Assembly (NCBI GenBank): GCA_030619985.1 | Contig: JAUXAI010000003.1 | Span: forward strand, 1 to 62,354 | Direction: 5' to 3' | Length of the DNA stretch: 62,354 nucleotides | Source: a bacterium | GTDB lineage: Bacteria > UBP18 > UBA7526 | Part shown: piece after piece, positions 1-62,354 of the stretch | Numbering within the stretch: position 1 is the stretch's first letter | Layout of the letters: every line of letters starts with the position of its first letter | Made by a program: the position numbers and the translations under genes | Notes under the pieces: generated by a model | Told to the model about the DNA's origin: nothing | What the model saw: the letters and a program-made list of their open reading frames with translations, nothing else | Database searches by the model: none

Positions 1-560
1 AGCCCCTTTTCCGCCAAATGGCAGATGATATGGCCTATGGTAATATGTACTTCCTGAATCCGAGGAACATCGTCTGAGGGGACAACCAAGGGAAGATCTA
101 CTAAGTTCTTTAATTTCCCTCCCCCCTTTCCTATAAAGCCAATGGTTCTCATCCCAAGTTCTTTTGCCTTCTTCACCCCCTCCAGAATATTGGGTGAATT
201 CCCACTGGTTGAAATGGCGATGGCGACGTCTCCCTTCTTGGCCCAAGTCTCAATCTGCCGAGAAAAGATAGTCTCAAAGCCCTTATCATTCGCTTGGGCG
301 GTTACTAAGGATGAGTTGGTAGAGAGAGCTAAAGCAGGAAGAGCTTTTCTTTCTTTCTTAAATCTACAGACGAGTTCTGTGGCAATATGCTGGGCATCTG
401 CAGCAGAGCCTCCGTTGCCAAAGAGGAGAACTTTTCCTCCAGATCTGAAGGTCTCCATCACCCACTTGCTAGCCTCTGCTATTCTTTCTGCCAGTTCTTT
501 AGCAACTAATCTCTTTATTCTGGCACTCTCCTCCAATTCTCTTATCACTATTTCCCTCAT
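1..560 (-). CDS. gmhA: Phosphoheptose isomerase / SIS-domain protein (3' end truncated by window edge)
   Basis: Minus-strand translation MREIVIRELEESARIKRLVAKELAERI...FRSGGKVLLFGNGGSAADAQHIATELV...STSGNSPNILEGVKKAK..GFIGKGGGKLKNLVDLPLVVPSDDVPRIQEVHITIGHIICH matches GmhA. Not in the ORF track because it runs off the edge. Confidence 0.9.
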   Translation of the reverse strand, partial: MREIVIRELEESARIKRLVAKELAERIAEASKWVMETFRSGGKVLLFGNGGSAADAQHIATELVCRFKKERKALPALALSTNSSLVTAQANDKGFETIFSRQIETWAKKGDVAIAISTSGNSPNILEGVKKAKELGMRTIGFIGKGGGKLKNLVDLPLVVPSDDVPRIQEVHITIGHIICHLAEKG

Positions 561-563
561 TCC

Positions 564-595
564 TTTCCCACTTTCCCACTTTCTCACTTTCTCAC
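564..595. repeat. 4 x 8-nt tandem repeat (TTTCCCAC x2, TTTCTCAC x2) abutting the gmhA start
   Basis: Direct reading of the sequence. Confidence 0.9.
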
Positions 596-645
596 TCCCC
601 TACTTTTTACTGGAAATAGTATATCACACTTTTAGAATTTTTTCT

Positions 646-763
646 ACCCCACACCTTTCTAATATTCACCCAGCACCTTTTACTTGGAAGTATCCTTCTG
701 TAACAGAAAGGTGCTGGGTTCATTTTTTACCTTACTACTTTGAATAGATAAAAGGTGCGGGGT
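646..763. repeat. REP/MITE-like nested inverted repeat (ACCCCACACCTTT...[ACCCAGCACCTTT...AAAGGTGCTGGGT]...AAAGGTGCGGGGT)
   Basis: Outer arms 646-658/751-763 (12/13 complementary); inner arms 668-680/707-719 (13/13). Confidence 0.9.
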
Positions 764-1501
764 CCACTCTATCAAGACTGCCCGGGCAGAAAAGATCCCC
801 GCCCGGGAGACCTTGGCCAGAAGAAGAATCTTCTCTGTGGTAGAGAGCCAAGCAGTAGCCTGTCCCTTCCTCTTCGTTTCACCTTCAAGCGTCAGACTCT
901 GAGGAACGAGGATGAAGGCTTGATGATGACCATCCTTAGTATGAATACGCTCCTCTCCTTTAACTTTGAGAGTGAGAAGATAGTTATGCCTTCCACAGTT
1001 TATGGGAACCTGGATCACCTCATCAGTCTTAAGGTTTAGAGTGCGCAGGTAATAGTAAACCGATACTGAATCCTGGACCCTGGGAGGTATCTTTATCTCT
1101 TTCCCTTTGCGATAGGCAATATGCCTCTCCTGATTATAGATAATGACTTCATCCTTCCTATACTTCCCCTCCTCAAGGTGGGCTTCATACCGGTGAGGAT
1201 AGAACTCTTTTGTATCCAGATAGGTCTCCAGCCTATCGTTTATTCTATAGAAGAGGCTGAAAAAGGGAGTGGTCTGGGCAATAACCACTATGTGATATAC
1301 CTCATGCCCATCAAGATCTATTATTTCCTTTATCTCTAAAGTGACATAACCAGCAGTAACACCGAAGGCTTTTATGGCAAAGACCATCCTCTCCCCCACT
1401 TCAAAGGGAGGATTTGATTTGGTCGGTTCTGAAAAAAGATTTACTGGTTTTAATAAAGTAAGAAGTAAAATTAGAACGAATATAGTTTTCTTCTTATTCA
1501 T
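680..1501 (-). CDS. DUF3108-like secreted protein
   Basis: MNKKKTIFVLILLLTLLKPVNLFSEP signal peptide then FEVGERMVFAIKAFGVTAGYVTLEI...; ORF track start at 1624 lies upstream through a repeat array, so start moved to 1501. Confidence 0.7.
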   Translation of the reverse strand: MNKKKTIFVLILLLTLLKPVNLFSEPTKSNPPFEVGERMVFAIKAFGVTAGYVTLEIKEIIDLDGHEVYHIVVIAQTTPFFSLFYRINDRLETYLDTKEFYPHRYEAHLEEGKYRKDEVIIYNQERHIAYRKGKEIKIPPRVQDSVSVYYYLRTLNLKTDEVIQVPINCGRHNYLLTLKVKGEERIHTKDGHHQAFILVPQSLTLEGETKRKGQATAWLSTTEKILLLAKVSRAGIFSARAVLIEWTPHLLSIQSSKVKNEPSTFLLQKDTSK

Positions 1502-1503
1502 CT

Positions 1504-1604
1504 TTATTCGCGATGATTCGCGTTCCTCTTTATATTCGCGATAATTCGCGTTTTCTTTATTCGCGACTATTCGCATCTTCTCTATTCGCGATGATTCGCG
1601 TCTT
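1504..1604. repeat. Iterated TTCGCGAT(N)ATTCGCG array
   Basis: ttcgcgatgattcgcgtt / ttcgcgataattcgcgtt / ttcgcgactattcgcat / ttcgcgatgattcgcgtc. Confidence 0.9.
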
Positions 1605-2579
1605 AACTGCAGAAAAAACCTCATCCACAGTTATTAACTTCATACAATCGAGCCTCTTACATTTATGTCTCCAGCATCCCCGACAGGGCAGATCCTTCTC
1701 AATAACTGTATGCCCTTCTCCATAGGGTCCGTTCCTCACAGAGTCTGTTGGCCCGATGAGAGCCACCGTAGGAATATTCAGGGCACAAGCAATATGCAGA
1801 GGTCCCGTTTCTCCCCCAATAAATAATCTACATTTGGAGATAAGGCAGGCAAGTTCTTTTAGGTTCGTCTTGCAAGAAATGATGGGTCTATTCTCTGTTA
1901 TCTTTGCTATTCTATCGATAGAATTTTTATCCCCGGCCCCCCAAAGAAGGATTGCTTTGACTTTTAACTCTTCTATTAGTCGATCCACTAATTCTGCCCA
2001 TCTCTCCTCTGGCCAGAGCTTGGAGGGCCAGCTGGCCCCCGGATGCAGGGCAATTAAGAGATCGCTTGAGGTAATTCCCTTCTCCCTTAAAAAATTAGTG
2101 ATATATTCTCTATTTTCGTGGGATACGGGAATGATAAATTCTTTCTTCTTAACCTCTATCCCTAAAGGGCGAAGGAGGCTTAGGTTCTTATCGATGACGT
2201 GTCTATCCTCTTCTCCTGGAGTAACTCTTTGGTTGAGGAATAGGCGGCTCAACTCTCGACTATTTGCTCTACTGAAGCCGAGCCTCACCTCAGCACCGCT
2301 TACGAAGGTCAAGAAGCCACTTCTAAAAAGACCCTGCAGATCGATAGCTAGATCAAAGTTTAATGAGCGTAGCTTTTTAGCTGTCTTTCTAGGCCCTTCA
2401 TAGCTAATGACCTCATCCAAATGGGGATGGTTGATAATGATATTGGCTATCTGCTTCTTCACTACCCAGGCAATGTAACTTTTAGGAAATTTCTTTCTTA
2501 GGGCACTTAAGACTGGTAGGGTATGAACTACATCCCCAATGGAACTAAGCTTAACAATTAAAATTCTCTTGAAATCCAT
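1557..2579 (-). CDS. Glycosyltransferase family 9 (heptosyltransferase)
   Basis: ILIVKLSSIGDVVHTLPVLSALRKKFP...HPGASWPSKLWPEERWAELV...GETGPLHIACALNIPTVALIGPTD. Confidence 0.9.
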   Translation of the reverse strand: MDFKRILIVKLSSIGDVVHTLPVLSALRKKFPKSYIAWVVKKQIANIIINHPHLDEVISYEGPRKTAKKLRSLNFDLAIDLQGLFRSGFLTFVSGAEVRLGFSRANSRELSRLFLNQRVTPGEEDRHVIDKNLSLLRPLGIEVKKKEFIIPVSHENREYITNFLREKGITSSDLLIALHPGASWPSKLWPEERWAELVDRLIEELKVKAILLWGAGDKNSIDRIAKITENRPIISCKTNLKELACLISKCRLFIGGETGPLHIACALNIPTVALIGPTDSVRNGPYGEGHTVIEKDLPCRGCWRHKCKRLDCMKLITVDEVFSAVKTRIIANREDANSRE

Positions 2580-2587
2580 ATTTCAAC

Positions 2588-2833
2588 CTCAGTAACCAGT
2601 AACCAGTGAACAGTAACTAGAAGAATTAAATTCTAAATCTGTAATAGCCGATAACCAAGAAACAAACATTAAACATTAAACATTAAACAATAACCAATAA
2701 TCAATCATCAATAATCAAACTATTTGGGTATTGAAATTTGGATACTGGGATTTGTTTGGTCATTGTATCTTGTATCTTGGTGTTTGATTATTAGAATTCA
2801 GGACTGTAAACTGTAAACTGGTTACTGTAAACT
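2588..2833. repeat. Iterated intergenic repeats (AGTAACC, AAACATT x3.5, TGTAAAC words) plus 'TTTGGATACTGGGATTTGTTTGGTCATTGTATCTTG' element
   Basis: Direct reading; related words recur at 33.4 and 57.8 kb. Confidence 0.8.
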
Positions 2834-2837
2834 TCTT

Positions 2838-3101
2838 TTACTTTCTATATTCTGGCAGGTTATACATCTTAAACTGCTTATAAACTTTTAATTTCTTCTT
2901 TCCAGAAAGAATATCCTTGAATAATTCATCAAGTTCTTTTACTAAGTCGTTTCTCTGCCTCTTTAATATCAAAAGTTTCTTTTTACATTCTTCGATATGC
3001 TTTTTAGAAACATCCTTTCTCTTCGTCTCTTCCTCCATATGGAAGCATTTCTGTTCAAAGATACTTATCTTATCCACTAAACTTCCGATGGTTTCAGCCA
3101 T
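2838..3101 (-). CDS. Small DUF4254-like protein
   Basis: [25 protein letters not shown]...LKRQRNDLVKELDELF resembles the neighbouring ORF and DUF4254 motifs. Confidence 0.55.
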   Translation of the reverse strand: MAETIGSLVDKISIFEQKCFHMEEETKRKDVSKKHIEECKKKLLILKRQRNDLVKELDELFKDILSGKKKLKVYKQFKMYNLPEYRK

Positions 3102-3334
3102 TATTGCTTTCCCTTTTTACTCAAGGCAATAGCACATTCATCAATGGCTTCAATGAGATCGTTCCTTCTTTGATTCAATCTATCGATCCTCCTCTTTGCC
3201 TGAGCAACAACTTTGTCATCTTTACTTCTCGCCTTATCCTCCTCATGCCATAGAGCAATATTGACCTTAGCCAATTCATTCACTAACTGAGCAAATGTCT
3301 TCTTCATCTTTATCTCTCCTTCATCAAAACCCAT
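3101..3334 (-). CDS. Small DUF4254-like protein
   Basis: [40 protein letters not shown]; the WHEED/RNDLIE motifs fit DUF4254. Confidence 0.6.
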
Positions 3335-3879
3335 TCTACTGCGTGATATAAATCTTCAGCAGTATGATCTGGATTTATTCCTTTATTTTTACTTCTCCTT
3401 CCATAGCCAGTTAAGACTAATATTCCCTTTACCCATACATTCTGGGCCAACCTTATATCATCTACCTTATCTCCAATAACATAGCACCTCTTCAAATCTA
3501 AATTAAATCTTCTCGCTGCTTTTAAGAGCATCCCGGGTTTGGGCTTCCGGCAATTACAGTTCTTCTTATATTGGGGAGAACCAAACTTGGGATGGTGGGG
3601 GCAGTAATAAATTTCATCCAGATGTGCCCCTTCTTTTTTAAGAAGCCTTTTTAATTTGCTATGTATTTTCTTAACTGCTTCTTCAGTAAAATAGCCTCGT
3701 GCCACTCCTGATTGATTAGAAATCACAATGGTCAGAATTCTTTTTTTGTTCAACAGTCTTATTGCTTCTCCAGAGTAAGAAATAAGCCTAAGTTTCTTGG
3801 CATCCTTCAGATAGCCCATCTCTTCTGTAATGGTGCCATCCCGATCCATAAAGACTGCTATTCTATTTCCCTTTGCCAA
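3310..3879 (-). CDS. gmhB: D-glycero-D-manno-heptose 1,7-bisphosphate phosphatase-like HAD protein
   Basis: [22 protein letters not shown]...[18 protein letters not shown]...[35 protein letters not shown]. Confidence 0.88.
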
Positions 3880-4834
3880 TTAATTCTCCTAAAATCTTAA
3901 TCATCTTTTCCATAGAGTGACGCCAGGTATAATGGGCATAGACCCATTCCTGGCCCGCCCGGGCAATTCTCTCTCGCTCCTCTGGTTTATCCAGATAATA
4001 TTTAACGAGATCGATACACTCCTGATATCTATTGGACCAGGGATATTTCTTTCTTGTATTATACCAGACAAGATGCTTTCTGTTAGTAAACCATCTCTCT
4101 AACCGAGGAGTATAAGAAGTAATATGGAATCCCCGGCAGGCTAAGGTTAAAAAAGTTCGATCAGAAAAGTAGTCCGGAATAGTATTATTATCATTTAATC
4201 CTAAGACAATCTTAGCGCTGGAGCAGACCTTGGCGAACTCCTCAGGCTCTACCCATTCCTTCTGAACCGGAAAGCCTTTCGGCCAATCTCTTCCCCAGAT
4301 CTTCAAATTAAAACCAGCCTTCATAACCTTTTTTAAAAGATTTTCTCTTCCTGCTTTACCTACTCCAATAAAAGCTACTTCACATTGATACTCTGAAAAA
4401 TCTGAAGGAAGATATCTGTGAACCTCTGCATCACATCCCTCCCAGAGATGAAAGACATTCTTGACTCCTAAACGTTTATACTTTTTAATTAATCCTCCAG
4501 CGGTAAGGAAGAAGGAATCAGAAGCCTTTGCTAAGCGTACTATCCATCTCTTAATTGGAGAGTCCATATAACGAAAGGAAACATGACAGATTTTCTTAAT
4601 TTCCTCTAATGTCTCAGGGAAAATTCCATCCCCTTTCAACAATAAGAAAACATCCGGTTTCTTCTCTTTTGTTAGATTAATCATCTCTTCTTGTAACCTT
4701 TCATCGCCATATTTCTCCCGCTCCTTACGATAATCAAAGGGCACTATTTCTTGCCCTAATTTCTCCAAAGTCTTCTTCATAAAAGAGACGGTAGAAGAAG
4801 GTTTATCTAAAGGACCGGCCAAGATAATCTTCAT
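3863..4834 (-). CDS. CgeB-like glycosyltransferase
   Basis: MKIILAGPLDKPSSTVSFMKKTLEKLG...FRTFLTLACRGFHITSYTPRLERWF-like C-terminal motif; start moved to 4834 because the ORF-track extension lies in a repeat. Confidence 0.7.
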   Translation of the reverse strand: MKIILAGPLDKPSSTVSFMKKTLEKLGQEIVPFDYRKEREKYGDERLQEEMINLTKEKKPDVFLLLKGDGIFPETLEEIKKICHVSFRYMDSPIKRWIVRLAKASDSFFLTAGGLIKKYKRLGVKNVFHLWEGCDAEVHRYLPSDFSEYQCEVAFIGVGKAGRENLLKKVMKAGFNLKIWGRDWPKGFPVQKEWVEPEEFAKVCSSAKIVLGLNDNNTIPDYFSDRTFLTLACRGFHITSYTPRLERWFTNRKHLVWYNTRKKYPWSNRYQECIDLVKYYLDKPEERERIARAGQEWVYAHYTWRHSMEKMIKILGELIGKGK

Positions 4835-4842
4835 TTTACATT

Positions 4843-4880
4843 TTGCCTGTCTGCCGACGAGGCAGGCACTTTGCATTGAT
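4843..4880. repeat. Hairpin-type repeat TGCCTGTCTGCCGACGAGGCAGGCA plus TTTTGCATTGA words
   Basis: Direct reading; partial inverted symmetry. Confidence 0.6.
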
Positions 4881-4893
4881 AATTTTGCATTGA

Positions 4894-5991
4894 CTATTTA
4901 TCATAGTATTCCCTGGTTACTTGTTCATAGACCTTCATAGTTTCATCAGCCATCTTCTTCCAACTAAACAGTTTTGCCCTTTCCAGACCTTTTTTAATAT
5001 ACTCTTCCCTTAGTTTATCATCTTCTAACATTTTGGCTATTTTCTCAAAGATATCATCTTCATCCTGAGGATCAAAGTATAATCCAGCATTCCCGACCAC
5101 TTCAGGAAAAGCACTAGTCTGAGAAGTAACCACTGGACAGCCACTGGCCATAGCCTCTAAATTAGGTAATCCGAATCCTCCCAATAAATCAGTACAGATA
5201 TAGATATCTGCCGCATTATAATAGAGGTTGAAGTAATCTTCTATAAATCCTACTCTCAGCACCTCATCATTCAGTCTTAACTCATCTATTAACTTAGTTA
5301 TAGAATCTGAGGTCAGTCCCACCCTGATAAGCATAAGGTCTTTGAATCTTTTCTGTAAGCGATGAAATACTCTGATTAACCTCTCTATATTCTTATTCTC
5401 GTTTTCCGTGCCCACGTTAAGTAAAATTTTTTTATCTAGTGGTAAATTTAAGGCTTTCCTTGCTTCTTCCTTATTTCTCCTTCTATATATTTCGTGATTA
5501 ACCCCAAGGTAAATGACTTTTATCTTTTCTGGATCAATATCTAATATCTCAATCAAATCCTTTCTTGTGCTCTGGGAGATAGCGATAATATGCTCTGCTT
5601 CCCTAAGGAATTGAAAAGACCTTCTTACTGTCTCAAGATGGGTACCAGAATAGAGACCGCCCTTTAAAGGAACAAGGTCTATGGCCGTCGCTATCGCTGG
5701 CCTTCTATATCTAATAAGGCTCAAGAAGACATGGCTTTGAAAATGAGAGAGGTCATATTTCGGTATCTTGCAAAGTAACTGTCTGTCCCTCAAGTGCTTG
5801 GTGCGATAGGTTATTATTCTTGTAGGAGGAATATCCCATCTGATCCTGCGGCTCTCCCTGAGCCGAATACACATCACCTCTTCTATATTATTCAAATTAT
5901 CCTTTAAATTCCAGAATAACTCCCGGGCAATAACTCCTCCAGGACATCCCGGAGGTCCATCCCTGATAATTCCAATCTTCAAGTCTCTCAT
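4894..5991 (-). CDS. GT4 glycosyltransferase
   Basis: ILLNVGTENENKNIERLIRVF...GFGLPNLEAMASGCPVVTSQTSAFPEVVGNAGLYFDP. Confidence 0.88.
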   Translation of the reverse strand: MRDLKIGIIRDGPPGCPGGVIARELFWNLKDNLNNIEEVMCIRLRESRRIRWDIPPTRIITYRTKHLRDRQLLCKIPKYDLSHFQSHVFLSLIRYRRPAIATAIDLVPLKGGLYSGTHLETVRRSFQFLREAEHIIAISQSTRKDLIEILDIDPEKIKVIYLGVNHEIYRRRNKEEARKALNLPLDKKILLNVGTENENKNIERLIRVFHRLQKRFKDLMLIRVGLTSDSITKLIDELRLNDEVLRVGFIEDYFNLYYNAADIYICTDLLGGFGLPNLEAMASGCPVVTSQTSAFPEVVGNAGLYFDPQDEDDIFEKIAKMLEDDKLREEYIKKGLERAKLFSWKKMADETMKVYEQVTREYYDK

Positions 5992-6064
5992 TGATAGCGA
6001 GTCCACTCACCCACTCCTTTTGTTCTCAATTAGTCCTTTAACTTCTGTTAATTTTTGTCTATTG

Positions 6065-6667
6065 TTATCCTAATGCCTGTAATGTGCGGAAGATATGATG
6101 GGCTTCTGGAGAAATAGATATTATTCTTCCGCAAGCTTTACAACGCATCGAAATAGCGTTTTTCTTCTCTTGATGGAGAAATAGTTTTTGGCCACAGATA
6201 CAGATAAATCCCTTGAGCCGAGCCGGATTTCCCATCACTAATCCGTGAGCTGGAATATCTTCGGTGACTACCGCTCCTGCTCCTATCATGGCATACTCAT
6301 TAATAGTAACCCCGCAGACTATAGTTGCATTGGCCCCTATTGAAGCACCTCTTTTAACCGTGGTTCCCATAATCTCCCATTTTTCATTAAAGGCTCGAGG
6401 GAAGAGATCGTTGGTAAAGGTTGCATGGGGACCGACTAGGACATTACTCTTAATGACTACCCCTTTATAGACGGAGACCCCATTCTGAATTTTAACATTA
6501 TCGCCTATATGAACATCAACATCGATATAGACCGATTTGCCGATAGTACAGTTATGACCAATAACCGCTCCTTCTCTAATCTGTGCTTGATGCCAAATTT
6601 TAGTATTTTTACCAATCTTGGCCTGGTTCGAGACCTCAGCTGTGGGATGAATATAAATCTCACCCAT
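6065..6667 (-). CDS. WbpD/WlbB-like hexapeptide-repeat N-acetyltransferase
   Basis: EIYIHPTAEVSNQAKIGKNTKIWHQAQIREGAVIGHNCTIGKSVYIDVDVHIGDNVKIQNGVSVYKGV. Confidence 0.85.
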   Translation of the reverse strand: MGEIYIHPTAEVSNQAKIGKNTKIWHQAQIREGAVIGHNCTIGKSVYIDVDVHIGDNVKIQNGVSVYKGVVIKSNVLVGPHATFTNDLFPRAFNEKWEIMGTTVKRGASIGANATIVCGVTINEYAMIGAGAVVTEDIPAHGLVMGNPARLKGFICICGQKLFLHQEKKNAISMRCKACGRIISISPEAHHIFRTLQALG

Positions 6668-7754
6668 CTTTAAACACCTCCTTCATTAGAACATCCAGTA
6701 TTTTCTCTGTAGCGCCGCCTGAGAGCGGACAGGGAATAAAGCGAAGACGTTCTAATTCTGCCTTATCCCGCAATAACTCCTTTATCTTTGAGATTATAGA
6801 TCGATAACTTACCCCTATTAAAAGGTTCTTTCCCACATTTACCAGTTCTTTCCATTCCGTCTCCTTTCTCAATATAAGACAGGGAACATTAAGTAGGGCA
6901 CCCTCTGTCTGTATCCCCCCTGAATCGGTGAGGATGAAGTTCGCCTCACTCATAAGCTTGAGAAAATCTATATATCCTAAAGGAGCAATCAACTTTATTT
7001 GAGGAGCTAAAGAAATACCTACCTTCTTGAGGACGGCTTGGGTGCGGGGATGAATGGGAAAGACTATCGGGGTGAGAATTGAGAGATCGTTTATCGCCTG
7101 AAAAACGTCCTTCAAGATAACTACTTCATCTGTAGTCTCTGCCCGATGTAGGGTTAGTAGAAGATATTTTCCCGATAGCAAAGCTAATTTCTCCAAAATC
7201 CTTGATTTCTGCGCTAGCGCCTTATTGCGTAAGACGGCATCTAGAGAGGTATCACCAACCATCCTTATTCGCTGAGAATCTATTCCCTCCTGCAGCAGAT
7301 TCTCATATGTAATTTTATCAGGAGTAAACAATAGATCAGCACAATGGTCAACCAGAACCCGATTAATCTCCTCCGGGGCATGGCGATTGAAAGAACGGCA
7401 GCCAGACTCTATATGAATAAGTCTAACCCCTAATTTAGAGGCGGCCAGGGCGCCAGCTAAGGTAGAGTTGGTATCTCCTTGGACAATTACCACCTCACTG
7501 CCCGTTTTCCGGATAATCCTCTCAATGCCCATCATCATAGTTCCTGTCTGATAGGCATGGGTGCCAGAACCGACTTCCAAGAGATAATCCGGTTTTCTCA
7601 GATTCAGCTCCTTAAAAAAGACTTTATCCATTTGGAAAGAGTAGTGCTGTCCAGTATGAAGCAGCAAATGATCACATCTCTTATCCAGTAAGGGGACAAG
7701 AGAAGAAAGTTTAATTATCTCTGGCCGTGTCCCAAGAACAGTTAAAACCTTCAA
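6660..7754 (-). CDS. wecB: UDP-N-acetylglucosamine 2-epimerase (non-hydrolysing)
   Basis: MKVLTVLGTRPEIIKLSSLVPLLD..HTGQHYSFQMDKVFF...GDTNSTLAGALAASKLGVRLIHIESGCRSFNRHAPEEINRVLVDHCADLLFTPD...DSGGIQTEG. Confidence 0.93.
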   Translation of the reverse strand: MKVLTVLGTRPEIIKLSSLVPLLDKRCDHLLLHTGQHYSFQMDKVFFKELNLRKPDYLLEVGSGTHAYQTGTMMMGIERIIRKTGSEVVIVQGDTNSTLAGALAASKLGVRLIHIESGCRSFNRHAPEEINRVLVDHCADLLFTPDKITYENLLQEGIDSQRIRMVGDTSLDAVLRNKALAQKSRILEKLALLSGKYLLLTLHRAETTDEVVILKDVFQAINDLSILTPIVFPIHPRTQAVLKKVGISLAPQIKLIAPLGYIDFLKLMSEANFILTDSGGIQTEGALLNVPCLILRKETEWKELVNVGKNLLIGVSYRSIISKIKELLRDKAELERLRFIPCPLSGGATEKILDVLMKEVFKDG

Positions 7755-8872
7755 TCTCTTTTGCTCCCGACTAATTCTGCCAACTTCTTCTCTAAGAATA
7801 GTGCCCTATTCGCCACAGTATCAATCTTTAATTTATGAGAAAGAATCTGTTGACGAGCAGATTCTACTTTAGACTTCACTACTCCCCAGTTATTAATAAG
7901 AAATTGAATCTTTTTTGCTAAAGCCTGAACATCGTTATTGGGTACATACTCCAGGGCATCCCCATAGAGTTCCCTCATATAGGGAACATCAAAGGTAATG
8001 CAGGGCTTTCCCATTAACAGTTCTTCTGCCGGAGGGATTCCAGACCAGATCTGCACTCCAAATATCGATTCCTGAATTACTCGGAATTTCTTCTCTCCGG
8101 CAAATTCTCCTAAGAATTTACATTGCACTTTCTTCTTCCTCGCTAATCTTTTTAGAAATCTCTTCTCTTTCCCCCCACCTATGATAACTAATAGTGGAGG
8201 ATTACTTAATAAACTTAAAGCCTCAATGGTCATATGAATTCTTTTATGAGGGGTAAGGCGGGCAATGGTTATTATCTGGTACCTTTCCTTCGCCTTTTCA
8301 TTGAATAATTTATTCGCTGTCTCTGTTTCCATGAAGGGATAGAAAAAATCGCATTCTACCCTAGTCCCAAGGAATTGTTCCAGGGGTTTCACAAATTCCC
8401 TCCCCGCCAGGGTCCTCATATCAGCCTGCAACCAAGCCTGAAAGATTCGTCTATAATATCTGCTCCATCCAACAGTATCGATCTTGACATTATTATGATA
8501 GCCCCATTCTTTAGAATCTTCTAACCCCACCCGAAAAGGTGGAACCCATTCCGCATGGGAAAGGAGTGGAACTTTAAAGCGCTCCCGAAACAACACTCCT
8601 GCTTCACACACCATCTCCCCAGCACTATAGATCACATCATAGGTATGGGAGGGAAAAGAAAAGACTATCTCTCTATTCACCTTTCCTGAACTCATTGGTA
8701 AACGGTAAATTTCTAATCCCGGCATGCGCTTTAGTTTTCTATACTCTCCATATTTCTCAATTCTAGTAACTACCAAGGTAATCCTATGGCCCAACTTAAG
8801 TAACTCTTCGACTAAGTGAAGGAAGGGTGGTTTAAAACCCACAATAGAATGGCCTAAAAAAAGTATTTTCAT
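7751..8872 (-). CDS. GT4 glycosyltransferase
   Basis: MKILFLGHSIVGFKPPFLHLVEELLKLGH...IITIARLTPHKRIHMTIEALSLL. Confidence 0.82.
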   Translation of the reverse strand: MKILFLGHSIVGFKPPFLHLVEELLKLGHRITLVVTRIEKYGEYRKLKRMPGLEIYRLPMSSGKVNREIVFSFPSHTYDVIYSAGEMVCEAGVLFRERFKVPLLSHAEWVPPFRVGLEDSKEWGYHNNVKIDTVGWSRYYRRIFQAWLQADMRTLAGREFVKPLEQFLGTRVECDFFYPFMETETANKLFNEKAKERYQIITIARLTPHKRIHMTIEALSLLSNPPLLVIIGGGKEKRFLKRLARKKKVQCKFLGEFAGEKKFRVIQESIFGVQIWSGIPPAEELLMGKPCITFDVPYMRELYGDALEYVPNNDVQALAKKIQFLINNWGVVKSKVESARQQILSHKLKIDTVANRALFLEKKLAELVGSKRD

Positions 8873-9537
8873 CTTACTTTTTCCTTGGTGTTAGTGGCAG
8901 CCACAATTAATCTATCGCCAAATTGGGGAAAAATATCGCATATTTTACGATTAACAAGATAGCCTTTGTGTCCAAAAAGTCTAATTGTCATTCCGGAAGA
9001 GGTTATTCTTTTGATTTTGAACCCGGGTTTAAGAAATATTTCTTTAATAAGATCGTGGATTTCATATACCCGAAGATGGGCACTGCCCGCAGTACCAGCA
9101 TAGAATGGTCTTCGTCCTCGTAAAAGTCTTAATCTATTTACCAGACTGGCAACATTTGGGGTGCTAAGAACTAATAAGCCATCCTTTTTGAGAACTCTCG
9201 TGCATTCTCCCATCACGAACTTCTCGTTCGTTATATGTTCTATCACCTCAGCCATAATCACAACATCAAACTCATTTGCTCTAAAGGGCCAATCCTCGGT
9301 GATATCCCCCATTACTACCTTAACACCTTTCCTACGGGCAATAGTGATACACTCCTCATCGAGTTCCATACCAATAACTTCAAAATCATTCTTTAATTCC
9401 TTTGCTATAATTCCCTTTCCTAACCCTACATCAAGCAACTTTCTTCCTTTCCCATGACATTTTACTAAATCAATGATTCTTGCCAGCCGACTATTCTCCT
9501 CAGCATGTTCTGTAGGGTCTAACTTTTCTTTCTCCAT
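8869..9537 (-). CDS. Class I SAM-dependent methyltransferase
   Basis: KLLDVGLGKGIIAKELKNDFEVIGMELDEECITIARRKGVKVVMGDITEDWPFRANEFDVVIMAEVIEHI. Confidence 0.88.
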   Translation of the reverse strand: MEKEKLDPTEHAEENSRLARIIDLVKCHGKGRKLLDVGLGKGIIAKELKNDFEVIGMELDEECITIARRKGVKVVMGDITEDWPFRANEFDVVIMAEVIEHITNEKFVMGECTRVLKKDGLLVLSTPNVASLVNRLRLLRGRRPFYAGTAGSAHLRVYEIHDLIKEIFLKPGFKIKRITSSGMTIRLFGHKGYLVNRKICDIFPQFGDRLIVAATNTKEKVR

Positions 9538-9554
9538 AATAAATTTCCTTACAA

Positions 9555-10013
9555 TTATTTTTCTACCCGGGTAACAATAAATATTCTACACTTAAAGGTT
9601 TTGGAAAGAATCCTTTCTAAGCGATACCAGAAGTCAGGAAAAGTATTATACTTCAGCCCTTTCTCTTCAATAATGCTAAAGCCGCATTCTTTCAATTTCC
9701 TTTTAGGGATAGCGAAGGTATATTGTAGAATAGTCCTTTTCCTGGTATTTAGTTCATTCATCCACTTTTCTTGACTCTTGATTATTTTTTTGATCCTTTG
9801 GACTATCCTTTCCCAATTCAATTCCCTCTCTACTCTCTGCCTTCCCTGTCTCCCTAATTTTCGGGCAAGTTCAGGATTAGTAAGTAATTTAATGAGTGGC
9901 TCTGCGATTTGATTGATATCAAAGGAGTCTACCAGTAGACCAGTTTCTCCATCGATAATGGCATCAGAGGTTCCTTCAGTCTTTCCACCAATGACCAGTT
10001 TGCTACAAGCATT
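9555..10013 (-). pseudogene. Chimeric remnant: C-terminal GT4 fragment fused to a methyltransferase-like C-terminus
   Basis: Frame reads NACSKLVIGGKTEGTSDAIIDGETGLLVDSFDINQIAEPLIKLLTNPELARKLGRQGRQRVERELNWERIVQRIKKIIKS|QEKWMNELNTRK...LKECGFSIIEEKGLKYNTFPDFWYRLERILSKTFKCRIFIVTRVEK; in-frame TAA immediately upstream at 10014-10016. Confidence 0.75.
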
Positions 10014-10031
10014 TTACACTTAAAGAAAGGT

Positions 10032-10553
10032 TTATTTTTGTGCTTTAATATGTAGGTTGCCAACGATATGTGAACAACTCTCAATCTTTAATCCACACTT
10101 TATAAGCAATTCCTTCATAGTCTGCATTGTAAATCCTGCATAATGAAAGTTTTCTGGATAATCCTGTCCACCATATAGTCGCTTAATGAATTCACGGTCA
10201 GGCAAATTCATTCTGGCTAACTCTCTTACATCCGGACATTCAAGTATTAAAATACCTCCTTTTCTTAGACACTTAATCCATCTTTTTAAAATCTCTTCTA
10301 CTTCACCTTGCGGAAAATGTTCAATCACATCTATCGCTAATATTTCATCCACATTTGAATAATTCAGGTTTCTAATATCTGTAACCACATCAACGCCGGA
10401 AAGGGACCTAATATCAATATTTACATAACCCTCACGAATATGTTTACTACAACCTATATTAAGTCTCAAGCCCTTACCAGAAATAACTTTCCTTTTTCTT
10501 GGTAACTTGAACTTCGAAAAAATATTTAACATAATATCTTCTTTTTCCACCAA
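10032..10553 (-). CDS. SAM-dependent methyltransferase-like protein
   Basis: GLRLNIGCSKHIREGYVNIDIRSLSGVDVVTDIRNLNYSNVDEILAIDVIEHFPQGEVEEILKRWIKCLRKGGILILECPD. Confidence 0.8.
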   Translation of the reverse strand: MVEKEDIMLNIFSKFKLPRKRKVISGKGLRLNIGCSKHIREGYVNIDIRSLSGVDVVTDIRNLNYSNVDEILAIDVIEHFPQGEVEEILKRWIKCLRKGGILILECPDVRELARMNLPDREFIKRLYGGQDYPENFHYAGFTMQTMKELLIKCGLKIESCSHIVGNLHIKAQK

Positions 10554-10681
10554 AATATATATTGTTTCGAAAAGTATAGCGAAATTTTATTACTTTTAGC
10601 AATAAGTAAAGTCTTTGTAGCTTCTTGTTTATTATCTTATGGTTAGCAGAAGAGAAGACACTATAGCAAGGTGACCTCTCT

Positions 10682-11761
10682 CTAACTTCTGATTATTTTT
10701 CTGATTCTCTGGGCTATCCTTTCCCAATTCAATTCCCTCTCTACCCTCCATCTTCCTTGCTTCCCTAATTTTCGGGCAAGTCCAGGATTGGTGAGCAATT
10801 TAATAAGCACCTCTGCGATTTGATTGATATCAAAGGAATCTATTAGCAGGCCAGTTTCTCCATCGATAATGGCATCAGAGGTTCCTCCAATTCTTCCCCC
10901 AATAACTGGCTTTCCGCAGGCATTGGCCTCTGAGTACACAATGCCAAATCCCTCCATACTACTAAGCATAATAAAAACATCACAAGCAGTATAATACAGG
11001 GGGAGTTCCTTCTCATTCACTTTTCCAGTAAAGATTACTTTCTCCTCCAATTTTAAATTCTTTACTATTTTCCTCAGCGTTTCTTTCTCTTCGCCTTCGC
11101 CAACGATCAGATAAACGAGGTTTGGTATTTTCTTTAAAACTTGAGGTAGGGTCTTTAGGACTTTATCGTGACCTTTGTGATTGTCTAAACGGGAAATGGT
11201 TAGAATAACCTTCTTATCCTCCAAATGATGTCTTTCCATGATCGGGAAAGGATCAAGACCAGGATTAAATTTGACTGGATTCACACCAGGATGGACAACC
11301 ACAATCTTTTCCTCTGAGATACCGATTTCAGCCAATTTTTCTTTTGCAAAGTGACAGGCAGTAATTATTCTGTCAGCTCTTTTAAAACTCTTTTGAATGA
11401 TTTTTCTTCTTTCTGGGGGAAGGATTTCCTCCAGATAAATAATGATATTATAAGGAATCTTAAAAAGAAGATTTGATAAGGAGGCCAAGCGAACATAATG
11501 TGACCCATGAGCAATCAGGACCTTTTCTATTTTCTCTCTTTTTAATATGGAGAAAAAAGCGAGGCGGGAGATGGCTATCTTTTTAGTTCGAACTATCTTA
11601 AAGTTCTGTTTCCGATCAAACTCTGAATCTCTTTCTACTCCCGGTGCTAAGACAGTTACTTCTTCACCTAAAGAAGTAAGGTTCTTTGTTAACTCATAAC
11701 AATAGGCTTGAATCCCACCTATCTCAGGTAAAAAACCATTGGTAGCTAATAGAATTCTCAC
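10682..11761 (-). CDS. GT4 glycosyltransferase (tandem paralog)
   Basis: MRILLATNGFLPEIGGIQAYCYELTKNLTSLGEEVTVLAPG...ILTISRLDNHKGHDKVLKTLPQ. Confidence 0.9.
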   Translation of the reverse strand: MRILLATNGFLPEIGGIQAYCYELTKNLTSLGEEVTVLAPGVERDSEFDRKQNFKIVRTKKIAISRLAFFSILKREKIEKVLIAHGSHYVRLASLSNLLFKIPYNIIIYLEEILPPERRKIIQKSFKRADRIITACHFAKEKLAEIGISEEKIVVVHPGVNPVKFNPGLDPFPIMERHHLEDKKVILTISRLDNHKGHDKVLKTLPQVLKKIPNLVYLIVGEGEEKETLRKIVKNLKLEEKVIFTGKVNEKELPLYYTACDVFIMLSSMEGFGIVYSEANACGKPVIGGRIGGTSDAIIDGETGLLIDSFDINQIAEVLIKLLTNPGLARKLGKQGRWRVERELNWERIAQRIRKIIRS

Positions 11762-11763
11762 GA

Positions 11764-12864
11764 CTATTCTCTAATTATTCCTCTAATCTTTTCTGCCATT
11801 TTCTGCCAGTTCAATTCCTTTTCTACTCTCCTCCTCCCCTCTTCTCCTAACTTTCGGGCAACTTCCGGATTGGTGAGCAATTTAATCAATGCTTGGGCAA
11901 TCTGGTTGATATTTAAGGGGTCTACAAGGAGGCCAGTCTCACCATCGATGACAGCATCTGGAACTCCTCCACTCCTTCCCCCAATGACCGGCTTCCCACA
12001 GGCGTTGGCCTCTAAATAGGTAATGCCAAAACCTTCCACATCGCCTTTTTCCTTTATTTCATAGCTGGGCATAATGAATAAGTCGCAGGCCATGTAGTAT
12101 AAAGGGATTTCTTTCTCTTTCACCTTTCCCGCGAAGATCACCCTTCCCTCTAATTTTAGATCTCTCACCATTTCCCTTAGCGCTTCCTCCTCTTTCCCCT
12201 TACCGACAATTAAATAGATCAGGTGGGGCACCTTTTCTAAAACTTGGGGAAGGGCTTTTAAGACATTATGATGGCCTTTTCGTTTGACCAAATGGGAAAC
12301 GGTCAGGATGACCTTTTTGCCTTCGAGATTATACTTCTTCTTAATGGAGGAAGGATCGCACCTGGGATTAAATTTGATTGGGTTCACCCCGGGATAAATG
12401 ACCAAGATCTTCTTTTCTGGGATGCCAATCTCAATCAATTTCTCCTTTGTGAAGTTACTTATCGTGATAACCTTCTTGGCCCTTTCGAAGTTCTTCTGGA
12501 TCGATCTCTTTCTCCCTGGGATAAGGATCTCTCCTCCATAGACAATGATGTCATAAGGGATTTTTAAAAGAAGGTTTACCCAAGAGGCTAAACGGGCATA
12601 ATTCGCCCGATGGGCAACCAAAATCTTCTCTATCTTCTCTCTTTTTAGAATGGAGAAGAAGGTAAAATAGAGGCTAATTTTCTTTTTTATCCTGACTATC
12701 TTGAAGTTCTGCCTTTTATCAAACTCTGAATCTCCTTCTACTCTGGGTGCTAAAACGACTATCTCCTCACCTAAGGAAGTAAGATTCTTAGCCAACTCAT
12801 AGCAATAGGTTTGGATCCCTCCCACCTTCGGTGGAAAGTCATTTGTAGCTAACAGGATTCTCAT
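11764..12864 (-). CDS. GT4 glycosyltransferase (tandem paralog)
   Basis: MRILLATNDFPPKVGGIQTYCYELAKNLTSLGEEIVVLAPR...; closely similar to the neighbouring gene along its length. Confidence 0.9.
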   Translation of the reverse strand: MRILLATNDFPPKVGGIQTYCYELAKNLTSLGEEIVVLAPRVEGDSEFDKRQNFKIVRIKKKISLYFTFFSILKREKIEKILVAHRANYARLASWVNLLLKIPYDIIVYGGEILIPGRKRSIQKNFERAKKVITISNFTKEKLIEIGIPEKKILVIYPGVNPIKFNPRCDPSSIKKKYNLEGKKVILTVSHLVKRKGHHNVLKALPQVLEKVPHLIYLIVGKGKEEEALREMVRDLKLEGRVIFAGKVKEKEIPLYYMACDLFIMPSYEIKEKGDVEGFGITYLEANACGKPVIGGRSGGVPDAVIDGETGLLVDPLNINQIAQALIKLLTNPEVARKLGEEGRRRVEKELNWQKMAEKIRGIIRE

Positions 12865-14081
12865 CTCTTGTAATGCCTGATCACTTTTCTCACGGCATCC
12901 ATAACATCATTAATATCTTCTTCAGTCAATTTAGTAGACAAGGACAGGGATATCGTTCTATCTGAGATATATTCTGCATTGGGAAAGTCCCCTCGCTTAT
13001 AACCAAACCTCTTCTTGTAATAGGAAGAAAGATGAAGAGCAAGAAAGTGGATGCCGATCCCGATATTCTCTGCCTGCAAAGCAACAGCAAACTGATTTCT
13101 ATCACACTTTAATCTTTCCAACTTTAATAAAATAGTATAGAGATGGCGGGCGTGACGGATATTCTTCTCTTCGATAGGAGTTTCTATCTCTGGAATCTTT
13201 GCGAAGGCCTGATTATAGAGTCTGAAATACTTCTCCCTCATCTTCAGATTCTCTTCCACCCTTTTCAATTGATGAATCCCTAATGCCGCCTGAATATCCA
13301 TCATATTGTACTTATATCCCGGATAGAGAATATCATAGGGAGTGAATCCTTCCTGAGAATATCTCTTCCAGGCATCCTTTGAAAGACCATGGAGCCGTAA
13401 AACCCTTAGTTTTTTAGCCCATTCATCATTATTAGTGGTAAGCATCCCCCCTTCACCAGTAACCACATTCTTTGTGGCATAGAAACTGAAGGCAGTGAGA
13501 TGGCCGATATTTCCAATCTTTTTATTCTTATAGCGGGCTTCTACTGCATGGGCGGCATCCTCAATGACAAAGAGACTATTTTCTTTGGCGATCTTCATAA
13601 TCTCATCCATTCTGCATGGCCTTCCATATAGATGAACAGGGATGATGGCTTTCAGCCGAGTTCGGAGTTCGGAGTTCGGAGTTCGGAGTTTAAGGTAGTC
13701 TTGAATCTTATTAGGGTCAATATTACCGGTCTCTTTCTCCACATCAATAAACACCGGGGTGGCTCCCTGGTGGATGATAACATTTGCTGTCGAAGCAAAG
13801 GTTAAAGGGGAAGTAATCACCTTATCCCCCTTCCCAATCCTAGCAATCTCCAAAGCAAGGTGCAATCCTGCGGTACAGGAGTTCAAGGTAATGGCGTATT
13901 TACATCCGATATAATTCTTGAAATCTTCCTCGAATCTTGCCACTCTGGGCCCAGTGGAGAGCCAACCAGATTTTAAAGTTTTTACTACCTCTTCTATCTC
14001 CTTTTCTCTAATATCTGGTGCTCCAAAGACTAAGAATTTTTTTCTCACCGGCTTTCCCCCGAAAAGGGCCAATTTCTCCAT
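12861..14081 (-). CDS. DegT/DnrJ/EryC1/StrS family PLP aminotransferase
   Basis: GWLSTGPRVARFEEDFKNYIGCKYAITLNSCTAGLHLALE...VIEDAAHAVEARYKNKKIGNIGHLTAFSFYATKNVVTGEGGML. Confidence 0.92.
   Translation of the reverse strand: MEKLALFGGKPVRKKFLVFGAPDIREKEIEEVVKTLKSGWLSTGPRVARFEEDFKNYIGCKYAITLNSCTAGLHLALEIARIGKGDKVITSPLTFASTANVIIHQGATPVFIDVEKETGNIDPNKIQDYLKLRTPNSELRTRLKAIIPVHLYGRPCRMDEIMKIAKENSLFVIEDAAHAVEARYKNKKIGNIGHLTAFSFYATKNVVTGEGGMLTTNNDEWAKKLRVLRLHGLSKDAWKRYSQEGFTPYDILYPGYKYNMMDIQAALGIHQLKRVEENLKMREKYFRLYNQAFAKIPEIETPIEEKNIRHARHLYTILLKLERLKCDRNQFAVALQAENIGIGIHFLALHLSSYYKKRFGYKRGDFPNAEYISDRTISLSLSTKLTEEDINDVMDAVRKVIRHYKR
13659..13690. repeat. In-CDS heptanucleotide tandem repeat AGTTCGG x ~4.6
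   Basis: agttcggagttcggagttcggagttcggagtt inside the aminotransferase, encoding LKLRTPNSELRTRLK. Confidence 0.95.
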
Positions 14082-14082
14082 T

Positions 14083-15222
14083 TTATACTATCCTTTCATA
14101 GACCTTGATTAGTTGCTCTCCATAGTTTTCCCAAGTATAATTTTCTATTTCTTCTCTGGCATTTGTGCCCATCGCCTTGATTTCCTGGGGCCTTTCGTAG
14201 AAATATAATATCTTCTCTTTCAATGCCTCAACATCCCTGATAGGAACAAGAAAGCCATCCTCACCATCTCTTACTAAAGAGCCGGAATTAAAGGTGGTGA
14301 TAACTGGTAGACCACAGGCCATGGCGATGTAATTGACTAAAGCAGAGCCCTCCTCAATGGAGGGGAAAACAAAGACGGAAGATTGACGGCAGATACTCTC
14401 TAAGTCATCACTCCAAGGGATATGTTTTAATGCTATTCTCTTTCGGTATTCCTCAAAAATCTTCCTAAAATCCTTTCCTATTCCTCCCACTAAGAGGAGT
14501 TCACTATTCTTTAATTTAAGTTCCAAAAAAGCCTTCAGGAGATACTGCGCTCCCTTGCGTAGAGAGATCTGTCCCATAAATAAAACCCGAAAGATTTTGT
14601 CCTTTTTTTCTCCCGGCTGATATTTCTCGATGTCTATTCCTAAGGGAATGAGGATCAATTGCTTTCTATCAAAACCTCTCTTTATAAAACTATCATAGAC
14701 AAATCGGGAAGGAACGCTTATATAGTCTGCTATTTCGTATTCCTTAAGACAGCGCTCGATAACTATATTTAACTCTGGCTCCAGTTTAATACCATAAGTT
14801 CTATATTCCTCTTTGATTAACTCCATCTGGGTAAGAATATGAGAAGAAGACCGCTCAACAATGGTTACTATTCCTCTTTTTTTGGCTTCTTTTAATGAAT
14901 AAAGGCACTGACTATTCCATCCGTGAAAGATGTCACATCCCTCTTTCAAAAGATTTCTAACTCGTCGATCGAAGTATAGATTCCTTAGATAATACCACCT
15001 CTTGGCATCGAGATAGGGAAGTTTTACTCTCTTGGGATAGAAGATGTTTACTATCCTATCCTTGTGTAACTCTACTTTGCTTCTGCCGATGGTAATTACT
15101 TTTTTTAAATAATTATGTGTATCTATTGCCTTGACTGCTTGATAGGCTAAACTCCCTATTCCCCCTTTTGTTAGAGGAGCACCCACGGCATAAATTACTT
15201 CCACTTCCCTCTCCTTGGACAC
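14083..15222 (-). CDS. GT4 glycosyltransferase
   Basis: VLFMGQISLRKGAQYLLKAFLEL...SSVFVFPSIEEGSALVNYIAMACGLPVITTFNSGSLVRDGEDGFLVP. Confidence 0.9.
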   Translation of the reverse strand: MSKEREVEVIYAVGAPLTKGGIGSLAYQAVKAIDTHNYLKKVITIGRSKVELHKDRIVNIFYPKRVKLPYLDAKRWYYLRNLYFDRRVRNLLKEGCDIFHGWNSQCLYSLKEAKKRGIVTIVERSSSHILTQMELIKEEYRTYGIKLEPELNIVIERCLKEYEIADYISVPSRFVYDSFIKRGFDRKQLILIPLGIDIEKYQPGEKKDKIFRVLFMGQISLRKGAQYLLKAFLELKLKNSELLLVGGIGKDFRKIFEEYRKRIALKHIPWSDDLESICRQSSVFVFPSIEEGSALVNYIAMACGLPVITTFNSGSLVRDGEDGFLVPIRDVEALKEKILYFYERPQEIKAMGTNAREEIENYTWENYGEQLIKVYERIV

Positions 15223-15345
15223 AGATTCTCACAGATTGTTTACAGATTCACACAGATCACAGATATTGGATGCTTGATCCTTATTCTTGATAGTTTGATC
15301 GCTCGATAGCTACTCTGTTCACCGATCACTGTTCACTGACCACTT
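15218..15345. repeat. Iterated CACAGATT words then GATCACTGTTCACTGACCAC words
   Basis: cacagattctcacagattgtttacagattcacacagatcacagat...; its left end supplies the stop codon of the 15326 gene. Confidence 0.75.
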
Positions 15346-16468
15346 CCTGGTAAGCTTCCAGTGTTTTCTCTACATTCTTATCGACAGTAAAATTCTCAGC
15401 TAAAATCCGAGCATTCTTGGCTAATTTATCTCTAAATCTATCGTCAAAAGTGAGTCTTGTTTTTTGAGCAATCTCGGAAGGATTTTGGGGATTCTCTAAA
15501 AGAAGTCCGCTCTCCCCTTCTGTAATAATCTCTGCTGCCCCGCTTGCTTTACTCACAATAATGGGAAGTCCACTGGCCAGGGTCTCAAGACAGACATTGC
15601 CAAAGGGTTCATAGATAGTAGGAAGAACGAAAAAGTCGCTTGCTACATAGAACTTTCTTAAGTCTTTTCTTTCCCCAGCAAAGATTATTCTATTTTTCAC
15701 TCCCAGCTTTTTTGCTAATCTAAAGTATGGTCTCTTTTTGCCCTTTGCTACCACTAAGACCTTTAGTGGTTTCTCTTCTTTCAAGAGAGAAATAGCCTCG
15801 ATTAAGTATTTTAAGCCCTTCCTCCTATAGCCACTCCCCACGAAGAGAATGAGGAATTCTTCCTCGCTAACGTTGAATTCTTTTCTTATCTCCTCTCTAA
15901 ATAATGTCTTGTTTTTGGGATGAAACTCTTCCAGGTCCACTCCATTATAGATGACCACAATATCTTCTGGTCGAACCCCATAATATTTTATGATTTCTTC
16001 TTTCCCCTCCTTTGATATAGCGATTATTTTTTTATAATTATTTTCTTTAAAGATTCTCTTTTCCAGGAAAAGGAGGCTTAAATGTAGAGGGTTGAGAAGG
16101 ATGGAGAGTCTGGCTATAGGATTGGGAGTAATCTCCAATAGCCGCTTCCTCCACTCCCTATGAACTCCATCTCCGGCGCGATAGATATCCTGATAGAGAG
16201 TTCGGTCGAAGCTATTAACGATATCAAATCTCTCCTCTTCCAATAATTTTTTCACATTATAGGCGAAACTCAATGCTTTAAGAAAAGAAGGACCTTTCAG
16301 GGTAGAAACCCTATGAAAGATAATCCCTTTTGGGGCACTGGGATCCCACTTTCTGGCAAAGACATGAACCTCGTGCCCCCTCTTTAATAAACCCTCTGCC
16401 AGATAACTCACATACCTCTCTGCTCCCCCATATTTATGATAACTTTGACGAATTAAGGCGATCTTCAT
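15326..16468 (-). CDS. GT4 glycosyltransferase (WaaG-like)
   Basis: MKIALIRQSYHKYGGAERYVSYLAEGLLKRGHEVHVFARKW...HREWRKRLLE. Confidence 0.9.
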   Translation of the reverse strand: MKIALIRQSYHKYGGAERYVSYLAEGLLKRGHEVHVFARKWDPSAPKGIIFHRVSTLKGPSFLKALSFAYNVKKLLEEERFDIVNSFDRTLYQDIYRAGDGVHREWRKRLLEITPNPIARLSILLNPLHLSLLFLEKRIFKENNYKKIIAISKEGKEEIIKYYGVRPEDIVVIYNGVDLEEFHPKNKTLFREEIRKEFNVSEEEFLILFVGSGYRRKGLKYLIEAISLLKEEKPLKVLVVAKGKKRPYFRLAKKLGVKNRIIFAGERKDLRKFYVASDFFVLPTIYEPFGNVCLETLASGLPIIVSKASGAAEIITEGESGLLLENPQNPSEIAQKTRLTFDDRFRDKLAKNARILAENFTVDKNVEKTLEAYQEVVSEQ

Positions 16469-16488
16469 GCTCTATCCTTCCCAAAAGA

Positions 16489-16517
16489 TTGTCTTTCTTT
16501 TTTCTTTATGATATAAT
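16489..16517 (+). promoter_or_regulatory. Candidate sigma70-type promoter TTGTCT-17 nt-TATAAT for the plus-strand methyltransferase
   Basis: -35 TTGTCT at 16489-16494, 17-nt spacer, -10 TATAAT at 16512-16517; ATG at 16559 preceded by AAGGA. Confidence 0.55.
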
Positions 16518-16558
16518 GAATTGACATTTGGGGCTCAAATATTTTTAAGGAAAAGACT

Positions 16559-17299
16559 ATGGCCTTAGTAAAATCGGACTTAGAAAAATTAAAACATATA
16601 CATCGGATAGTACTAAATCTTTTAAAGGAGAAAGAGCTCGGGATACTTTTGGATGCTCCAGCAGGAAATGGTGCCTTGGCTAATTGTCTATCTAAAATTG
16701 GGTTCCAGGTTCACTGCTGCGACCTCTATCCTGAAAACTTCCAAGTTCCTCATCTTACCTGCCAGAGGGTAGATTTAAACAGAAAACTTCCCTATCCTGA
16801 TGACTACTTCCGGTATATAATCTGTTTAGAATCTATTCAATATTTAGAAAATCTTTACCACCTAATTCGCGAGTTTTATCGGATTCTCAAAAAGGAAGGA
16901 ATGCTTATTATCGCTCTACCCAACGTGCTGAATATTCAGTCTCGATTTAGATTTCTTATCCGCGGTGATCGTCGCTTTTTTAAACCACGCAGTCAACTCC
17001 CTACTGCCGCTGCCGAGTGGGCCAAGGTTACTATTAATCCAGTCTCCTTTCGAGAAGTTGAACTTGCTTTAGAAAGATATAAATATTCCATCACTACCAT
17101 ACTAGCCACGAAAATTGAGCCTAAAATTTATCTCTACTTTCCCCTAATTTGGTTTATTAGAATATTTACCTGGATTGATAATTTCTTTAGCACAGACAAA
17201 AGAAAAAAGTTATTTTATCAAACCCTAATTTCGAAAGAAGTTTTATTGGGCGAAAAACTGATCATTGTTGCCCAAAAGATTTTCGGATCTTTCCCTTAG
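16559..17299 (+). CDS. Class I SAM-dependent methyltransferase
   Basis: LLDAPAGNGALANCLSKIGFQVHCCDLYPENF...PYPDDYFRYIICLESIQYLENLYHLIREFYRILKKEGMLIIALPN; only convincing plus-strand CDS. Confidence 0.85.
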   Translation: MALVKSDLEKLKHIHRIVLNLLKEKELGILLDAPAGNGALANCLSKIGFQVHCCDLYPENFQVPHLTCQRVDLNRKLPYPDDYFRYIICLESIQYLENLYHLIREFYRILKKEGMLIIALPNVLNIQSRFRFLIRGDRRFFKPRSQLPTAAAEWAKVTINPVSFREVELALERYKYSITTILATKIEPKIYLYFPLIWFIRIFTWIDNFFSTDKRKKLFYQTLISKEVLLGEKLIIVAQKIFGSFP

Positions 17300-18409
17300 C
17301 GAATAGTATATTTTTTCTATTTGGGCAGCTCTATCTTCTGGAGTGAATCTCTCCATTAGTTTTCTTCCCGCTTCTCCCATTTTTCTCATCAGCTCCCTAT
17401 CCTTAAGGATTCTTACGATCGCTTCAGCTAAGGAATCAATTGCGTCTGGATTATCAATGAGTATCCCTTCCCTCCCATTCTTCATTATCTCCGGAATAGG
17501 TCCTACTTTGGTAGAGACTACGGGCTTCTCCATAGATAGGGCCTCCAAGACAGCGCGACAGGAGCCATCGGAGCCAGGGATTAAGAAGACTTCCATATCC
17601 AGAGAGGCTAAGATCTGGGAATAATCTTCATCCCGATAACCAGTAAAGATGACAGAATCGGAGATTTTCAATCTTTCGATCTCCTCCTTTAAAACTTTCT
17701 GATAACTGCCAATGCTTCCGATGAGAAGAAACTTTACTTTGGGAAACTCCTTTCTCACCCGAGGAATGGTTCTTAAAAGAGGAAGGTGCTTTCTATAAGG
17801 CTGTAAGGGAGCAACCATACCCACTACAGGGATATTTTCATCTATTTTGAATTCCTTTCTTATCTTATCTCCCGAAAGTTGGGGATTAAATTTATTGCTA
17901 TCTATTGCCCCATAGATGGTACTTATCTTTTCTGGTTCGATTCCCAAATCCTGGATAACCTTTTCTTCAATTGCTTTAGAAATAGCAATGATGTGATCTG
18001 TCTTATGGCGCAACATAAACCTTTCCTGAAAGTTGACCTTATCCAGGTCTGCCCTGTGGAGGGTGTAAACTAAGGGAACTCTCTTTTTAACGAAAGAGGC
18101 TAAGATATGGTCATAGCGAAAATGGGTATGGATGATATCAATTTTTTCCTTTTTTAGAACTCGGGGTAAGGTTGCCAAATTCTTAAGATAATTCAAGGGA
18201 TGAGATTTTCTATCGAGATTAAGGCTCTCTATCACTGGGATGCCTGCCTCACGAACCCTAGGAAGGAGCCTTCCTCTTCTCTTTATAACCCCAGCGAAAA
18301 AGGCTCTATGTTCCTTTTTGTTCAGTTCTCTCAAAAGGTTCAAAACCGATTCAGCTGGGCCGGTCCAGTTCTCATCGCTATAGAGATGAAGAATATTCAA
18401 ACCATTCAA
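17243..18409 (-). CDS. GT4 glycosyltransferase
   Basis: ILHLYSDENWTGPAESVLNLLREL...VVGMVAPLQPYRKHLPLLRTIP...ALSMEKPVVSTKVGPIPEIMKNGREGILID. Confidence 0.9.
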   Translation of the reverse strand: MNGLNILHLYSDENWTGPAESVLNLLRELNKKEHRAFFAGVIKRRGRLLPRVREAGIPVIESLNLDRKSHPLNYLKNLATLPRVLKKEKIDIIHTHFRYDHILASFVKKRVPLVYTLHRADLDKVNFQERFMLRHKTDHIIAISKAIEEKVIQDLGIEPEKISTIYGAIDSNKFNPQLSGDKIRKEFKIDENIPVVGMVAPLQPYRKHLPLLRTIPRVRKEFPKVKFLLIGSIGSYQKVLKEEIERLKISDSVIFTGYRDEDYSQILASLDMEVFLIPGSDGSCRAVLEALSMEKPVVSTKVGPIPEIMKNGREGILIDNPDAIDSLAEAIVRILKDRELMRKMGEAGRKLMERFTPEDRAAQIEKIYYSLRERSENLLGNNDQFFAQ

Positions 18410-19248
18410 GAAGCTCTCCCCTTCTCGGCAAGCACCCTTACCCGATCTCCTTTGCCCAAAATACTGACAGCAGGAGAAGCCAGGTTTTTTAGTAACCTCA
18501 AGGGTTGTCGCTTTAAGAAAGGGGCCCCGCCCTTTTTCTTGGGAAATTCAAACCCCCGGGTCTTTTTCCAAACTATCTGAAATCCGATTTTTTTTAATGC
18601 TCTCTCAAGAGTTTTTACGGTAAAGAAGTAGAAGTGATCCTTGGGGAAAAATTTTTTGTATGCTGGAAATAACTTTAGAGTGAGGCTATCATAGTTTGGG
18701 GTGTGAATATAGACCGCTCCTTTTGGGCGTAGAAGTTGATGGATTTTGGAGAGTGCCCCTATGGGGTCCTCAAGGTGCTCAATGACCATGTTCATAATGA
18801 CCAAGTCAAAATATTCTCTGGGTAGATCTATTTCTAATAAAGAGCCAGCAATAATATCCAGATTATAACGGTCTCGTCCATATCGGGCTGCAGGCTCAAA
18901 GTATTCTATTCCTTTCGCTTGCCAACCACAATCTCGGGCAGCATAAAGAAAGCCTCCCGAGGCACAACCGATCTCCAATAAACGATTAGTCTCTCTATAT
19001 TCTTCGAATTTTTTGAGATATTTTTTGTAGTAGTTCTGCTTGTCTGGAGAATACCCCTTTCTGGTGAAATAATCGACACCGGTTTCCATAACAGCAGGGT
19101 TCAATTCTTCGATTGACTTCGGTCGAGGATTAAGATAGATTAGACCGCAATGCTGACAGCGTACCCAAGAAAAACCATAGATCTCTACTAAAGGATGTGT
19201 TTTATTCCTGTGACATAGATTACATTTGACATAGACAGGCTGGCCCAT
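18406..19248 (-). CDS. Class I SAM-dependent methyltransferase with N-terminal zinc-ribbon-like motif
   Basis: CNLCHRNKTHPLVEIYGFSWVRCQHCGLIYLNPRP...LLEIGCASGGFLYAARDCGWQAKGIE. Confidence 0.88.
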   Translation of the reverse strand: MGQPVYVKCNLCHRNKTHPLVEIYGFSWVRCQHCGLIYLNPRPKSIEELNPAVMETGVDYFTRKGYSPDKQNYYKKYLKKFEEYRETNRLLEIGCASGGFLYAARDCGWQAKGIEYFEPAARYGRDRYNLDIIAGSLLEIDLPREYFDLVIMNMVIEHLEDPIGALSKIHQLLRPKGAVYIHTPNYDSLTLKLFPAYKKFFPKDHFYFFTVKTLERALKKIGFQIVWKKTRGFEFPKKKGGAPFLKRQPLRLLKNLASPAVSILGKGDRVRVLAEKGRAS

Positions 19249-19297
19249 TTATCCTCACCTTTTCAAAAACAATTCTCTCATCCTACACGGTAATGCT

Positions 19298-20401
19298 TTA
19301 AAATAATCCTTTTATCTTGGGGTAAAATCGGGCAGTGAGATTATGGGAGTAAATGAAGAGCCTTTTCTTAAACCAGCCTAAATCCCCTTTCTTAACCTCG
19401 AACCTCTTGAGATACATAGGATCGGTATTAGAAATATTTGCTCCTGGCTGGGTGGTTACCGCCCCTAAATAACCACACTCTCTGGCCCATTTCACTAGTT
19501 CATCATCATATGCTCCGCCTGGCCAGGCGATGAATCTACATTTTCTATTTAGTCTCTTTTCTATGATATCCTTAGAGAGTAGTAGTTCTTTCTTAACTCT
19601 TTCCTTTCTCTTTTCTAAAGTTTCATAACTATCCTTTAATTTATTCCCTGCCCGATGATCGTCTACTATCCCGTCCAATTCTTTCTTCCAATCCTTCTTT
19701 TCAAAGAACCTCTCTCTCCCCTTTCGCGAAACATATTCTGCCAGTTTATCTCTTAAGTCCCGATCGTCAAAATATCTTCGCCCTGCCAGAGATGGCTTAT
19801 CCTCATATATGGGAAGGCCTAACTTCAGATCGCCCCCGGTGAGCCAGCCTGTACGCCACTTATTCCCTCGATAATAATCAACTATCTTATCGCTCACATA
19901 GCAGTAACTGTGAAGGTGACTGTGAGATTGAATATCTATTAGGCCACTCTGCGACATCTCTTTTGCTTCTTCCCATGTGATGTGGTCATCCGAGCCTTCA
20001 GAGTTCCTGACACATCTTAGGTTACTCTGGTAGTGATTAGAGATCCTGGGGAGCTTCTCCTTATCGACTTTTCCATTCCAGACATCCTCTAAGTTAGGGC
20101 GATAGGAACTGGACTTCTTCTTGATGCGCGAGGTTATGACGAAGATAGTTGCTTTCAAATTATACTTTTTCAGGATGGAATAGGCATAGACCCAGTTATC
20201 GAGATAACCGTCATCAAAGGTAATGGCTACCCTTCTTGTATTTTTTTCCTCTTTTAAAGAATCGTTTAACTCGTCCAGAAAAAGGGTCTGGCAATCTTTT
20301 CTTGCCAGATACTCCATCTGGTGATCAAAATAATCCGGAGAAATGGTAAACTTATCTTTTAACTCATTCACATGATGATACATCAGAACCGGGATGCTCA
20401 C
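19298..20401 (-). CDS. Polysaccharide deacetylase family protein
   Basis: MSIPVLMYHHVNELKDKFTISPDYFDHQMEYL...RRVAITFDDGYLDNWVYAYSILKKYNLKATIFVIT...DIQSHSHLH. Confidence 0.9.
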   Translation of the reverse strand: MSIPVLMYHHVNELKDKFTISPDYFDHQMEYLARKDCQTLFLDELNDSLKEEKNTRRVAITFDDGYLDNWVYAYSILKKYNLKATIFVITSRIKKKSSSYRPNLEDVWNGKVDKEKLPRISNHYQSNLRCVRNSEGSDDHITWEEAKEMSQSGLIDIQSHSHLHSYCYVSDKIVDYYRGNKWRTGWLTGGDLKLGLPIYEDKPSLAGRRYFDDRDLRDKLAEYVSRKGRERFFEKKDWKKELDGIVDDHRAGNKLKDSYETLEKRKERVKKELLLSKDIIEKRLNRKCRFIAWPGGAYDDELVKWARECGYLGAVTTQPGANISNTDPMYLKRFEVKKGDLGWFKKRLFIYSHNLTARFYPKIKGLF

Positions 20402-21099
20402 TTCCCTCTTATCCTCAAGAATAAGACCTGAATAACATTTCCCATTAGGGTTCTCAGGCCCAGCTTGGAAGCCCCATATTTTCTACTCTGAAAGGTAATG
20501 GGGACCTCTTTAATTCTGAAATTCTTCTTATGAATTCTGTAGAGTACTTCAGTAACGATGAAGGGATCCCTGGCCTTTAAACTGTCTAGACCTATCTCTT
20601 CCAGGACCTTTCTTCTGAAACATCTATAGCCTGAGGTAGGATCAGTGACTCGAAAACCCAATAAGGCTCTAATGTAAAGGCAAGCAAGCCTTGAGACCGT
20701 GCGCCTTAAAAAACCCCTTCCCATATCCCTTCCTCCGGGAAGAAAGCGAGAACCAATAACTACATCGCAATCCTTTATCTTTTTCAAGAACTTTGGAATA
20801 TATCTTGGATCGTGGGAAAGATCACCATCCATCTCAATGATATAATCTGCTTTATTCTCTAAGGTATACTTAAATCCTGCAATGCCGGCTAGGCCCCGGC
20901 CTCTCTCAGAGGTCCTTCTCAAGAGATGCACTCTGGAATTCTTCTTAGTATAATTCTTCACAATTTTCCAGGTGCCATCAGGAGAGTCATCATCTATCAC
21001 CAAAACCTCAAGATCTTCTTCAAGATTCATAATCTCATCAAGCAAGGGAGTAATGTTCTCCCTCTCATTATAGGTGGGAATCATGACCATGGTCTTCAT
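20398..21099 (-). CDS. GT2, polyprenol-monophosphomannose synthase-like
   Basis: MVMIPTYNERENITPLLDEIMNLEEDLEVLVIDDDSPDGTWKIVKNY...YIIEMDGDLSHDPRYIPKFLKKI. Confidence 0.9.
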   Translation of the reverse strand: MKTMVMIPTYNERENITPLLDEIMNLEEDLEVLVIDDDSPDGTWKIVKNYTKKNSRVHLLRRTSERGRGLAGIAGFKYTLENKADYIIEMDGDLSHDPRYIPKFLKKIKDCDVVIGSRFLPGGRDMGRGFLRRTVSRLACLYIRALLGFRVTDPTSGYRCFRRKVLEEIGLDSLKARDPFIVTEVLYRIHKKNFRIKEVPITFQSRKYGASKLGLRTLMGNVIQVLFLRIRGK

Positions 21100-22217
21100 T
21101 TTAATAGATCTTTAACTGCTTGAAAGACTATCTCAGGACTAATACTCTCCATGCAGTTAGGATGTTTGTCACAGGTTACTTTATAACAACAGAGGCAATC
21201 CATATCAGGAACGATCTTCTTCCCTCTCCCATAGAGTTCGACCTCAGAAGAAGAAGTAGGGCCGAATAGAACGACTACCTTTTTCTTCAAAGCAACCGCA
21301 GCATGCATCGCCAGGGTATCACCAGTTATCACTAAGTCACAGAGGTTTAATAGCGATAAAAATTCTCTTATGGTATTCTTATGGCCGGTATTGTTGAGGG
21401 GGGCTTTTGATCGCTCCATGATCTCTCTATTTCTCCTTATCTCTTCTCTTTCACCAAATAATAGTATCCTAGTATCCTTTATTTCTTTATCTATTTTCTT
21501 AATGAGTCTTAAATAGCCTTCTATGGTCCATTTCTTCAGTTCCCACCTTCCTCCTGCACCCGTGACCAATCCAATAATTTTCTTCCCACCCAGATTATGT
21601 TCCTTGGTAAACTTATTAGCAAAATCTGTCTCTCTTTCTCTCAGATTGATAACCGGTTCTTCTTTTTTAAATCTAAGTCCTGCTATTTTAAAGATGATTT
21701 CCTGATAGGTTTTCCTATTCTTTCTCTTTAAATCGTCATCTATCCCCATCCGGAACCATTCCTCTGCCTCTTTATTGAAAGGGAAAACAGACCCTCTTTT
21801 ATCGAGTCCAAACCCCAGTTTCTTCTTCCCTTTAGCCAGGGAGGCGAGGCAAGAACTCCTTGGTAAGGAATCAAGATTGATGACCAGATCGAATTCTTCA
21901 ACTAGTAAGTGAGATAGGGCCTCTGGGCCATAGGGAAGGATACCATCGAGATAGGGATTATTTACCAGTAATTCTTTTGACCCCTCATCCACAACCCAGG
22001 TAATCTGGCTTCTCTTATACCTCCTTTTCAAAGCCTCTAAGATAGGAGTAGTCCTTAAGACATCACCCATAGCCCCTAATTTTATAATGAGAATTCTCAT
22101 CTTTATCGGATCATAGTACTTACAGTCAGAGCACTTGACCCCTTCTTCCTTATGATATTTGCAAGGACGATCCCCGAGGAAGTAGCGGCAGTCCGATCTG
22201 ACCAATTCCTTAGTCAT
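21096..22217 (-). CDS. Glycosyltransferase family 9 with Cys-rich N-terminal extension
   Basis: CRYFLGDRPCKYHKEEGVKCSDCKYYDP then MRILIIKLGAMGDVLRTTPILEALKRRY...GDTLAMHAAVALKKKVVVLFGPTS. Confidence 0.88.
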   Translation of the reverse strand: MTKELVRSDCRYFLGDRPCKYHKEEGVKCSDCKYYDPIKMRILIIKLGAMGDVLRTTPILEALKRRYKRSQITWVVDEGSKELLVNNPYLDGILPYGPEALSHLLVEEFDLVINLDSLPRSSCLASLAKGKKKLGFGLDKRGSVFPFNKEAEEWFRMGIDDDLKRKNRKTYQEIIFKIAGLRFKKEEPVINLRERETDFANKFTKEHNLGGKKIIGLVTGAGGRWELKKWTIEGYLRLIKKIDKEIKDTRILLFGEREEIRRNREIMERSKAPLNNTGHKNTIREFLSLLNLCDLVITGDTLAMHAAVALKKKVVVLFGPTSSSEVELYGRGKKIVPDMDCLCCYKVTCDKHPNCMESISPEIVFQAVKDLLK

Positions 22218-23655
22218 GGAATAAACCTCCCAGATAGTTACGACAGCGATAGATAGAGAAGGCCTTTATCTTCTCTCCTTTGCGGAAGATGGGAATATCC
22301 TTCTCTTTCTTTAGCGAGCTGAAGTGGGAGCTAACGAAGGTTAGTTCATCATAATCGCTATAGGTGACAAAGAGGGCATCCCTTCCTTTTAGAAAGTCGA
22401 TATTTCCCCAGTAATCCTTTCCATACTGGGAGTCCATTTCGTAGGTCTGGTATTTCTCATCTGTGTAAAAAGCAATCTCAGCTGCTAACTGATGTCGAGG
22501 AGCAAAGATAAAGCTCTCTTCCGACATCTCTTTCTTAAGCCTGCTCACCTCTCTCCCCAACTCTTTCCAGCCATAGAGCCAGTTAATGGGCTTTATCTTA
22601 GGAGGAAGGAGAGGGAAAGAATGGGCCAATATAGTAAACGAGAGGCTAGTAAGAAAGATTAAAAGAACTAATGCGATCTTTTTTCTCTTCTTCTCTATGG
22701 CAAAGAGAAAAACACTTAAGAGGACTATTGCTGAGAGATAACCCATGGCCGGCCAGTTGGCCTCTACCTTGGAGCGCAGACTGGTCAGAAGGAAGAAGAA
22801 GAAAATGGGCAGAGAGAAACAGGAGAGAAGCAAGAGGTTATCTCTTTTCTCTTTAGTCCTGAGATGGAAGCCTTTTATCATACTATAGAGAAGTCCAAAG
22901 AAGAGAAGGGGGGAGATAATCCCTGCCTGGGAACCGAGATAATCTCCTAAATTGCGCAGGGGAAACCCCCTTCTTCCCAGTCCATGGCTCAGTTGTTTAG
23001 CAAAAGAGACCCAACCATGGTTATAGTTCCAGATGATAACTGGAAGAAAGATAAGAAAAGCAATGACTAAAGCAAGATAGGGCTCCTTACACTTGAGCCA
23101 TTTCCTATTCTTCCCGGATAATAAGAGAAAGAGCAGGGCACAGGGAAAGAAGAGAACCATAGTATACTTGCTTAAAAGGCCCAGGCCAACTGCTACCCCC
23201 AAAGGATACCACCAGCCTCTATTCCCTCTTTCACTTGCCTTATAGAGAAAGCAGAGGGAAAGCATCCAGAAAAAGACCAGAGGAACGTCGGGAGTAATGA
23301 TGAGCGCCCCAATGGCAAAACCTAAAGTAATATTCAAAAGAAGAACAGAGAAAAAGGCGATCCTTTCGCTCTTAAAGATATCGCGGGCCAAAAGATAGAT
23401 TAGGATGCTTACTCCTAAAGCAAGCAGCACTGCTCCCAATCTCACCCAAAATTCACTATCTCTTCCTATCAGGGTAAAGATGCGAATGATGTAGGCTACC
23501 ATGGGAGGATGAGTGTAGTAAGAAAGGGAGGGATTCCTCGACCAATCCCAGTAATAGGCCTCATCCGGAGAGAGGTTAAAGCTTTTAATATAGAAGAGGC
23601 GAAATATGGTAAGCGATAAGAGTAGAACCAGAAAAAGGATACGATATTTCTTCAA
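22210..23655 (-). CDS. GT39/ArnT-like membrane glycosyltransferase
   Basis: FNLSPDEAYYWDWSRNPSLSYYTHPPMVAYIIRIFTLIGRDSEFWVRLGAV plus multiple TM stretches. Confidence 0.85.
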   Translation of the reverse strand: MKKYRILFLVLLLSLTIFRLFYIKSFNLSPDEAYYWDWSRNPSLSYYTHPPMVAYIIRIFTLIGRDSEFWVRLGAVLLALGVSILIYLLARDIFKSERIAFFSVLLLNITLGFAIGALIITPDVPLVFFWMLSLCFLYKASERGNRGWWYPLGVAVGLGLLSKYTMVLFFPCALLFLLLSGKNRKWLKCKEPYLALVIAFLIFLPVIIWNYNHGWVSFAKQLSHGLGRRGFPLRNLGDYLGSQAGIISPLLFFGLLYSMIKGFHLRTKEKRDNLLLLSCFSLPIFFFFLLTSLRSKVEANWPAMGYLSAIVLLSVFLFAIEKKRKKIALVLLIFLTSLSFTILAHSFPLLPPKIKPINWLYGWKELGREVSRLKKEMSEESFIFAPRHQLAAEIAFYTDEKYQTYEMDSQYGKDYWGNIDFLKGRDALFVTYSDYDELTFVSSHFSSLKKEKDIPIFRKGEKIKAFSIYRCRNYLGGLFHD

Positions 23656-24785
23656 ATCTCTTTTCTTCTCTTCTTTAGTAACTCTCGATAGAGGTTCTCT
23701 ATTCTTTCTATCATGGTCTCTTGGCTAAACTTCTCCTCTACCAGCCTTCGCCCATTCTTCCCCAATCTCTTTGCCTTCTCCCTATCCTCTAATAGCTCAA
23801 GTATTGCCCTTGCCAAAGCCTTGCTATCAGCAGGAGGAACTAATAGACCAGTCTGGTTATGAATAATTACCTCTGGAATACCTCCTACACGAGTAGCAAT
23901 TACTGGTTTCTTCATAGCCAAGGCCTCTAGAAGAGCCGTGCCTAAAGCTTCTCTTAAGGAGGGCATAGTAAAGATATCCAGAGCCGCTAAAACCTGTGGG
24001 ACATCAGGGCGGAAACCAGTCACGAGAATCTTTTTTTCCAACTTTAATTCCCGCACCCTACGAACAATGGTCTTCCCTTTCGGCTCTTGGCCCACAATGA
24101 GGAATCTAACTTTGGGGTGTACTTTTAATATTCTCTGTGCCGCTTCTATAAAATAAGGATGACCTTTTTCAGTTCTAATAACCCCAATCATTCCCACTAA
24201 GGGAACCTCAGGATCAATTCTTAATTTTTCCCTTACCTTTCTCCCACTCATCTTAAAATCAAACTTCTTTAGATTTATGGCAGTAGGAATAGAAATAATT
24301 TTCTCTGGTTTTATCCTGTTCTTTTGAATCATAGTTTCTCGAACATAATTACTCACCGTGATAATTCTGTGGGGCAGTTTATAAACGATATTAAAAGGAT
24401 GGTTTGATATGGGAATAGTGACATGACGGGTTCTGAGGAGAATTGGTCGGTGAGCCAAGCGGGCAGCAAAGGAAGCAATCCAGGAGTCCTTTGAGGAATG
24501 AGTATTAACAATGTCTACCTTTTCTCTTCTTATTAGAGAGAAGAGCCGGAAGAAAGCCCTTAAAATCTCCCTATTCCTCATCTCTATCTCTCTTACCTCA
24601 ATCCCTATCTCCTTAGCATGCTTCCCCAAAGCACTTCCCGGCTGAACGGCAAGGATTACTCGGTAGCCTCTCTTCTTAAATTCTCTTGCCTCAGCAAATG
24701 TCCTCCTCTCCTGGCCGCCCCATCTCTTGGCAGATTCGGTATGTAAAATAGTGAGCATACTTACTCCAATCGCCTGCGGAACCAA
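23652..24785 (-). CDS. GT4 glycosyltransferase
   Basis: ILHTESAKRWGGQERRTFAEAREFKKRGYRVILAVQPGS...VGMIGVIRTEKGHPYFIEAAQRI. Confidence 0.9.
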   Translation of the reverse strand: MVPQAIGVSMLTILHTESAKRWGGQERRTFAEAREFKKRGYRVILAVQPGSALGKHAKEIGIEVREIEMRNREILRAFFRLFSLIRREKVDIVNTHSSKDSWIASFAARLAHRPILLRTRHVTIPISNHPFNIVYKLPHRIITVSNYVRETMIQKNRIKPEKIISIPTAINLKKFDFKMSGRKVREKLRIDPEVPLVGMIGVIRTEKGHPYFIEAAQRILKVHPKVRFLIVGQEPKGKTIVRRVRELKLEKKILVTGFRPDVPQVLAALDIFTMPSLREALGTALLEALAMKKPVIATRVGGIPEVIIHNQTGLLVPPADSKALARAILELLEDREKAKRLGKNGRRLVEEKFSQETMIERIENLYRELLKKRRKEI

Positions 24786-25696
24786 TCTACTGTTTTCTTT
24801 AGGCCTTCTTCGAAACCAACCCCTATCTTATAGCCAAGCGCTTCTTCTGCCTTGGAGATGTCTGCCTGAGAATGTCTGACATCTCCCGGCCGGGGATCAG
24901 TATATAGGGGTTGGGTATCCGTATTCATCAACTTATTTAAATTCTTCACTAGTTCATTCACTGTAATTTTCTTCCCGCAGGCGATGTTGAAGATTCTTCC
25001 TTTAACCTTTGAAGTAGTGGCCAATAGATTTGCACCTACCACATTTAAGACATAGGTAAAGTCCCGGGACTGCTCTCCATCCCCATAGATGGTGGGCCTT
25101 TTCCCTTTTAACATAGAAGAGATGAACTTGGGAATGACTGCTGCATACTGAGAGGTGGGATCCTGTCTGGGACCAAAGACATTGAAGTAGCGAAGGACTA
25201 TGGTCTCCAGTCCGTATAAAGAGGTAAAGAGCTTAGAATATTCTTCGCCTGCTAATTTGCTCAGGGCATAGGGAGAAAGGAGAGAAGCTCTGGCATCCTC
25301 TCTTTTAGGCAGCTGAGGAGTGTCTCCATATACTGAGGAGGAAGAGGCATAGACTAACTTCTTCACTCCCTCTTCTTTCGCTGCCATCAAGATATTCAAA
25401 GTGCCCAAGACATTTACTTCATTGGTAGTTATGGGGTCCTTAATAGATCTGGGAACAGAGGGGAGGGCAGCCTGATGCAAACAAAAGTCTGTTTCCTGCA
25501 TGGCTTTTTTGACTATCGTCAGATTCCTGATATCCCCTTCTATGAGTTCAATATCTTTTAAAAAGGGAGTGATATTTTCCTTCTTGCCTGTGGAGAAGTT
25601 GTCAAGGACTCTTACCTTCTCTTTTCTTCTGACCAATTCTTCCACGATGTGGGAGCCAATGAACCCCGCACCACCAGTTACCAAATAGAAAACCAT
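24761..25696 (-). CDS. NAD-dependent epimerase/dehydratase (UDP-hexose 4-epimerase-like SDR)
   Basis: YLVTGGAGFIGSHIVEELVRRKEKVRVLDNFSTGKKENI...SSSSVYGDTPQLPKRED...SPYALSKLAGEEYSKLF. Confidence 0.92.
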   Translation of the reverse strand: MVFYLVTGGAGFIGSHIVEELVRRKEKVRVLDNFSTGKKENITPFLKDIELIEGDIRNLTIVKKAMQETDFCLHQAALPSVPRSIKDPITTNEVNVLGTLNILMAAKEEGVKKLVYASSSSVYGDTPQLPKREDARASLLSPYALSKLAGEEYSKLFTSLYGLETIVLRYFNVFGPRQDPTSQYAAVIPKFISSMLKGKRPTIYGDGEQSRDFTYVLNVVGANLLATTSKVKGRIFNIACGKKITVNELVKNLNKLMNTDTQPLYTDPRPGDVRHSQADISKAEEALGYKIGVGFEEGLKKTVDWFRRRLE

Positions 25697-26700
25697 CAGA
25701 TTAGCTTTTTAATCTCTTTTTCGATCTCTTGGGCTATTTTGGGATTCTTCTTTAAGAAGCTCCTCAGCCCTTCTCTTCCCTGACCGATCTTACTTTTCTT
25801 ATAGGAAAACCAAGCCCCGGCTCTCTTGATAATTCCCTTTTCTAAACCAAGATCGATGAGGCAGCCTTCCTTTGAAATTCCCTTGCCATAGATGATGTCA
25901 AATTCCGCTCTCCTAAAGGGAGGGGCAACCTTGTTCTTAGCGATCTTAACTACTGTTCGATTACCGATGATATTTGGTCCTTCCTTTATGGGACCGATCC
26001 TTCTAATATCCATCCTCACTGTGGAATAGAACTTAAGCGCCCTTCCTCCTGGAGTGGTCTCAGGAGAACCATACATCACCCCAATCTTCATCCTTATCTG
26101 ATTGATGAATATTACACAGGTCTTGGATTTTGAAATTACTGCCGTTAGCTTCCTTAGCGCCTGGGACATAAGTCTGGCTTGAAGTCCTATCTGGGCCTCG
26201 CCCATCTCCCCTTCGATCTCTGCCCGGGGAACTAGAGCGGCAACAGAATCGATGACAATGACATCTACTGCCCCACTGCGTACCAAGGACTCTGTAATCT
26301 CTAAAGCCTGTTCCCCAGAATCTGGCTGAGAAATTAAAAGATGATCTAGATCCACTCCCAAGATTTTGGCATAGGCAGGGTCCATAGCATGCTCCACATC
26401 TATGAAGGCTGCCTCCCCTCCCATCTTCTGGGCCTCAGCAATAACATGTAAAGAGAGGGTGGTCTTCCCTCCCCCCTCAGACCCGAAGAGTTCGATCACC
26501 CTTCCCCGGGGGACACCGCCGATTCCCAAAGCTATATCAAGGGGCAGGGCTCCAGTAGGAATGGCCTCTATCTTCTCTAGCGGTCTTTCCTTAGTGAGGC
26601 GCATTATAGCCCCCCTTCCATACTTTTTTTCAATCTGCTCCAGGGCTAAATCCAATGCCTTCTCCTTTGCCTTCTCAATCTTCTCTTCTTTCTTCACCAT
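25696..26700 (-). CDS. recA: Recombinase RecA
   Basis: [19 protein letters not shown]...[26 protein letters not shown]...[36 protein letters not shown]. Confidence 0.97.
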
Positions 26701-26713
26701 CTCTTCCTCCTTC

Positions 26714-28516
26714 TTATCTCATTCTTCTTACTGCTAATGTCTTTAAGTATCTCTCCCTTTTTCTCTTTTCCGCGACTATTGCTTTTGCTCTGGCTCCTTT
26801 TGTCCGGTTCATAATGCTTCTTGCCCGAGAAGCGATCTGGCTGTCTTCAGCCACTAAGCTAAGTGCTCTCTCTGCCTTAAGATAAGCAGTGCTTGCCAGG
26901 CCTCGGCGGTGATCGCCCTCTCCTTCTTCAAGGTATTGTCTTGCCAGAGTCTTCACCGTTTGTTCCTGAATCCCTTTCTCTTTATAGGCTAAAGCTAAGA
27001 TATAGTAGGCATCCTCACATAGAGGGTCTAACTCTATTGTCTTCTTGAGCTCAATCATTGCTTCATCATAGAGGCCATAAAGGCGATACCAGTTCCCAAG
27101 ACCCAGATGGGCCTGGCTGGACCTAGGATCTAATCTTATTGCCTCCTTAAATTCATACATTGCTTTCTGATCCTCTTTCACTTCCATATAAGTCAGCCCC
27201 AGACAGGTGTGAGCATCTACCAATTTCGAATCCAGATTTATTGCTCTCTTCAACTCCTCTATAGCAAAGGGGTATTGGCCATATTTATAATAGGTGATCC
27301 CATATTTAAGATAAGAAAAAGCATCGGGTGGTCTTCTCTTATAGCGCTTCAACTCTCTTTGGGCTTTAGCAACTAATTCTTCGATCTTTTTCTCTTCCCT
27401 TATCTCCAGTGCTTTTTTAAGTAGTTCCAGCGCCCCTTGATACTCCTCCTGCTGATAATAGGTTATTCCTCTATTGTGATAGAGGGTGAAAAGGGTGTCC
27501 TTTATCTTCTTCTCCTTTTTACTCTTAAAGGCTAAGGCCTCTTCATATTCAGTAATGGCCTCCTCTTCTCTACCAATGCTTAGATAATAGCTCCCCAATT
27601 GATAATGGGCCTCTGTAATTCTGGGATTTATTCTTATTACTTCCCGGAATTCTAAAGCAGCTAAGCCAGAGTAGCCCCTCTTCTGGTAGCGGAAGGCGAG
27701 CTCCCAATGGGCACGGATATCGTCTGGATTCTTCTCTACCTCCCTCTCTAATTCACTTATACTTTTCCCTAAAAATTGGGCCCCCGGGTAATCGGGAGTG
27801 ATTTCTATTACTTTCTTAAGCTCTTCTATTGCCTCCCCATATCTGCCCTTCTTATAATAAAGAACTCCTAAGTTATTATAAGCATCAGCATATCCCGGAT
27901 CTATCTTCAAGGCCTTCTGATAAGAGAAGAGAGCCTGGTCATAGGTAGCCACATGGTCATCATAATCGCAGGCCTTACTGAACCACTTATAGGCACTTAA
28001 CTTATCTGTCGGTCTTCTCATAATGCGCTTCTTTTCTTTAGTCTTTATCCTGATCTCCAGGGTATCTGCGGTAGCGAAAGTCAGCTGATCCTGCAACTTG
28101 AATATATCGCTCAGACTTCCTGTGACCATGGTAGATTTCAGGATCCTCCCCGTCTCCACTTCCACCATGCGTGCTGTTATCCTGATCTCTCCATCAGATA
28201 TCTGAAAAGCCCCCACTACCAGAAAATCAACATCCAATATCCGGGCAACCTTCTCATATAATCCAATCTCCATACGTATCTTTAATTGTCCTAAAACCTT
28301 CCTTAGCTCACCCTGCTCCACTACCTCTAATTTACCGATCTCCTTGAGCTTATGAGTAAGGGTCTCAGCGATACCGATGGAAAGCCAGTCAATCTCCCTT
28401 TCTCCGGTCAGATTTCTAAAATCCATAACCGCCACCCTCTTCTTGGCAGCAGAGGAAGAAGTAGCATTCATGATAAGAAGAACTGAGATTATTAGGATCG
28501 GTATAGATTTTTTCAT
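26714..28516 (-). CDS. TolB/FlgO/CsgG-like N-terminal domain + TPR repeat protein
   Basis: [47 protein letters not shown] plus repeated TPR units ([31 protein letters not shown]). Confidence 0.8.
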
Positions 28517-29085
28517 AGCTCTTGTAAGACTATTTCTTCTAATGTAGTATAGACGGGGCCTGGTGGTCTTAATTCGCTCTTCATAATGGATAGTTTAGTT
28601 ACTTTCATGTTTCCCAGATTAGAGGTCATGAGTTTAGCAAGGGCCTCTATTAATCTTTCTCTTCCTTTGAGCGACTTCATCCTTCCCAGTGTGAGGTGGG
28701 GACTAAAGGGTCTCTTCTCTTTGGTAAAACTGATCTTGGCCAGGTTCTCTTCTATACTAAAGGCTATTCTTTTTAATTCTTCCTTTCCTTCATCTATTCC
28801 CACCCAGATTACCCTGGGATACTCTATCCTGGGAAAGGCGCCCAGGCCAGAGACGCTTATTTCAAAGGGGGCAAAAGGTCTCAGGGCTTCTCTTGTAAAT
28901 GTCTTAACCTTCTCTAATTTTTCTAAAGTAATATGTCCCAAGAACTTTAGGGTGAGATGGATATTCTCTGGTTTCACCCATTTAACCTGAGCACTGGTTT
29001 TCTTTAATTCTTCTTGTAGCTTACTAATATTCGATAATATCTCTGGAGTCAGTTTTATAGCAATGAATGTCCTTATCTTCTCCAC
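28513..29085 (-). CDS. thpR: RNA 2',3'-cyclic phosphodiesterase
   Basis: RTFIAIKLTPEILSNISKLQEELKKTSAQVKWVKPENIHLTLKFLGHI...FSPHLTLGRMK; two HxTx motifs. Confidence 0.92.
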   Translation of the reverse strand: MEKIRTFIAIKLTPEILSNISKLQEELKKTSAQVKWVKPENIHLTLKFLGHITLEKLEKVKTFTREALRPFAPFEISVSGLGAFPRIEYPRVIWVGIDEGKEELKRIAFSIEENLAKISFTKEKRPFSPHLTLGRMKSLKGRERLIEALAKLMTSNLGNMKVTKLSIMKSELRPPGPVYTTLEEIVLQEL

Positions 29086-29147
29086 AACAAAGCTCCAAAA
29101 TGGAAGCTATTCGTTTACCGTTACCGTTCACCGTTAACCGTAAACTT

Positions 29148-30386
29148 TTATTTTAGGAGGTGTCTTCTTACCATATCCAAGGCAGCATTGGCTGCCTTGG
29201 CCTTGATTACCCCTCTTTCTCCCCGAAACTTGAACTCTCTTATCTCTACCTTGTCCTTATGGGCCAGAGCAATATAGACTAGACCAATGGGCTTATCCTT
29301 TGTTGCACCAGTGGGGCCAGCGATGCCGGTAATCCCTAATCCAAAGTCTGATCTGGCAACTCTTTTTACTCCCTTCGCCATCTCTCCTGCTACCTTCTCA
29401 CTTACTGCCCCATACTTCTCCAGAGTGGTCTTTTTCACTCCCAACCGATCTCTTTTCATCCTATTGCTATAGGCTACTACGCTTCCTAGAAAGTAGTCAG
29501 AGGAACCGGAAACATTGGTCAATCTATGAGAGATGAGCCCCCCGGTGCAGGACTCAGCAACGGCAATAGTCTTCTTGCGCATGTATAAGAAATATCCAAT
29601 GACCTCTTCCAGGGCCTGCTTCCCTGTTCCAAAGATGTAGTTTCCCAGTCGTTTGGTAATCTTCTTCCCCATCCCTTCATTCAGCTTCTCCCCTATCTTC
29701 TCATTCCCGGCCTTTGCTGTCAATCTAATATCGACAATATTCTCATGGGCCAGGAGGGAGATTTGAGGATTCTTACTCTTCTTCATGATATCCTTCAGTT
29801 TCTCTGCCACCTTTGATTCTGAAAGGCCGGTAGTACGCAGAATCAAAGATTTGATGACCTCTCTTACTTTGAACCTTTCCTCAAGATAGGGGATAACCTT
29901 TTCTTCAAACATGGGAACCAGCTCATTGTATGGACCGGGGAGAGCAACAATTATCCTGTTCCTGGTCTCTAAAATGAAGCCTGGAGCAATACCTATTCTG
30001 TTTTTCAGGGGATGAGAATCCTTGGGAAGGAAGGCCTGCTTTATATTATCCGAAGGCATAGACTTCCTCTCCTCTTTGAACTTCCCCTCAATCTCAGAAA
30101 GGATCTCCTCATTCAGAACTAGTTGCTCCTCTGCTGCTTTGGCGATTACTTTCTTAGTAATATCATCCGGCGTGGGGCCCAGTCCTCCAATAGTGATTAC
30201 CATCTTGACCCGCCTCAAAGCTTCTTCTAAGGAAGAGGCGATGTCTTTCTCGTCATCCCCGATGGTGATCTCTCTCTCAACCTCAATCCCCAAGGCAGTC
30301 AATCTTTGACAGAGATAAGGGGCATCGGTATTTAGTATCTCGCCTAGGAGATGCTCAGATCCAATAGAGATTATCTCAGCATTCAT
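29148..30386 (-). CDS. cinA: CinA-like competence/nicotinamide-nucleotide amidohydrolase
   Basis: NAEIISIGSEHLLGEILNTDAPYLCQRLTALGIEVEREITIGDDE...TIAVAESCTGGLISHRLTNVSGSSDYFLGSVVAYSN. Confidence 0.94.
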   Translation of the reverse strand: MNAEIISIGSEHLLGEILNTDAPYLCQRLTALGIEVEREITIGDDEKDIASSLEEALRRVKMVITIGGLGPTPDDITKKVIAKAAEEQLVLNEEILSEIEGKFKEERKSMPSDNIKQAFLPKDSHPLKNRIGIAPGFILETRNRIIVALPGPYNELVPMFEEKVIPYLEERFKVREVIKSLILRTTGLSESKVAEKLKDIMKKSKNPQISLLAHENIVDIRLTAKAGNEKIGEKLNEGMGKKITKRLGNYIFGTGKQALEEVIGYFLYMRKKTIAVAESCTGGLISHRLTNVSGSSDYFLGSVVAYSNRMKRDRLGVKKTTLEKYGAVSEKVAGEMAKGVKRVARSDFGLGITGIAGPTGATKDKPIGLVYIALAHKDKVEIREFKFRGERGVIKAKAANAALDMVRRHLLK

Positions 30387-30394
30387 TCTTTACT

Positions 30395-30535
30395 CCTAAG
30401 TAACCAGTGAACAGCTTCGCTGTAGTTCGGTGTAACGGCCACCTCTGGTGGCCTTGAGTTCGGTGTTCGGTGAATTTATTTTTAACTCCGAATTCCGAAC
30501 TGTAAACTCCGAACCGTTAACTGTTAACCCCATAG
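30395..30535. repeat. Iterated repeats (AGTAACCAGTGAACAG; CTCCGAA/GTTAACTGTTAAC words)
   Basis: gtaaccagtgaacag...ttcggtgttcggtg...aactccgaattccgaactgtaaactccgaaccgttaactgttaac. Confidence 0.75.
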
Positions 30536-30973
30536 CCTAATGGCCTGTATGATTAGATTGGCATAGACCCCGGCTAAGAAGTCATCACACATCACTCCCC
30601 AACCACCAGGCAGCTTCTCCAATCTTCTTAAAGGGAAAGGTTTCAGGATATCGATTACCCGAAAGACAATGAAAGCCACGAGAATGAATTTAAACGTGAA
30701 GGGAATTAAAAACATAGCAATCAGGAAGCCGATGATCTCATCGATGACAATTTTCTTGCTATCCTTTTCTTTAAAGAAGTAGATGGTTGCCTTATTTGAG
30801 ATCCATATTCCGAAGAAGGCGAGGGCAATGAGAATCAAAAGATAAGGAAGCCAGGGAAGACGATGCATCCCGAGATAGATAATGACCCCGATGAGGCTCC
30901 CTGCGGTTCCTGGGGCAATGGGGGTATAGCCAGTGTAGAATCCAGTTGCCAGAAACTTAATCAGCCATCTCAT
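30524..30973 (-). CDS. pgpA: Phosphatidylglycerophosphatase A
   Basis: KFLATGFYTGYTPIAPGTAGSLIGVIIYL...KIVIDEIIGFLIAMFLIP...GGWGVMCDDFLAGVYANL. Confidence 0.92.
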   Translation of the reverse strand: MRWLIKFLATGFYTGYTPIAPGTAGSLIGVIIYLGMHRLPWLPYLLILIALAFFGIWISNKATIYFFKEKDSKKIVIDEIIGFLIAMFLIPFTFKFILVAFIVFRVIDILKPFPLRRLEKLPGGWGVMCDDFLAGVYANLIIQAIRLWG

Positions 30974-31009
30974 TTTCGTTATTTACTTCCTCCTTATTTT
31001 TTTCTCATT

Positions 31010-31068
31010 TATTCGTGATAATTCGCGTTCTTTTTTAATTCGCGTTTATTCGCGTTTAGTCAAGACCT
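31010..31068. repeat. TTCGTG/TTCGCG iterated array
   Basis: ttattcgtgataattcgcgttcttttttaattcgcgtttattcgcgttt. Confidence 0.9.
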
Positions 31069-31630
31069 CTCTGTGCTTTCCAATATAGAGGACACCAGAG
31101 ATAATGGTCATAATAACTGCCAAGCCCACTAAGGCATTTGGAGTACATTTTAATATCTGTGAGAGGAGAGAAGGAGCACTGATAGCGAAGGAGGCAAAGG
31201 TCGACTTTATGGCGATGACTACCAGGGTGACACTTACTGCGATCATCTGGGTGGCAGTCTTATGCTTCCCCCACCTTCCAGCCGGAATGATTATCCCTTT
31301 AGAAGCACCTATGAATCTCAAATGGGTGATCATAACCTCCCTGGCCAAGATAATAATTACCATCCAGGCCCAGACCTCTCCTAAGGCAACAAAGCAGATG
31401 AGGGCGCCTAGAACGATTATCTTATCCGCTAAGGGGTCCATGAATTTGCCAAAACTGGTTACCACTCCCCTTGCTCGGGCAATCCTTCCATCATAGAGGT
31501 CGGTTAGAGAAGCGAGAATAAAGAGCAGAAGGGCAGAATACTTTGTCCAGGCCCCATCCACTAAGAGTAGAATGATAAAGAGAGGAGCAATGATGATTCG
31601 GATGATGGTGAGCCTATTGGCCAGGTTCAT
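31046..31630 (-). CDS. pgsA: CDP-diacylglycerol--glycerol-3-phosphate 3-phosphatidyltransferase
   Basis: MNLANRLTIIRIIIAPLFIILLL...ASLTDLYDGRIARARGVVTSFGKFMDPLADKIIVLGAL. Confidence 0.93.
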   Translation of the reverse strand: MNLANRLTIIRIIIAPLFIILLLVDGAWTKYSALLLFILASLTDLYDGRIARARGVVTSFGKFMDPLADKIIVLGALICFVALGEVWAWMVIIILAREVMITHLRFIGASKGIIIPAGRWGKHKTATQMIAVSVTLVVIAIKSTFASFAISAPSLLSQILKCTPNALVGLAVIMTIISGVLYIGKHREVLTKRE

Positions 31631-31739
31631 GATTATGCCTCACAGGGTTACCCAGTTAACCTGTTGGCCAGTTATCCAGTTAAAACCGGCAAACCGGCTC
31701 ACTGGCAACTGGCAAACTAAAGAAATTTGTCTTCTGTAT

Positions 31740-32645
31740 TTAAGTCTTTCTTAGACCAAGATAGAGGACCATGGTAGAAGCAATAGTGAAGAGAGTGAGA
31801 TAGATCTGAGCCCCACTCTGAACAAAATTTAAAAGGAAGCGAAGGGGTAAGAGAAAAATGAGCACCCCTGCTCCTATCCCTAGAATGGAGGCCGGAATCT
31901 TCAAAAGAAGGTCAAACGAGATAAAGACACCTATGACGCCTATGCCGATCAGGATGAGAAGGAAGAAGAGGCCCAGAACCAGACCGAGGTTTCTCCTGAT
32001 AAAAGAAAAAGCCTTCTTGACTGCTCTCTTTAGAATGGAATCCTCAACAACGATTACTATTCCAGAGTAGGAAAAGACAAGGCCCAGGGCAAGGCTAGCA
32101 AGGAGGAGTAAGAAGAAGCCCAAGATTCCCAGAAGAACCCCAAAGACCATCCCTGTCCCCTGACACTTCTGAATGAGAAGATAGATAGGAAGACCGAATA
32201 TTCCGCCCAGGGTTAGAAAGAGAACCTGGAAGGCCAAAAAGAAGAGAAGCCAGAGGAGAAATAGTCGTTTGAAGAAGTAACCTCCATAACGAAAGAATCT
32301 TTTCAAAGTAAACTTCTCCTTCTTTATCAAAGCATCCCTGAATATCCCCTTTATCCCACCCCTTAAGAAGATGCTCAATAGTATGGCCCCTATCCAGATG
32401 AGAAGGAAGAAAAGGCCACAGATTACGATTAATAAGGGATGGGCGCGGAGACCCTGCTGAAATAACTCAGGAGTAAACTTTCCCTTGGTCAACCCGGTAT
32501 AGAATCCCAAAGAGAAGATAATAAAGAGAACGGGAACAATAAATAAAAGTCCCAGAATTATCTGAACAACAAACTGAATCAAAATCAGGGGCCAGTTGCG
32601 ATAGGTGGTCTTGAATCCTTCTTTGATTGCTTCAGTAATGGTCAT
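31740..32645 (-). CDS. Polytopic membrane protein, function unknown
   Basis: Long hydrophobic segments; co-oriented 4-nt overlap with the RodZ-like gene. Confidence 0.7.
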   Translation of the reverse strand: MTITEAIKEGFKTTYRNWPLILIQFVVQIILGLLFIVPVLFIIFSLGFYTGLTKGKFTPELFQQGLRAHPLLIVICGLFFLLIWIGAILLSIFLRGGIKGIFRDALIKKEKFTLKRFFRYGGYFFKRLFLLWLLFFLAFQVLFLTLGGIFGLPIYLLIQKCQGTGMVFGVLLGILGFFLLLLASLALGLVFSYSGIVIVVEDSILKRAVKKAFSFIRRNLGLVLGLFFLLILIGIGVIGVFISFDLLLKIPASILGIGAGVLIFLLPLRFLLNFVQSGAQIYLTLFTIASTMVLYLGLRKT

Positions 32646-33295
32646 TCTTCTTTTTCTCTTACAAAGGTTTTCGTTACTACCTGTCCCCTCTCGCCTGGGG
32701 ACCCAAGGGGTTCTCCATTCAACTCCAACTCTATTCCCCCGGCATTCCCTACTCTTATCTCGAGCTTATTCTCCGCTTCCCAGGTCTTTTCATCTCCAGC
32801 CTTCAATAGTTCTTGAATCTCTTCTCTTTCATCAACAGTAATACTCACCCAGACCTCCTCGAGTGCGATTGCCTTCAGGGTAAGGGGGGCTTTCTCCTCT
32901 TCTATAACCTCAACTACTGGTGGGGAAGAGGGGCGAAAGAAAAGAAACCACCCTCCCCAAACGATGAGAACTATTATACTTATTGCTACGGGAAGGATGG
33001 CTAGTCTTTTAGGCCTTATTCTTTTAGGGATTAACCTCTCTGCTACGGGAACTTTGGTGGTTGTCTCTAGATATTTCTTATACTCTCGAACTAATTCATC
33101 GCTATCTAGATTTAAGAAGTTGGCATAGCTGCGCAGGAAGCCCTGGGTATAGGCAGGGGCCGGAAAGACATCCCAGTCCTCTGCTTCTAGGGCTTTTAGA
33201 TATCTAATACTTATCTTTGTCTTCTTACTTATCGTCTTTAATTTTAATCGTCTCTTCTGCCTCGCCTGCTGCAGTGTAAGGCCAATGGGCTCCAC
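32642..33295 (-). CDS. RodZ-like HTH membrane protein (HTH + TM + DUF4115-like)
   Basis: LQQARQKRRLKLKTISKKTKISIRYLKALEAEDWDVFPAPAYTQGFLRSYANFLNLDSDELV; TM; LEEVWVSITVDEREEIQELLKAGDEKTWEA. Confidence 0.88.
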   Translation of the reverse strand: MEPIGLTLQQARQKRRLKLKTISKKTKISIRYLKALEAEDWDVFPAPAYTQGFLRSYANFLNLDSDELVREYKKYLETTTKVPVAERLIPKRIRPKRLAILPVAISIIVLIVWGGWFLFFRPSSPPVVEVIEEEKAPLTLKAIALEEVWVSITVDEREEIQELLKAGDEKTWEAENKLEIRVGNAGGIELELNGEPLGSPGERGQVVTKTFVREKEE

Positions 33296-33309
33296 GTTTC
33301 TGCCTCGCT

Positions 33310-33700
33310 TTAATAGTTTACAGTAACCAGCGAACAGTAACCAGTAAAACTGTAGATTATTAGAACATCAGATTTGGTAAATTCGAAATTCTAATATTGA
33401 AATTAAGCAAAGCTAATAACCAAGATACAAAACACAGTAACCAAACAGATCCCAATATCCAAATTCAAATGCCCAATGCGCTTCGCTAGCATTGGAGAGA
33501 GCATAAATAATTAAGCATTGCCAAAACAGTTTGGTGATTGGTTATTGGTCATTGATTATTGTTTGTATCTTGTTTCTTGGTGTTTGGTTATTTGTATTCA
33601 TTTCGGATTTCGTGCTTCGGATTTTTGAAATTCTGATATCTGTCCTTCTCCATCTGATATACTGGTAATCTGGTACTCTTTTGCTGTTAACTGGTTACTG
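33310..33700. repeat. Repeat-dense intergenic island including dispersed repeat copy 1 (~33436-33594)
   Basis: Shares ccaatgcgcttcgctagcattggagagagcataaa...gccaaaacagtttggtgattggttattggtcattga...tatcttgtttcttggtgtttggttat with 57826-58028. Confidence 0.9.
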
Positions 33701-33701
33701 G

Positions 33702-35774
33702 TTACTCTTTTTTGAGGTAGCTTTCATCAGCCAGTACTTCCCTCACCTTGCTTCCCCTGTAAGGGCCTACTATCCCTTCCTCCTCCATCATATCAATCAA
33801 TCTTGCTGCCCGGGCATAGCCTACCTTTAATCTTCTCTGTAGCATGGAGACCGAGGCCCTTCTGGCCTGGATGACCACCCTCACCGCATCTTGATATAAT
33901 TCGTCCTCCTCCGGGGTGCTGGGTAAGGAAGGAGCAGCCCTTTCGAAGATATCCTCTACATAGACCGGCTCTGCCTGAGAACGGGTAAACTCTGCCATTT
34001 TCTCAATCTCAGGATCAGTAATGAGCGATCCTTGGATACGTATTGGTTTGGCCTTTGAAGGGTCGGAGAAGAGCATATCCCCTCTTCCCAGTAACTTCTC
34101 TGCCCCACTCATATCCAGAACGATGCGGGAATCAACCCTTGCCGCAACCTGAAAGGCGATCCTCACCGGGAAGTTGGCCTTAATGAGACCGGTAATGACA
34201 TCCACGGATGGCCTCTGGGTAGCAAGGACAACATGAATCCCTACTGCCCGAGCCATCTGGGCCAGCCGGGTGATAGTATGCTCACAGTCCACAGGGGCCA
34301 CGAGCATCAGATCGGCTAACTCGTCAATGATCACGATGATATAGGGTATCTTTTCCACCGAGGTTTTGGCATTATAGCTTCCGATATCCCTAGCCCCGGC
34401 CTCAGAGAATAACTTGAACCTCTCTTCTACTTCCCCCACCGCCCACTTCAGAGCAAAAGTTGCCTTCTTGGGGTCAGTGATTACCGGGGTGATGAGATAG
34501 GGAATGTCATTATAGACCTTCAGTTCTACCCTCTTGGGATCGATTAAGAGGAACTTCACCTCATCTGGGGTTGCTTGAAACAGAATGCTATTTATGATGC
34601 AGTTTATACAGACACTCTTCCCGCTTCCTGTGGTTCCGGCAATCAATAAATGGGGCATGGTAGCCAGATCAGCGATTACTGGTCTACCGGCTATATCCTT
34701 TCCCAATGCCAGGGTAAGTTTTGATGGTGACTCATAGAACTCCCTGGTACTCAGAATCTCTGAGAGATAGACAAAGAAAGGCCTCTTATTGGGAACCTCA
34801 ATCCCCAAGGCCGCCTTTCCCGGAATGGGAGCTTCGATACGGATACTGGGGGCAGCCAATTTCAGAGCGATGTCATTAGAACGAGAGGTGATGGAGGAGA
34901 CGGTCACCCCTTTTGCCGGCTGTACCTCAAACCTGGTAATGACCGGCCCCTGTAGAGCACCAATAACCTTGGCCGATATCCCAAACTCAGAGAGAGTCTC
35001 TTCTAGGAGAACGCCCTTTGCCTTAAGGTCCTCTTTCGCCTCCTCTACCTTTGGCTTAGCGAGAAGAGAGAGATCAGGCATAGTATAGGCCTTCTCCTCT
35101 TCTGGAACCTTCTTTGCTATCTTCTTCACTCTCTTAGGGGTAGGAGCAACCTTCTCCTCTTTAATCTCTGGCCTCTTAATTGCTATCGGCTTGGCTGGTC
35201 TCGGTTTCCGGGAAAATATCCCTATTATTCCCCGAAAGAAAGATAGAATCCCCTTTCCTAACAGAAGGAAGAATTTAGGATAGGAGACCTCGGCTGCTAA
35301 AGGTAAAGAGACGACTAATACCGTTACCGCAATGAGATAGGCACCCGAAGCCCCAAAGACCTGCTTCAGTCCATCAGAGAGGACGATTCCCAGATGTCCT
35401 CCCAATGCCAATCTTTTTTCTAAGATTAAAGAATATTTGGAAGAAAGTAATGTACAGGATGAAATAAGAAAGAGGATGACTCCTAAGATTCTGTAGGCCT
35501 TCTTGTGGAACTTCAGCCCCCGAAATCTTCTTATCCCCCAGACAAGAGTCACTAAAATTATAAGATAGGCGCCATAACCCATGACGAAGTTCAGTCCAAA
35601 GGCCAGATAAGCACCAGCCTTCCCCATCCAGTTCACTGCTGGGGTATTGGGTGGCTGCTGATAGTAGGCAATATCCGTTGGCTCATAAGATATGAGACTG
35701 AGAAGAATAAAAATAGTCAGAGCAAATAGGATAATCCCTTCTATCTCACTAATCCTCTTCTCTTTCATTGGCAT
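33702..35774 (-). CDS. ftsK: DNA translocase FtsK/SpoIIIE
   Basis: 4-TM N-terminus; MPHLLIAGTTGSGKSVCINCIINSILFQATPDEVKFLLIDPKRVELKVYNDIPYL; C-terminal winged-helix gamma-like domain. Confidence 0.96.
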   Translation of the reverse strand: MPMKEKRISEIEGIILFALTIFILLSLISYEPTDIAYYQQPPNTPAVNWMGKAGAYLAFGLNFVMGYGAYLIILVTLVWGIRRFRGLKFHKKAYRILGVILFLISSCTLLSSKYSLILEKRLALGGHLGIVLSDGLKQVFGASGAYLIAVTVLVVSLPLAAEVSYPKFFLLLGKGILSFFRGIIGIFSRKPRPAKPIAIKRPEIKEEKVAPTPKRVKKIAKKVPEEEKAYTMPDLSLLAKPKVEEAKEDLKAKGVLLEETLSEFGISAKVIGALQGPVITRFEVQPAKGVTVSSITSRSNDIALKLAAPSIRIEAPIPGKAALGIEVPNKRPFFVYLSEILSTREFYESPSKLTLALGKDIAGRPVIADLATMPHLLIAGTTGSGKSVCINCIINSILFQATPDEVKFLLIDPKRVELKVYNDIPYLITPVITDPKKATFALKWAVGEVEERFKLFSEAGARDIGSYNAKTSVEKIPYIIVIIDELADLMLVAPVDCEHTITRLAQMARAVGIHVVLATQRPSVDVITGLIKANFPVRIAFQVAARVDSRIVLDMSGAEKLLGRGDMLFSDPSKAKPIRIQGSLITDPEIEKMAEFTRSQAEPVYVEDIFERAAPSLPSTPEEDELYQDAVRVVIQARRASVSMLQRRLKVGYARAARLIDMMEEEGIVGPYRGSKVREVLADESYLKKE

Positions 35775-35931
35775 CTTTTCACCTCAAAACACGGATTGTC
35801 ACGGATTACAGATAATTGATGGTCAATCTTAGAAAATTTTGCTTTATGTTCCAAGCTTTATGAAATGTCAAATGGATTTATGCGTGAGAAAACTGAACTG
35901 CAAACACGCTGTTATCAAATCAATCGCTCGA

Positions 35932-36393
35932 TTACTGGATAACTTCGATCTTCATCGGTTCAGATGGAACAACACCAGGCGTATCAGATAACACTCTTAG
36001 GCCATGCTGGCCTATACCTAGCTCCTTAGCATTAATAGTAAACATCAAGTTTATGGATAAACTTCGTTTTGGATTGCTTTTGTTGAAATGGCAGGGGTTA
36101 AGCATTAAGCCGGACTTCGCAATAAACTCTTGGCCATCAAATAACCTAATTTGCGTCCCGGAAACATTTGGTGGATAGTAGATGGAGCAGAAAATTGGAA
36201 TCGGCTCTTTAATCTGAAATGTTCTCTTTGAAGTCGCTATTGCCACCATCAATTGTTCAGAATTTGCAATCGAGTCTGCCCATGCTCCTATGTCTGAGGC
36301 AGACGGAGTCCTTTCTTTTGCAAGGATAAATGCAGTGGAGGCTAAAATTGCTGCTATCAACATGACCCAAAAAGTTTTTCTTAACATAACCAA
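35932..36393 (-). CDS. Hypothetical secreted protein
   Basis: Signal-peptide-like N-terminus MLRKTFWVMLIAAILASTAFILA; no family recognised. Confidence 0.55.
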   Translation of the reverse strand: MVMLRKTFWVMLIAAILASTAFILAKERTPSASDIGAWADSIANSEQLMVAIATSKRTFQIKEPIPIFCSIYYPPNVSGTQIRLFDGQEFIAKSGLMLNPCHFNKSNPKRSLSINLMFTINAKELGIGQHGLRVLSDTPGVVPSEPMKIEVIQ

Positions 36394-36424
36394 CTCCTTT
36401 TAATTGACAAGCCTTTGTTCCTTA

Positions 36425-36555
36425 TTAACTTATCAACGTATCAACTTATCGAAGCGGAGCGGAGACCCCGACCCCTCTCTCTCCGCTTGTCGGGGTCAAC
36501 TTTCGATCAACTGGCTAACCGGTGAACCGGCTAACTGGCTAACGGGCTAACCAAT
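36425..36555. repeat. Iterated CTGGCTAAC/CAACTTATC words with GACCCCGAC...GTCGGGGTC hairpin
   Basis: aaccggtgaaccggctaactggctaacgggctaacc; gaccccgacccctctctctccgcttgtcggggtc. Confidence 0.8.
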
Positions 36556-37362
36556 ATATGACACTCCTAAACTAAGCAACCCAACAAACCACAGATAGTA
36601 AGCGAAAAGGGAGAATTTTCCCTTTTTAATTATGGATAGTAAAATCTTTAAGGCTAAGAGACCACTTAAGAAAGCAGCTATAGCTCCTATAATTAGGGGA
36701 TAGATATCCTCTTTTGGTATAGTAGAAAGATTTCTGAATTCTAATCCTGCCGCACCGATGATTGCTGGTATGGCCAATAAAAATGAGAACCTGTAGGCTG
36801 AGTCCCTGCTTAGTCCCCGAAATAATCCACAGGATATAGTTACTCCGCTCCTTGAGATGCCAGGAATAAGGCCTATTGCTTGAGCAAGACCGATTCCTAA
36901 AGCATCCTTTATATTTAATCTATGAATCTCTCTTCTTCCAATCTTGAGACGTTTCGTTGCCCAGAGGATGATTCCAGTGATGATGAGCATTAAAGAGACT
37001 ATTCTTGGACATTCAAATAATCTCCCGATCCCTTCTTTGAATAGGCCACCTATTAGAACAATAGGAATGGTTCCCAAGAGTAGAAAGCCTAATAAGCGAA
37101 GATAGGGGTCTTCTCTCTTCTTATGTGTTCCGGTCTTGAAAAGATGAATAAAACTAACTAAAATCTTTTTGATATCTTTTCTAAAAATACAGAAAACGGC
37201 AAAGAGCGTCCCAATATGAAGTGCAATTTCAAAAGTAATTCCTGGAGGATTATTTCTTAATAAAAAATTCTCTGCTAAGACTAAGTGGCCGCTTGAACTT
37301 ACAGGCAAGAATTCTGTCAGGCCCTGCAGGATTCCCAGAAGAAGAGCCTCATGCCAGGACAT
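36547..37362 (-). CDS. uppP: Undecaprenyl-diphosphatase
   Basis: LLGILQGLTEFLPVSSSGHLVLAENFLL...QAIGLIPGISRSGVTISCGLFRGLSRDSAYRFSFLLAIPAIIGA. Confidence 0.95.
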   Translation of the reverse strand: MSWHEALLLGILQGLTEFLPVSSSGHLVLAENFLLRNNPPGITFEIALHIGTLFAVFCIFRKDIKKILVSFIHLFKTGTHKKREDPYLRLLGFLLLGTIPIVLIGGLFKEGIGRLFECPRIVSLMLIITGIILWATKRLKIGRREIHRLNIKDALGIGLAQAIGLIPGISRSGVTISCGLFRGLSRDSAYRFSFLLAIPAIIGAAGLEFRNLSTIPKEDIYPLIIGAIAAFLSGLLALKILLSIIKKGKFSLFAYYLWFVGLLSLGVSYIG

Positions 37363-37382
37363 GCTTACTCCTTCATAAGATT

Positions 37383-37500
37383 GGGTTAGGGTTAAGTAGT
37401 TAGTTTAGTTGTTGGGTTAGGTAGTTGGTCTTTTTAAAACACCTAACCCTTACCGAACTACTAAACCCACTACCTTACCCTAATCCAACTACGTAACCTG
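37383..37500. repeat. ~118-nt imperfect inverted repeat element, copy 1 (GGGTTAGGGTTAAG...)
   Basis: Near-copy at 45872-45991; left and right halves are imperfectly self-complementary. Confidence 0.85.
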
Positions 37501-37513
37501 TGGCTACTATTGA

Positions 37514-39616
37514 CTACTTATGTTTCCTGGGTCGTGTTTTTTCCCGTAGGGCTGCCTTTCGGGAGAGGTTAGTCCTTCCCTGGTCATCGATCTCAATGAC
37601 CTTTACCTCCACCTCCTGGCCTTCTTTTAAAACATCCTTCACATTCTTGACAAAGCCCTCTGCTAACTGGGAAACATGGACGAGGCCTTCCTTCCCGGGG
37701 AGGATCTCAACAAAGGCCCCAAAGTTCATGATTCTGGTCACCTTCCCTTTATAGATTTTTCCTACCTCAACCTCTTCTGTGAGATAGTTAATCATATCCA
37801 GGGCAGCCTGAGCCTTGGCCTTATCTGGGGAGGAGATGGATATCTTTCCATCATCATCGATATTCACCTCGGCACCAGTTTCCTCAATGATCCCCTTTAT
37901 CGTCTTACCTCTTGGGCCAATGATACCTCCAATCTTTTCTTGTTTCACATAAGTAACGATAATATGGGGAGCATAGACGGAGATTCCCTCTCTCGGCCGT
38001 GAAATGGCCTGGTTCATCTTATCCAGGATGAAAAGGCGGGTTTTCCTCGCCTGTTCCAAGGCCTCTTTTATCAAGGAAGTGGTGACTCCAGAGGTCTTGA
38101 TATCTAAGTGAAGAGCAGTAATCCCTTCTCTCGTTCCGGCGATCTTAAAGTCCATATCACCCAAGGCATCCTCCACCCCCAAGATATCGGTAAGGAGAGC
38201 ATACTTCTCCCCCTCCATTACTAATCCAATGGCTGCCCCGGCAACCGGGGCTTTAATGGGGGCTCCCGCATCCATTAAAGATAGGCTTGCCCCACAGACA
38301 CTGGCCATGGAAGAGGAGCCATTGGATTCCAGGATATCGGAGACCACCCTTATGGTATAGGGGAACTTATCACTGGGAGGGATGACAGGAAGAAGGGCTT
38401 TCTCTGCTAAAGCGCCGTGGCCAATCTCTCTCCTGCCTGGGCCCCTCAATGGCTTCGTTTCTCCCACACTAAAGGGCGGGAAATTATAGTGAAACATAAA
38501 GGTTTTTCGGAATTCCTTCTCCAGGGCATCAATACGTTGCTCATCCTCTGTAGTTCCCAAAGTAGTAGCCACCAGGGCCTGGGTCTGTCCTCTGGTAAAG
38601 AGGGCACTTCCATGGGCCCTGGGGAGGATTCCTACCTCGCAGGTAATGGGCCTGATCTCGTCCGCTCTTCTCCCATCTGCTCTACGATTCTCATCTAAAA
38701 TGGCCCGGCGCAGAATTTCTTTCACTATCTTGTCTACGACAAATTTGATGTCTTTCTCCTTTTCTGGAAATTCAGTGCTTAAGGCCTCCATAGCTTCATT
38801 CTCAATCTTGCTTAGCGCTTCATCCCTTTTGGTCTTTTCCTTTATCCTATAGGCCTCCTCTAATCTGGAAGTGGATAGTTCTCTCACCCTCTTCTCTATC
38901 TCCTCATCCGGAGCATAGAGGACGATTTCTCTCTTGGGTCTGCCACAGGATTTGATCAACCTTTCCTGAATCTCAACAAGCCTTCTGATGTGCTCTTTGG
39001 CCTTCTCTATCCCTTCTAAAATGGTCTCCTCTGGAACCTCATGGGCTTCAACCTCTATGGTTGCTATCGCACCCTTAGTCCCGACAACTACCATATCCAG
39101 CCTGCTTCTTTCCAATTCCTCATAGGTAGGATTGATGATAAACTCTTCCCCAATCCGTCCCAGGCGCACGGCGCCTACCGGACCACTAAACGGGATATCA
39201 GATATAGAAAGGGCAGCTGAGGCACCGATTATGGATAAGATATCCGGGTCATTCTCCCCATCTGCAGATAGCACGCTCACCGTAATCTGGACCGCATTCC
39301 TGATTCCTTTCGGGAAAAGAGGCCTTAAGGGTCGATCGACTAATCTTCCGGTCAGGATTTCCCAATCCCTTGGCCTCCCTTCTCTCTTAAAGAAGCCCCC
39401 GGGAATCTTCCCCGCAGAATAGGTCTTCTCCCTATAATCAACGGTCAAGGGAAAGAAATCAACATCCTCCCTGGCTTCTTTGGAGGCTACCACAGCCACC
39501 AGGACCACAGTATCCCCATAGCGTACGGTAACCGCACCATCCGCCTGCTTAGCCATCTTGCCAGTTTCAATAGTTAGTTTTCTTCTGGCGATTTCTAATT
39601 CTTCTTTTCTTACCAT
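37514..39616 (-). CDS. pnp: Polyribonucleotide nucleotidyltransferase
   Basis: GGFFKREGRPRDWEILTGRLVDRPLRPLFPKG...FRKTFMFHYNFPPFSVGETKP...C-terminal KH and S1 domains. Confidence 0.97.
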   Translation of the reverse strand: MVRKEELEIARRKLTIETGKMAKQADGAVTVRYGDTVVLVAVVASKEAREDVDFFPLTVDYREKTYSAGKIPGGFFKREGRPRDWEILTGRLVDRPLRPLFPKGIRNAVQITVSVLSADGENDPDILSIIGASAALSISDIPFSGPVGAVRLGRIGEEFIINPTYEELERSRLDMVVVGTKGAIATIEVEAHEVPEETILEGIEKAKEHIRRLVEIQERLIKSCGRPKREIVLYAPDEEIEKRVRELSTSRLEEAYRIKEKTKRDEALSKIENEAMEALSTEFPEKEKDIKFVVDKIVKEILRRAILDENRRADGRRADEIRPITCEVGILPRAHGSALFTRGQTQALVATTLGTTEDEQRIDALEKEFRKTFMFHYNFPPFSVGETKPLRGPGRREIGHGALAEKALLPVIPPSDKFPYTIRVVSDILESNGSSSMASVCGASLSLMDAGAPIKAPVAGAAIGLVMEGEKYALLTDILGVEDALGDMDFKIAGTREGITALHLDIKTSGVTTSLIKEALEQARKTRLFILDKMNQAISRPREGISVYAPHIIVTYVKQEKIGGIIGPRGKTIKGIIEETGAEVNIDDDGKISISSPDKAKAQAALDMINYLTEEVEVGKIYKGKVTRIMNFGAFVEILPGKEGLVHVSQLAEGFVKNVKDVLKEGQEVEVKVIEIDDQGRTNLSRKAALREKTRPRKHK

Positions 39617-39631
39617 TTCTTCTCCTTTTGT

Positions 39632-39726
39632 AACGCCAAAGCGCTAAACGCTAAAACACAAAAGTTCGCCAAAGCGCAAAAATGATTTGGCGTCTTTGTT
39701 TTAAACTTTGGCGACTTGGCGTTAAT
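39632..39726. repeat. CGCCAAAGCG-type self-complementary repeat between rpsO and pnp
   Basis: aacgccaaagcgctaaacgctaaa...tttaaactttggcgacttggcgtt. Confidence 0.8.
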
Positions 39727-39995
39727 CATTTTCTCAAACCCAGTTCCTGGATAATCTTCTCGTATCTTTTCTTATCCTTATCCTTAAGGTAGCCCAACAG
39801 TCTTCTCCTCTGACCAACCATCTTCAGAAGCCCTCTTCGTGAGTGATGGTCCTTCTTATGAGTCTCAAGATGCTTGGTCAAGGAATTAATCCTCTCTGTG
39901 AGAAGGGCAATCTGCACCTCTGGTGAACCAGTATCCTTCTCGTTTAACCGATACTTAGTGGTAATCTCCTTCTTCTTTTCCTTCTCCAAGACCAT
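39726..39995 (-). CDS. rpsO: 30S ribosomal protein S15
   Basis: [74 protein letters not shown]; start moved to 39995 (89 aa, typical). Confidence 0.97.
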
Positions 39996-40019
39996 TTTCA
40001 TTTCCCCCTTTCTTACTCG

Positions 40020-40072
40020 CTGCCAATCGCCGAGAGAATCGACGGGGAAGCGATTCTCCCAGCAACGGCACT
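40020..40072 (-). promoter_or_regulatory. Structured rpsO leader candidate (GAGAATCG...CGATTCTC stem)
   Basis: Arms at 40034-40041 and 40051-40058, with possible outer TGCC/GGCA pairing. Confidence 0.4.
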
Positions 40073-40096
40073 TCATTTAAATAATTATATCACACA

Positions 40097-41032
40097 TTAG
40101 GTAAAAGACAAAATTTTTCTTGCTCTGGCAATATCCCTCTCTATCTGGGCCTTAAGGGCTTCTGGGTTTTTAAAAATGATTTCATCACGAATTTTTTCTA
40201 AGAAACCGACCTTTATATCTTGGCCATAGACTCTCCCATGGAAATCAAAGATATAGGCCTCAATAATTCTCGTCCCTCGCTTATGGAAGGTGGGTTGGGT
40301 TCCGATATTTAGAAGCCCATCCCAATCCCTTCCCCTCACTCTTATCCTCCCTAGATAGACCCCATCAGAGGGGATCATCTCATAGTGGGGCCTTATATTG
40401 GCTGTGGGGTAGCCCAACCCTTTCCCTCGGGATTCTCCACGAACTATCCGACCATAGAGGGTGTAGGGACGGCCCAGAAGTTTTGCCGCTTTCTTAACCG
40501 TCCCTCTTCTAATAAGTTCCCTTATTGCTGTGCTACTTATTGCCTTCTTGCCTATTTTTACCAGAGGAATGACCCTGACCTTGAAGCCATACTCTCTTGC
40601 TTTACTTCTCAAGAATGCTATATTGCCTATTGCTCCTTTTCCATAGGTGAAGTTCTTTCCCACGAATACTTCTCTTATGCTCAATTTACTGACCAGAATA
40701 TCTCTGATGAATTTCTCTGGTGAGAGGGAAGCAAATTTCCTATCAAAATTAGTCAGGACAAGGGTGTCTATTCCCAGATCTTGAATTAGATTTATCTTCT
40801 CCTCCTTTGGGGTAAGCAGGGGAGGGCACTTTGCTGGATCAATCGTTTTTAGCGGATGAATATCAAAGGTCAAAACAATTGATTTTTTCCTTAAGTCTTG
40901 GGCCCTTCTTTTTAGAGATTTGATTACCTTCTGATGGCCGAGATGGAGGCCATCAAATGTGCCCAGGGCAAGAATCCCTCTCTTATGCCTTTTCATTATC
41001 TTATCAATTCCAAGAACAAGTTCCATCCTCAA
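40097..41032 (-). CDS. ribF: Riboflavin kinase/FAD synthetase
   Basis: ILALGTFDGLHLGHQKVIKSLKRRA...GRIVRGESRGKGLGYPTANI...SDGVYLGRIRVRG. Confidence 0.95.
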   Translation of the reverse strand: MRMELVLGIDKIMKRHKRGILALGTFDGLHLGHQKVIKSLKRRAQDLRKKSIVLTFDIHPLKTIDPAKCPPLLTPKEEKINLIQDLGIDTLVLTNFDRKFASLSPEKFIRDILVSKLSIREVFVGKNFTYGKGAIGNIAFLRSKAREYGFKVRVIPLVKIGKKAISSTAIRELIRRGTVKKAAKLLGRPYTLYGRIVRGESRGKGLGYPTANIRPHYEMIPSDGVYLGRIRVRGRDWDGLLNIGTQPTFHKRGTRIIEAYIFDFHGRVYGQDIKVGFLEKIRDEIIFKNPEALKAQIERDIARARKILSFT

Positions 41033-41949
41033 CCGATAACCCTCATTGGTTTGAGGGATACAACCTCTTTTTCTATTCTTTTTAGATCTCCAATATCGAA
41101 TAGTGCTTTGGCGATTGCTAAGAGTGATTCTTTAGAATTATGGATCCTAACCAATTCTTTTCCTTTAATAGGTGAAGAAAGTTCCTGTATCCCAGAAGCC
41201 TCTATGGGCATCCCATTGAGAACAGATTCTCTTACCCTTTCTTTAACCTTCACTATCGGCAGATGCCCCAAGGCTTTATCCATACTCATTAGATATTTCT
41301 TTAAATTAGGTAGTTTCTTCAATTCTTCCAGGGTATGGCTTTCTTTCAAAGTAAAGATACCTGATTTAGTACGCACTAGATTTTTCAGGCAGGCCCCACA
41401 ACCTAGGGCTTTTCCCATATCATGACAGAGGGTCCTAATGTAGGTTCCTCTGGAGCAATTTATCTCAAAGATGATATCTGGCGGTTTATATTCTAAAAGA
41501 TTGAGATTATAAATTTTAACCTCTCTCTTTGGCCTTTCTACTTCCTTCCCTTTCCGGGCTAACTTATAAAGCCTCTCCCCCTTTACTTTCACTGCCGAGA
41601 CCATGGGTGGAATCTGCTCTATCTTTCCTAAAAAATTCTTGAGGACTTCCTTTATCCTTTTCTCTAGGACATTAATTTTTTCATTTTTAGCAATTATCTT
41701 GCCCGTTATATCCTGGGTATCGGTGGTGATCCCTAATCTCATGGTTGCCCGATATCCTTTTCCCTCTTCCAAAAACTGGATTATCTTGGTTGCCTTACCG
41801 ATGGCGATGGGAAGAACGCCAGTGGCCTCGGGATCCAGGGTTCCGGTATGACCCACCCTCTCCCCTAGAACTAATCTCCTTATCTCATCTACCACATCGT
41901 GAGAAGTCATGCCCTGCGGCTTATCGACATTTAGAAATCCATCCATCAT
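41029..41949 (-). CDS. truB: tRNA pseudouridine(55) synthase
   Basis: GFLNVDKPQGMTSHDVVDEIRRLVLGERVGHTGTLDPEATGVLPIAIGKATKI. Confidence 0.96.
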   Translation of the reverse strand: MMDGFLNVDKPQGMTSHDVVDEIRRLVLGERVGHTGTLDPEATGVLPIAIGKATKIIQFLEEGKGYRATMRLGITTDTQDITGKIIAKNEKINVLEKRIKEVLKNFLGKIEQIPPMVSAVKVKGERLYKLARKGKEVERPKREVKIYNLNLLEYKPPDIIFEINCSRGTYIRTLCHDMGKALGCGACLKNLVRTKSGIFTLKESHTLEELKKLPNLKKYLMSMDKALGHLPIVKVKERVRESVLNGMPIEASGIQELSSPIKGKELVRIHNSKESLLAIAKALFDIGDLKRIEKEVVSLKPMRVIG

Positions 41950-42911
41950 CTCAGCTGTTTCTCTACCTCAGCTAGCACCTTCTCCTTTACCTCCTCCAAA
42001 TCTCCCTTTATTGTGCAGGCAGAAGCACGAAGATGTCCTCCACCTCCAAATGTTTTGGCTATCCTATTAACATCGGCACTAGACTTGGAGCGGAAACTAA
42101 CTTTTACCTCATCCTTAGCAAGTTCAGTAAATAGAATGGCCACCTCACTCCCTTTCACAGAACGAACATAGTTGATGAAGTTCTCCGTCTCCGCTTTGGT
42201 AGTCCCGGTCTCCTTGAACATCTCATCGGTAATGGTCATCCAGGCTATTTGACCATCCTCGCTCCTTTCTAAGGTGTCTAAGGTCATGCTCAATAGCTTT
42301 ATGGCAGAGGGAAGCTGGGTCTCATATACCTGGTGGGTGATTTGAGCAGGCTTCAAATCCCCAATCTTCATAAGATCAGCAACGATCTCATGTGATCTCG
42401 ATGTGGTATTCGACTGCCGGAAGGAACCGGTATCTGTCAGGATGCCCACATAGAGGCATAGGGCAATCTCCCTATCTATCTTGAATCCTATCACTTTTGT
42501 CAGTTCATATATCTCTTCTCCCACGGCAGAAGCCTTAGTATTAACATAGTTATACTTTCCAAACTTTTTATTTCCCAGATGGTGATCGATATTTATGATG
42601 ACCTTTGCTTTCTTGATGGTCTCTTTAGTGCTCCCCAAACGAGAAAGTTCTGGACTATCCAGAACAAAGGCCACATCAAACTCTCTATTCTTGGGTAGTT
42701 CTTGCTTGATACTTTCTCTCCCGGAAAGAAAATCATAGGTTTTAGGGGCTGGATCATGGTTGGCGATGGTTACTTCCTTTCCTAATTTTTCCAGTATGCG
42801 CTTTAAGGCCAGTTGAGAGCCGATGGAATCCCCATCTGGCCTGATGTGAGAAGTAATGAAGAAACTCTCATTCTCTCTGATAACTTCGACAATCTTCTTT
42901 AGTTCATCCAT
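41946..42911 (-). CDS. nrnA: DHH/DHHA1 bifunctional oligoribonuclease/pAp phosphatase NrnA-like
   Basis: FITSHIRPDGDSIGSQLALKRIL...VINIDHHLGNKKFG...VSFRSKSSADVNRIAKTFGGGGHLRASACTI. Confidence 0.93.
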   Translation of the reverse strand: MDELKKIVEVIRENESFFITSHIRPDGDSIGSQLALKRILEKLGKEVTIANHDPAPKTYDFLSGRESIKQELPKNREFDVAFVLDSPELSRLGSTKETIKKAKVIINIDHHLGNKKFGKYNYVNTKASAVGEEIYELTKVIGFKIDREIALCLYVGILTDTGSFRQSNTTSRSHEIVADLMKIGDLKPAQITHQVYETQLPSAIKLLSMTLDTLERSEDGQIAWMTITDEMFKETGTTKAETENFINYVRSVKGSEVAILFTELAKDEVKVSFRSKSSADVNRIAKTFGGGGHLRASACTIKGDLEEVKEKVLAEVEKQLR

Positions 42912-42924
42912 ACTTCTTCCACCT

Positions 42925-43080
42925 CATTAAACGCGAATTTCTTTGGATTGCTTACTGTTTGGGTCTATAAACGCGAATTCTCGCGAATTTATTCGTGTAG
43001 ATTCGCGTCTTCTGTTATTCGTGTCTATTCGTGTTTGTTTATTGCGTCCTTGCTTTTCAGTTCGCGTTGATTCGTGTCCC
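42925..43080. repeat. TTCGCG/TTCGTG iterated array
   Basis: aaacgcgaattctcgcgaatttattcgtgtagattcgcgtcttctgttattcgtgtctattcgtgtttg...cagttcgcgttgattcgtgtcc. Confidence 0.9.
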
Positions 43081-43426
43081 CTGCAATCTTTCTCAATACT
43101 TCCTCTATGTGTGTCCCATGCTCTATAGCTTCATCGAATCTAAACTCAATCTCTGGAGTGAACTTCATCTTTATTCTCTGTCCGATCTCCCTACGAATAA
43201 ATCCCTTGGCATGCTCCAGGCCTTCTAAGGTCTTCTCTTTGTTCTCTTTCTTTAAAACAGTAATAAATACCCTTGCGTAGCGCAGGTCATCAGTAACACT
43301 CACCCCAGTAACGGTAACAAATCCAATCCGAGGATCCTTTAATTCCCTCTGAATGATCTTTGAGATCTCTTCCTGAATGAGTCTTCCTGCCCGCTGGGCT
43401 CTTCTCCGCGTCATATCGCCTCCCAA
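43025..43426 (-). CDS. rbfA: Ribosome-binding factor A
   Basis: RRRAQRAGRLIQEEISKIIQRELKDPRIGFVTVTGVSVTDDLRYARVFITVL. Confidence 0.95.
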   Translation of the reverse strand: MGGDMTRRRAQRAGRLIQEEISKIIQRELKDPRIGFVTVTGVSVTDDLRYARVFITVLKKENKEKTLEGLEHAKGFIRREIGQRIKMKFTPEIEFRFDEAIEHGTHIEEVLRKIAGDTNQRELKSKDAINKHE

Positions 43427-43439
43427 TTTCCCAGTAAGA

Positions 43440-43500
43440 AGTTAACAGTTTACAGTGTACAGTAAAAAAACTGGTTACTGTTCGCTGGTTACTGGTTACT
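43440..43500. repeat. Self-complementary AGTTAACAGTTTACAGT / ACTGGTTACTGTTCGCTGGTTACTGGTTACT repeat
   Basis: Direct reading. Confidence 0.85.
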
Positions 43501-43782
43501 TTAGAAGATTTCTATCTCATAATCTGTAAGGGAGATATTTCTATTCTGCTCTATAAAATGGACTACCTTAGAAAGGATGCGATTTGCTTGGGCCTTATCA
43601 TTCGTCACACAGGCCAAGCCCAGAGTGGCTCTCTGCCAGAGATCCTGTTTTTCCACCTCAGCAATGGAGACGTTAAATCTATTCTTTACTCTCTCCTTTA
43701 TACTCTTGATGATCTGTCTCTTCCCTTTCAGGGAATTCACTCCCGGGATATGTAATTCAATTCGCGCTATGCCAATTATCAT
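43501..43782 (-). CDS. DUF503 family protein
   Basis: IARIELHIPGVNSLKGKRQIIKSIKERVKNRFNVSIAEVEKQDLWQRATLGLACVTND. Confidence 0.93.
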   Translation of the reverse strand: MIIGIARIELHIPGVNSLKGKRQIIKSIKERVKNRFNVSIAEVEKQDLWQRATLGLACVTNDKAQANRILSKVVHFIEQNRNISLTDYEIEIF

Positions 43783-43837
43783 TAATATTCCCCTTCTTTC
43801 ATTCTCCCCTTCTCCCTATCTCCGTTTCCCCGTTTCC

Positions 43838-45817
43838 CTATTCACTGCGGGAAACCTCTTCCACCTTATAGGCCTCTATGATGTCTCCTTCTTTTATATC
43901 GTCAAAGTCTCCCAGACCGATGCCACACTCAAATCCTTCCTTCGCTTCCTTAACATCTTCCTTAAAACGCTTAAGGGAATTAATGTTTCCCTCATAGATT
44001 ACCTTCCCTTCCCTGATGAGTCTCACCTTGGCGTTCCTTATCATGTTCCCTTCTTTTACATAAGAGCCGGCAATCATTCCTTTAGGAATTTTGAATATCT
44101 GGCGTACCTCTGCCCTTCCCAAGATTATTTCTTTTAGCTTGGGGGCAAGCATTCCCTTCATGGCCTTCTTGACATCCTCTATTGCTTCATAGATGACGTC
44201 ATAGGTTCGGATGTCAACGTTCTCCCCGGAAGCCAGGCTTTGGGCACCAGGTGAACTTTCGACATGAAAACCGATAATCACAGCATCCGAGGCTGAGGCT
44301 AAGATAACATCCGATTCATTGATTGCCCCCACCCCCCTATGGATGACGTTTACCCTCACCTCTGCACTCGATAAAGATTCGAGGGAATCGCTCAGGGCTT
44401 CAATGGAACCCTGGACATCCCCCTTAATGACGAGAGAGAGTTCTTTCAATCTTCCTTCCTCTATCTGCCTATAGAGACCCTCCAGGCTAATGTGGGCTGG
44501 TTTGGCTAATTCTAAAGCCTTTGCTTTCTCCCGCCTCTTCTCTGCTATCTCACGCGCCTTAGTCTCGTCTTTCACCATCTCAAAGGTATCCCCTGCCTGG
44601 GGAACTTCAGAGAGACCAGAGACCTCAACTGGTATAGAAGGTCCGGCCTCTTCCACTTCTCTCCCTAGATCGTCGGCTAATGTTCTCACCTTCCCAGAAT
44701 AGTCTCCAACCGCCAGGATGTCCCCCACCCTCAGGGTTCCGCTCTGGACTAAAACTGTGGCCACCGGCCCCTTTCCTTTATCCAGTCGGGCTTCGATGAC
44801 CGTCCCTTTTGCGGGAAGGGTGGGATCGGCCTTCAATTCCAGCATCTCCGCTTCCAATAAGAGCATCTCCAATAATTCATCGATACCCTTCTTCTCCTTA
44901 GCAGAGACCTTAACCACAATGGTCTTCCCTCCCCATTCCTCAAACGTCAGATTATAATCCCTCAGCTGCCTCTTTACTCTTTCCGGATCAGCATTGGGTA
45001 GGTCGCACTTATTTATGGCAACTACTATGGGTACTTTTGCTGCCCGGGCATGGTCGATGGCCTCTACGGTTTGGGGCATGATCCCATCATCTGCAGCCAC
45101 CACCAGAACAACGATGTCCGTCACCTGTGCCCCCCTGGCTCGCATGGCAGTGAAGGCCTCGTGGCCCGGGGTATCTAAAAAGGTTACTTTACCCTTTTTC
45201 AATTCCACTTCATAGGCTCCGATATGCTGGGTGATTCCTCCCGCTTCCTGGGCAATGATGTTGCTCTCTCTTATGGCATCCAGAAGAAGGGTCTTTCTAT
45301 GGTCCACATGGCCCATGATGGTAACCACTGGTGGACGAGGAATTAATCTCTTTCCTTTCTCTATTTCTTTGGGGATGACCTTCTTCTTTGCTACCGGTAA
45401 GGCTTCAATAACGAATCCATACTCAAAGGCCACCCTATTGGCAGTGGCAACATCTAAAGATTGATTGATGGTCGCCATTATTCCGACACTCATTAATTTC
45501 TTTATTAGTTCGCTTACCTTTATTTTCATCTTTTGGGCTAATTCCCCAACCGTGATCGTCTCCTCAATCTTAATCACCTCTTTTGGTTTCTCCTCTACTG
45601 GTGGCTTCTCAATAATCTTCTCTACCTTCTCTGCTATTTCTGGGGCAGGCTTCTCCTTCTCCTCTATCTTGGCAATGACCTTCGCTATCTCTTCTTTAAT
45701 GAGAACGCTCATATGGCTCTTCACTTCAATCTCTAGTTCTTTCAATAGGGCAAGGAGTTCCTTACTGGTCATCCCTAACTCCCGAGCCAGTTCATATACC
45801 TTCATTCTCTCAACCAT
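43838..45817 (-). CDS. infB: Translation initiation factor IF-2 (start may be 45805)
   Basis: [23 protein letters not shown]...[57 protein letters not shown]-loop Gly replaced by Arg. Confidence 0.96.
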
Positions 45818-45871
45818 AGTATTCCTCCCTCAATTCAGTTGATAAGTTGACAAGTTAATAAGAAAACATCT

Positions 45872-45991
45872 GGTTACGGTTAGGGTTAAGTTGTTAGTTT
45901 GGTTGTTAGGTTAGGTAGTTGGTCTTTACACACCTTTCCCTTGCCTAACTACCAAACCCACTACCTTACTTTAACCTAACTACATAACCTG
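45872..45991. repeat. ~120-nt imperfect inverted repeat element, copy 2
   Basis: ggttagggttaagttgttagtttggttgttaggttaggtagttggtcttt...; near-copy of 37383-37500. Confidence 0.85.
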
Positions 45992-46000
45992 CGTCGATTA

Positions 46001-47257
46001 TTAACTGCTGACTTTTTTCTCTTCTGTTTCCCCTATCAAATCCTTTGCTGCTTTTAGGATTTTTTCGGCAGTCTTCTTTCCAATTCCTTTAACCTTTGTC
46101 AAATCTTCCATTTTACTTTGGGCAATATCAACTACGTTCTTAAAACCTGCTTCCTCTAAAGCCTTAGCACTCTTTTCTCCTACGCCTGGTAGTTCAGTCA
46201 ACTTTATCTTTGCCTTCTCTTCCAAGGCCTTTTCTTCCGGGCTCTTGAGATCTATCTTCCATCCAGTCAGTTTTGCTGCCAGGCGAACGTTCTGTCCTTT
46301 TTTACCAATGGCCAGGGAGAGCTTATCCTTGGGAACGATGACCTCCATCCCCCCCTCTTCCTTGTGGACGATAACTTCCTGCACCTGGGCGGGCTTTAGG
46401 GCGCTTGAGACAAAGGCAACCGCATCCTCATTATAGGGGATGATGTCGACCTTCTCTCCTCTTAGTTCCTGGATGATGGAGTTCACCCTTGCTCCCCTGG
46501 TTCCCACACAGGAGCCCACAGCATCGACATTGGCATCCTTTGAGAAGACGGCGATTTTCGTCCTCCCTCCTGCCTCCCGGGCGATATTTTTTATCTCAAC
46601 AATCTTCTCATATACCTCAGGGACCTCTAATTCAAATAATCTCCTCACCAGTCCCGGATGGGTCCTGGAGAGTATGATCTGGGGTCCCCTCGGGGTTCTC
46701 TTTACATTCAGGATATAGGTCTTTATCCTATCCCCGTATCTATAATCCTCACCCCAGGTTTGCTCCCTTACGGGCAGGATGGCCTCTATTTTTCCTAAGG
46801 TCACGATTACTGTTTTATGTTCACTGCGCTGGACGATTCCCGTAATAATATCTCCCTCCCTCTCTTTAAACTCTTGGTATATCTTCTCCCTCTCCGCCTC
46901 CCTTATTCTCTGAGTAACCACCTGCTTTGCCGTCTGGACGGCAATCCTCCCAAACTCCTTGGGGGTGATCTCTACCTCTATCTCCTGATTCAACCTCACC
47001 TTCTTCTTTATTCTCTTGGCCTCTTCCTTCCCTATCTCTATCCTGGGATCCTCTATTTCCTTAACCACTCTTTTTTTGACCAGTACCCTCAGTCTTCCGG
47101 TATCTGGACTAATATCGATGGTTACATTCTCACTGGAACCGAAGTGCTTCTTATAGGCAGAAAGGAGAGCGGAGCGTAGGGCCTCAACAATGATCCCCAG
47201 CTCTATTTCCTTCTCCTTCCTTATCTCGTCCATTAATCCCTTCAACTCAACACTCAT
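46001..47257 (-). CDS. nusA: Transcription termination/antitermination protein NusA
   Basis: GIIVEALRSALLSAYKKHFG...PVREQTWGEDYRYGDRIKTYIL...GTRGARVNSIIQELRGEKVDIIPYNED...LAIGKKGQNVRLAAKLTGWKIDL. Confidence 0.97.
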   Translation of the reverse strand: MSVELKGLMDEIRKEKEIELGIIVEALRSALLSAYKKHFGSSENVTIDISPDTGRLRVLVKKRVVKEIEDPRIEIGKEEAKRIKKKVRLNQEIEVEITPKEFGRIAVQTAKQVVTQRIREAEREKIYQEFKEREGDIITGIVQRSEHKTVIVTLGKIEAILPVREQTWGEDYRYGDRIKTYILNVKRTPRGPQIILSRTHPGLVRRLFELEVPEVYEKIVEIKNIAREAGGRTKIAVFSKDANVDAVGSCVGTRGARVNSIIQELRGEKVDIIPYNEDAVAFVSSALKPAQVQEVIVHKEEGGMEVIVPKDKLSLAIGKKGQNVRLAAKLTGWKIDLKSPEEKALEEKAKIKLTELPGVGEKSAKALEEAGFKNVVDIAQSKMEDLTKVKGIGKKTAEKILKAAKDLIGETEEKKVSS

Positions 47258-47269
47258 TCTCTCTTATTC

Positions 47270-47335
47270 TCCCTTCGTGTAGTTTCGTGTGTCATTTTAT
47301 TTATTCTTCTTTACCCTTCGTGTTTATTCGTGTAA
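47270..47335. repeat. TTCGTG iterated words between rimP and nusA
   Basis: cttcgtgtagtttcgtgtgtc...cccttcgtgtttattcgtgtaa. Confidence 0.85.
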
Positions 47336-47782
47336 ATTGGCTTTGGCTATATTCTTTATCGGAATCTCTATAATCTTGCCTTCCTTTGTTTCCAAGGCAA
47401 CCCGTTCCTCTTTATAATCCTTCAGGGTTCCCACAAATCTCTTCTGATTATCGATGGGTGAGAAGGTCTTGACCTTAATTAATCTTCCTATAAACCTCTT
47501 AAAATCCTTTTCTCTCTTCAACGGTCTATCCAGGCCAGGAGAAGAGACCTCCAAGAGATAATGACCCCTTATAATATCAGTTCTATCTATGATAGGCTCT
47601 ATTCTTTGACTCAACCTTTCGCAGTCGTCTATCTTAATTCCACCAGGCTTATCAATGTAGAGGCGTAGTATACCCCTACCCTTTCCCATTTTGTACTCAA
47701 TATCTACCAACTCCATCCCCTCTTCTTCTAGAATAGGGAGAACCAGCCTCTCCACTTCCTCTCTCACTTTTCCCATCGCCAT
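47324..47782 (-). CDS. rimP: Ribosome maturation factor RimP
   Basis: VLPILEEEGMELVDIEYKMGKGRGILRLYIDKPGGIKIDDCERLSQRIEPIID; start moved to 47782 since upstream codons are repeat. Confidence 0.93.
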   Translation of the reverse strand: MAMGKVREEVERLVLPILEEEGMELVDIEYKMGKGRGILRLYIDKPGGIKIDDCERLSQRIEPIIDRTDIIRGHYLLEVSSPGLDRPLKREKDFKRFIGRLIKVKTFSPIDNQKRFVGTLKDYKEERVALETKEGKIIEIPIKNIAKANLHE

Positions 47783-47840
47783 TCCTCCAAATTTCTGTTT
47801 TCCTCTGTGTTCTCTATTATTTCTCTGTGACCTTTGTGGT

Positions 47841-47870
47841 AAAAGAAAGGAGTGGGTTAAGCCCACTCCT
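47841..47870 (-). terminator. Intrinsic terminator-like hairpin downstream of proS
   Basis: Minus strand AGGAGTGGGCTTAACCCACTCCTTTCTTTT: 9-bp stem followed by a T-rich run. Confidence 0.65.
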
Positions 47871-47895
47871 AAGAAGCAAATCCTAAGGTTATAAT

Positions 47896-47924
47896 ACTAT
47901 AGCACAGATACATCTAAAATGCAA
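47896..47924 (-). promoter_or_regulatory. Candidate promoter TTGCAT-17 nt-TATAGT upstream of rimP
   Basis: -35 complement at 47919-47924, -10 complement at 47896-47901. Weak -35. Confidence 0.35.
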
Positions 47925-47932
47925 GAAAAATT

Positions 47933-49642
47933 TTACATCTCACGTAAAGACCTGATTTTAGGAATGAGGTCTTTTTTATCGATTTCGTGGACTTTGTTGT
48001 TCTTGCGGATTTTTATTTCGATTTTATTTCCTTTTATTGCCTTGTTGCCGATGGTGATTCTAAGGGGGATACCCATTAAGTCAGCGTCCTTGAACTTCGC
48101 TCCAGCCCTCAAGTCTCTATCATCGAGAAGGATTTCTATCCCCTCTTTCTCTAAAGAATTATAGACCTTTTCTGCTATTTTGATTTGTCTCTTATCCTGG
48201 TTATTTACGATTAAAACTAAAACCTGATAAGGGGCAATTGAAAGCGGCCAGATGATTCCATTTTCATCATGATTCTGTTCTATGCTAGCAGCCATTATCC
48301 TATCCAGACCGATGCCGTAGCAGCCCATGATCATGGGTTTCTCTTTTCCTTTCTCATCCAAGAAGGTAGCCTTCAAAACCTGGGAATATTTGGTTCCCAG
48401 TTTGAAGACATGGCCCACCTCAATCCCTCGGGAGAAGGTAAGTTTTGTCTTACACTTAGGGCAGAGATCTTCGGGAATGACACTCCTTATATCCAAGATC
48501 CTATCTACCTTGAAGTCCCGGTCGATATTGATATTGATCAAGTGGTAATCCTTCTCATTGGCCCCACTAATCATATTCTTCATACTGGCTACATCAGAAT
48601 CAGCAATAATCTTAATCTTCAGTCCCACCGGGCCACTAAATCCTAAAGAAGCACTGGTTACTTTCTCAATGGTCTTTTCATCTGCTAAGAGAATTTCCTT
48701 CGCTTTCAGTAACTTCTCCAATCTTCTCTCGTTTACCCCATGGTCTCCTCTAATTAGAATGGCAATTGGCTTTCCATCTACCTTATAGATCAGGGTCTTC
48801 ACCAGATCCTTCGGCTTGCACTTCAAGAATCCAGTCACCTCTTCTACGCTCTTCATCCCCGGTGTCTTCACCTTCTTTAATGGTTTTTCTTTTACCGATG
48901 ACTGGTGACCGGTGACCGGTGACCGGTGATATTCTGCCCGATTAACATTCGCCGCATAGCCACACTTCTTGCAGTAGACTATTTGGTCCTCTCCTGTCTT
49001 GGCTAAGACCATGAACTCATGGGAGACATCCCCACCGATAGGGCCAGTATCTGCTTCCACCGCCTTATACTTCAGTCCGCACCTATCGAAGATATTTTGA
49101 TATGTCTGATACATTTTCTTATAATTCTTCTCCAGGTCCTTTTCATTCCTATCGAAGGAATAGGCGTCCTTCATATGGAACTCCCGGGCCCTCATCATCC
49201 CGAAACGAGGCCTTATCTCATCCCGGAACTTGGTCTGGATCTGATAGAGAGTAAGAGGAAGCTGTCTATAGGATTTTACCTCCCTTCTTGCCAAATCAGT
49301 GATTACCTCTTCATGGGTCGGTCCCAAACCGAATAATCTATTATGCCTATCCTTTATTCTCATAAGTTCCGGACCATAGACCTCCCATCTTCCGCTCTCT
49401 TCCCATAATTCCTGAGGGCTCAATGTGGGAAGGAGGACCTCTTGGGCTCCCGTCTTATTCATCTCTTCCCGTATGATATTTTCTATCTTTCTTATCACTC
49501 TATAGCCCAGAGGGAGATAGGTATATATTCCAGAGGCCAATTTTCTCATCAGCCCTGCCCGGATCATAAGTTTATGGCTTACAATCTTCGCCTCTTTCGG
49601 TGCTTCCTTCAATGTAGGAAACAACCCTTTTGACATTCTCAT
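47933..49642 (-). CDS. proS: Prolyl-tRNA synthetase (long, editing-domain type)
   Basis: EAPKEAKIVSHKLMIRAGLMRKLASGIYTYLPLGYRVIRKIENIIREEMN...FRDEIRPRFGMMRAREFHMKDAYSFD. Confidence 0.96.
   Translation of the reverse strand: MRMSKGLFPTLKEAPKEAKIVSHKLMIRAGLMRKLASGIYTYLPLGYRVIRKIENIIREEMNKTGAQEVLLPTLSPQELWEESGRWEVYGPELMRIKDRHNRLFGLGPTHEEVITDLARREVKSYRQLPLTLYQIQTKFRDEIRPRFGMMRAREFHMKDAYSFDRNEKDLEKNYKKMYQTYQNIFDRCGLKYKAVEADTGPIGGDVSHEFMVLAKTGEDQIVYCKKCGYAANVNRAEYHRSPVTGHQSSVKEKPLKKVKTPGMKSVEEVTGFLKCKPKDLVKTLIYKVDGKPIAILIRGDHGVNERRLEKLLKAKEILLADEKTIEKVTSASLGFSGPVGLKIKIIADSDVASMKNMISGANEKDYHLININIDRDFKVDRILDIRSVIPEDLCPKCKTKLTFSRGIEVGHVFKLGTKYSQVLKATFLDEKGKEKPMIMGCYGIGLDRIMAASIEQNHDENGIIWPLSIAPYQVLVLIVNNQDKRQIKIAEKVYNSLEKEGIEILLDDRDLRAGAKFKDADLMGIPLRITIGNKAIKGNKIEIKIRKNNKVHEIDKKDLIPKIRSLREM
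48897..48930. repeat. In-CDS heptanucleotide tandem repeat GGTGACC x ~4
   Basis: gatgactggtgaccggtgaccggtgaccggtgat within proS, encoding YHRSPVTGHQSSVKEK. Confidence 0.95.
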
Positions 49643-49686
49643 AATAATCTCCCAATAGTCTCTTTTTCGTTGATCAGTTGAGTCAG

Positions 49687-50064
49687 TTAAGCCCGTTTGG
49701 ACAGTTTGGCCCGTAGATAACGGGTGAGGCCATCTATCAACTTTCTTGTCTTCTCTGCCTGCTGATATACCTTCTCAAATTGTTCTTTGCTAATGTAATT
49801 CTGATCTAAGGCAATGTATAAACAAGATTGAACCTCTCCAGTCGATCTTCTAGCATAGTTTAAAAACCTTATGAATTCTCTATTCGACTGACTAGTGAAT
49901 CCTTCTGCGATATTATTCATTGTTGAAATGGCTGCTCCAGTAGTTTGGCCCTGAAGTCGATAATCCTTAGAAAATAGTTTCTGCTTAACTAGATCGTAAA
50001 CCATCTTTGTTAAAATCCTTGCTTCCTGCCAACACTGTAGATCTTCAAATCTCTTAATCTTCAT
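49687..50064 (-). CDS. Four-helix-bundle protein (23S rRNA intervening-sequence protein family)
   Basis: FEDLQCWQEARILTKMVYDLVKQKLFSKDYRLQGQTTGAAISTMNNIAEGFTSQSNREFIRFLNYARRSTGEVQSCLYIALDQNYI. Confidence 0.9.
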   Translation of the reverse strand: MKIKRFEDLQCWQEARILTKMVYDLVKQKLFSKDYRLQGQTTGAAISTMNNIAEGFTSQSNREFIRFLNYARRSTGEVQSCLYIALDQNYISKEQFEKVYQQAEKTRKLIDGLTRYLRAKLSKRA

Positions 50065-50101
50065 CCCATCACTTTCTTAACTAGCTAAACTGACAAACTG
50101 A

Positions 50102-51166
50102 CTAAACTGACAAAACGTTTTTTATTTCTTTCAAGAGTGTAGAGACTAAATCTTTCTCTTTTACCTTCTTTATTACTCTGCCTTTTCTGAAGATTACCCC
50201 TATCTTCTCTCCTCCCGCAATGCCGATGTCTGCTTCCCTTGCCTCTCCTGGGCCATTCACCACACAACCCATTATGGCCACTTTTAAGGATATTGAACAT
50301 TGAACATTGAACATTGAATAATTTAATCTTCTTTCTACTTCTTTTGCTATTTTAATCAAGTCTATCTCGCAGCGGCCACAGGTGGGACAGGCGATGATCT
50401 CAATCCCTTTCCGTAATCCTAAAGCTCTCAATATCTCATGGCCCACCCTTACCTCTTCCTGGGGTGGACCAGTGAGAGAGACCCTGATAGTATCCCCTAT
50501 TCCTTCAAGCAGTAGGCTTCCGATTCCCAGGGCAGACTTAATTATTCCCGAGGGAGGAAGGCCAGTAGCCGTTATCCCCAGATGAAGGGGGTAGTTACAT
50601 CTCTTAGCCATCAAGCGATAGGCCTCTATGGTAGTTAAAACATCGCTTGCTTTTAGAGAGACAATGATCTCGTAGAATTTCTCTTTTTCAAATATCTTTA
50701 TAGAGTCTTGGGCACTTCTTACCATGGCTTGGGCTAAAGGACCTTTATATCTCTTTCTATCGAGGGAACCGGAGTTTACCCCGATCCTTATGGGAATTCC
50801 CTTCTCTTTTGCTTTCCTTATAATCTGAATAATCTTCTCTTTGTCTCTGATATTCCCGGGGTTTATCCTTATGCCATCTGCTCCATTTTCCAGGGCTTCC
50901 AGGGCCAACCGATAATCGAAGTGAATATCGGCAATTAAGGGAATCTTAATTTTCTTCTTTATCTTAGAGATTACCCTCGCTGCCTCCCGATCTGGAATGG
51001 CAACCCTTATGATCTCACACCCCTCTTTTTCTAACTCTTTAATCTGTTTAACTGTTGCTTTTATATCTCTGGTGTCTGTCTTGGTCATGGACTGAACAGA
51101 GACTGGTGCTCCACCACCAACAGCTACTTTGCCTATCTTGACTCTTCTACTTCGCCTTCTCTTCAT
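50102..51166 (-). CDS. ispG: (E)-4-hydroxy-3-methylbut-2-enyl-diphosphate synthase
   Basis: KIGKVAVGGGAPVSVQSMTKTDTRDIKATVKQIKELEKEGCEIIRVAIPDREAARVI...VAIMGCVVNGPGEAREADIGIAGG. Confidence 0.96.
   Translation of the reverse strand: MKRRRSRRVKIGKVAVGGGAPVSVQSMTKTDTRDIKATVKQIKELEKEGCEIIRVAIPDREAARVISKIKKKIKIPLIADIHFDYRLALEALENGADGIRINPGNIRDKEKIIQIIRKAKEKGIPIRIGVNSGSLDRKRYKGPLAQAMVRSAQDSIKIFEKEKFYEIIVSLKASDVLTTIEAYRLMAKRCNYPLHLGITATGLPPSGIIKSALGIGSLLLEGIGDTIRVSLTGPPQEEVRVGHEILRALGLRKGIEIIACPTCGRCEIDLIKIAKEVERRLNYSMFNVQCSISLKVAIMGCVVNGPGEAREADIGIAGGEKIGVIFRKGRVIKKVKEKDLVSTLLKEIKNVLSV
50292..50319. repeat. In-CDS heptanucleotide tandem repeat ATTGAAC x4
   Basis: attgaacattgaacattgaacattgaat within ispG, encoding LNYSMFNVQCSISLKV. 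Confidence 0.95.
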
Positions 51167-52265
51167 GAGGAAGAACTCTCTCTATAATAGACTTTTCTTT
51201 TTCTATTTTCTTTAACTGAACCCATCTGTTGATATCGTTAGAGAAAACAAGGGCTGCCAGCATAGCGACAATGAATATTCCTATTTTCTGAGCAATCTCT
51301 CTTCCCCTGTCATTTAAGGGGGAACCCTTGATCTTCTCAATGCCTAAAAGGAGGACATGACCGCCATCCAGAAGGGGAATGGGAAGAAGGTTGATTATTC
51401 CCACATTAATATTTAAGAAGGCGAAGAAGAGAAGGAAGGATGATGGGCCCAGGCGGGCAGCCTCTCCTGCCATATGGGGAATCCATAGGGGGCCGGCTAG
51501 ATTTCTAACCGATATCTTAAGAGTGATAAGTTTCCAGAAGGTGATGAGGATTAAAAGAGTTACATTGATTGTCTGTCTTACCCCTCTTTCTATTGCCTGA
51601 AAAATATTGTATTTTTTAACTCCTATCTCTTTTTCTGGGAAGGGTGTTATGGCTATTCCAATCTCTCCTTTACCTGTCTTGGGATTGAGCCTGGGTATAA
51701 CTTCTTTAGTTATTTCTTTCCCTTCATGAATAATGGATAATATTATCTTTTCTCCTGGATGCTCAGTAATGAGAGTGCGTAATTCGGAGAAATCTTTTTT
51801 TACCACTCCATTTATCTTGAAAATTCTATCGCCTGGTTGTAGCCCTATTTCCTGGGCAGGGGATGCCTTTAAGACTTCCTGGATGTTCAAAGACACAAGA
51901 TAATCAGGAACGCCTGAAAGGAATATCGCAGTAAACACTAGAAAGGCTAAAAGCCAATGCATCAGAGGACCAGATACTAAGACAGATAGTCTCTGAAGAA
52001 TAGATTTGGAGTTGAACTCCCAGGGAGCACCAGTTATCTCACTAGGATCCATGCCCGCTAATTTAACATATCCTCCTATTAATGGGAACCAGGGAATAAT
52101 ATACTCCGTTTCTCCCTTTTTAAAACCAAAGAGCTTGCGGCCATAGCCCAGGGCAAAGGTTTTTACTCGAATACCGGCCTTCTTGGCCAGAAGAAAATGG
52201 CCCAATTCATGGAAGAATATGGTGGGGCCGAGAAGAATAAGGGTGGCAATAATGGTGGTCAACAT
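51147..52265 (-). CDS. rseP: RIP metalloprotease RseP (site-2 protease)
   Basis: LGPTIFFHELGHFLLAKKAGIRVKTFALGYG; PDZ domain; INLLPIPLLDGGHVLLLGIEKIKG. Confidence 0.95.
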   Translation of the reverse strand: MLTTIIATLILLGPTIFFHELGHFLLAKKAGIRVKTFALGYGRKLFGFKKGETEYIIPWFPLIGGYVKLAGMDPSEITGAPWEFNSKSILQRLSVLVSGPLMHWLLAFLVFTAIFLSGVPDYLVSLNIQEVLKASPAQEIGLQPGDRIFKINGVVKKDFSELRTLITEHPGEKIILSIIHEGKEITKEVIPRLNPKTGKGEIGIAITPFPEKEIGVKKYNIFQAIERGVRQTINVTLLILITFWKLITLKISVRNLAGPLWIPHMAGEAARLGPSSFLLFFAFLNINVGIINLLPIPLLDGGHVLLLGIEKIKGSPLNDRGREIAQKIGIFIVAMLAALVFSNDINRWVQLKKIEKEKSIIERVLPHEEKAK

Positions 52266-53401
52266 CTTAAGGCTTCCTCCCTTGCCCAGGCATCTGCCTT
52301 CAAAATTTCACTCAGGGTGGGGTTCTTGATTGGCTTATGCCCATTCAATACCTTCTTAATCATTCTCGGAATTTCCATGAACCCAATCTTTTTCTTCAGG
52401 AATAGGGAGACTGCTATCTCATTGGTAGCATTCAGAACCGCTGGTGCCGTTCCCCCAATTCTGGCTGCTTCATAGGCTAACTTTAGACAAGGAAACTTTC
52501 TGGTATCTGGCTTCTGGAAGGTGAGTCTTCTAATTTTAGTAAGATCCAGTTTCTCTAGGGGGGTGGGAAGCCTCTCTGGATAGGTCAAAGCGTACTGAAT
52601 GGGAAGGCGCATATCAGGGGTTCCCAGGTGGGCAAGCATCGCTCCATCGACAAACTCCACCAAGGAATGGACGATTGCCTCTCGATGGATAACTACCTCT
52701 ATCCTATCGATATCGATTCCGAACAGATGATGGGCCTCAATCACCTCCAAACCCTTATTCATCAATGTAGCCGAGTCAATAGTAATCTTCTTTCCCATCT
52801 CCCAGGCAGGATGCTTGAGGGCCTCTTGGGGAGTAACTAATTTTAATCTCTTCAAACTAAAATTAAGGAATGGGCCGCCAGAGGCGGTGAGGATGATGCG
52901 CGAGACATCCTCTTTTCTCTCCCCCTTCAAGCACTGGAAGATGGCGGAGTGTTCACTGTCCACGGGAAGAATTCCCACTCCCCTCTTATGGATCTCTTGC
53001 ATCACGATCTCCCCAGCCATGACCAGGGCCTCCTTATTAGCCAAGGCAAGTGTCTTTTTGGCTTTAATAGCTTCCAAGGTAGGGATGAGGCCACTAGCGC
53101 CAACAATGGCCGAGACGACCAGATCTGCTTCCTTTAATCGGGCGACTTCGATTACTCCCTCCTGGCCGCTCAGTATCCTTATACTTTTAAAGCGCCCGTA
53201 AAGTTCTTGGGCGCTTTTTTTATCTGCTAAGGCCACTATCTTAGGATGAAACTTCTTTATCTGCTTCTCTAAGAGATTGATATTCTTCCTTGCTGTCAGG
53301 CCAATGATTTGAAACCTATCCCCTAAACTCTCAACGACCCTTAGGGTATTTATTCCCACTGAGCCGGTGGAGCCCAGCACAACAATTTTTCTCTTAACCA
53401 T
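52259..53401 (-). CDS. dxr: 1-deoxy-D-xylulose-5-phosphate reductoisomerase
   Basis: VVLGSTGSVGINTLRVVE...LALANKEALVMAGEIVM...PVDSEHSAIFQCLKGE...DSATLMNKGLEVIEAHHLFGI. Confidence 0.97.
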   Translation of the reverse strand: MVKRKIVVLGSTGSVGINTLRVVESLGDRFQIIGLTARKNINLLEKQIKKFHPKIVALADKKSAQELYGRFKSIRILSGQEGVIEVARLKEADLVVSAIVGASGLIPTLEAIKAKKTLALANKEALVMAGEIVMQEIHKRGVGILPVDSEHSAIFQCLKGERKEDVSRIILTASGGPFLNFSLKRLKLVTPQEALKHPAWEMGKKITIDSATLMNKGLEVIEAHHLFGIDIDRIEVVIHREAIVHSLVEFVDGAMLAHLGTPDMRLPIQYALTYPERLPTPLEKLDLTKIRRLTFQKPDTRKFPCLKLAYEAARIGGTAPAVLNATNEIAVSLFLKKKIGFMEIPRMIKKVLNGHKPIKNPTLSEILKADAWAREEALRC

Positions 53402-53656
53402 TCGTGACCATTCCCCGTAAAGTCGCGGAGTTTATCCCGCGAAAAGCGGGGCTCCTACGGGGCAGGCGCGTCTTTTCTTTTTGCGTCTTTTCAGTTAAAT
53501 TTAGCGTTTTTGCGGTTGCATTATTCGTGTCTATTCGTGTCTTAATTGCTTCCATTTTTGCTTTACAGTTCGCGTTAACCCCGTTAGAAGTAAGACGCCT
53601 AAGGCGTCTGCCTCCGATAAACATCGGAGGATTTCTAACGGGGTGAATTCGTGTCT
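53402..53656. repeat. Composite repeat island: TTCGTG words with two palindromic elements (53413-53462 and 53579-53643)
   Basis: CCCCGTA...CCCGCgaaaaGCGGG...TACGGGG; and CCCCGTTAGAA...[AGACGCCtaaGGCGTCT][CCTCCGATaaacATCGGAGG]...TTCTAACGGGG. Confidence 0.92.
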
Positions 53657-54511
53657 TCAAAAGAACCTCAGTCTTCCCACCACATGAATTATGTAATAAT
53701 ACATTACGGGAGAGGTAAATAAGAGGCTATCCATAACATCCAGGAGGCCACCATGACCGGGAATGATTCCACCGGCATCCTTAATCTCCGCTCCCCGCTT
53801 CAATAAGGATTCGCAGAGGTCACCGAACTGACCGACAACCCCCAAGATTAACCCCAGAATGAAGTAATGAACCAGAGAGAGGCCAGGGCTTGAGAGCCAC
53901 CTCCCCAGAAAGGGGCTCTTCTCAAGAAGGAGATAGGCCAAGAGGCCACTCGCTATGCTGAAGAGAAGACCACCTATCGCTCCCTCTATGCTCTTATTGG
54001 GGCTCACCCGAGGAATGAGCTTATGCTTCCCTAAGGTAGTGCCAAAGGTATAGGCTCCAATATCACCGAGCCAGGTAATCCAGAATAAAAGCAGAATATA
54101 TTCCCCACCAAAGACGGCCCTTCTGAGGAGTAACTGATGGGAGAGGAGCCAGCCCACATAGATTAGGCCCAGGATGGTATAGGAGAGGTTGGTAATAGTC
54201 TCTAAGGGCCTCTTCCCGAATAACTGCATGGCCAGAAGCAAGAGAATAGAGGCAGTTAAGAGTATACTAAGGTAGTAGACATTCCCCCAATAGGCACAGA
54301 GGGCTAGAAGAACGCTGCAGACCATACCCGTAATGCGCAGGATCCTCAATCCCTTGACCTTAGGCATATTGTAGAGCTCGAAGAGGCACAGGAGGATTCC
54401 AGCGCTGATTAGAATTAGAAAGGGCCAGGAGCCGTACCAGATGAGCCAGGCCAGGATGGGTGCAGCAACTAAGGTGCTTAAGATTCTTGTCCTTAACATA
54501 TCATTCCTCAA
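53657..54511 (-). CDS. cdsA: Phosphatidate cytidylyltransferase
   Basis: LLFWITWLGDIGAYTFGTTLGKHKLIPRVSPNKSIEGAIGGLLFS...GQFGDLCESLLKRGAEIKDAGGIIPGHGGLLDVMDSLLF. Confidence 0.95.
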   Translation of the reverse strand: MRNDMLRTRILSTLVAAPILAWLIWYGSWPFLILISAGILLCLFELYNMPKVKGLRILRITGMVCSVLLALCAYWGNVYYLSILLTASILLLLAMQLFGKRPLETITNLSYTILGLIYVGWLLSHQLLLRRAVFGGEYILLLFWITWLGDIGAYTFGTTLGKHKLIPRVSPNKSIEGAIGGLLFSIASGLLAYLLLEKSPFLGRWLSSPGLSLVHYFILGLILGVVGQFGDLCESLLKRGAEIKDAGGIIPGHGGLLDVMDSLLFTSPVMYYYIIHVVGRLRFF

Positions 54512-55229
54512 TCCTTCCGAACCTTCTCTCCCTCTTCTGGTAGTCCAGAATGGCCTGGAGAAGATCCTCTCTTTTGAAGTCTGGCCAGAGAATAGGAGTT
54601 ACATAAATTTCAGTATAGGCCAGTTGCCAGAGGAGGAAGTTGGAGATCCTCATCTCTCCGCTAGTTCTGATTAAGAGATCGGGGTCCGGCTGGCCAGAGG
54701 TGTAGAGATATTTAGAAAAAGTTTCCTCATCTATTTTCTTTGGCCGATTGGCAATTATTTTCTTTACTGCATCCACAATATCGCTTCTTCCTCCATAATT
54801 GAGGGCCAGGTTGAGGATGATTCCTTTGTTATTTCTGGTGATTCTTTCCACCCGAGATAGCTCTCTCTGTAAAGAAGAAGGGAGCCTCTCCAATCTGCCG
54901 ATGGGATGTAAGTAGGTGTCATTCTTCATTAATTCCCCTACCTCATCTTTAAGGTATCTCTCCAGTGTTTTGAAGAGACCCCTGATCTCTCTCTTTGGCC
55001 GGTTCCAGTTCTCGGTAGAGAAGGCGAAGAGGGTTAAGATTTTTATTCCATAATCCTTAGCCGCCGGAACAATTTTCCTTAACCTCGCTATTCCTCTACG
55101 ATGGCCGGCCATCCGAGGAAGACCCCTCCTCTTCGCCCAGCGGCCATTGCCATCCATGATGATGGCCACATGCTCCAGTATCCTGCTCTTATCTAACTTT
55201 GATAGTAATTCTTTCTCTCTTCTGGTCAT
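54501..55229 (-). CDS. uppS: Isoprenyl transferase (undecaprenyl diphosphate synthase)
   Basis: HVAIIMDGNGRWAKRRGLPRMAGHRRGIARLRKIV...TLFAFSTENWNRPKREIRGLF...DLLIRTSGEMRISNFLLWQLAYTEIYV. Confidence 0.96.
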   Translation of the reverse strand: MTRREKELLSKLDKSRILEHVAIIMDGNGRWAKRRGLPRMAGHRRGIARLRKIVPAAKDYGIKILTLFAFSTENWNRPKREIRGLFKTLERYLKDEVGELMKNDTYLHPIGRLERLPSSLQRELSRVERITRNNKGIILNLALNYGGRSDIVDAVKKIIANRPKKIDEETFSKYLYTSGQPDPDLLIRTSGEMRISNFLLWQLAYTEIYVTPILWPDFKREDLLQAILDYQKRERRFGRIEE

Positions 55230-55244
55230 CGGACTCCGTTCTTA

Positions 55245-55415
55245 TTATTCTTCTATAATGGCCTCTACTGGGCAGGCCTCCTTACAGGCCCCACACTGGG
55301 TACAGGTCTCTTGGTCGATAGTATACTTTTCATCCACTTCCTTAATGGCTTCTACCGGGCACTCATCGACACATGTCCCACAGCCCACACAGTCCTCAGT
55401 GATTTTAAAAGCCAT
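55245..55415 (-). CDS. 2x[4Fe-4S] ferredoxin, 56 aa (below the ORF-track cutoff)
   Basis: MAFKITEDCVGCGTCVDECPVEAIKEVDEKYTIDQETCTQCGACKEACPVEAIIEE*; two CxxCxxCxxxCP motifs. Confidence 0.93.
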   Translation of the reverse strand: MAFKITEDCVGCGTCVDECPVEAIKEVDEKYTIDQETCTQCGACKEACPVEAIIEE

Positions 55416-55427
55416 CTTCTCCACCTC

Positions 55428-55560
55428 CTAAACGCGAATCAACGCGAACCGTAATGCAAATAAACCTAAATGATACACGCGAATCAACGCGAATCAATTC
55501 GCGAATATTCGCGTCTTAATTATTATAACTATTTAGGTATTCGCGACTATTCGCGTCCTC
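55428..55560. repeat. CGCGAATCAACGCGAA / TTCGCG iterated array
   Basis: aaacgcgaatcaacgcgaacc...acgcgaatcaacgcgaatcaattcgcgaatattcgcgtc...tattcgcgactattcgcgtc. Confidence 0.92.
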
Positions 55561-56116
55561 AGAGTTCGAGGATCTCCTTCTCCTTCTCTTTCAGAACCTG
55601 ATCGATCTTTTTAATATACTTATCAGTAAGTTCCTGAATTTTTTTCAATCCCTTATGATAGTCGTCCTCTGGAATCTCTTTTTTCTTCTCTTTGTTCTTT
55701 AATTCCTCATTCGCTCCCCTCCTTATTTCCCTAATGGATACTCTCCCCTCTTCTGCTCTCTTCTTAACTATCTTGACCAGCTCTTCTCTCCTCTCCTGAG
55801 TAAGGGGTGGGAGGGCAATGCGAATTATTCCCTCTGAAACCTGGGGGGTGAGGCCGAGATCTGAGGCCAGGATGGCCTTATTAACTACGGGGATAATTGA
55901 TTTATCCCAGGGCTGGATAACGATGAGGGTGGGCTGGGGAGTAGAGATAGTGGCCAGATGATTCAGGGGGGTAAGGGTTCCATAATAGTCCACTTTGACT
56001 CCTTCCAGGATACTGGTTGAGGCCCGGCCGGTGCGCATGGTCGCCAAATCCCCTTTAAAGGCCTCAATCGATTTCTTCATTCTCTCTTCCGCTTGACGAT
56101 AGATCTCCTCCATCAT
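55559..56116 (-). CDS. frr: Ribosome recycling factor
   Basis: AEERMKKSIEAFKGDLATMRTGRASTSILEGVKVDYYGTLTPLNHLATISTPQPTLIVIQPWDKSIIPVVNKAI. Confidence 0.96.
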   Translation of the reverse strand: MMEEIYRQAEERMKKSIEAFKGDLATMRTGRASTSILEGVKVDYYGTLTPLNHLATISTPQPTLIVIQPWDKSIIPVVNKAILASDLGLTPQVSEGIIRIALPPLTQERREELVKIVKKRAEEGRVSIREIRRGANEELKNKEKKKEIPEDDYHKGLKKIQELTDKYIKKIDQVLKEKEKEILEL

Positions 56117-56117
56117 G

Positions 56118-56708
56118 TCACTCCTCCCCCAGCTTATACCTTACAAATCTTCTTACTACAATATTCTCTTTGAACTTGGCCATGACGGAATCCAGATATT
56201 CCCTAATCGTTATCTTCTCATCCTTTATGAAGGGCTGTTCTAAGAGGCAGACCTCTTTGTAAAACTTCTCCATCTTTCCCTTAACAATTTTATCAACTAC
56301 TTTTTTTGGCTTCCCCTTTGCCCCTCCCCTATAGATCTCTTCCTCCTTTCTGACTACCTCTTCTGGCACTTCTTCTCGAATAATGTAAGCAGGATTCAGG
56401 GCAGCGATCTGCATGGCGATATCCTTGGCCAGATCTTTGAACTCCTCCGTCCGGGCCACGAAATCTGTCTGAGAGTTTATCTCTAATAAGACCCCGATCT
56501 TGCCTCCAGCATGGATGTAGGAGTAGATGAGGCCCTCCTTCGTTTCCTTACCCGCCAATCCTTTGGCGTGAGCCAGACCCTTCTTGCGCAATAGCTCCTT
56601 CGCCTTTTTTAAATCTCCCTCTGTCTCCTGTAAGGCCGCCTTACAATCCATGATGGGAGCCAGGGTGGCCTCTCTTAGCTTCTTGACTTGGGCAGCATTA
56701 ATCTTCAC
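56118..56708 (-). CDS. tsf: Elongation factor Ts (GTG start)
   Basis: KINAAQVKKLREATLAPIMDCKAALQETEGDLKKAKELLRKKGLAHA...LLEINSQTDFVARTEEFKDLAKDIAMQIAALNP. Confidence 0.94.
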   Translation of the reverse strand: MKINAAQVKKLREATLAPIMDCKAALQETEGDLKKAKELLRKKGLAHAKGLAGKETKEGLIYSYIHAGGKIGVLLEINSQTDFVARTEEFKDLAKDIAMQIAALNPAYIIREEVPEEVVRKEEEIYRGGAKGKPKKVVDKIVKGKMEKFYKEVCLLEQPFIKDEKITIREYLDSVMAKFKENIVVRRFVRYKLGEE

Positions 56709-56811
56709 CCCGCCCCTCCTTTTATATTCAAGTAAATAATCTCCATAAAGAAAAAATCTATCATTTCAGGCGTTTTAATCTCGAGATTATTAATTTTACG
56801 AGGGGCGGGGT
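56707..56811 (-). promoter_or_regulatory. Intercistronic inverted repeat pairing the rpsB stop-proximal RNA with the tsf SD/start
   Basis: accccgcccctc at 56707-56718 and gaggggcggggt at 56800-56811 are perfect 12-nt inverted copies; 14-nt palindrome TAATCTCGAGATTA at 56776-56789 between them. Confidence 0.65.
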
Positions 56812-57750
56812 TCACTTTTTAAAACCTTTCTCTTCATTACCCTGGGTCTTTTTCGACTTCTTCTCTTCTTTCTTTTTCTTTTTTGCGGGTTTCTCTGCGA
56901 CCTCTGCGGTTGCAGGCTTTCCCTCTTTGGGCTTCGCCTTTTTCGCAGGTTTAGCAACTTTCTCCTCAGGTTTGGGTATCTCTTCTACCTTTTTAGGAAT
57001 CTTCTCTAGTTGTTCGGGAATCTCTTCTTCTACTTTTGCAGGAATCTCTTCTTCTGCCTCTTTCAAAATTTCCGGCCTTCCCTCCAGGATAGCATCCGCC
57101 ATCTTGGTGCACACCAGAGTAATGGCCCGAATGGCATCATCATTCCCCGGGATGATGTAATCCACCCCCGTAGGGTCACAATTAGTATCTACTAAGGCAA
57201 CGACCGGTATCTTTAACTTGTTGGCTTCCTTAAGAGCGATTCTTTCCTTATAGACATCGATCAGGATTAGAGCGCCAGGGAGACCATCCATCCCCTTTAT
57301 TCCTCCCAGAGCACGCCCTAGCTTCTCCTTTTCTCTTAATTTCTTAAGGGTTTCCTTTTTGGTCAGGGAAGAGAACCCTCCTTCCTTCTCTTGAGCCTCT
57401 AATCTCTTCAGGTATTCGATATTCTTCTTTATGGTCTGAAAATTGGTGAGTGTCCCTCCCAGCCATCTCTCCGTGACATAGGGCATCCCGCAGCGCTTTG
57501 TCTGGCTAAGGATGGCATCCTTTGCCTGCCTCTTGGTCCCCACAAAGAGGAGGGTTCCCCCTTCCTTTGCCAATTCCTTAACGAACTTACAGGCCTCTTC
57601 TAACTTCCTCAGAGTCTTCTGAAGATCGATGATATGAATGCCATTCCTCGCCCCAAAGATATATTCCTTCATCCTGGGATTCCACCTCTTGGTCTGATGG
57701 CCAAAGTGCATCCCAGCCTCCAAGAGCTCTTTCATAGAGACAACTGCCAA
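56812..57750 (-). CDS. rpsB: 30S ribosomal protein S2 with charged C-terminal extension
   Basis: [51 protein letters not shown]...; tail [25 protein letters not shown]...[15 protein letters not shown]. Confidence 0.96.
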
Positions 57751-57825
57751 ATTACACCCCCCTCTGCCGCCTTTGGCGGAGAAATTCCAAATACCAATAT
57801 CTAAACATCAAGATACAAGAGACAA

Positions 57826-58028
57826 TAACCAAACAAATTCCAATATCCAAATTTAAATACCCAATGCGCTTCGCTAGCATTGGAGAGAGCATAAATAAAA
57901 TAATTAAGCATTGCCAAAACAGTTTGGTGATTGGTTATTGGTCATTGAGTATTGTTTGCCCATCCTCCGCAGTAGCAGTGCAACTGCTACGGAGGATGGA
58001 TATCTTGTTTCTTGGTGTTTGGTTATTA
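57826..58028. repeat. Dispersed repeat copy 2, interrupted by a 42-nt palindromic insertion (57959-58000)
   Basis: Aligns with ~33436-33594 except for cccatcctccgcagtagcagtgcaactgctacggaggatgga inserted between attgtttg and tatcttg. Confidence 0.93.
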
Positions 58029-58115
58029 ATCGTTTTTGGTTAGAGTTTCGGATTTCTTATTTGAAATTTGTGATTTATTAAGTATACCATTTTCTCTTTT
58101 ATTTAGCAAAAAAAT

Positions 58116-59003
58116 TTAGGCTCTGGGATGAGCCTTATCATATACCCTCTTTAATCTCTCAGTTGTGAGATGGGTATAGACCTGGGTAGTGGATAGAGAG
58201 GCATGGCCCAGTAATTCCTGAATACTTCGCAAATCCGCCCCAGCATCGAGTAGGTGGGTGGCGAAGGAGTGCCTCAGGGTATGGGGGCTTATCTTCTGGG
58301 AGAGGGAGGCTTTCTTGATATACTTATCTAAAAGCCTCCTGATACTCCTTGCCGATATTCGTGCACCGGATTTATTTAAAAAGAGTCCCCTCTCCCCTTC
58401 TCCTGGATGAAGGGTCTCTCTTCTCCTTAAATAATTATGGAGGGCTTGGGTAGCCTCTGTGCCAAAGGGGGCCAGGCGCTCCTTCCCTCCCTTACCCCAT
58501 ATCTTGGTCACCCCTCCCAAGAGATCGACATCATTCACATTCAGTCCCACCAGTTCACTCACCCTCATTCCCGTAGCATAGAGGAGCTCTAAGATGGCCC
58601 GGTCGCGCAGGCCCAGGATGCCCTTCTCGTCTGGAGACTCGAGAAGGGCAAATACCTCTGAAAGCGCCAGGAATTTGGGAAGTTTTTTGGCGATTTTGGG
58701 GGTCCTCGTTCCCAGGGCAGGGTTGATCTCCAGATACTCCTCCCTACAGAGAAATCTAAAAAAGGAGCGCAGGGTGGCTAATTTCCTGGCCATGGTGGCG
58801 TGGGAAAGCCCCCTCCTCTGTAAGGAAGCTAAGAAGCGCCTAATAGTCAAGTGATCGATATATCTCACTTTAAGAGGTATTTTTTCTTTCTTCAAAAAAT
58901 TCAAGAAGTCATTGAGGTCAGCAGAGTAACTCTTCAGGGTATGAGGAGAGACGTTCTTCTCTCCTTTTAGATAATTGCTAAACTTGGCAATATATTCTTC
59001 CAT
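58116..59003 (-). CDS. Tyrosine recombinase XerC/XerD-like
   Basis: LELLYATGMRVSELVGLNVNDVDL...ISPHTLRHSFATHLLDAGADLRSIQELLGHASLSTTQVYTHLT. Confidence 0.94.
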   Translation of the reverse strand: MEEYIAKFSNYLKGEKNVSPHTLKSYSADLNDFLNFLKKEKIPLKVRYIDHLTIRRFLASLQRRGLSHATMARKLATLRSFFRFLCREEYLEINPALGTRTPKIAKKLPKFLALSEVFALLESPDEKGILGLRDRAILELLYATGMRVSELVGLNVNDVDLLGGVTKIWGKGGKERLAPFGTEATQALHNYLRRRETLHPGEGERGLFLNKSGARISARSIRRLLDKYIKKASLSQKISPHTLRHSFATHLLDAGADLRSIQELLGHASLSTTQVYTHLTTERLKRVYDKAHPRA

Positions 59004-59024
59004 TTGCTCCTCACTTCGTTCGGA

Positions 59025-59115
59025 TAGTAACCAGTAACCAGGTTACAGTGAATAGAAAAGACTGGTTACTGTTCGCTGGTTACTGTAAACCTCTATTTCA
59101 CCGATCGCTATTCAC
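59025..59115. repeat. Self-complementary AGTAACCAGTAACCAG / CTGGTTACTGTTCGCTGGTTACT repeat
   Basis: agtaaccagtaaccaggttacagtgaatagaaaagactggttactgttcgctggttactgtaaac. Confidence 0.9.
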
Positions 59116-61171
59116 TATAGGAACATTCTTTATTGGCACACTTAAGATATCTTCCTTTACTCTTACTATATTTTTCAACTAAAAAAGAGCCGCATTCCGG
59201 GCAACCTTTACCTGCTGGTCTATCCCAGGAAAAGAAGTTGCACTCTGGATAGTTACTGCAGCCATAGAAGGTCCTTCTCTTCTTGGTCCTCCTCTGGACT
59301 ACCTCTCCATCACAGTCCTTCCTAGGACATCTTATTTCCAGAGTGAGTGGTCGGGAATTCTTGCATTTAGGGAAGTTGGAACAGGCTAAGAATTTTCCAA
59401 AACGGCCATATTTTATGACCATGGGCGAGCCACATTTCTCACAGATCTTATCTGTCTTCTCTTCAAGTTCTTTCTTTACATATCTCATCTCCCTCTGGGC
59501 TCGGGAGAGGTCAGAGGCGAAGGGGCCATAGAAGGAGTGCAAGAGGTCTATCCAGTTCTCCTTTCCTTCCTCTACTTTATCTAACCTATCTTCCATCTGG
59601 GAGGTGAACCGGACATTTAAGATATCGGGAAAGCTCTTGACCAGTAGTTCAATAACCGTCTCCCCTAAGGGAGTGGGATGGAAGTTTCCCTTATGGCTCT
59701 CAACATAGTCCCGGCTCTTGATGGTCTCCATGATTGAGGCATAGGTTGAGGGGCGACCGATCCCTTCCTCCTCCAGGACCTTGATGAGGCTGGCCTCTGA
59801 GTAGCGGGGAGGAGGCTGAGTGAAGTGCTGCCTGGGAAGAACCTCTGATAACTTTAAGGTCTCCTTCTCTTCCAGAGCGGGCAGGAGCTTTTCCTTAAAA
59901 ATCCTATCTTCTGGATAGAGAGAAAGGAATCCTTTGAATCTCACCCGGGAATTAGAACAGAATAGAGAAAACTTTCCTGCCCTGATGTTAAAGGTCCTCT
60001 TCTCCAGTAGGGCCTCTCTCATCTGAGAGGCGAGAAATCTATTCCAGATTAGACCATAGAGCCTCTGCTGTTCAATAGTTAGATGCTCTCTCAATCTTTC
60101 TGGAGTGCGATAGCAAGAAGTAGGACGAATGGCCTCGTGGGCCTCCTGGGCCCCTTTCCTACTCCTATAATACCTCGGCTTAGGAGGAAGGCACTCCTGA
60201 TTAAACTCCTTCCTGATATACCCTCTCGCCTCTTGGATAGCACTCTGAGCCACTCTAAAGGAGTCGGTTCTCATATAAGTAATGAGGCCTACCATCTCCC
60301 CGCCCCCGATATCTAAGCCTTCATAGAGCTGTTGGGCAATCCTCATGGTCCTCTTCGCTGAAAAATGAACCCTCCTTGCTGCCTCCTGTTGAAGGGTGGA
60401 AGTGATAAACGGGGGGAAGGGAAACCTCTTCTTCTCTCTCTTAGCGATCTTCTCCAGAATAAACTCTTCTTTCGCTAATTGAGAAGATATCTCTTGGGCC
60501 TGAATCTGATCAGTAATTTTTACCTTCTTATCCGCAATTTTCTCTAAGTCTACTTCAAAGATTTCTTTACTCTTTCCCTGAAGTTTTGTATGAATTGACC
60601 AGTACTCCTCTGGCTTGAAGGACTTGATCTCTTTCTCCCTCTCACAAATGAGTCTTAAGGTCACAGACTGCACCCTCCCGGCGCTAAGCCCCCCTCTCAC
60701 CTTCCTCCAGAGCAGGGGGCTTATCTTATAGCCCACGATCCTATCTAAGATCCTCCTCGCCTGCTGGGCGTTGACTAACCTCTGGTCCACCTCCCGAGGA
60801 TGGGCCAAAGCATCCCTAATGGCCTCTCTGGTAATCTCGTGAAAGACGATCCTCTTTACATCATTAGTAGTTTTTTTCAATTCACTATAGAGGTGCCAGG
60901 AGATGGCTTCTCCCTCCCTATCCGGGTCAGGGGCGAGGTAAATCCTCTGCATCTTATCCGCTAATTCTTTCAACTTCTCTAAGGCCTTTGCTTTCTTGGG
61001 AATGATATGGTAGCGAGGCTGAAAGTCCTTATAGACATCTACTCCCAGCCCCTTCCTGGGCAGGTCTTTAATATGTCCCATAGAGGATTTAACCAGGTAT
61101 TCCTCTCCCAGGAACTTATTTATAGTCTTTGCCTTGGCTGGTGATTCAACGATGACTAAGGTCTTGGCCAT
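59108..61171 (-). CDS. topA: DNA topoisomerase I
   Basis: MAKTLVIVESPAKAKTINKFLGEEYLVKSSMGHIKDLPRKGLGVD...YMRTDSFRVAQSA...; C-terminal Cys4 zinc motifs. Confidence 0.97.
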   Translation of the reverse strand: MAKTLVIVESPAKAKTINKFLGEEYLVKSSMGHIKDLPRKGLGVDVYKDFQPRYHIIPKKAKALEKLKELADKMQRIYLAPDPDREGEAISWHLYSELKKTTNDVKRIVFHEITREAIRDALAHPREVDQRLVNAQQARRILDRIVGYKISPLLWRKVRGGLSAGRVQSVTLRLICEREKEIKSFKPEEYWSIHTKLQGKSKEIFEVDLEKIADKKVKITDQIQAQEISSQLAKEEFILEKIAKREKKRFPFPPFITSTLQQEAARRVHFSAKRTMRIAQQLYEGLDIGGGEMVGLITYMRTDSFRVAQSAIQEARGYIRKEFNQECLPPKPRYYRSRKGAQEAHEAIRPTSCYRTPERLREHLTIEQQRLYGLIWNRFLASQMREALLEKRTFNIRAGKFSLFCSNSRVRFKGFLSLYPEDRIFKEKLLPALEEKETLKLSEVLPRQHFTQPPPRYSEASLIKVLEEEGIGRPSTYASIMETIKSRDYVESHKGNFHPTPLGETVIELLVKSFPDILNVRFTSQMEDRLDKVEEGKENWIDLLHSFYGPFASDLSRAQREMRYVKKELEEKTDKICEKCGSPMVIKYGRFGKFLACSNFPKCKNSRPLTLEIRCPRKDCDGEVVQRRTKKRRTFYGCSNYPECNFFSWDRPAGKGCPECGSFLVEKYSKSKGRYLKCANKECSYSE

Positions 61172-61599
61172 CAATCCAAGTCTCCTTCCCACTTATGATA
61201 GGAGTTCCCAAAGACCACCTGGCCAGCGATCCTCTTTATCTCCTCTGGGCCCACCTCCTCACCAGAAGTTAAGGCCTGCTCTATGATCTCTTCTTGCTGA
61301 GTGGGGGTGATGAGCCCTGATTCCTGCATCTTGATAAGGAGTCCGTAGGCCTGGGAGGATAACTTCAGCCTCTCCAAATGATGGAGAATCCTCTTGGAGG
61401 TAGTGGGTTTGAGCTTCTTCTTGGCCATCCCCTTGGTAATCAAAGAGAATAGCCAATCAAAGGCAGAGTTAATCTCCTCCAGACTGTATCCTTGATCCAT
61501 TAGACTCTCCACGATCTCAGTCTCGGTCTCCAAGAGGTCCTTTCCATCCAAGACCTCTTTAATGATGAAACTTATGATATCCATTATTCGACTGCGCAT
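61171..61599 (-). CDS. Smg/DUF494-like protein
   Basis: MDIISFIIKEVLDGKDLLETETEIVESLMDQGYSLEEINSAFDWLFSLI; located between dprA and topA. Confidence 0.7.
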   Translation of the reverse strand: MRSRIMDIISFIIKEVLDGKDLLETETEIVESLMDQGYSLEEINSAFDWLFSLITKGMAKKKLKPTTSKRILHHLERLKLSSQAYGLLIKMQESGLITPTQQEEIIEQALTSGEEVGPEEIKRIAGQVVFGNSYHKWEGDLD

Positions 61600-61602
61600 G
61601 AC

Positions 61603-62354
61603 TTATTCCTTTCTAATAAAATTTTTTCCGGCGAGTTCCTTAATCAGGCCCTTTATCTGAAGATTGGTCAAAACGACCATTGTCTTCCGGGCAGGTAACT
61701 TACTCTCCTGGATGAGGAGATCGATATACCTCGGCTCCTGAGTTATCAGATTATAAATAATCTCTTCCTCCTTTGACAAGACAGGGCTGGGGAATCCTTT
61801 AGTCCCGTTCTCTTTTTTCTTGCGAATCTCAATTAAAGGTCTCAGTTCCTCTAAGATATCGTCGATATTTTCTACTAACTTTGCCCCTTCCTTTATCAGG
61901 TTATGGGTTCCCTTGCTATAGGGAGAGGTGGTGGAGCCGGGAACAGCAAAGACTTCCCTTCCCTGCTCCAGGGCGAGACGGGCAGTAATGAGTGCTCCCG
62001 ACCTCTGGGCGGCCTCAACGATTATTACTCCTATGGAGAGGCCGCTTATTATCCTATTTCTCTTAGGGAAGTTTCCAGCAAAGGGCCTGGTGGCAAAAGG
62101 AAATTCAGTAATTACTGCTCCAGATGAGGCAATTCTCTCCTCAAGCGCCCTATTCTCTGGTGGATAGACAACATCTATTCCACATCCTAGGACAGCGATG
62201 GTTCTCCCTCCTACGGCCAAGGCGCCCTTGTGAGCCTCAGAGTCAATTCCCCGGGCCATACCGCTTATTATGGTTATTCTCTGGGCCGCCAGTTGAGCGG
62301 AGAGCCTCTGGGCGGTTAACCGGCCATAAGTCGTGGCTCTTCTGGAGCCCACAA
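61603..62354 (-). CDS. dprA: DNA processing protein DprA (5' end truncated by window edge)
   Basis: GSRRATTYGRLTAQRLSAQLAAQRITIISGMARGIDSEAHKGALAVGGRTIAVLGCGIDVVYPPENRAL...SGALITARLALEQGREVFAVPGS. Confidence 0.93.
   Translation of the reverse strand, partial: VGSRRATTYGRLTAQRLSAQLAAQRITIISGMARGIDSEAHKGALAVGGRTIAVLGCGIDVVYPPENRALEERIASSGAVITEFPFATRPFAGNFPKRNRIISGLSIGVIIVEAAQRSGALITARLALEQGREVFAVPGSTTSPYSKGTHNLIKEGAKLVENIDDILEELRPLIEIRKKKENGTKGFPSPVLSKEEEIIYNLITQEPRYIDLLIQESKLPARKTMVVLTNLQIKGLIKELAGKNFIRKE

Follow-up and report, generated by a model that had tools for sequence, protein, structure and literature searches.

The window analysed here, a 62,354-nt stretch of bacterial DNA, carries two copies of a dispersed, AT-rich repeat, only one of which is interrupted by a palindrome, and this raises the question of whether the palindrome is a mobile unit in its own right and, if so, what moves it. 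The initial annotation took it for a clean 42-nt insert at 57959-58000 in one of two aligning repeat copies. The copies do align (D4, 84% identity over 115 nt; D7, 98% over 61 nt), the filled one reading TGTTTG-CCCATCCTCCGCAGTAGCAGTGCAACTGCTACGGAGGATGGA-TATCTTG and the empty one TGTTTG^TATCTTG, uninterrupted, and against this empty copy the boundaries of the insert are unambiguous: its length is exactly 42 nt and no base is duplicated. Taking out the 42 nt recreates the empty junction to the base, so target-site duplication is absent. Folded as single-stranded DNA the 42-mer reaches -17 kcal/mol, a value equalled by none of 200 shuffles, and its 19-nt arm recurs nowhere else in the window, with a chance expectation of 0.02 at up to three mismatches. 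The hairpin as drawn initially left out two unpaired bases, CA, in its 5' arm. This asymmetric bulge, confined to that arm and reading CA or CAG, is constant across the hairpin family described below.

The element is intergenic, lying between rpsB and a gene for an Xer-type tyrosine recombinase. Because the latter sits between rpsB and further minus-strand genes, its position suggests a housekeeping xerC rather than a dedicated mobiliser. The features of the two repeat sites are collected in the table.

Features of the filled and empty repeat sites in the window, with the evidence on which each rests
Feature	Position	Strand	Evidence
Hairpin element, 42 nt: CCCATC-CTCCGCAGTAGC-AGTGCAACT-GCTACGGAG-GATGGA, CA bulge on 5' arm	57959..58000	+	sequence, fold
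Filled dispersed-repeat copy, left part	57784..57958	+	sequence, repeat alignment
Filled dispersed-repeat copy, right part	58001..58028	+	sequence, junction search
Empty dispersed-repeat copy, insertion point between 33565 and 33566	33396..33594	+	sequence, alignment, junction search
Xer-type tyrosine recombinase gene (Phage_integrase), neighbour of element	58116..59003	-	
Ribosomal protein S2 gene (rpsB), neighbour of element	56812..57750	-	
FtsK/SpoIIIE translocase gene, beside empty repeat copy	33702..35774	-	
RodZ-like protein gene, beside empty repeat copy	32642..33295	-	

The window is rich in other repeats. The host repeat itself (33396-33594 and 57784-58028) is made of TTG-ending heptamers, has copies across the family and forms an imperfect long inverted repeat (CAAGATACAAA ... 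TTTGTATCTTG). Heptamer-like repeats (AGTAACCAG / ACTGGTTACTGTTCGCTGGTTACTG), which are also common elsewhere in the host genus, occur between genes in both orientations at 2591-2720, 33315-33346, 43440-43494 and 59026-59097, and a telomere-like repeat, G-rich and then C-rich (GGTTAGGGTTAAG... / ...ACCTAACCCTTACC), is present at 37384-37525 and 45878-46016 (77-94% alike). Direct repeats in neighbouring minus-strand ORFs at 9774-12863 (71-84% and 78% alike) suggest tandem paralogous genes. A second short palindrome type, CCTCCGATAAAYATCGGAGG, is found twice in the genome, at 53611-53630 of the window and at 22103-22122 of contig C6.

The palindrome belongs to a real, mobile hairpin family that is broader than first noted. 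The family consensus is CCCGTC-CTCCGCAGTAGC-nnn-GCTACGGAG-GRTGGA, with a stem of CTCCG, bulge and GTAGC and the tail GRTGGA. Most lineages have a 36-nt form; a longer stem brings the majority of copies in the host genus, Elusimicrobia and Omnitrophota to 41-42 nt, and the longest copy (L102; L numbers denote fetched loci) extends the range to 36-45 nt. Across 82 de-duplicated sites, on which all edge and flank statistics are based, each base of the CGTC at element positions 3-6 is found in 75-79 sites, the window copy reading CATC. In the DNA fold this CGTC is able to form base pairs with GATG, one of them a G.T wobble, and two mispairs in the ends are constant: a terminal C.A and a G.T four bases in. 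The CCCGTC...GRTGGA strand of the 36-mer folds 1.8 kcal/mol better than its complement, while in the window 42-mer, where the G.T is lost, the two strands fold equally well. The core is inverted within fixed ends (form B) in 13 of the 82 sites, so the side of the bulge is not essential for strand choice. In L065 and L086 the outer ends are kept and the apical part is another hairpin.

A scan of one genome per species recovered at least 110 stretches with the element, and among the matches listed there are at least about eleven phyla. The carriers listed comprise Deltaproteobacteria and other Proteobacteria, Elusimicrobia, Verrucomicrobia, Omnitrophota, Planctomycetota, several CPR lineages, Cloacimonadota, Fibrobacteria/Chitinispirillaceae, Latescibacteria, Nitrospirae and Acidobacteria. 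Every named carrier is a metagenome assembly, so mis-binning may account for some of the taxon labels. The distribution is patchy: among 60 relatives and random genomes the element was found in the host genus only, and in the phylum of DeMMO6_18, a genome with 24 copies, four of 247 genomes have it. A reversed control pattern gave no matches in the genome searches for the hairpin family. This wider search, which the initial annotation had proposed, rules out that the palindrome occurs nowhere else. As for a vehicle, 72,556 plasmid and 50,697 phage records contained no convincing match; two IMG/VR contigs, the viral nature of which is unchecked, carry one copy each (L138, 1513-1536; L139, 9636-9659). 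We found no earlier description of the hairpin family in the literature, limited to open-access papers.

Conservation ends at the edges of the element, and beyond them the sequence is nearly random, starting with the first flanking base. The exceptions are position -1, where 72 of the 82 sites have a purine (G in 45, A in 27), and position +2, with a weaker purine bias. Flanks that are themselves palindromic (stem score of 7 or more) were found at 15 of the 82 sites, as compared to a mean of 1.4 and a maximum of 7 when left and right flanks were shuffled 200 times. The targets include dRS3-like CGTCATTCCGGC..GCCGGAATCC palindromes (L043, L063 and L072) and, in L036, another member of the hairpin family. 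In L044 (Liptonbacteria) the element lies within the loop of another palindrome, and in L014, from the window genome, a palindrome closely related to that of L044 lies in the loop of the element; nesting is, thus, reciprocal. This second palindrome (TCCAGCCTTCGTAGCC..GGCGGAGTTGGCCA; 1440-1520 in L014, near 4140 in L044), which either hosts the element or is hosted by it, looks mobile as well.

Empty sites were sought across the family by BLAST of the joined flanks against the fetched loci, yielding candidate empty copies for 44 of 119 sites; the weaker candidates, in low-complexity DNA, are not to be counted. Four pairs of empty and filled sites are free of gaps: L052/L073 (92% over 60 nt), L057/L128 (95% over 58 nt), L106/L065 (94% over 51 nt) and L110/L065 (90% over 60 nt). 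The empty match of L103 (94% over 50 nt) has one gap, away from the junction. In the strong pairs, as at the window site, target duplication is zero. The initial annotation had proposed compiling empty and filled pairs to define a target preference. Insertion is exact, duplication-free and single-copy, mostly 3' of a purine and often in palindrome loops.

Orthologous genes of the host genus document the same event inside coding sequence. We denote the window genome G000, its congeners G001 and G002, and members of other genera of the same family G003-G005. Searched by pattern only, G000 has three intact copies (two search patterns) and a fourth that is split by another palindrome (contig C69, L014). 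The trpE gene of G002 carries a 42-nt element in frame, and its orthologue in G000 is empty with near-identical flanks; the two differ by exactly 42 nt, or 14 codons, the insertion point falling in the interdomain linker that follows Anth_synt_I_N (28-166) and precedes Chorismate_bind (243-496). A palindrome, CACCCCGACAGAGGTCGGGGTC, adjoins the element in trpE (L021, near codon 220) and is present in G000 and G002, not in G003. The archaemetzincin gene (Peptidase_M54) is layered: that of G003 has no palindrome, that of G002 has a first palindrome, and that of G000 has this palindrome, its core flipped relative to G002, with the 42-nt element in its loop. The frames remain open in all three. 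Copies also lie inside the open frames of DUF2157 and peptidase S10 genes, for which no orthologue was compared. Only Pfam-supported intragenic ORFs were counted, since some ORFs are probably spurious (overlapping frames, GC-rich DNA). Such species-specific copies imply movement after the congeners split, and these empty and filled pairs with exact junctions, trpE among them, uphold the initial view, in which the palindrome is a self-contained unit that can insert, codes for nothing and duplicates no target sequence.

The two states of the dispersed repeat could in principle also have arisen by loss of an ancestral palindrome from the empty copy, an outcome that would have refuted that view. 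When the empty junction was used as a query, each of the six family genomes yielded matches, and reading the junctions confirmed empty copies in G001, G002, G003 and G005 and, in addition to the window copy, in G000. Filled copies number one in G000 and five in G001 (contigs C10, C48, C86, C88 and C25), and a pattern search of G003-G005 found no copy of the palindrome. Because empty sites predominate and occur in sister genera without the element (two such genera have them), the empty state is likelier to be ancestral and the difference to be an insertion rather than a deletion, as far as sequence comparison can tell. The empty trpE and archaemetzincin orthologues at equivalent sites point the same way, the trpE pair deciding the polarity in our view, and we consider ancestral presence followed by deletion highly improbable. 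What may be said for it is that the five filled G001 copies share one site of the same repeat; for this reason we cannot exclude that repeat and element were copied there as a unit, and such a composite may itself multiply. In G004 (L175, contig C114, near 6270-6290) this TGTTTG^TATCTTG junction holds another palindrome, CCTGCCTGTCGGCAGACAGG, of 20 nt, and may therefore be an insertion hotspot. That the hairpin is instead a functional host element, a terminator, attenuator or protein-binding site kept in place by selection, is hardly credible: stable, intergenic hairpins would suit such roles and REPs can acquire them, but the flanks are unrelated, copies lie within coding sequence, presence differs at orthologous sites of sister species, and a placement beside the same genes across species was not seen in the loci examined.

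The closest resemblance among known systems is to the CGTC-tagged REPs, comprising CGTC-1 to CGTC-4, Neisseria dRS3 and Rickettsia RPE-4 and RPE-6, the mobiliser of which was not known when they were described (Di Nocera et al. 2013, PMC3733652). Like the element, these are short palindromes with a CGTC end, mostly intergenic, in part intragenic, capable of nesting in other palindromes, present in distant phyla and without a transposase found. Families 1-4, however, have a stem of 8-9 bp with a complementary AT start, a loop of 4-5 nt and the tail CCA (PMC3733652), whereas the element has the stem CTCCG-CA-GTAGC, the tail GRTGGA and an extra CC before CGTC, occurs mostly as single copies rather than head-to-head dimers, and keeps one consensus over at least about eleven phyla. 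Since the defining stem and tail differ, the shared CGTC does not, on present sequence evidence, justify filing it under CGTC-1 to CGTC-4. With the Rickettsia palindromic elements it shares in-frame insertion into protein genes and the character of a selfish palindrome with an unknown mobiliser, but it differs in forming a family of 36-45 nt found in many phyla; in the literature consulted here, only RPE-4 and RPE-6 among the RPEs are equated with CGTC families (PMC3733652).

GTAG REPs and REPINs, with their RAYT (TnpAREP), are likewise non-autonomous, strand-asymmetric, imperfect hairpins with a bulge or mismatch. The element, in contrast, begins with CCCGTC and has GTAG only inside its stem, moves as one hairpin where REPINs form a doublet, and does not flank the Y1 genes examined, none having been detected in G000-G002. 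Strand-specific processing of RAYT-type REPs uses the 5' GTAG together with a bulge, mismatch or loop, weighted differently by group (PMC8266576); only the bulge has a parallel in the element. The IS200/IS605 elements, which transpose as single strands by Y1 HUH enzymes, also have hairpin ends with unpaired bases and leave no target-site duplication. They target a fixed tetra- or pentanucleotide, however, whereas the element targets a purine or a palindrome loop and has neither a transposase gene nor paired left and right ends. MITEs such as RUP, NEMIS and ERIC are non-coding, non-autonomous inverted repeats too, but are described as 70-300 bp long, and for the element neither a target duplication nor a related autonomous element was found. 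Its consensus ends are also dissimilar to what we take to be the R-box motifs of integron attC sites.

The initial annotation had further advised looking for a trans-acting transposase that shares the ends, and none was found. Pfam Y1_Tnp (PF01797) has no match in G000, G001 or G002 (84, 75 and 93% complete, respectively). Y1 genes are present in 12 of 20 genomes searched, carriers and relatives, and at none of 30 examined Y1 loci of other carriers was the element nearby; with none in three congeners and no association elsewhere, Y1_Tnp was rejected as the present-day mobiliser in the host genus. IS110/IS1111 (PF02371) was set aside likewise, being undetected in six genomes of the family. As the genomes searched for transposases are 53-93% complete, a single absence is weak evidence; absence from three congeners together is stronger. 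A search for an autonomous version with split arms also came up empty: orphan arms in 1.1 Mb of loci are degenerate or nested, and none brackets a gene.

The reading that we favour, and hold to be probable though far from settled, takes the element for a mobile palindrome of the REP/RPE kind that is not autonomous: an as yet unidentified enzyme acting in trans, probably HUH-like, would move it as a single-stranded hairpin. The moving form would be the folded single strand, as we infer; because the two strands are set apart by the C.A and G.T mispairs and the CA bulge, an enzyme could choose one of them. It would then make precise cuts, R^CCC at one end and GGA^N at the other, and insert the hairpin into single-stranded DNA, for example extruded hairpin loops or the lagging-strand template. 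The actor in trans is most likely an HUH-type or other single-strand nuclease or recombinase, at work now or formerly, and copies would have spread between phyla by horizontal transfer and then multiplied locally. The single-strand step is inferred only, from analogy and from the preference for loops.

An enzyme of this kind could also have been lost: the element may belong to the CGTC-tagged REP superfamily and owe its mobilisation to a RAYT/IS200 enzyme no longer present in these genomes. The CGTC at the 5' end, the short palindrome, in-frame intragenic copies, palindromic targets and the lack of a linked transposase are all traits of CGTC REPs (PMC3733652), and Y1 genes do occur in many of the carriers and relatives searched. 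We nevertheless find this scenario quite unlikely, given that the AT-initial stem, the 4-5 nt loop and the CCA tail of the described families are all missing, that the CGTC of the element can pair with GATG, and that copies have moved after the congeners split, yet Y1 went undetected in all three. It is also possible, albeit unlikely, that no dedicated transposase is involved, and that hairpin oligonucleotides or template switching at replication forks, with host replication and repair enzymes, are responsible. The undetected Y1 and IS110 genes of the host genus, the unrelated palindrome at the same junction in G004, the nesting of palindromes of differing sequence, the replaced apical cores of L065 and L086 and the flipping of cores within fixed ends would all agree with this; base-exact edges and the same 36-mer in at least about eleven phyla would not arise from template switching alone. 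By way of speculation, to be taken as no more than a minority possibility, the element could be a minimal mobile DNA, a self-folding strand of 36 nt that crosses phyla via a conserved host process, without a transposase, with different palindromes landing in one another's loops. The trans-acting, HUH-like enzyme remains our preferred explanation.

To our knowledge, the movement of single REP-like hairpins is still poorly understood. Many REP-type repeats are restricted to one species, genus or order, and among these the presence of the same 36-mer in at least about eleven phyla is unusual. The family offers base-exact pairs of empty and filled sites in many lineages, an orthologous pair inside a single genus and a firm end consensus, and with these the cutting and joining reaction becomes directly testable. 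The in-frame copies indicate that palindromes can add peptides to enzymes with the reading frame kept.
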